Source of the DNA: Desulfobacteraceae bacterium
GTDB taxonomy: Bacteria > Desulfobacterota > Desulfobacteria > Desulfobacterales > ETH-SRB1
NCBI GenBank assembly: GCA_030593145.1
Contig: JAUVHU010000021.1
Coordinates: forward strand, 1-33,704
Direction of reading: 5' to 3'
DNA: 33,704 bases
The notes beneath the pieces are model-generated. The model was not told where the DNA came from, did not search any database, and saw only the letters and a program-made list of their open reading frames with translations. Below are positions 1 to 33,704 of this stretch, piece after piece. Each line of letters begins with the position of its first letter. The first letter of the stretch is position 1. Made by a program: the position numbers and the translations under genes.

Positions 1-159
1 AAGAATATTCTTGAAATATGGAACAGCAGCGAAGAAGAATTAAGAGACTGCCTGCAAACTCTTGAAGAAAAAAATATTCTTCTCAGGATTCTATCAGACG
101 GAGAAGAGCATGATGTTTATAAGCTGATAGATGTAGAACAGTGGAGAACAGGTCATTGA
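1..159 (+). CDS. C-terminal fragment of an unidentified protein (truncated by window start)
   Basis: Open frame from base 1 (KNILEIWNSSEEELRDCLQTLEEKNILLRILSDGEEHDVYKLIDVEQWRTGH*) ending in TGA at 157-159. Confidence 0.55.
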   Translation, partial: KNILEIWNSSEEELRDCLQTLEEKNILLRILSDGEEHDVYKLIDVEQWRTGH

Positions 160-258
160 TAGATATTATTTATCATCGGACATCGATCATTCTTAAACAA
201 TAAAGGTTCTTTTTTTTAAAAAGATCTGGGGTTTAAAACCGGTTCTATTCATTTCCTA

Positions 259-660
259 TCACCTATGAGCTAAATCAGCTAACTTCTCAGCCACACATTT
301 GCTTACCACGCTGTCCGGTACGTCTGCATCAATCCCCGGGCACATTGATGACATAATACGCCAGTTACCGGCATCAACAAGTACACTTTTTATAAAAGGC
401 CATGCTTTGCACATATAGGGTTTAACTGGGTGAATAGTGCAAAGTTCGTCCCAGAATATGCAGTACCCGTTTTTGTCCTGGGAAAGAATTGGTTTTGTGC
501 CGGAAAATTTGCAGTAATTGGCTAAAAAAATTTTGACATCCGTTCTGATATATCTTGCAATGGCTTTAATATCTTTTTGAGATAAAAAAGTTCCGCCATA
601 ACCGCGGCAGCAGTCGCCGCATTTTTTACAATGGAAAATTTCAGGCAGGGCGTCAGACAC
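259..660 (-). CDS. YkgJ-family cysteine cluster protein
   Basis: 133 aa with CKKCGDCCRGYGG N-terminal Cys cluster and downstream C..HP..P..CKAWPF pattern typical of YkgJ/UPF0153 proteins. Confidence 0.85.
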   Translation of the reverse strand: MSDALPEIFHCKKCGDCCRGYGGTFLSQKDIKAIARYIRTDVKIFLANYCKFSGTKPILSQDKNGYCIFWDELCTIHPVKPYMCKAWPFIKSVLVDAGNWRIMSSMCPGIDADVPDSVVSKCVAEKLADLAHR

Positions 661-1252
661 TGTGTCTGGTCTCCATGGCTCTTTTCAAGGTAACCTGATC
701 CACGTATTTAAGGTCACCTCCCATGGGAACGCCTGATGCAATTCGAGTAACCTTGACAGGAAATTTTTCAAGAAGCTGCGCAAGATAAGATGCGGTCGCT
801 TCTCCTTCAACATTTGTTCCTGTGGCGAGAACAATCTCTTTGACACGGCCATCTTTTAACCTGGATATCAATTCCCTGATTTTTATATCATTCGGTCCGA
901 CTCCGTTCATGGGAGACAGTACACCGGATAGAATATGATAAAGACCTCTAAATGCACCGGATTTTTCAACAGACACCATGTCGGCAGGTTGTTCCACCAC
1001 GCACAATAAGGATTTGTCCCTTGCAGGGTCACTGCAGATGCTGCAAAGGTCACTGTCGCTTAAAGCAAAGCAACTGGTGCATAATCTTATCTTATCTTTT
1101 AGTTCGACAATACTGCGGGCAAGGTGCTCAGCCTCAATGCGGGGCGCTTTGAGAATATGCAATGCAAGGCGCTCGGCTGTTTTTTCTCCTATGCCGGGTA
1201 GCCTTGAAATGTTTTTTATCACGTTTTGTATTGAAGCCGGATAATAGTTCAT
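653..1252 (-). CDS. recR: Recombination mediator protein RecR
   Basis: SRLPGIGEKTAERLALHIL, zinc-finger C-x2-C...C-x2-C and Toprim (LCVVEQPADMVSVEKSGAFRGLYHILSG); order dnaX-ybaB-recR. Confidence 0.97.
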   Translation of the reverse strand: MNYYPASIQNVIKNISRLPGIGEKTAERLALHILKAPRIEAEHLARSIVELKDKIRLCTSCFALSDSDLCSICSDPARDKSLLCVVEQPADMVSVEKSGAFRGLYHILSGVLSPMNGVGPNDIKIRELISRLKDGRVKEIVLATGTNVEGEATASYLAQLLEKFPVKVTRIASGVPMGGDLKYVDQVTLKRAMETRHSV

Positions 1253-1253
1253 A

Positions 1254-1565
1254 TTACGTCAATCCCGGGATATTCAATCCGCCGGTTAGTTTGCTCATTT
1301 CTGATGAAACCATTTCCTGTGATTTTGCAAGAGCGTCATTTATTGCCGCAAGAATTAAATCCTGCAGCATTTCCACATCTTCAGGATCGACAACTTCTTT
1401 TTCTATTTCTATTGTTACGATCTGTTGCTTTCCATTTGCTACAACCTTAACCATGCCGCCGCCTGATGTTGTTTCAATTGTTCTGTCAGCCAGTTCTTCC
1501 TGCATCCTTAGCATTTTTGCCTGAAGCTTCTGGGCTTGCTTCATCATGTTTCCCATGCCTTTCAT
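1254..1565 (-). CDS. ybaB: YbaB/EbfC family nucleoid-associated protein
   Basis: MKGMGNMMKQAQKLQAKMLRMQEEL...; the Met at 1565 fits the family better than the ORF-track start at 1601. Confidence 0.93.
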   Translation of the reverse strand: MKGMGNMMKQAQKLQAKMLRMQEELADRTIETTSGGGMVKVVANGKQQIVTIEIEKEVVDPEDVEMLQDLILAAINDALAKSQEMVSSEMSKLTGGLNIPGLT

Positions 1566-1606
1566 TAAAATACCTCCCCGTATGACCGGATAAGCCTGCA
1601 CGAACC

Positions 1607-3310
1607 CTATATAATTTTTACATCAACAACATCGCCGTTGAAAATCTCTATTGCATCATTAATAAGCGGATGGCTGAGCGCTTCCTTTTTCAGGTGATTA
1701 TCCCGGTCTTTTTTATCCCTCGTATTATTATCTAGTTTTTCAGTTATAATAATTTTCATGTTTTTTGAGAAAAAATCTTTACAGATGTTTTTTAAAATCG
1801 TCATGTTTTTATTGCGTCGTACCATATGAGCATTAAAAACGTTACCATTTACTTCTATTTCAAGGCTCTGGTCGTTCAGGCTTTTTAAGGTGCACTTTGC
1901 AAGGTTTGCCGCAAGGGAAGGGTGTTTTTTTGATATAATTTCAAACAGCCTGTTCCATGTCGCATCAAGATCGTCGAGCGAGTTTGAAATTGTGGTCGCC
2001 CCTTGGCTTTCTATCCCTTTAATATCCTGTTGCCTGTCTGGCATATTCGGAAGTTTATCATTTTTATCTTGTGGTTTATCCTGTGATTTATCAGGTGATT
2101 CAATTTTACTTTTTTCAGGGCCATAACGGGCCTGCGTTTCAAAAAGCTCTTTTCCTTGAATCGGACCTGTTTCCTGCCTTAGCGTGTCAAGCTTATCTAT
2201 CAGCTTATCAATGGACAGAGCCGGTTTGATCTGAAACATTTTGATAAATGCCATTTCAAGAGCGAGCTTCGGTTGGGCTGAAAATCTTATTGTTGTTTCT
2301 TCATTAAAGAGGATATTAAAAACCTGGTTTAAATAAACTTCGGAAATGTCCTTTATCTGATTTGCCATCAGGTCAATTTCGTGGACAGGAAGATCGACCA
2401 GTTTGCTTATTTTTTTTCCCATTTTAACGACCAGCAGATTTCTGAAATGTTCTACAAGATCTGAATATACCTTTTTTATATCGTGGCCATGGACGTAAAT
2501 GTCATCAAGGATATCAAGAATAGCAGGAATATTTCCGCTCATAATGGCTGAGGAAATGGCAAAAAGATTTTTACGGTCTATGACACCAAGAATATCGACT
2601 ATTCGGTCATTTGTAATAGTTCCTTCAAGACAGGCCATAACCTGATCAAGAAGACTGAGGGCATCTCTCATGCTTCCGTCGGCCTCACGGGCAATAAGTT
2701 CCAGGCTTTCATCTTCAATATCGATACCTTCTTTTGAGCAAAGAAGCGACATGTGCTTTGATATCGATTCCAGGCTTATCCGCCTGAAATCATGCTTCTG
2801 GCAGCGTGAAAGAATAGTTATTGGAATTTTATTGGGTTCCGTAGTGGCAAAGATAAACATGACATGGGAAGGTGGCTCTTCAAGTGTTTTTAAGAGCGCA
2901 TTAAAGGCTGATGTGCTGAGCATGTGAACTTCATCTATTATATATATCTTATAGAGACTGTGTGCAGGCATATATCTGACATTTTCGCGCAGTTCCCTTA
3001 TTTGATCTACTCCGTTATTCGATGCACCGTCAATTTCAAAAACGTCCACAGCTCTTCCCGAGGTAATTTCTCTGCAGGATCTGCATTCATTACAAGGGAT
3101 CGGCGCAGGGCCTTTTTTACAATTCATAGCCTTTGCAAGTATGCGGGCTACTGTTGTTTTACCTGTACCCCTTGGACCTGAAAACAAGATTGCGTGGGCA
3201 ACCCGGTCTGAGGAAATTGCATTGGCCAGGGTACGGGTAATATGGTCCTGCCCAACAACCTCTTCAAATGTTTGTGGGCGGTATTTGCGTGCAAGAACGA
3301 GATAGGACAT
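1607..3310 (-). CDS. dnaX: DNA polymerase III subunits gamma/tau
   Basis: MSYLVLARKYRPQTFEEVVGQDHITRTLANAI, Walker A GPRGTGKTT, zinc module C..CRSC, DEVHML. Start at 3310; the track's 39-aa extension is translated from an intergenic inverted repeat. Confidence 0.97.
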   Translation of the reverse strand: MSYLVLARKYRPQTFEEVVGQDHITRTLANAISSDRVAHAILFSGPRGTGKTTVARILAKAMNCKKGPAPIPCNECRSCREITSGRAVDVFEIDGASNNGVDQIRELRENVRYMPAHSLYKIYIIDEVHMLSTSAFNALLKTLEEPPSHVMFIFATTEPNKIPITILSRCQKHDFRRISLESISKHMSLLCSKEGIDIEDESLELIAREADGSMRDALSLLDQVMACLEGTITNDRIVDILGVIDRKNLFAISSAIMSGNIPAILDILDDIYVHGHDIKKVYSDLVEHFRNLLVVKMGKKISKLVDLPVHEIDLMANQIKDISEVYLNQVFNILFNEETTIRFSAQPKLALEMAFIKMFQIKPALSIDKLIDKLDTLRQETGPIQGKELFETQARYGPEKSKIESPDKSQDKPQDKNDKLPNMPDRQQDIKGIESQGATTISNSLDDLDATWNRLFEIISKKHPSLAANLAKCTLKSLNDQSLEIEVNGNVFNAHMVRRNKNMTILKNICKDFFSKNMKIIITEKLDNNTRDKKDRDNHLKKEALSHPLINDAIEIFNGDVVDVKII

Positions 3311-3334
3311 AGAAAATATTCTGTAATTTTTTTT

Positions 3335-3454
3335 GACAGGATTTACAGGATATTCAGGATATTTTTCGCCTTTCCTGCTTGCCAGGCCATAGCATCTGAT
3401 AAGATGCGACGGCTGGAAGAAAGGCAAAAAAATAAATAATCCTGTTCATCCTGT
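3335..3454. repeat. Word hairpin: GACAGGATTTACAGGAT ... ATCCTGTTCATCCTGTC with nested inner stems
   Basis: Outer arms 3335-3351 / 3438-3454 pair at 15 of 17; inner GCCTTTC/GAAAGGC and GCATC-TGATAA-GATGC stems. Confidence 0.85.
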
Positions 3455-3464
3455 CAGATATTTT

Positions 3465-3559
3465 TTGGCGGAGAGAGAGGGATTCGAACCCTCGGTACCG
3501 CTTTTGGCAGCACACACGATTTCCAGTCGTGCTCCTTCAGCCAGCTCGGACATCTCTCC
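3465..3559 (-). tRNA. tRNA-Ser (anticodon GGA)
   Basis: Reverse complement GGAGAGATGTCCGAGCTGGCTGAAGGAGCACGACTGGAAATCGTG...GGTTCGAATCCCTCTCTCTCCGCCA; long variable arm; encoded CCA. Confidence 0.95.
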
Positions 3560-3588
3560 TGGGGTAACTTAACTAAAAAATCTCTCAA

Positions 3589-3681
3589 TGGCGGAGAGGG
3601 TGGGATTCGAACCCACGATCCCGTTATTCACAAGATACCGCTTTTCGAGAGCGGGGCCTTCAGCCGCTCGGCCACCTCTCC
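3589..3681 (-). tRNA. tRNA-Ser (anticodon CGA)
   Basis: Reverse complement GGAGAGGTGGCCGAGCGGCTGAAGGCCCCGCTCTCGAAAAGCGG...GGTTCGAATCCCACCCTCTCCGCCA; long variable arm; encoded CCA. Confidence 0.95.
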
Positions 3682-3751
3682 TAAATTAAGGAGCAAGCTA
3701 ATTTGAATATAATTTTTGATACAGCCTGTCAATAATCTTTAGCAACCCAAA

Positions 3752-3850
3752 ATCACAAAAAACCGAAAGCACGAAATTATTAAATGTTTTTCGTGTCTGC
3801 CTGTGCATTGCATGCAGATAGGTCTTCATAGTTTCGTGCTTTTTTGTGAT
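3752..3850. repeat. Word hairpin: ATCACAAAAAAccgaAAGCACGAAA ... TTTCGTGCTTTTTTGTGAT
   Basis: Right arm 3832-3850 is complementary to 3752-3775 apart from a short insertion; inner CTGC..GCAG stem. Confidence 0.75.
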
Positions 3851-3930
3851 AAATATTTTTTTAATAATTATTTGACTTGATAATCATTATTCTTTTTAAT
3901 ATCAAGTGTCAGTATAAATTAACCAGGAAA

Positions 3931-3979
3931 ACGCAAAAATGCTAAGGTTTTGATTCTTTGCGTTTTTGCATTTTTGCGT
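3931..3979. repeat. Word hairpin: ACGCAAAAATGC ... GCATTTTTGCGT
   Basis: Perfect 12-bp arms at 3931-3942 and 3968-3979, just upstream of the DUF1015 gene. Confidence 0.8.
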
Positions 3980-4012
3980 GAAAAATCTATATATATAAAG
4001 GAACATATAAAA

Positions 4013-5341
4013 ATGGCCAGAATTATACCATTAAAAGGAGTTTTTTATAATCCTGACAAGATTCACAACCTGGGGGATGTTACAATACCCCCTTATGATG
4101 TTATCTCGAAACAGGAACAGCTCGATTTCCATAACCGGCATCCATATAATATTATCCGGCTGACACTGGGCAAACAGGCTGAAAACGATACAAACAAAAA
4201 CAATTGGCACACAAAAGCCGCGGGTTTTTTTAATGACTGGCTCTCAAAAAATATCCTGGTGCGCGACAACTCACCTTCGCTATATCTTACAAGTGTGGAG
4301 TTTTCTTCAGAAAATAAAATGATTACACGCTACGGCCTGATTGCTTTAGTCGGCCTTGAACCTTTTAGCAAGGGAATAGTTATTCCACACGAAAAAACCT
4401 TCTCTAAAGTAACAGCGGAAAGGTTTGAACTTATAAAGAACTGCCATGCTAATTTCAGCCCGATCTTTGGAATTTATTCCGATCAAAACGATATTCTGGG
4501 TTCATTAAAGAATGCGGCCGGTGCTAAAGCGCCGAATATGGAATTTATTGACAGCCACGGTTTGAAGCACAAGCTTTGGCGCATAATCGACACATCTGTA
4601 CACAGTCATATAACCGATGCAATGAAGGAAAAAAAATTGCTCATTGCCGATGGTCATCATAGATATGAAACAGCCCTTAAATACAAAAAGTGGATGTCTG
4701 AAATTAAACCAGATTTTAACGCTGATCATCCGGCCAACTATGTAATGATGTATCTCAGCAGTATGGAAGATCCAGGGCTTATTATACTTCCGGCGCACCG
4801 CGTACTGAAAGAAGTTCAGGATTCTGATCTGACAACATTTATTCAAAAAGCCGAAAATTACTTTAAAATAACAACTATCCCGTTTGATAAAAAAAGCATG
4901 GAAAACGCCCGCGTGCAATTTATCTCGGCTCTTAGATCAAATAGTTCAAAAAATACAATCGGAGTTTTTATAAAAAATCGGCAGGAATTTTATCTGCTGA
5001 CACTAAAACCACAAATCATGAAGCAGATGTTTAGCAAAGAAATTCCAGCATCTTTAAGAAACCTCGATGTTACTGTGCTGACACGCCTTATCTTAATGGA
5101 GATCCTCGGTTTTGATCAATCAAGGCTGGATGATGTAAAACTAATCACCTATTCAAGCTGTGAGAAACAGGCCATCAAAGAAGTTGCCTCTGGCAGATGC
5201 GATATTTCCTTTATCCTTAATCCGACAAAAATTGAGCAGGTGCGCGATATTACCAAGCAAGGCCTGATAATGCCGAGAAAATCAACCTATTTTTATCCAA
5301 AGGTTATAACAGGCCAGATAATAAACAATCTGACTACTTAA
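4013..5341 (+). CDS. DUF1015 domain-containing protein
   Basis: MARIIPLKGVFYNPDKI...VTIPPYDVIS...LIADGHHRYETALKYK, hallmark of DUF1015. Start at 4013; the upstream extension comes from the repeat. Confidence 0.88.
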   Translation: MARIIPLKGVFYNPDKIHNLGDVTIPPYDVISKQEQLDFHNRHPYNIIRLTLGKQAENDTNKNNWHTKAAGFFNDWLSKNILVRDNSPSLYLTSVEFSSENKMITRYGLIALVGLEPFSKGIVIPHEKTFSKVTAERFELIKNCHANFSPIFGIYSDQNDILGSLKNAAGAKAPNMEFIDSHGLKHKLWRIIDTSVHSHITDAMKEKKLLIADGHHRYETALKYKKWMSEIKPDFNADHPANYVMMYLSSMEDPGLIILPAHRVLKEVQDSDLTTFIQKAENYFKITTIPFDKKSMENARVQFISALRSNSSKNTIGVFIKNRQEFYLLTLKPQIMKQMFSKEIPASLRNLDVTVLTRLILMEILGFDQSRLDDVKLITYSSCEKQAIKEVASGRCDISFILNPTKIEQVRDITKQGLIMPRKSTYFYPKVITGQIINNLTT

Positions 5342-5440
5342 CCACTCGACCGTTCATCCACATAAGCGCTAAATTATTATGTAAACGTTCACAGGTTGCA
5401 TTTATGCCATACGGAGTTGTTTTTAAAAGATGAACGTCCA

Positions 5441-5517
5441 ACATCGAACATTGAATAATGATGTCGCTCCTGCCGCGACGGGCGCGAGCACGGCGGGTGT
5501 TCGATGTTCATTTTTTT
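5441..5517. terminator. Probable bidirectional terminator/word hairpin (ACATCGAACA...TGTTCGATGT) between convergent genes
   Basis: Perfect 10-bp arms 5441-5450 / 5498-5507 enclosing a GC-rich GTCGC-tcctgcc-GCGAC hairpin; T-run follows. Confidence 0.55.
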
Positions 5518-6259
5518 AGTCCCTCGACCACTCGACTACTCCTTCCATCATCTTTTCTACTTCATCTGTATAGGAACCATCTTTACGATAGATGATAAGA
5601 GGCCGGCCGATCTTTATGCCAGGACGTCCTCCTTTAACTCCCTCAAGCAGAATCAGTTTTGCTTCTGTGTCTCTTTTAGAATAGATCATACGGAAAAATT
5701 TCGGTTCAATACCGGCGGATCGCATTTGCGAAATTATATCCACAAGACGTTCGGCAGGATAAATCATTAAGAATTTGCCGGAAGTATTTAACATTCGGCG
5801 GGAGGTTTCAATTACATCATAGAGAGTAACCTTAATTTCATGCCTTGCAACAGCCCGCTGCTCATTCGGGTTCATCCTGCCGGATTTAGCCTTCCTGTAT
5901 GGAGGGTTGCATATAACCAGATCTACCGGGCCTGAAATCATATCCTGTTTTAGATTTTTCATGTCAAGACAGAGGATTGTAACTTGATCCTCCATATTGT
6001 TATCTTTAATGTTCAGATCTGCGATTTCGGCAAGGGCTTCCTGCAGCTCAACTCCATAAATCTTTATTTTCGGATTTCGATACGCAAGCATCATGGGAAT
6101 AATGCCGCAGCCTGTTCCCAGATCAAGAACCCTGTCACCTTCACGCGGGCCGGCATGAGAAGCCAATAAAACAGCGTCAATGGAAAAACGGTAGCCGGAC
6201 TTATTCTGCTTGACCTGAATCCGTCCATTATAAAAGGTGTCTGTAGTCAGGGATTCCAT
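5516..6259 (-). CDS. tRNA1(Val) (adenine(37)-N6)-methyltransferase-like SAM-dependent methyltransferase
   Basis: VLDLGTGCGIIPMMLA SAM motif and DLVICNPPYRKAKSGRMNPNEQRAVARHE (N6-adenine NPPY motif) typical of the YfiC/TrmN6 family. Confidence 0.85.
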   Translation of the reverse strand: MESLTTDTFYNGRIQVKQNKSGYRFSIDAVLLASHAGPREGDRVLDLGTGCGIIPMMLAYRNPKIKIYGVELQEALAEIADLNIKDNNMEDQVTILCLDMKNLKQDMISGPVDLVICNPPYRKAKSGRMNPNEQRAVARHEIKVTLYDVIETSRRMLNTSGKFLMIYPAERLVDIISQMRSAGIEPKFFRMIYSKRDTEAKLILLEGVKGGRPGIKIGRPLIIYRKDGSYTDEVEKMMEGVVEWSRD

Positions 6260-6263
6260 TTTT

Positions 6264-6575
6264 TTATCTTATTGACCCTATCTTGAATACTATCTCTTCG
6301 ATAAGCTCATTTCCCAGAGCATTATTTACTTTGGTTATAATCTCCTTTTTTAAAAATTGAAGCTGATGCAGCCAGGTTGAACTAATTACATGCACAATAA
6401 GAAGTTTTCCTTTAAATGCCGCGGGTCTGGCATTTTCCGCAACAGTCTTTCCCACCGCATTATCCCACAAACTCCAAACACGCAGCATTTCCTTATCAGG
6501 TTCGCTGCGAAATGTTCTTAAAAAATTGTCAAGAATACCGCTTATATGCGCAAATTCTTTTTGTTTTTTTTTCAT
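6264..6575 (-). CDS. DUF721 (DciA-like) domain protein
   Basis: IWxLWDNAVGKTVAENARPAAFKGKLLIVHVISSTWLHQLQFLKKEIITKVN pattern of DUF721; Met at 6575 preferred. Confidence 0.8.
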   Translation of the reverse strand: MKKKQKEFAHISGILDNFLRTFRSEPDKEMLRVWSLWDNAVGKTVAENARPAAFKGKLLIVHVISSTWLHQLQFLKKEIITKVNNALGNELIEEIVFKIGSIR

Positions 6576-6990
6576 AATAATAAAACTATAGCAACTGCTC
6601 AGGTTCAAAGTTCAAGGGTTCAAGGTTAGACTGGTGATTCATGGTTCGATTCTGATATGAATGGAGAGTTTATAAGATTTTTAACACACACTGAGCAGTT
6701 TTCTTCAGGAGTCCAAAACAAACTCTATGCGGCCTTGGAAATATGAAAAAGATAGCAAACCGACTAACTGTGAACTCTGAACCGTGAACCAGACAACCTA
6801 AGTAATTGCAAACTATAAAGGGATAGATTTTATTGTCAAGAGAAACAGTTTTGTCAAGTCGATATCCTTTTTTTCCAGCAATTCTAATTATGGCTTTTTC
6901 CCCTTTTAGCTTGACTTGGAACAACTTGTAACTTACATTATATTCTTTATCAAAATAACCCTATAAACATTTTTACAGGATAATAAAACT

Positions 6991-8031
6991 ATGAATTGGG
7001 ATTGGGACAAACTTAAACAGCAACAGAGCCCGGGCAGTGGTGCCGGCGGAACGCCACCTGACATAAAGGAAGTCATAAACAAATTCAAGCAATTTAAATT
7101 GCCAGGCGGGCCCATTATCATCATTATCATAATTGCACTGTTTTTTGGCTCTTCGGCATTTTATACGGTGGGTGTTGACGAAGCAGGAATCATCCAGCGG
7201 TTCGGAAAATATATTCGCACCAGTCAACCGGGCCTTAATTTCAAGCTTCCGGCTGGAATTGAAAAGGTGACAAAGGTCAAGGTAAAACGTGTATATAAAG
7301 AAGAGTTCGGCTTCCGTTCAGCAACGAGAGATATTAGAGATCGGTTTTCATCCGGCAGTGAGAATGTAAATGTATCACTTATGCTTACCGGAGACCTTAA
7401 TGTCGGTCTTGTTCCATGGATTGTCCAGTACAGGATAAAAGACCCTTATAATTATCTGTTTAAAGTTCGGGATGTAAGAAAACTTCTCATAGATATGTCG
7501 GAATCTTCCATGCGTATGGTTGTCGGCGACAGAAGCATCAATGAAGTTATAAGCAAACGGGAAGAAATTGCAATCGATGCCAGACATGTCCTGCAGGCAG
7601 AGCTGGACAAATCAGAAGCCGGCATTCATATCGTTACCATAGAAATGAAAAAAACAAACGTTCCCGGACCGGTACAGGCATCATTCAATAAAGTAAACCA
7701 GGCTGTTCAGGAAAAGGAAAAGATGATCTATCAGGCAAAAGAGGATTACAATAAGGCAATCCCTGCTTCCAGGGGAGAGGCAGAAAGAACCATAAAGGCC
7801 GCCGAAGGATATGCTCTTGAGAGGGTCAACAAGGCAAAGGGTGATGCTTCAAGGTTTGTTGCCCTTTATAATGAATATACCAAGGCAAAGAATGTTACCA
7901 AAAGGCGGCTGTATCTTGAAACACTGAAAGATCTTTTACCGAAACTGGGTGATAAATACATTATAGATGCGGATCAGAAAAATCTTTTGCCTTTTCTTAA
8001 TCTTGGAAAACAAATAGGTGCGAATAAATGA
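6991..8031 (+). CDS. hflK: FtsH protease activity modulator HflK
   Basis: Single TM then SPFH/Band-7 (YTVGVDEAGIIQRFGKY...); followed by hflC with 4-bp overlap. Confidence 0.95.
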   Translation: MNWDWDKLKQQQSPGSGAGGTPPDIKEVINKFKQFKLPGGPIIIIIIIALFFGSSAFYTVGVDEAGIIQRFGKYIRTSQPGLNFKLPAGIEKVTKVKVKRVYKEEFGFRSATRDIRDRFSSGSENVNVSLMLTGDLNVGLVPWIVQYRIKDPYNYLFKVRDVRKLLIDMSESSMRMVVGDRSINEVISKREEIAIDARHVLQAELDKSEAGIHIVTIEMKKTNVPGPVQASFNKVNQAVQEKEKMIYQAKEDYNKAIPASRGEAERTIKAAEGYALERVNKAKGDASRFVALYNEYTKAKNVTKRRLYLETLKDLLPKLGDKYIIDADQKNLLPFLNLGKQIGANK

Positions 8032-8972
8032 AATCTAAAAACATTATATTAATATCAATAGCTGTAATTGCTCTTCTGCTTGCTTTTTCCTCAGCTTATA
8101 CTGTTGACGAGACACGGCAGGTGGTTGTAACTCAATTTGGAAAAGTTGTGGGTGAACCAAAATTAGATCCGGGTCTTTACTTTAAAATACCCTTTATACA
8201 GCATGCAACCTATTTTCCCAAAAACCTTTTGCAATGGGATGGCGATCCTGGACAAATACCCACCCTTGAAAAAACCTATATATGGGTTGACACCTTTGCG
8301 AGATGGAAAATCGTTGATCCAGTTAAATTTTTTCAGACAGTAAACAACACAGTCAGTGCTTTAGGACGGCTGGATGATATCATAGACCCTGCTGTAAGAA
8401 ACTTTATTACCTCTTACAGACTAATTGAGGCTGTCCGCAACACCAACAGGGAGCTGGACGTCTCTGAAGCAGGCATGGAAGATATTAAAAAGAAACGTCC
8501 GGACACTTATACTATTACAACCGGCAGGGAAAAAATAACAAAAGGAATATTGAAACAGGCTCAACCCAAACTTGTTAAGTTCGGCATTGAGCTTGTGGAT
8601 GTTAAAATCAAGCGCATTAATTACGTGGAGCAGGTAAGACAGTCTGTTTATGGCAGAATGATTGCGGAACGGAATCAGATTGCGGAAAAGTTTCGCTCCG
8701 AAGGCATGGGGGAAGCTCGCAAGATTCTTGGTGAAAAAGAGCGGGATTTAAAACAAATTACCTCGGAAGCTTACAAAACAGCCCAGGTAATAAAAGGAAA
8801 AGCAGATGCAAAGGCGACAAAATTATATGCTGATGCATATGGAAGAGATCCGGAATTCTATTCATTCATAAACACACTGAAAATTTACAAAGAAGCATTA
8901 GATGATAAAAGCACTCTCGTACTTTCAACCGATTCACAATTTTTCAAATATCTAAAAGGGTATTCAAAATAA
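8028..8972 (+). CDS. hflC: Protease modulator HflC
   Basis: TM + SPFH domain (YTVDETRQVVVTQFGKVVGEP...; YGRMIAERNQIAEKFRSEGMGEA). Confidence 0.95.
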   Translation: MKSKNIILISIAVIALLLAFSSAYTVDETRQVVVTQFGKVVGEPKLDPGLYFKIPFIQHATYFPKNLLQWDGDPGQIPTLEKTYIWVDTFARWKIVDPVKFFQTVNNTVSALGRLDDIIDPAVRNFITSYRLIEAVRNTNRELDVSEAGMEDIKKKRPDTYTITTGREKITKGILKQAQPKLVKFGIELVDVKIKRINYVEQVRQSVYGRMIAERNQIAEKFRSEGMGEARKILGEKERDLKQITSEAYKTAQVIKGKADAKATKLYADAYGRDPEFYSFINTLKIYKEALDDKSTLVLSTDSQFFKYLKGYSK

Positions 8973-9049
8973 GGATTAGAATAATAAGGATTAAGGATTA
9001 GAGGATTATTAACATTTTAATCCCTTAATCCTTAATCCCTTAATCCTTA
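8970..9049. terminator. Probable bidirectional terminator built from TAAGGATTA words
   Basis: TAAGGATTAGAATAATAAGGATTAAGGATTAG ... TCCCTTAATCCTTAATCCCTTAATCCTTA inverted arms between the convergent hflC and small ORF; both stop codons form part of the first word. Confidence 0.65.
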
Positions 9050-9145
9050 TTTGCCTTTTCTTCTTTGATGGCGTGTACGGGCCAGAAGTTTTCTGTGTTT
9101 ATGCTTTCTCATTTTCTTTCTTCGCTTTTTAACTACACTACCCAA
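9047..9145 (-). CDS. Small basic ribosomal protein resembling bS22 / AURKAIP1-COX24 domain protein (32 aa)
   Basis: Reverse strand, TTG start: (M)GSVVKKRRKKMRKHKHRKLLARTRHQRRKGK*. Strong SD-like GGGGGTGAT immediately upstream (9148-9158). Matches the recalled bS22/mS38 C-terminal signature (KKRRKKM+KHKHRKLL+RTRHQRRK). Not in the ORF track. Confidence 0.85.
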   Translation of the reverse strand: MGSVVKKRRKKMRKHKHRKLLARTRHQRRKGK

Positions 9146-9237
9146 TAAATCACCCCCTAATTCAAAATTTTCTTGTTAAATTTCAATAAGGGTATTTTTT
9201 AACATTATTAATAATGATTTGTCCATAACTTTATTTA

Positions 9238-9771
9238 ATGAAAAAATTTAACCAAGATCAGATTAAAATAGTTAATAATTCCGTCGCAATGGCTGAAGAA
9301 CTTGTAAGCAACTTTTATAAAATATCTGAAAGTCAGTGGCTGGATCGCAAGTTCGATATCAAAACACTAACTGATCTCATCACGGAAGAAATAGTTCATG
9401 GCCCTTTTGCACAAATAATCCGTTATCAGGGACAACGAAAAGACACGTCCCTTGGTTCTTCAACATACGACTTTTATAAAATATGCCTTCAGGACCATTC
9501 CATACTATCAGCTCTGAATCAATCACCAGATATAAAACTTTTTCCTTTTGTGCTATATATTGTAATTCATGAATTAATTCATATAGTCAGGTTCAGCGAA
9601 TATCTTCAAAACTTTGATGCGTCAGATGAAGAAAAAATAGCAGAAGAAAGACGTGTACATAAACAAACACATGAAATTCTCAGCACAGTCCGGTTCCCAG
9701 GACTGGCCGATGTCCTGAAGTTCTATGATAAATGGCGCACACCTTTTGATGGGCTAAGAAATTCGCAATAA
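9238..9771 (+). CDS. Conserved-looking hypothetical protein with HExxH (zincin-like) motif
   Basis: 177-aa ORF containing VLYIVIHELIHIVRF followed by EERRVHKQTHEIL; no family confidently recognised. Confidence 0.75.
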   Translation: MKKFNQDQIKIVNNSVAMAEELVSNFYKISESQWLDRKFDIKTLTDLITEEIVHGPFAQIIRYQGQRKDTSLGSSTYDFYKICLQDHSILSALNQSPDIKLFPFVLYIVIHELIHIVRFSEYLQNFDASDEEKIAEERRVHKQTHEILSTVRFPGLADVLKFYDKWRTPFDGLRNSQ

Positions 9772-9783
9772 CATTTTGGGGGG

Positions 9784-9807
9784 TTTTTACAAATTCATCG
9801 AACTTGA
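9784..9807. repeat. Solo right end of family A element
   Basis: TTTTTACAAATTCATCGAACTTGA, 23 of 24 identical to 9979-10002. Confidence 0.8.
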
Positions 9808-9996
9808 TGGTCTCGTAAAAACTCTTTTGTGAACGACTTTGAGCATTTTGGGGAAAAAGCAATTGAGATGTTCATCGTTAAGAAATGCAAGCTGTTTGAT
9901 GCCGTTAGGCCGAGTTCTTGCATTTTAGATGAACATCTCAATTGCGCCCAAAATGGTCATGAAGTGAACAAAATCGACTTTTTACAAATTCATCAA
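9804..9996 (+). repeat. Family A palindromic element, copy A1
   Basis: TTGATGGTCTCGTAAAAACTC...GACTTTTTACAAATTCATCAA; perfect 18-bp inner stem 9859-9876 / 9928-9945; near-identical inverted copy at 33510-33704. Confidence 0.93.
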
Positions 9997-10133
9997 ACTT
10001 GAGTCTTTTATGAAAAAACTGCCTGTGACTTCTTGACAACTTAAATACACTGACTATAGTTTAGTTGATTAGGGATTTTCACAAAAACACCTATATCCAG
10101 CTTTTTGTTGAACATGCCTTTTTATTTTCTTTT

Positions 10134-10294
10134 ACCTAAGTTGAGCGATTTTTTGTGAAGATATGTGCTGAGATCTTGATGCATAAGGATTTGCAAAAAC
10201 CGCCGGCATACTCGTGGATATGTCGAAGATTTTTGCGAAGCCTTTATACGCAAGAGATCGGCGCAGATCGAGTAAAAAATCGCTCAATTTAGGT
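10134..10294 (+). repeat. Family B palindromic element, copy B1 (161 bp)
   Basis: Terminal inverted repeats ACCTAAGTTGAGCGATTTTTT / AAAAAATCGCTCAATTTAGGT plus inner TTGCAAAAAC...TTTTTGCGAA stem. Confidence 0.92.
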
Positions 10295-10318
10295 TTTAAT
10301 CAGGAGGATGCTTGAAAA

Positions 10319-10576
10319 ATGCCCATTTATGAATATGAATGCACAAAGTGCGGTAAAACTGAAGAGGTAATACAAAGATTTTCCGACAAACCTCTAACCA
10401 AATGCAGTCACTGTACAGGAAAGCTTCACAAACTCATTTCCCAAAGCAGTTTCCATCTAAAAGGGACGGGCTGGTATGTAACAGACTATTCGAATAAATC
10501 CCAGCGTACTTCCTCTCCGCCAAAAAAAAAGGAAAAAACATCAACCAAAAACACTGTCAAATCAAACAAAAAATAA
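10319..10576 (+). CDS. FmdB family zinc ribbon protein
   Basis: MPIYEYECTKCGKTEEVIQRFSDKPLTKCSHC...; SD AGGAGG upstream; next to groESL. Confidence 0.92.
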   Translation: MPIYEYECTKCGKTEEVIQRFSDKPLTKCSHCTGKLHKLISQSSFHLKGTGWYVTDYSNKSQRTSSPPKKKEKTSTKNTVKSNKK

Positions 10577-10734
10577 GGCGTTAAAGAAAGCTAAATTAAA
10601 CGACCTTTAAAAATTGGGCGTCAGACTATTTCGGCCGTCGTAGCTACTATGGCAAAGTTTGCTTGTACGCTTTCGTATTGCAATACAGGTTTTGCAAAAA
10701 ATATATAACAAGTCAAAAAAGGAGAATTTTAACG

Positions 10735-11022
10735 ATGAAACTTAGACCATTACATGATCGAATCTTAGTAAAACGTGTTGAAGAAGAAAAACAGACCAAG
10801 GGAGGTATCATCATCCCTGACACAGCCACTGAAAAACCGATTGAAGGCAATGTCATTGCTGTCGGTAAAGGCAAGATTGCTGATGACGGCAAAATAATTC
10901 CACTCGATGTCAAAAAGGGCGACCGGATTCTATTTGGCAAATACGGCGGCACAGAGGTAAAAACCGATGGCGTTGAATATCTGATTATGCGCGAAGATGA
11001 TGTGCTCGGAATAATCGAATAA
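10735..11022 (+). CDS. groES: Co-chaperonin GroES
   Basis: [35 protein letters not shown]...; SD AGGAG; Met at 10735. Confidence 0.98.
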
Positions 11023-11049
11023 TAAACACAATAAACAAATGGAGGATAA

Positions 11050-12723
<1,674 letters not shown>

Positions 12724-12756
12724 TCACACCCTTTGATATTTAATCTTATATAACTT

Positions 12757-12792
12757 AAAGCCTCCATGCTTGCATGCATGGGGGCTTTTTTA
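12757..12792 (+). terminator. Rho-independent terminator after groEL
   Basis: AAGCCTCCATGC-ttgca-TGCATGGGGGCTTTTTTA hairpin and T-tract. Confidence 0.85.
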
Positions 12793-12835
12793 TTGAAAAG
12801 CTTGACAAATAAATAAAAGGAGAGATATAACAGCT

Positions 12836-12895
12836 TGGAATAGTGGAATAAAAAATTGACTGAATTCCATTAAGCCTGATATTCCATTTTTCCAA
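12836..12895. repeat. Word hairpin: TTGGAATAGTGGAATA ... TATTCCATTTTTCCAA
   Basis: Arms 12836-12851 and 12880-12895 largely complementary. Confidence 0.7.
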
Positions 12896-12923
12896 TAACC
12901 CAATCAAATATTGGAGTAGTTTT

Positions 12924-13946
12924 ATGAATTGCAGTAAAATTATCAGAACAATTATATGCCTGTGGATATTTACAGCAATTATAACCCTTCCTTTATCTCT
13001 TTTGGCACAGGAAAATGAAAGTACAATAAAACATGAGACAGGTTTCTATTATACAATCCAAAAGGGAGACACCCTCTGGGATCTCTCGCAGCGATTCTTT
13101 GATTCATCGTGGCAATGGCCTGAATTATGGAATGAGAATGATCAGATAACAAACCCACACCTGATCTATCCCGGAGAACGTATCCGACTGCTTCATAAAC
13201 ACTGGATCAAAAATATTGCCGTCAAAACTCCGGTAAAAGCAGACAAAAAAGAAGCGCCATATTATACCTATTCCGCAATCGACAGCATCGGATTCATCAG
13301 AAAAGAACCTGTCAACCCGAGCGGTTATATCTTCAAGTCATATGATGATAAACAAATGATAAGTACCGGGGATAAAGTTTATATCAAACCGTATGGAAAT
13401 GCTCTTCTTATGCCCGGAAACAAATTTACTGTATATAGAACCCTGAAACCGTTAAAAGACAAAGAAACCAGGGCATATATCGGGATACAGCATTACCTCG
13501 GAGGCATACTTGAAATTACAGAAATTGAACCTGATTTTGCTATAGGCACGATTATTCAATCTTTTCGCGATATGCGAGCAAACGATCTTTTAATCCCATA
13601 TATACCTCGACAACCAAAAATCACTTTAGCGGAAAGTAAAAAAGAGTTTAACGGAAAAATTATAGCATCCGAAGAAAATGCCGCTATATTCGGAGACAAC
13701 ACTATTGCATTTATCAACAAGGGAGATAATGATGGAGTGGTTCCCGGCCAGCAATACAGCATATATTACCAGAAAAAGGCACGTCTTGATCCCAAAAGCA
13801 GAAAATATACTCTTCTTTCGATTGTAGATTTCGGCACAGTGTTTGTCCTGCACACCGAACAAACCACATCCACAGTTCTCATTACAAGGTCGGATAAAAG
13901 CATTACTCCGAACGCTAAAATCTGCAGCCCTTTACCGAAAAAATAG
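12924..13946 (+). CDS. LysM peptidoglycan-binding domain protein (secreted)
   Basis: Signal-like N-terminus; LysM YTIQKGDTLWDLSQRFFDSSWQWPELWNENDQITNPHLIYPGERIRL. Confidence 0.88.
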   Translation: MNCSKIIRTIICLWIFTAIITLPLSLLAQENESTIKHETGFYYTIQKGDTLWDLSQRFFDSSWQWPELWNENDQITNPHLIYPGERIRLLHKHWIKNIAVKTPVKADKKEAPYYTYSAIDSIGFIRKEPVNPSGYIFKSYDDKQMISTGDKVYIKPYGNALLMPGNKFTVYRTLKPLKDKETRAYIGIQHYLGGILEITEIEPDFAIGTIIQSFRDMRANDLLIPYIPRQPKITLAESKKEFNGKIIASEENAAIFGDNTIAFINKGDNDGVVPGQQYSIYYQKKARLDPKSRKYTLLSIVDFGTVFVLHTEQTTSTVLITRSDKSITPNAKICSPLPKK

Positions 13947-13990
13947 GGCTGACTTTCAAAAAGCAAAAAGCTTTGAAATTGAAGAATCTT

Positions 13991-14533
13991 ATGAAAAAGT
14001 TTATTCTAATAATTGTAACCATCGCCTTTTTCATATATCCATCTGTCTGCCTTTCCTCTTATCTTATTAAGTTAAAAAATGACTCTACATTTATAACTAA
14101 CCATTATTGGAAGAAGAAAGGCCAGATAAAGTTTTACTTTCGTGGTGGAGTCGTGGGGATCAACGAAAAGTTAATTAGAAAAATAGAAAAAACAGATCTG
14201 GCTTGCGAAGAAAAAACAACTTCTCCTGCAAAAAAGCCTGAAACAGCTCCCATTAAGCCTAAGATTGACGCAAAGACTGAGGAAATGCCGACTGCTGAAG
14301 CTGCAGTAAAGAAAGACAATCTGTTTATGAAAGAATTTAATGCGCTTAAAAAAAGATTCAAAAATATCGAAAGCATGACAACCAAAGAACTTTACGAGTT
14401 TTCGAAAGAATTAACCGGTTTCAGAGATAAGATACATAAAAGCCGGTTGGGCCATATTTATGTGAACCAGATCTATGAAGTCCACACAATGGGCGATAAA
14501 GTGGAGACTGTCATCAAAAGTAGGAATCAATAG
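13991..14533 (+). CDS. Hypothetical secreted protein
   Basis: Signal peptide MKKFILIIVTIAFFIYPSVCLS; Lys-rich linker; no family recognised. Met at 13991 preferred over 13973. Confidence 0.7.
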   Translation: MKKFILIIVTIAFFIYPSVCLSSYLIKLKNDSTFITNHYWKKKGQIKFYFRGGVVGINEKLIRKIEKTDLACEEKTTSPAKKPETAPIKPKIDAKTEEMPTAEAAVKKDNLFMKEFNALKKRFKNIESMTTKELYEFSKELTGFRDKIHKSRLGHIYVNQIYEVHTMGDKVETVIKSRNQ

Positions 14534-15807
14534 GGCTCCTTCCACCCGATGATGTTTAGCGAATTGCTATTCAAGGAATTATCCACCATGCAACTATCGT
14601 ACTTTATGTCTATATTGCCGTTCATATCAACGGTGTTGTTTGCCAGCACAGCTCCATGAATATTTATGCCCGTACCACCTCCGTTAAATGTAAGTGTGCC
14701 TGTAACGAGAATAAGTCCGTACCATCCAAATGTGCCTGACATCGTTAAATCTCCTTCTACCAGAAGAATTCCGTAGCCGACAGAACTCGTCATCTTCAAG
14801 CCCTGTACATTATAAGGATCCGCTGTATTAGAGTAGCAAATAACAAAATTACCGGCATCTCCAAAACTGTCTGTAGAGGTCGTGTCCTCTGTTATTATCT
14901 CGGTAGCTGAAGCCTTTAAGTTTTCAACGTAGCTCGCAATGTCAACATCATCTGTTCCCTGTATCGGATCATTGGGATCACCAGAGAGTGTCGGGATGCC
15001 GTTTAGGTTTGTCTCAGACGGATCCAGTGTATAAATGCTCGGCTTGGCAGGAGCTGTACTGCAGTTATCATTTCCATCAACAGACAAAGCACTTCCATTT
15101 CCAGTAACATCACCCTTTGCATACATAGCGGACTTTATTAGAGGGCCAGGATTTTTCACCACCTCGATCTCTATTGTTTTAAAGCTGCTGCCGTTTTGCC
15201 CATAACCTGTTATGATCTCAACCGGTTTGTACTCTGTTGCTCCCGATGTTGTGAACTGGACCGCAGTTGTGGGCTGAGAGGAGTCTCCATAACCGTAATA
15301 AATGATGTTTCCCGGAGCAGAGAGAGGATTAGTTCCTGTATTTGCATCACCATCATAGTAGTGCGGCAATAAGGTTGTATGACCGGATTGTTCAGCATCG
15401 TACTCTCTCTTGTGCCTGATTTTGACGAAATATGAAATATCTGTCTGAAGACTGTTTGTAGTGTCATTTGTATAACTCGTATTATGGTCCGGATCGTCGG
15501 ATGGCTGTAACGAACCTGTTAATATGTAGTTAGACCACAATGGGTCAGGAGATGAAGCAGCGTCTCCCGCATAATTGGAAGTTGAGGATGATCCTCTAAG
15601 CCGTACTCTTGCCTCTTCGATTCCGGCTTCAGCAGCATAGAATGCCTGTTCGTTGGCCCTGTAATTGCTGCCGATTTTAAGGTCTGTTGTTGTTACTATA
15701 ACCGCTGTTGAACCCAGAAGCGCTATAATAGCGAGAAACATAAGCCCAAGAGGAAGAACCATTCCTTTTTCATTTCTATGTATTAAATTTGGCATCACGA
15801 ACTCCAT
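14527..15807 (-). CDS. PilX-like type IV pilus assembly protein with long C-terminal domain
   Basis: EKGMVLPLGLMFLAIIALLGSTAVIVTTTDLKIGSNYRANEQAFYAAEAGIEEAR = PilX N-terminal signature. Confidence 0.85.
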   Translation of the reverse strand: MEFVMPNLIHRNEKGMVLPLGLMFLAIIALLGSTAVIVTTTDLKIGSNYRANEQAFYAAEAGIEEARVRLRGSSSTSNYAGDAASSPDPLWSNYILTGSLQPSDDPDHNTSYTNDTTNSLQTDISYFVKIRHKREYDAEQSGHTTLLPHYYDGDANTGTNPLSAPGNIIYYGYGDSSQPTTAVQFTTSGATEYKPVEIITGYGQNGSSFKTIEIEVVKNPGPLIKSAMYAKGDVTGNGSALSVDGNDNCSTAPAKPSIYTLDPSETNLNGIPTLSGDPNDPIQGTDDVDIASYVENLKASATEIITEDTTSTDSFGDAGNFVICYSNTADPYNVQGLKMTSSVGYGILLVEGDLTMSGTFGWYGLILVTGTLTFNGGGTGINIHGAVLANNTVDMNGNIDIKYDSCMVDNSLNSNSLNIIGWKEPY

Positions 15808-15878
15808 TTTTAAACTTAGCTCCGCTTCTTAATTGGTCGAGTAGTCGAAACGAGCAACCAGTAACGAGTAACCAATTT

Positions 15879-16472
15879 CTATAAAACAAGATTTCTCGGC
15901 ATTATCAAAGAAGTTAAAGTGTGTGTCCTGTAGCCGTTATCTGCCGAATAATTAGAGTCTGCTTTTGATGTCCTGGCCTTTATTGTAATCCTTATCTGCC
16001 GAATATCGGCGGTTGCAGTAGTGGCGCTGCCAGCGCTGTCTAAGTAATCAAAAGTAAATAATTGAATGTTTTCTGAAAATGGCTGGTCGCCGCTACCGGT
16101 ATTCCTGTCAATTTGAAGATTTGCAGCATCATAAGTATACGTTATATTTTCATTTGAGTCGGTGGTATTACCGTTACCATCTAAATCTGCAACTATCTGT
16201 AGTTGGCTGGAACTATATGGAATACCAGCAAAACCAGTGCCTGTTGGATCATACCCCGCCATCCTGATTTCTCTGGTCATCATATCCATGGCAGCTCTTG
16301 CTGTCTGCACCATCTCGACAATCTGTTCTTGGACATCATATATTTTACGCTGCATAAGGAAAGTACTCGACAATGCCGTCAGGATAATCAGACCTATTGT
16401 CATGGCGATCAACAGTTCCACCAAAGTAAATCCGTTTTTCTTATTTTTAGATAAATAATACAATAGGTTCAC
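15879..16472 (-). CDS. PilW-family prepilin
   Basis: KNGFTLVELLIAMTIGLIILTALSSTFLMQRKIYDVQEQIVEMVQTARAAMDMMTREIRMAGYDP. Confidence 0.88.
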   Translation of the reverse strand: MNLLYYLSKNKKNGFTLVELLIAMTIGLIILTALSSTFLMQRKIYDVQEQIVEMVQTARAAMDMMTREIRMAGYDPTGTGFAGIPYSSSQLQIVADLDGNGNTTDSNENITYTYDAANLQIDRNTGSGDQPFSENIQLFTFDYLDSAGSATTATADIRQIRITIKARTSKADSNYSADNGYRTHTLTSLIMPRNLVL

Positions 16473-16879
16473 TCCGCAAGAATAGTCTTTAAAACAACCG
16501 AATGGTTGTCAGAATCCCAATATACGGTAACGGTTATCTTCTTCATGCCTGCTGCTGGATCATCGTCAGTTACGTCTGTGATTCTTTTGTATAACGGATA
16601 ATCTGAAATGCTATTATAGTCTTCTGTATCGTCTGCTACGCTGGCATATTCTGTACTTTGGATCTCTTCCATCTTATCCTGCGCCAGAACCGTGGCAGCG
16701 CTAATCCTGTTGCTCAGCTTATTGCTGTTAATTATCCCTGTTGTCAGAGCTGCCATTCCAAGCAGTCCTACTGACAGAATAAGCATGGCAACCAGAACTT
16801 CCATCAGGGTAAAACCATTGCCACTGCGTAGTCGAAACGTTACTTCAGATCTTTGATCATAATAATTATGGTGTATCAT
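16469..16879 (-). CDS. PilV-family prepilin
   Basis: NGFTLMEVLVAMLILSVGLLGMAALTTGIINSNKLSNRISAATVLAQDKMEEI. Confidence 0.88.
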   Translation of the reverse strand: MIHHNYYDQRSEVTFRLRSGNGFTLMEVLVAMLILSVGLLGMAALTTGIINSNKLSNRISAATVLAQDKMEEIQSTEYASVADDTEDYNSISDYPLYKRITDVTDDDPAAGMKKITVTVYWDSDNHSVVLKTILAE

Positions 16880-17333
16880 CTATCTTTACCCGCCCGGTAA
16901 TAGCAACTTTGACATATTTAATTAAGCTAGTGTCACTGGTACTGCTCAAAGTTATTGTGGTCGTCGGACTCACTGTGCCGCGAGACTGAAATACAGGGTC
17001 CGCACTTTTAATCAAGGTTACATCAAAATATTCGTTTTGAATATCTCTAAGCTGAACATTACCCTCTCCGTCATCTACTGTTCCATTATCATCATCATCA
17101 TCGCATATTTTATATTGGTGATCACTATAAAAAAACACCTTAACCCTGTGATTCAGTTTAACAGCATTCATCCTCGCTGCCATCAAATCACCCATTACCT
17201 GCCTCGCTGCTCCGTTTAACCTGCTTTTCGGCATATAAGACAGAAAGTTTGGAACAGCAATTCCCGCAAAAACAGATATAATAGCAATAACAATAATCAG
17301 TTCAATTAGTGTAAATCCACAATCTTTATGCAC
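16866..17333 (-). CDS. GspH/FimT family pseudopilin
   Basis: CGFTLIELIIVIAIISVFAGIAVPNFLSYMPKSRLNGAARQVMGDLMAARMNAVKLN. Confidence 0.88.
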   Translation of the reverse strand: MHKDCGFTLIELIIVIAIISVFAGIAVPNFLSYMPKSRLNGAARQVMGDLMAARMNAVKLNHRVKVFFYSDHQYKICDDDDDNGTVDDGEGNVQLRDIQNEYFDVTLIKSADPVFQSRGTVSPTTTITLSSTSDTSLIKYVKVAITGRVKIDDTP

Positions 17334-17834
17334 GATTAAAACTCCTTGTTATTTTCCATACAAATTTATCATACAAATATTATGCCATGTTTACACAACT
17401 TGCTATTAATAAATTCATAAAAAGTGCAATTCATTAGGTGTCAGCTTTTAAGTGTTAGGCGTTAAGGGCTTGATAAAATAGATAATTACTTTAACCAGAA
17501 ACTCGAAACCCATAACCCGCAACATGACAAAATCGACTTTTTACGAAACTGTCTATATTAAAATTATACTATAATATAACAAATGATTTCACAATAATTG
17601 TTATATTATTTTATAGAGGTGTTAAATATTTTTATAGCAAAAAAACAATTACGCCGTTTTTCAGAACCGATGCTACAAAACATAAAATAATGAAAGAGCA
17701 AAAAAATATCAGGATTTTCGTGTCTGCGTACGAACACGCACGGGAGGAGACTGGGAACGAGAGGAACGGAGGTCAGAGGTCGGAAGTCGGAAAAGTAGCA
17801 AACCTGAACCGTGGAAACCATCAATAGTGAACCA

Positions 17835-18677
17835 TTACCCCCTATTTTTACGAGTAATAAAATCAACGCCGTTTTTAAACATGCGTATTCCCGTTGTCAG
17901 ATTTAAATCCGGTTTTTTGCCCTGACGCTTCATTATTTCCCTGTTACGCGTCCAGTCAGGATGGTTGGTTGCATGGTTAAAGGCTTCAGGATGGGGCATA
18001 AGACCGAAAATACGACCTGTAGGATCGCATATTCCCGCAATATCATATACCGAACCATTAGGATTAAATGGAAATTTGCCCTCCGCGGGACTACCGTCCC
18101 GCAAGGCATACTGGATAACAACCTGATTATTTTTTATCAGGCGCTGAATTGTAACCTGATCCGAATAAAACTTTCCTTCACCATGCCTGACGGGAAGCTC
18201 AATTTCATCAAACCCTTTGGTAAATACACATGGAGATGATTGATTAACCTTCAGTTGCGTCCAGTCATCTCTGAAATTACCGCAATCATTAAAAGTAAGC
18301 GCCACGGACCGTGCCATGCCGGTTTTATCGAATTCTTCACCGTCAAATCCAGGCAAAAGACCTAGGTTTACAATGGTCTGAAAACCGTTGCAGATCCCAA
18401 TAACAAGATTCCCTTTACCTACAAACTCAAGAATTTTATCACCAAGATTTGTCTTCATGCGAACAGCCTGGATCACACCGGCGCCATGATCATCACCCCA
18501 GCTAAACCCGCCAACAAACGCCAGGATCTGAAAATTATCAAGACCAACTGAGCCGTCAATAAGAGAATTTATATGTACCCGAACAGCTTCCGCTCCAGAC
18601 AGCTCAAAGGCATAAGCCGTCTCATGATCACAATTCAAACCATATCCGGACAGGACAAGCGCTTTTGGATTACTCAT
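17835..18677 (-). CDS. purQ: Phosphoribosylformylglycinamidine synthase glutaminase subunit (PurQ)
   Basis: GFSWGDDHGAG, GICNGFQTIVNLGLLPG (nucleophile Cys), GLMPHPEAF; 4-bp overlap with purL. Confidence 0.93.
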   Translation of the reverse strand: MSNPKALVLSGYGLNCDHETAYAFELSGAEAVRVHINSLIDGSVGLDNFQILAFVGGFSWGDDHGAGVIQAVRMKTNLGDKILEFVGKGNLVIGICNGFQTIVNLGLLPGFDGEEFDKTGMARSVALTFNDCGNFRDDWTQLKVNQSSPCVFTKGFDEIELPVRHGEGKFYSDQVTIQRLIKNNQVVIQYALRDGSPAEGKFPFNPNGSVYDIAGICDPTGRIFGLMPHPEAFNHATNHPDWTRNREIMKRQGKKPDLNLTTGIRMFKNGVDFITRKNRG

Positions 18678-21600
18678 ATTAATTCACCGAATGGTTTTTT
18701 CCACGCATCTTTGAGATCACAAACAGGTATTGAAATAATTGTTTTGCTCTTTGCCCCATTTGCGATTGAAGTAACAACAAAATTATCTGTTTCTCCGTTA
18801 ACGAGTCCTATGCATGAACAAGCAAGCCCTTTGAAAATATCCTCAAACTTATCCTTGTTAGCAGGATCAACGGTCACTATAAACCGACCGGCTGATTCGG
18901 AAAATAAAAGGGTATCATTGCGATCAACCCCATCTGCCGGCACCAGAGACAGGTCAACCTTCATGCCAAGATTGCCACCCATGGCAACCATTGCCAGATG
19001 TACTCCCAGACCGCCACGATATATGCCGTGCGCGGAAGCAACCAGCTCTTTCTTAACAGCAAGTCCAAGGGCTTTGTAAAGAAGGATAAACTGATCAGGC
19101 ATAACCTCTGGAACATTCAGCCCTGTATACCCAAAATGCTCGTAATATTCGGATGCTCCAAGCTCGTTTTTTGTCGTGCCGAGGATATAAATTAGATCCC
19201 CTGGTATTTTGCTGTCCATTGTAACGCATTTGTTTATATCATCGATTACAGATATTGTAGAAAACTGGATGGTTTCAATAGCGGAAATCTTGTGTGTTTC
19301 ACCGTACCGGCCTGCAAGATACCCATCAACATACATGCTGTCTTTGCCGGAAAGAAGTGGAATTTCATACGAAAGACAGATATCTTTGAGCGCCCTGCAA
19401 GAGCGCACTAATTGCGCTGCCTTGAATCTGCCGTCAGGGTTATCCTTTGGATGATATTGGATGTCCGGCCAGCAGAAGTTATCCACACCACCAATCTGAT
19501 TGAAGTCGGCTCCAACGGCAATTAGCTTGCGAACCGCTTCATCAATCGTGCAACTTGTCATATGATAGGCATCTATTGCGGAATACATCGGTATTAATGC
19601 CTGGGCAAAAGCAAGCCCCTTGTTTGAATCAAGCACAGGCCTTATAACAGAAGCATCACTATTAACATCACGATCTGCGCCAACAAGAGGTTTAATCACA
19701 CTTGTTCCCTGCACTTCATGATCATACTGCCTGATTATCCATTCCTTGGAGCATATATTGGGACTTGATAAAATGTCGATCAGCAACCCTTCATAATCAT
19801 CCGGCTCCCTGACAACCGGTTCAAACAATCCCCGTCTGTCAGGAGACTGCCAGTGCGCATCAAACTCCCACTGTGGAAAACCTGAAGCCAGTAGATCAAG
19901 ATCAATATAAGCACAAGTTTTACCATTATATGTGATATGAAGTTTGCCGGAATCCGTGTATTTACCGATAACTGTGCTTTCAACAGCATGCTTCTTCGAA
20001 AGTTCAAGAAAACGCTCAAGGTCTTCCGACCTTATGGCCAGGGTCATACGCTCCTGGGATTCCGAAATCCATATCTCCCACTGATCAAGGCCTTCATATT
20101 TTAACGGAACTTTTTCAAGCTGAATCTCGCACCCGTTGGAAAACAGTGCTGATTCACCGACAGATGATGAAAGCCCCCCTCCGCCGTTATCTGTAATAAA
20201 TCTGATAAGCCCCAGATCGCGAACCTCAAGTATAAAATCGTGCATCTTTTTCTGTGTATATGGATCGCCTATCTGTACATGACCCGCTGGAGTGTCTTCA
20301 GAAAAAACTTCGGATGCTGCGGTAACGCCATGGATACCGTCTTTGCCGACCCTTCCACCGCACATAATAACCAAATCCCCAGGCGATGTCCTTTTTAGTT
20401 CCGACGGCGCACCATCAACAAGAGCAGGCATAATGCCTACAGCTGTTACAAAAACAAGGGCCTTTCCCATATACCCTTGGTGAAAAAGAACCTGGCCAAA
20501 GGTTGTGGGGATTCCGCTCTTGTTGCCGCCGTCACGCACCCCTTCAATAACCCCGTCCAAAAGACGTCTTGGATGAAGCCGCGGGGTAAGATCGCCGCTA
20601 TAATCTCTTTGTCCCACGCAATAACCGTAGCCCCCCATAATTAGCTTTGCGCCCTTACCCGTGCCCAAAGGATCACGATAAACCCCGACAATTCCTGTAA
20701 TGGCTCCGCCGTACGCTTCCATGTTTGATGGCGAGTTGTGTGTTTCGCCGGTAATAACATAATAGTGGTCTTCATCAAAACGTCCAGCGCCGGCATTATC
20801 CCATAATACAGATATTACCCAGGATTTTTTTCCTTTTAAAAATAAAGTCGGGTCTTTGATGCATGTTTGAAAAAGGCTGTCAATCTCTTCTCCGCGGCCT
20901 GTTGCAAGGTCAACATAATGAAACAGCCCCTGAAATGTATTGTGGTTACAATGATCGCTTCTGGCCTGAGATATATACTCCACTTCAATATCCGTAGGGT
21001 CTGAAAGGCCGACTAAAGCCCGCTCAGCCCGCACCTTCTCGCTTAAAAAATATGTCCTTATAGTTGGAATATCGTTTGGATTCAGCGCAAGGTTCCGCTT
21101 ATCGCTGATCTTTTTCAGGGTTTCATCGCTATCTATCGAAATTGACGTAACACAGGGAGTATGATCGAGAACGACTTTTGGAATGATAAAACCTGTTCCT
21201 GTTGCAGTGTCCCAATCCTCCTTTGAAAATATTTTCCATCGCTGGATAATGTCATTGGCCAGAAGTTCACCGGCGATCTTATCTACATCTTCGGCTGTGA
21301 GGCCTTTCCCTTTCAGGCAATACCGTTTTGACGTATAGACATCTTCATCCTGTTTAAATTTTATTCCAAGGGTATCTTCAATAGCTTCAACAGCGGTACT
21401 GCCGGGATTATCCTTTACACCGGGCCTGTAGCCGACCCAGATAATCCAGTCAAACTCAACAGAAAGCGGCTTATAAGAGGAAATCTGTGTAACGGGGTTT
21501 GTGAAGATTTCTGTTTGAATTGTATTTAACTGATGAACCGTAAGGTTTGCATCAATTGTAAGCACATTAATAGTGCGAACCTGTTTAATTTCAATGCCAA

Positions 21601-21685
21601 AATAATGCCTCGCCTTCCGGCGGATACCTTCGCCTTCGGCATCAAATAAATCGGGCTTTAATGTGTTTTCTAATCGATACGGCAT
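18674..21685 (-). CDS. purL: Phosphoribosylformylglycinamidine synthase, synthetase subunit with extended PurS-like N-terminus
   Basis: 1003 aa; GETHNSPSNMEAYGGAITGIVGVYRD, TDNGGGGLSSSVGE, SGKDSM motifs; adjacent purQ. Confidence 0.93.
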   Translation of the reverse strand: MPYRLENTLKPDLFDAEGEGIRRKARHYFGIEIKQVRTINVLTIDANLTVHQLNTIQTEIFTNPVTQISSYKPLSVEFDWIIWVGYRPGVKDNPGSTAVEAIEDTLGIKFKQDEDVYTSKRYCLKGKGLTAEDVDKIAGELLANDIIQRWKIFSKEDWDTATGTGFIIPKVVLDHTPCVTSISIDSDETLKKISDKRNLALNPNDIPTIRTYFLSEKVRAERALVGLSDPTDIEVEYISQARSDHCNHNTFQGLFHYVDLATGRGEEIDSLFQTCIKDPTLFLKGKKSWVISVLWDNAGAGRFDEDHYYVITGETHNSPSNMEAYGGAITGIVGVYRDPLGTGKGAKLIMGGYGYCVGQRDYSGDLTPRLHPRRLLDGVIEGVRDGGNKSGIPTTFGQVLFHQGYMGKALVFVTAVGIMPALVDGAPSELKRTSPGDLVIMCGGRVGKDGIHGVTAASEVFSEDTPAGHVQIGDPYTQKKMHDFILEVRDLGLIRFITDNGGGGLSSSVGESALFSNGCEIQLEKVPLKYEGLDQWEIWISESQERMTLAIRSEDLERFLELSKKHAVESTVIGKYTDSGKLHITYNGKTCAYIDLDLLASGFPQWEFDAHWQSPDRRGLFEPVVREPDDYEGLLIDILSSPNICSKEWIIRQYDHEVQGTSVIKPLVGADRDVNSDASVIRPVLDSNKGLAFAQALIPMYSAIDAYHMTSCTIDEAVRKLIAVGADFNQIGGVDNFCWPDIQYHPKDNPDGRFKAAQLVRSCRALKDICLSYEIPLLSGKDSMYVDGYLAGRYGETHKISAIETIQFSTISVIDDINKCVTMDSKIPGDLIYILGTTKNELGASEYYEHFGYTGLNVPEVMPDQFILLYKALGLAVKKELVASAHGIYRGGLGVHLAMVAMGGNLGMKVDLSLVPADGVDRNDTLLFSESAGRFIVTVDPANKDKFEDIFKGLACSCIGLVNGETDNFVVTSIANGAKSKTIISIPVCDLKDAWKKPFGELI

Positions 21686-21688
21686 AAT

Positions 21689-21765
21689 GGTTCAGGGTTC
21701 AGGGTTCAGGGTTCAGGGTTCATCTCTCTCTAACTTGGAACCGTGAACCGTGGAACTGTAAACCT
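21689..21765. repeat. (GGTTCAG)n tandem tract with complementary TGAACCGTGAACC arm
   Basis: About 4.9 perfect copies of the 7-mer at 21689-21722, complementary arm at about 21738-21763. Confidence 0.9.
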
Positions 21766-21785
21766 AAATAATTACATTCTTTTTA

Positions 21786-21845
21786 ACCTAAATTGAGCGA
21801 TTTTTTATCGGCACATATCTTCGCAATAAATCGCTCAACTTAGGT
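21786..21845 (-). repeat. Family B palindromic element, copy B2 (60-bp internally deleted form)
   Basis: ACCTAAATTGAGCGATTTTTT...AAATCGCTCAACTTAGGT; reverse complement matches the left ~40 bp of B1. Confidence 0.9.
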
Positions 21846-22913
21846 TTAATTAAAAAATATTCGGCTTATGTCATTATAAAACACAAATATCATAAGCATA
21901 ATTAATATAAAGATCCCTGCCTGCTGGGCTATTTCACGTATCCTTATGCTTACTGGATGTCCTGTCACAGCCTCAATAAAAAAGAAAACCAGATGACCGC
22001 CGTCTAAAACCGGTATGGGAAGAATGTTGAGGATGCCAAGATTAACGCTTAGAAGCGCGATAAAAAAAATGAAATTGACAGCCCCCTGCTTTGCCTGCTG
22101 ACCTGCCATTTCAGCGATCATGATTGGACCGCCGACAGTTTTCATAGAGATTTTCCCCTGTATCATTTTTACTATGCTAATTACAACTAATTTTGAAATA
22201 TTATATGTCTGGCTTATACTATCTGAAAAAGCCTGAAACAGAGTCAAATCCCTTGAAAACACATCTCCGGAAGCTGTAATGCCGACCACATAACGCTCAA
22301 TATCATCACCGAACAGGTTTTTTGTCGTTATAAGCTCCGGCATAATATCAACAGCAATAATTGATTCGCCCCGACGCACACTTAACGCAATTCTTCTACC
22401 TTTGCTGCCGGTAATAGCCTTTGCCATTTCTTCCCAGCTTTCAATAGATGATCCATCAATCGCTACAATCAGGTCATCTTTTTGCAACCCAGCCATGTAA
22501 GCAGGAGAATCCTCTTTTACTTCTCCAATAGAAGGTTTTAATAAGAAAGTTCCTGTAATCTGAAAAATCCCAAAGAATATAATCATGGCAAGGAAAAAAT
22601 TAAAAAAAGGACCTGCCGCAACAATTAAAATACGTTTAAATACATGCTTGTGTGTAAATGAAACAGATATATCAGCAGGATCGATATCAGCGCCTGGATT
22701 TTCACCTACCATTTTTACATACCCGCCAAGGGGTATGGCTGAAAGAATATAATTAGTCCTGCCGATCTTTTTTCCGATAAGTGTAGGACCAAAGCCCAAT
22801 GAAAACTTCTCCACCCCGACCCCAAAAAGCCTGGCAACAAGGAAATGGCCCAGTTCATGGAAAAATATAAGAATGCCAAGTACGAAAATAAAAGAAAAGA
22901 TGGTTGTAGTCAT
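21846..22913 (-). CDS. rseP: RIP metalloprotease RseP (site-2 protease)
   Basis: FHELGHFLVARLFGVGVEKFSLGFGP (HExxH), PDZ (AYMAGLQKDDLIVAIDG), NILPIPVLDGGHL. Confidence 0.97.
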   Translation of the reverse strand: MTTTIFSFIFVLGILIFFHELGHFLVARLFGVGVEKFSLGFGPTLIGKKIGRTNYILSAIPLGGYVKMVGENPGADIDPADISVSFTHKHVFKRILIVAAGPFFNFFLAMIIFFGIFQITGTFLLKPSIGEVKEDSPAYMAGLQKDDLIVAIDGSSIESWEEMAKAITGSKGRRIALSVRRGESIIAVDIMPELITTKNLFGDDIERYVVGITASGDVFSRDLTLFQAFSDSISQTYNISKLVVISIVKMIQGKISMKTVGGPIMIAEMAGQQAKQGAVNFIFFIALLSVNLGILNILPIPVLDGGHLVFFFIEAVTGHPVSIRIREIAQQAGIFILIMLMIFVFYNDISRIFFN

Positions 22914-22933
22914 AATTTTAATAGTTTTTGTAA

Positions 22934-22965
22934 TTGATGAATTCGTAAAAAGCCGAATTCATCAA
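22934..22965. repeat. Minimal family A hairpin
   Basis: TTGATGAATTCG-taaaaagc-CGAATTCATCAA; perfect 12-bp stem, 8-nt loop. Confidence 0.85.
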
Positions 22966-23024
22966 GTGTTAGGTGTTAAGACAAAACAATTAATTAGTTA
23001 AATCGCCCCTTAATCCTCTAATCT

Positions 23025-24173
23025 TTAAACCATCTGACAGGCTGTTTCCCTTGCCCACCTGTCAGCCTCAATAATGTCGGAAAGCGCAGGATTTGTAACA
23101 ACAGAGTGTTTATCCATTGTTTTGCTGATAATCTCCGGAATTTTGACAAATGATATTCTCTTCATTAAAAATGACTCCACAGCCACCTCGTTTGCCGCAT
23201 TAAGTGCCACAGGCAGTGTTCCACCGGTCTTGCTGGCATTATAGGCCAGAGCAAGACACGGAAATTTTTCTAAATCCGGTTGCTCAAAGGTAAAAGCGTC
23301 AATATTAAAAAAATCCGGTATCGGTTGCTCAAGGGGAAGACGTTCAGGATATGACATGGCATATGCAACAGCTCCCTTCATATCCGGAATGCCAAGCTGG
23401 GCAATTACCGCGCCATCCCTGTATGAAACCATTGAATGAATAATACTTTGCGGATGAATTAAAACTTTAATCATATCCTGAGAAACCCCAAAAAGAAATT
23501 TTGCCTCTATGACCTCAAGCCCTTTGTTCATAAGAGTAGCTGAATCCACGCTGATCTTTTTGCCCATACTCCATGTGGGATGATTCAAAGCATCATCCGG
23601 TGTTATTTTTGAAAATTCTTTTTCAGGTTTATGTAAAAAAGGTCCGCCTGAAGCTGTCAGGAGTATTTTGTCAAGATCCTCCCTCCTGTGTCCAATAATG
23701 CATTGAAAGATTGCGCTGTGCTCGCTGTCAATTGGCAGTATATTTACGCTTTTTTGAGCCGCCATTTTCAAAACAATTTCGCCTGCCATAACAATAGTTT
23801 CCTTGTTGGCCAGGGCGATGTCCTTGCCTGCCTCTATCGCGGCCAGAGTCGGCATCAGACCGGCAGCTCCCACAATTGCAACAACAACCATATCAACAGA
23901 TGAATGTGTGGCCGCAGCCCTGTATCCATCCTGGCCATGCATTATTTCAACAGAAGTTCCGGCAGGAAGGCTCCTTTTCAGTTCAAGAGCGCTGCTTTCA
24001 TCCAGAACCACCGCTATCTCCGGGCAAAACTTTACAATCTGTCCGGCTAACAATTCAACATTGCGCGCTGCTGCCAGTGCCTTTATAGCAAATTGTTCAG
24101 GAAATTTTTCTACTATCTCAAGAGCGTTGCAGCCCACAGATCCGGTAGAACCCAGTATGGAAAGATATTTCAC
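23025..24173 (-). CDS. dxr: 1-deoxy-D-xylulose-5-phosphate reductoisomerase
   Basis: MKYLSILGSTGSVGCNALEIV; LPIDSEHSAIFQ; LTASGGPF; NHPTWSMGKKISVDSATLMNKGLEVIEA. Confidence 0.98.
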   Translation of the reverse strand: MKYLSILGSTGSVGCNALEIVEKFPEQFAIKALAAARNVELLAGQIVKFCPEIAVVLDESSALELKRSLPAGTSVEIMHGQDGYRAAATHSSVDMVVVAIVGAAGLMPTLAAIEAGKDIALANKETIVMAGEIVLKMAAQKSVNILPIDSEHSAIFQCIIGHRREDLDKILLTASGGPFLHKPEKEFSKITPDDALNHPTWSMGKKISVDSATLMNKGLEVIEAKFLFGVSQDMIKVLIHPQSIIHSMVSYRDGAVIAQLGIPDMKGAVAYAMSYPERLPLEQPIPDFFNIDAFTFEQPDLEKFPCLALAYNASKTGGTLPVALNAANEVAVESFLMKRISFVKIPEIISKTMDKHSVVTNPALSDIIEADRWARETACQMV

Positions 24174-24991
24174 AAAAATAAATATTCCTTAAAAAAATAG
24201 GCCACAGGCGCTGCAAACAACAACGCATCAATACGATCCAGAATACCTCCATGGCCGGGAAGGATTGTGCCGGAATCCTTAACATTTGCGGACCGCTTAA
24301 GCGCTGATTCAAACAGGTCGCCCACCTGCCCGGCTGCGGCAATGGAAAGGCAAAACAGTATTATAGATTCCCACGGCATTTGCGGCAGAAAAAAATTCTT
24401 AAAAATCAGGCCTGCTCCAAGACTTGCGGCGAGCCCTCCTATAGAACCCTCAACTGTCTTTCCCGGACTTATTGAAGGACAAAGTTTGCGGCGTCCCATA
24501 TATGTTCCGATATAGTATGCTCCTGTATCACATGCAAAAACAAGCAATAGCAGGAAAAAAACCCATTTGATTCCATCAGGGCTATTTCGTATCAAAACAA
24601 GGCAGGAAAGAAATAATGGTATGTATATAATGCCCGTAACCTGCTTTGCAATTGCTTCTAAAACTAATGGATCAGACCTGAACTTCCTCAATAAATACAA
24701 GCTGGATACAATTAAGTCCAAAATAATAAGAGCAATTATAACATCAAACGCATTGTTAAATGCAGCCCAAATTATCACTGGCCCGATAATAAAAGCAAAA
24801 ACCTTAAGATAGAGTCTGTTTGTATCTTCGGTTTTAATACAGCTATTTAATACTATATAAAAATACTCTCTCAAAGATAAAATGGATACAATAATAATTA
24901 ATGCGGCAAAAAGAAGAGGCCCTCCTTTGAAAATCACCCCAAAAAGGAATGGAAGGGCTACAATAGCTGTAAGCCAACGTTTTAAATGCAT
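24170..24991 (-). CDS. cdsA: Phosphatidate cytidylyltransferase
   Basis: CDTGAYYIGTYMGRRKLCPSISPGKTVEGSIGG and SALKRSANVKDSGTILPGHGGILDRIDALL signature. Confidence 0.97.
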   Translation of the reverse strand: MHLKRWLTAIVALPFLFGVIFKGGPLLFAALIIIVSILSLREYFYIVLNSCIKTEDTNRLYLKVFAFIIGPVIIWAAFNNAFDVIIALIILDLIVSSLYLLRKFRSDPLVLEAIAKQVTGIIYIPLFLSCLVLIRNSPDGIKWVFFLLLLVFACDTGAYYIGTYMGRRKLCPSISPGKTVEGSIGGLAASLGAGLIFKNFFLPQMPWESIILFCLSIAAAGQVGDLFESALKRSANVKDSGTILPGHGGILDRIDALLFAAPVAYFFKEYLFL

Positions 24992-25000
24992 ATTTTTTAA

Positions 25001-25107
25001 AATTGGGGATTAAGGAATTGGGGAATTTAGGAATTGAAGGTATTCTACTGATTTTAATTCCTCAATCCATCAATTCCTCAATCCATCAATCCATCAATTC
25101 CTCAATT
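25001..25107. repeat. Word hairpin built from GGAATTGAGG / CCTCAATTCC variants
   Basis: Left arm GGGGATTAAGGAATTGGGGAATTTAGGAATTGAAGG; right arm TTCCTCAATCCATCAATTCCTCAATCCATCAATCCATCAATTCCTCAATT. Confidence 0.88.
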
Positions 25108-25851
25108 ATTCGTGCTGCCGAATCTGCGTTCACGGTGTTGATAGTTCTGCAAAATGCGTAAGAATTCTTCCTTGCTAAAGTCAGGCCACAAGGTATCGGT
25201 AACAAAAATTTCAGTGTATGCAATTTGACACAGTAAAAAATTGCTTATGCGCATTTCCCCACTAGTTCTGACCAGCAGGTCAGGATCCGGCATCCCTTTC
25301 GTATACAGGTGATCAGATACAACCTCGTATGTTATTGAATCAGGATCGATCCTGCCTTCCTTTGCTTTTATTGCAACATCCCGAACCATTCTGACTATCT
25401 CTGCCCGCCCCCCATAGCTCAATGCAAGATTAAAAAGCATGCCTTCATTATTTTTCGTTAAAGTCATTGCTTCATGAAGCGCTTGCCGCACATGTTCCGG
25501 AAGACGCTCTATCTGCCCTATTGCGTTGAGGCGGATATTATTGTCCAGCATATTTTTTTGCTCTGACTTTAAAAATTTTGCGAGGAGAGACATTAGAGCC
25601 GCGACTTCCATTTTTGGCCGCTGCCAGTTTTCAGTGGAAAAAGCGTACAGTGTCAGGATGGAAATTCCAATTTCACGGCAGCATTCAACAATTGTTCGAA
25701 CCGTTTCAGCGCCTTTTCTATGCCCTTGAACACGGTTTAACATGCGCTTCTTTGCCCATCTGCCATTACCATCCATAATAATTGCTACATGGGAGGGAAT
25801 GCTTGCGGTATCAAAATCTGTATGAAGAGAGAAATCTGTATTAAAACTCAA
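25102..25851 (-). CDS. uppS: Isoprenyl transferase (undecaprenyl diphosphate synthase)
   Basis: [43 protein letters not shown]; start either TTG at 25851 (overlapping the frr stop) or ATG at 25887 (47-nt overlap). Confidence 0.93.
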
Positions 25852-26407
25852 GGAGTTCTTTCTCTTTTTCTTTACATATATCATCAATAAGCTTTATATG
25901 TTCATCTGTTATCTTCTGTACCTGATCCTGTGCCTTGAAAAGATCATCTTCAGAAACCTCGCCGTCCTTTTTAAAACCTTTTAACATCTCATTTGAATCA
26001 CGTCTGACACTGCGCACCGCAACCCTATAATTTTCGCACATCTTGTAAACGGTCTTGACAAGCTGCTTTCGTCTTTCTTCTGTAAGAGGTGGAATTGATA
26101 TACGAATAATCTTACCATCATTTGAAGGAGTAAGGCCGAGATCTGATTTTAATATAGCTTTTTCAATTTCCTTGATTACAGTAACATCCCATGGCTGTAT
26201 TGTAATAAGACGACTTTCGGGAATAGAAAGAGAAGCCATCTGGTCAATGGGCGTAAGTGTGCCGTAGTAATCAACCCGTATACCATCAAACAGGGAAAGT
26301 GACGCGCGACCAGTTCTTAATCTTATCAATTCATTTTTCAGGGAAGATATTGATTTGCCCATCCCATCTCTTGTTTCTTGATATGTTGTTTTAATCATCT
26401 CTTTCAC
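25841..26407 (-). CDS. frr: Ribosome recycling factor
   Basis: [48 protein letters not shown]. Confidence 0.98.
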
Positions 26408-26510
26408 CTATGCTGTAAACAATTATAATTATTATGTTTTTTCACCGCGAAGAACGCGAAAAACACGAAGAAATTATAAAAGCACAAACACCGCTCGACT
26501 ATTCCACGGC

Positions 26511-27227
26511 TCAAACACTTATCAGTGTGCCGACTTCCTCTCCGCATACAACATTTATGACATTTTCTCTGCCTTTTAAATTAAAAACAACGATAGGGAG
26601 TTGATTACCCATAGCCAGGGAAATCGCTGTCATATCCATTACCTTAAGCTGCTTTTCAAGGACATCCATGTAACTGGCTTTTCTTATAAATTTGGCATCA
26701 CTGTTAACAACAGGATCTGAATCGTAAAGGCCGTCAACATTGGTGGCCTTTAAAAGTATTTCCGCGTGAATTTCCTGAGCCCTTAAAACCGCGGCAGTAT
26801 CTGTTGTAAAGTATGGGTTGCCTGTGCCTGCCGCAAATATCACAACACGCCCTTTCTCCAAATGGCGAACAGCTTTACGGAGTATATACGGTTCAGCCAC
26901 TTCATGCATTGATATGGCTGACTGAACACGAGTCTGCATGCCTTTCTTTTCTAAAGCATCCTGAAGCGCCAGACTGTTGATCACTGTGGCCAACATCCCC
27001 ATATGATCGGCAGATGTTCGATCCATGCCATATGAACTGGCGGCAACCCCCCTGAATATATTGCCGCCGCCAACAACAATGGCAACCTGAACACCAAGAT
27101 CAAATATCGAACGGATCTCATCGGCAATATACTTCATTACATCCTGGCTGATTCCAAAGCCCTGATCCCCCATAAGAGCTTCGCCGCTTAATTTTAACAA
27201 AATTCTTTTATACTTTGGAAGTGCCAA
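26511..27227 (-). CDS. pyrH: UMP kinase
   Basis: [55 protein letters not shown]. Confidence 0.98.
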
Positions 27228-27229
27228 GC

Positions 27230-27829
27230 CTATGATTCCCCTATCTGAAAACGAACAAAGCGTCTAATAGAAATATTCTCACCAATCTTTGCAATCAGCT
27301 CATTTAAAAGGTCCGCGATAGTTATATTCGGATCACGTACGTAATCCTGGTTTAACAGGCAGTTATCCTTGAAAAATTTGTTCAGTTTTCCTTCTGCTAT
27401 CTTGTCAACTATATTTTCAGGCTTACCCATTTCAAGGGCCTGGGCACGATATATTTCTCTTTCCTTATTGATTATCTCTTCGGAAACATCTTCCTGTGAA
27501 ATCCCCACAGGGTTTGTGGCCGCAATATGCATCGCCATATTCCTGGCAAATTCCTTAAAATCATCATTCTTTGCAACAAAATCTGTTTCGCAGTTAACCT
27601 CAACTAAAACACCTAATTTGCCGCCCATGTGGATATAAGACTCAATTATGCCTTCCGTCATAGCTCTTCCAGATCTCTTTTCGGCTGTAGCTATGCCTTT
27701 CTTTCTTAAAAAATCAACGGCCGTGTCGATATCGCCATTGCACTCCGTAAGAGCTTCCTTACAATCCATAATGCCCGCTCCTGTTTTTCCACGAAGTTGT
27801 TTAACCATTTCCGCACTAATTGTTCCCAT
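27230..27829 (-). CDS. tsf: Elongation factor Ts (short form)
   Basis: [34 protein letters not shown]. Confidence 0.98.
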
Positions 27830-27849
27830 CTCTATTCTCCTTTATTATT

Positions 27850-27967
27850 ACCTAAGAACTTGCGAAAACCGCAGACATACCCATGGATATATCGAGAATT
27901 TTCGCGAATCCTTAATGCGCACGCAATAGATCGGTTCAGGTCGAGTAAAAAATTGTTCAGTTTAGGT
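27850..27967 (+). repeat. Family B palindromic element, copy B3, between rpsB and tsf
   Basis: ACCTAAGAACTTGCGAAAACCGCAGACATACCCATGGATATATCGAGAATTTTCGCGAA...GTCGAGTAAAAAATTGTTCAGTTTAGGT, aligned with B1. Confidence 0.9.
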
Positions 27968-28867
27968 ATTGGCCCCAGCAGCTTCTCCTGATGCATCGTC
28001 ATTAGAAACATCAACAGTCTTAGGCGAAATTGCGGGCTTTGCTTTTTTTGTCACCTCTACAACAGGCCCATCTGATCCGTCTGATATTACCTTCCTTTCA
28101 CCAGGTTTCAATTCTGTGACAGCCGATACTGTTTCAGGTTCACTTTCAATTTTTTTATCTGCTTCAGCTTGTTGTTTCTCAAGCATCCGCTCCTTTCCCT
28201 CGATGCACGCATCAGCAATTCTGGAAGAAATCAACCTGATTGCGCGTATGGCATCATCATTGCCGGGGATAACAAAATCAATGTTATCAGGGTCACAGTT
28301 TGTATCAACAATCGCAATAATTGGTATATTGAGACGTCTCGCTTCACGTACGGCAATCGCTTCGTTTTTTGGGTCAACTATAAAAATAGCGCCTGGAATC
28401 CTTTTCATTTCACGAATTCCACCAAGATTATTGTCAAGCTTTACCCTTTCCTTTTCAAGCTTCAATCTTTCTTTTTTAGGAAAGAGGTTGATTGAATCGT
28501 CATTTACCATGTTATTGAGATGGTTAAGACGGTCTATGCTCTGTTTTATGGTGTTAAAATTTGTCAGCATACCCCCCAACCATCTGTTATGAACATAGAA
28601 CATCTCACATCGATTAGCCTCTTCATAAATCGACTCACGCGCCTGCTTTTTAGTACCGACAAAAAGAACCGACTTTCCGTCCGCTACAATGTCTACCGCA
28701 AAATCATAAACAGTTTTAAACATTCGAACCGTTTTTTGCAGATCGATAATATAGATACCATTTCTTGCCCCAAAGATATATTGCTTCATCTTTGGATTCC
28801 AGCGCTTTGTCTGATGACCAAAATGCACTCCTGCCTCCAGAAGTTCCTTCATTGTAATGTAAGCCAT
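27962..28867 (-). CDS. rpsB: 30S ribosomal protein S2
   Basis: [46 protein letters not shown]; last codon and stop lie in element B3. Confidence 0.98.
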
Positions 28868-29028
28868 TTTTTCTCCCTTTTTTTTGTTGGTTTTTTCCTC
28901 CGCTCTAATCTACCCTGTTTCCAACCCCGCTATGCGGAGCACCGAGAAAATCAGGTCAAAGAGCGTGCGATTTGTTTTAAACAGATTTTTATAACAAATT
29001 AAATATAATTTCACAACACTTTTTTGTT

Positions 29029-29976
29029 TTATATCCTCTTCTTTTTCATCTGTACTACTCGATAATTCCCGCTGTAGTCTTTTATAAAAACCACCTGTTC
29101 ATATTTTCCTCTGGAATCTATTATCTTATACACCTCACTTTTTTGGTCATAACCTATCTCAAGCAAAAGGCTGCCGCCAGGATTGAGATAGTCATGAGCA
29201 TTATCGATAATATGCCTGAGGCAACAAAGACCGTCTTCCCCGCCATCAAGAGCCATAACGGGTTCATATTTATATATTTCCGGCTGTAACCGGTTAATTG
29301 TCCGGGTTTGTATATAGGGTGGATTCGATATAATGATATCAAATGGACGGATATGATCATTCAGAGTCACAAACCAATTGCAGATAAAAAAATATATTTT
29401 GCTGTCAAGATTATGCTGTCTTGCGTTTCTTTTTGCTGTTTCAATAGCCTTTATGGAACGGTCTGATGCAAAATATATATGTTCCGGCCGTTGGGATGCA
29501 AGAGACAAAATTATTGCTCCGGAGCCTGTGCCAAGTTCAAGGATACGCTTTTTCTCAAAATTAAAATCAGAACCTGAATTATCAGGAAGAAGCGCGATTG
29601 CAGCCTCAACAAGATGTTCGGTTTCAGGCCTGGGTATGAGGACATCACTTGTAACAGCAAAATCCATGGAATAGAATTCCTTTACGCCTACGATATAGGC
29701 CACCGGCTCTTTTGTCAGCCTCCTCTGTATTAAGGCTTTAAAAACAGCAAGTTCATTGCTGCAAAGCGGCTGATCGTAACGCAAGTACAAATCTATCTTT
29801 TTTAACTTTAAGGCATGCGCAAGAAGTATTTCGGCTGTAACCCTCGGGCTGTCAATATTGTGGGATTGAAAATATGAGGTGGACCATTTGAGAAGTTTGA
29901 GTATAGTCCATTCAGGAGCGCTAATTTTTGAGTGACTCTGCATTCTGTAAAGATTCGGCTTGATAATGTGTGGCAA
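29029..29976 (-). CDS. prmC: Peptide chain release factor N5-glutamine methyltransferase
   Basis: [14 protein letters not shown] and [11 protein letters not shown] motifs; follows prfA. Met at 29943 is an alternative start. Confidence 0.95.
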
Positions 29977-30997
29977 GGCCGTCGATTATTTCGTCAATAT
30001 CGCCATGGAGAATATTTTCCAGTTTATAAAGGGTAAGTCCGATACGGTGATCAGTAACCCTTCCCTGGGAAAAATTATATGTTCTGATTCTTCCGCTTCT
30101 ATCTCCGCTTCCTATCTGGCTTTTTCGCTCTTCTGATCTCTGTTCATTCTGCTCCCTGATTATGCTGTCAAGAAGACGGGCCCGCAAAACTTTCATGGCC
30201 TTATTTTTGTTCTTCAGCTGTGATTTTTCATCCTGACATGTAACCACCAGACCTGAAGAAAGATGTGTGATACGCACCGCGGAATCGGTTGTATTCACAG
30301 ACTGACCACCAGGTCCTGAAGAACGATACACATCGACCTTAATGTCACCCGGATCAATATGAACCTCGACATCTTCGGCTTCGGGCAGCACGGCAACGGT
30401 AACAGCCGATGTATGGATTCTTCCCTGGGTTTCTGTTGCAGGGACACGCTGAACACGATGTGTGCCGCTTTCATATTTTAAACGGCTGTATGCTCCCTTG
30501 CCATGCACCATTGCGATAATCTCTTTTAAGCCGCCAACGCCGGTTACGTGATGGCTCATGACCTCTACTTTCCATGACCTGTTTTCAGCATACCTGCTGT
30601 ACATTTTAAAAAGATCGCTTGCAAAGAGGCCTGCCTCTTCACCTCCTGTGCCGGCCCGTATCTCAATTAAAACATTCTTTTCATCCAATGGATCCTTAGG
30701 GATAAGAAGCTTTTTCAGTTCCTCTTCACAATCATTCATTTTGATTGTAAGCGCGTTAACTTCATCACGTGCCAGTTCTTTTATATCCGGGTCTGCGTCT
30801 TTTAACAAATCCCTGCTGTCATCAAGATCTTTCAGAATATTTTTGTACACCCTGAAAGCAGAGACAATCTTGCTTAAATCAGCGTGTTCGCGGCTATACT
30901 TCTGGTATGCTTCCCTATCTGTAAGCACTACAGGATCGCTTAAAAGCTTTTCAAGCTCAATGAACCGTTCTTCTACTCCTTTTAATTTATCAAACAT
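29921..30997 (-). CDS. prfA: Peptide chain release factor 1
   Basis: GGQ motif [47 protein letters not shown]; Met at 30997. Confidence 0.98.
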
Positions 30998-31129
30998 AAG
31001 TTCAACCACACATTTCAATACTTAGATAAAACAAAAGACACGAAGATAAATATTTATCGGCTGGAAGTCACCAACCTCTCCGTGTCCTTAGTATATAATC
31101 TTTTATATTATAAAATATGCAAAAAAGAT

Positions 31130-31348
31130 CTATTTCTTTTGATTGTTCTGAAATTTTTCATATTTCTTGCGAAAACGTTCAATCCTGCCGGCAGTATCAA
31201 TTAGCTTTTGTTTGCCTGTAAAAAAAGGATGGCATTTTGAACAAATTTCAATTCGAATGTCTTTTTTTGTTGAACCAACCTCAATAGCATTTCCACACGC
31301 GCACTTTATTGTTGTTTCAACATACTTTGGATGAATATCAGCCCTCAT
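31130..31348 (-). CDS. rpmE: 50S ribosomal protein L31 (four-cysteine form)
   Basis: [59 protein letters not shown]. Confidence 0.97.
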
Positions 31349-31373
31349 ACTCGTAACCCCCGTTTTTTATCAA

Positions 31374-31409
31374 AAACTTATAAACTCATTTTTTTGAGTT
31401 TATAAGTTT
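31374..31409. terminator. Perfect 15-bp stem hairpin between rho and rpmE
   Basis: AAACTTATAAACTCA-tttttt-TGAGTTTATAAGTTT, immediately after the rho stop codon, 26 nt before rpmE ATG. Confidence 0.7.
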
Positions 31410-32657
31410 CTATGTGTTCATTGAATTTAAAAATGATTTATTATCCTTTGTTCTGCTCATTTTATCAAGCAAAAATTCCATACAGTCAACAGGATTTAAT
31501 GAAGAAAGAAGTTTTCTTAATATCCATACACGATTAAGAGTTGCCTCGTCAAGAAGCAACTCTTCTTTCCTTGTGCCTGATTTCTTGATCTCAAACGCAG
31601 GGAACAAGCGTTTATCGGCAAGTCTGCGATCTAACTGAATTTCCATATTCCCTGTGCCCTTGAATTCCTCGAAAATCACATCATCCATACGACTTCCAGT
31701 GTCAACAAGAGCAGTTGCTATTATAGTGAGACTGCCTCCTTCTTCGATGTTCCTCGCGGCGCCGAAAAAGCGTTTTGGACGCTGAAGAGCATTTGAATCA
31801 ACTCCTCCTGAAAGAATCTTTCCGCTGGGAGGCATTACCGAATTATAGGCGCGCGCAAGCCTTGTTATACTATCAAGCAGGATAACAACATCCTTTTTAT
31901 GTTCCACCAGCCTTTTTGCTTTCTCGATAACCATTTCAGCTACCTGGATGTGTCTTTCAGAAGGTTCATCAAAGGTTGAACTAATAACCTCGGCATCGAC
32001 TGACCGCTGCATGTCTGTAACTTCTTCAGGCCGCTCATCAATAAGAAGAATAAACGGAATAATATCTTTATGGCTGGCAATAATACTGTTTGCGATATTC
32101 TGCAACAGCATCGTCTTCCCTGACCTTGGCGGAGAAACAATCAAACCTCTCTGCCCAAACCCGATAGGAATCATGAGATCCATTATTCGTGTAGAATAAT
32201 TATCGGAATTGGTTTCAAGATTTATTTTCCTGTCAGGGTAAAGGGCAGTCAAATTGTCAAACAGTATTTTCTCTCTGGCTTTCTCCGGATCTTCAAAGTT
32301 GACAGCCTCCACTTTTAACAGGGCAAAATAACGTTCAGTCTCCTTTGGCCGCCGGATCTGACCCGATACCGTATCACCTGTTCTGAGATTAAACCGGCGT
32401 ATCTGTGATGGCGATACATATATATCATCGGGACCAGGCAGATAGTTATAATCCGGCGCTCGTAGAAACCCAAACCCATCAGGTAGTATTTCCAGTGTGC
32501 CTTCACCAAATATCATGCCATTTTTCTCGATCTGGGCCTGAAGCAATGCAAAAATAAGTTCCTGCTTTCTCATTCCGGCTGCACCGTCAACCTTAAACTT
32601 CATTGCCATCTTGGTTAGTTCACTAATTTTCTTGTCTTTTAGTTCAACTATGTTCAT
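31410..32657 (-). CDS. rho: Transcription termination factor Rho
   Basis: [80 protein letters not shown]. Confidence 0.99.
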
Positions 32658-32759
32658 TAAACATTTTCCCCTTTATTTTACTTTTTTTTATTACTGTTCT
32701 CGTAAATCATAATATATTGTAACCGTTCACGGTTAATCAAAACAAAAAGCAATCAGACA

Positions 32760-33108
32760 TTGATGAATTCGTAAAAAGTCACGAATTTAACTATAGATGG
32801 CTAAGTAAAAAGTTTCATATACAAAACGTAGTGGTTTTTCAGAATCGAAGGCATACATAAAAAGTCATTCTTGGCAACTCTGTAATTTCTTTGTATTTAA
32901 ACCCGTCTGCGTTCATCTGTGCCTGCCCCGTGGATCAGGATAATCGTACTGGGGTAAATCTATAGCCGAATAGTTTCAAAATTTCTTGTTTTCATCCGTT
33001 CACCAGCGGGCTATAGCCTTTAGTGAAAAACTCGCAACCAAGGGTATTTTTGCAAAATCGATTTGCTCAAAATGACAAGTAGAAGAGACTTTTCACGAGG
33101 TCATCATA
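32760..33108. repeat. Degenerate family A-like region bounded by inverted ends
   Basis: TTGATGAATTCGTAAAAAGTC (32760-32780) and GACTTTTCACGAGGTCATCATA (33087-33108); interior differs from A1/A2. Confidence 0.55.
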
Positions 33109-33509
33109 GTTGAAGCTTCTTTTTATGTTTTCTTCACTACGGAGTTCGAAAAACATAAAAAATATCAATTAAAATCTTCGAATCGTTTAATCATCGGATC
33201 GTGATTTATGGATGAGAATATGATTATTTTTTGGTTTTTTAGAAGAAATTAATGAGGTATTCTCTTCAGCAGGCGAGTTTAATGCCTAACTTTTATTAAA
33301 GGAATCCGTGTAATTTACTAAATAAAAATATATAGTAATATATTATATTGTCAAGTCCTATTAAACTTTTATTTTAAACATTTTATTTGAGCTTTATAAT
33401 AAATGTCAAGAAAATTTGTTAGAATTGCTGTTTTGATGATTGACATTTATGTGTTTTGAAGAGTATTTTGCAAATTTCAGATAATATCTAACACTTAATA
33501 AATTCAACT

Positions 33510-33704
33510 TTGATGAACTCGTAAAAAGTTTATTTTGTTCACTTCATGACCATTTTGGGCGCAATTAAGATGTTCATCTAAAATAATGCAAGAACTCGGC
33601 CTAACGGCCTCAAACAGCTTGCATTTCTTAACGATGAACATCTTAATTGCTTTTTCCCCAAAATGCTCAAAGTCGTTCACAAAAGACTTTTTACGAAGCC
33701 ATCA
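33510..33704 (-). repeat. Family A palindromic element, copy A2 (reaches window end)
   Basis: Reverse complement nearly identical to 9804-9996; perfect 18-bp stem GCAATTAAGATGTTCATC / GATGAACATCTTAATTGC (33561-33578 / 33633-33650). Confidence 0.93.

Follow-up and report, generated by a model that had tools for sequence, protein, structure and literature searches.

Bacterial MITEs are short, non-coding elements that are present in many copies, fold into stem-loops, have terminal inverted repeats and insert at AT-rich intergenic targets, which they duplicate (PMC10969869). One of them, the Chunjie element of Geobacter uraniireducens, is given as 178-235 bp in the same source. The Correia/NEMIS and ERIC/IRU elements are palindromic mobile elements of 100-200 bp with 5'-TA-3' termini, and their transcripts form long hairpins (PMC2229807). 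REPs are palindromes of 20-40 nt that are linked to Y1 transposases (PMC3116915, PMC2817692, PMC3733652).

The DNA analyzed here (the window, a stretch of 33,704 nucleotides) comes from a Desulfobacterales draft genome of 2.48 Mb in 111 contigs and contains two copies, A1 and A2, of a repeated element. We consider it very likely that this is a non-autonomous MITE of 189 bp, an irregular hairpin from end to end, that is moved in trans by a DDE-type enzyme with a 6-bp duplication and whose copies then decay. In our judgement the family, and the superfamily of ends to which it belongs, are genuine, previously undescribed within the literature searched, and ordinary in kind.

Copies, ends and target duplications

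The initial annotation placed A1 at 9804-9996 and reported a nearly identical inverted copy, A2. Both copies are present and are 93% identical, but the range given for A1 was too wide. Alignment of all copies, which begin with GATGNNNTCGTAAAAAGTC and finish with its inverse GACTTTTTACGANNNCATC, gave a unit of 189 bp (GATG...CATC) at 9806-9994, and the extra 2 bp on each side belong to the target duplication. The features are as follows, in window coordinates.

9806 to 9994, plus strand: copy A1, a 189-bp hairpin MITE; ends GATG...CATC set by aligning approximately 40 genomic copies; 91-97% identity to the others
33512 to 33703, minus strand: copy A2, 192 bp, in the opposite orientation to A1; 93% identical by alignment
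9800 to 9805, plus strand: left target-site duplication of A1, GAACTT; 5 of 6 bases identical to 9995-10000
9995 to 10000, plus strand: right target-site duplication of A1, AAACTT; 6 bp, the duplication length of the family
9806 to 9824, plus strand: left terminal inverted repeat of A1, GATGGTCTCGTAAAAACTC; one change from the family motif (motif search, 1 mismatch)
9976 to 9994, minus strand: right terminal inverted repeat of A1, GATGAATTTGTAAAAAGTC (motif search, 1 mismatch)
9859 to 9876, plus strand: 5' arm of the 18-bp middle stem of A1; 100% complementary to 9928-9945
9928 to 9945, plus strand: 3' arm of the same stem; pairs with 9859-9876
9881 to 9923, plus strand: apical hairpin of A1, consensus AAATTGCAAGCTGTTTGAGGSCGTTAGSCCGAGTTCTTGCAATTT; sequence kept in most related genomes (cross-species alignment)
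9781 to 9799, minus strand: decayed end of an older neighboring element, a 3-mismatch match; direct repeat 9784-9807 / 9979-10002
33506 to 33511, plus strand: presumed target-site duplication of A2, AACTTT, inner side; read from the sequence, the other side being past the contig end

A2 owes its 192 bp to a 3-bp ATT insertion. It stops at the contig end, so that its outer flank lies beyond the contig.

In its own genome the element matched 40 plus-strand places. Thirty-five of these have a length of 171 bp or more and an identity of 91-100%, and five copies of 140-141 bp are truncated at contig ends. The initial annotation had allowed that the two copies in the window might be the only ones; the genome search that it called for gave approximately 40, which removes that objection and provides the high interspersed copy number of a MITE. 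Several contigs terminate within copies, and the element fragments assemblies of such genomes. Two pairs of copies (L010/L013 and L021/L027) have one flank in common and the other different, which suggests either that copies have recombined or that the repeat has caused a chimeric assembly. The nearest named relatives with the family are Candidatus Desulfaltia bathyphila, a Desulfobacterales MAG and a Deltaproteobacteria MAG.

We assessed the target duplication in 75 copies with both flanks, taken from several genomes. Exact 6-bp direct repeats stood directly outside the unit in 35 of them, compared to a mean of 1.3 for shuffled flanks, and flank identity averaged 0.79 at 6 bp versus 0.31-0.43 at 4, 5 and 7 bp. 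In the alignment of all copies the flanks were random except for an A at flanking base 1 and a T at base 6. Over 83 superfamily elements the insertion target was AT-rich with the consensus ANNNNT (roughly TCANNNNTGA). The element thus carries two further hallmarks of a MITE, a target-site duplication of fixed length (6 bp) and terminal inverted repeats, with GATGNNNTCGTAAAAAGTC at both ends. The terminal motif GAYGNNNTCGTAAAAAGTC had 136 exact occurrences in the genome, and its reversed control had 0.

A superfamily element was also found to split a transposase gene (L188:2050-2200) with an exact AAAAAA duplication. When this element and one repeat were deleted in silico, the reading frame ran on through the site until a later stop. 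Next to A1, the gap between the remnant of the older element (window 9772-9799) and A1 is exactly the 6-bp duplication, giving a tandem layout. Layouts of element, 6 bp and element recur (L014, L059, L061, L068; G163:C1:32996-33039), and the spacing of exactly 6 bp suggests re-insertion at the duplication.

One could suppose that the element is a degenerate host regulatory site (an operator or 5' UTR element) and that AT-rich DNA produces the duplications by chance. The 38 cases with both neighbors called, by crude ORF calling, comprised 13 co-directional, 12 anti-directional and 12 divergent settings, and a single convergent one; the scarcity of convergent settings, and some solitary ends just upstream of genes, would be consistent with such a site. 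However, the duplications are far above those of shuffled flanks, and one superfamily element splits a transposase gene with its AAAAAA duplication. We regard this explanation as extremely improbable.

Copies sit between genes, including next to a Zn-ribbon/groES/groEL cluster. A1 is upstream of the Zn-ribbon protein, groES and groEL (window 10319-12723), and A2 is on the upstream side of rho (window 31410-32657).

Shared ends across the phylum and the search for a transposase

The ends of the element extend well beyond this genome. Among 58 relatives, 40 contain GATGNNNTCGTAAAAAGTC, and G035 alone has 302 copies. A sample of 118 genomes from the phylum had it in 35, one of them with 590 ends. 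Reversed-motif controls in both surveys gave three matches overall. Between these ends lie many different cores of approximately 58-300 bp that are unrelated to each other and in most cases palindromic. We took a MITE to be short (under about 600 bp) and to have no transposase gene; the element itself has 189 bp and carries no gene, and of 91 unique end pairs whose duplications agree in at least 5 of 6 bases, 84 span 58-291 bp. The few longer end pairings (1-4 kb) contain unrelated genes. More decayed superfamily ends or elements with other interiors occur elsewhere in the window (17408-17553, 22936-22954, 32762-32780 and 32796-33105).

Plasmid and phage collections contained no real match to the element. 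A scan of viral contigs gave 20 stretches, some with short superfamily elements, and in these stretches no transposase was recognized. In the literature we found no published description: TCGTAAAAAGTC appeared in no paper, and a search on MITEs in sulfate reducers gave no match. These data define a phylum-wide MITE superfamily for which neither a published description nor a transposase was found.

The initial annotation proposed that the element, having no coding frame, needs a helper in trans, as REP/REPIN or MITE elements do, and suggested looking for a Y1 or DDE transposase with the same ends. That search, which covered chosen families and genomes and part of the contigs, found none. In a flank scan of up to 15 selected MITE-bearing genomes, no DDE_Tnp_1, rve, Y1 or ISNCY_1 gene (PF01609, PF00665, PF01797, NF033593) lay between such ends. 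Single ends were also traced inwards, some of them in genomes that are closed or have few copies; what followed was in every case a short element or unrelated genes. One candidate autonomous copy, L194, was checked and dismissed. Draft assemblies often lose multi-copy insertion sequences, and the absence of an autonomous copy is therefore weak evidence.

On the other points the proposal held: approximately 40 copies, 6-bp duplications and short gene-free elements support a non-coding, repeated, mobile, MITE-like element that requires a helper in trans. Staggered insertion with a fixed duplication points to DDE-type transposition, and from the 6-bp staggered insertion alone we infer a DDE-type enzyme. 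Mobilization would occur in trans: a trans-acting transposase would recognize the ends GATGNNNTCGTAAAAAGTC / GACTTTTTACGANNNCATC and insert the element at AT-rich ANNNNT sites, producing the 6-bp duplication, after which the inserted copies would decay like ordinary DNA.

Alternatively, the element could be of REP/REPIN type and depend for its movement on a Y1 (RAYT) transposase with a single-stranded hairpin as target. The hairpin architecture, the high copy number and the intergenic location all fit, and the source genome does possess Y1 genes whose products, at 321-324 aa, are RAYT-like in length (C96:7734 and C43:23685). However, the Y1 genes of this genome do not carry the ends, the Y1 loci of G000, G001, G007, G033 and G035 had no paired ends round the gene, and the element has exact 6-bp duplications and long terminal inverted repeats, features that Y1 elements are not known to produce. 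The duplications, the inverted repeats and the lack of its ends round Y1/RAYT genes together assign the element to the MITEs and rule against the REP/REPIN membership that had been considered. We strongly disfavor it.

The hairpin and its conservation

All three stacked stems described in the initial annotation, the 18-bp perfect stem, the AAATGCAAG/CTTGCATTT stem and the GCC-GTTA-GGC apex, were found in the predicted fold of A1. The stability of this hairpin is well above chance expectation (DNA z -6.2, RNA z -7.9), and none of 200 shuffles equaled it.

The stems covary between subfamilies, and strongly so between species. In the comparison between species, 33 of 53 inner pairs had two-sided changes, compared to 9-15 in slid controls, so that arm substitutions are correlated as a maintained fold requires. 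A stem model built from the source genome alone had 81% of cells paired (Watson-Crick) in 13 outside clusters, versus 20-37% when one arm was shifted 1-3 bases, and the six strongest APC-corrected mutual-information column pairs were all stem pairs. Judged from these sequence comparisons, the fold has been preserved over the history of the family.

Within genomes the pattern was different. One-sided or mismatched variants outnumbered two-sided ones by 69 to 11 in the source-genome cluster and by 68 to 1 in the G021 copies. This bears on a G-C to A-T swap between A1 and A2 that had been read as a change of both arms at once, and as a sign that the fold is maintained or recopied through a hairpin intermediate. 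The swap was confirmed in the alignment, and the two-sided changes between species uphold maintenance of the fold. Simultaneity does not stand: within-genome changes are mostly one-sided, and the pair concerned (element positions 60/134) is G-C in 25, A-T in 5, A-C in 3 and G-T in 2 source-genome copies, the half-changed forms indicating an inherited lineage marker with intermediates. There was no specific sign of recopying through a hairpin intermediate, although it could have occurred.

Since the fold was kept over the family history, yet variants within genomes are mostly one-sided, we read the structure as kept among source elements, with copies decaying freely once inserted. The hairpin would then be kept because source copies that retain it transpose better, that is, by DNA-level selection at mobilization and not for any host use of each copy. 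Stems that covary across lineages, set against freely decaying copies, make this a testable case of selection during transposition and not by the host.

The main rival to this reading is arm homogenization, either by template-switch quasi-palindrome correction or because subfamilies were born by inverted duplication of one transposon end; both are compatible with a MITE. Other families with the same ends are also palindromic with unrelated cores, as expected if element formation makes palindromes. On the other hand, all subfamilies keep the same irregularities (the outer, middle and apical stem offsets), which correction would tend to erase, and mismatched intermediates are common. Homogenization is a substantial possibility, though one that we lean against.

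It is also conceivable, if improbable, that the folded hairpin is part of the mobilizing machinery's target, and that a phylum-wide system with a transposase of undescribed type moves any palindromic core with such ends, by structure and not sequence. If true, hairpin recognition would explain the covarying stems, the unrelated palindromic cores under one end set and the absent autonomous partners.

Alternatively, the hairpin of the MITE might be kept as a structured RNA transcript (an mRNA stability element or sRNA), as proposed for NEMIS and ERIC. The RNA fold is very stable, the apical loop sequence is conserved between species, and all 35 copies from the source genome, as well as 32 of the 44 related ones, fold better as the plus strand than as the minus strand. 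However, G-T and A-C changes, counted as distinct variants over all families, were equally frequent (64 versus 60, p 0.79), and this speaks against selection at the RNA level; the source genome by itself had seemed to show a G-U excess (115:21 cells relative to A-C), which was gone in this count. Orientation relative to neighboring genes was random (13 co-directional, 12 anti-directional), and copies decay mainly through one-sided changes. No Rfam family reached threshold on the element, the best sub-threshold match scoring 28.8 bits with 249 required. Preservation as a transcript therefore seems doubtful to us, and the equal variant counts, random orientation and lack of an Rfam fit make a host RNA function unlikely. 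Over the whole window, Rfam gave two tRNAs and nothing else.

An NNN triplet in the terminal repeats (window 9810-9812 and 9988-9990 in A1, and the same in all copies) is approximately ten times more variable than other parts of the element, in this family and in related ones. In family A the between-copy difference per site was 0.58 in the left and 0.42 in the right triplet, whereas interior sites gave 0.055 and the remaining sites of the ends 0.047; in a related family it was 0.53 and 0.64 versus 0.12. Intact target duplications indicate that many copies are young, so this variability is not simple post-insertion decay. Rewriting of the triplet at each transposition was dropped as a rule because a 150-bp family of another genome has both triplets fixed in 21 of 21 copies with intact duplications. 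The likeliest explanation is that the triplet drifts freely in long-lived source lineages while the remainder is constrained; a local mutational mechanism could also be responsible.

A second hairpin, ACCTAAGTTGAGCGATTTTTT, lies at window 10134-10154 / 10274-10294, with 21-nt arms that are 95% complementary. Contig C48 has a similar sequence, AAAAAATTGCTCAACTAAGG, beside an incomplete copy of family A, and the two may represent another repeat family.

Comparison with known systems

With REP/REPIN sequences and their RAYT enzymes the element has in common a hairpin, a high copy number and the need for a helper; it differs in its terminal inverted repeats and 6-bp target duplication. The Correia/NEMIS and ERIC/IRU elements are of similar size and palindromic mobile form, but where those have 5'-TA-3' termini this element has GATG...CATC and a 6-bp ANNNNT duplication. 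Geobacter uraniireducens, the host of Chunjie, belongs to a related phylum. Going by its description, Chunjie is likewise a MITE of approximately 200 bp that occurs in tens of copies and has conserved repeats, both inverted and direct. Finally, the element shares with bacterial MITEs in general the features listed at the outset, and differs in that no related insertion sequence was found here and that one set of ends, phylum-wide, spans many unrelated palindromic cores.
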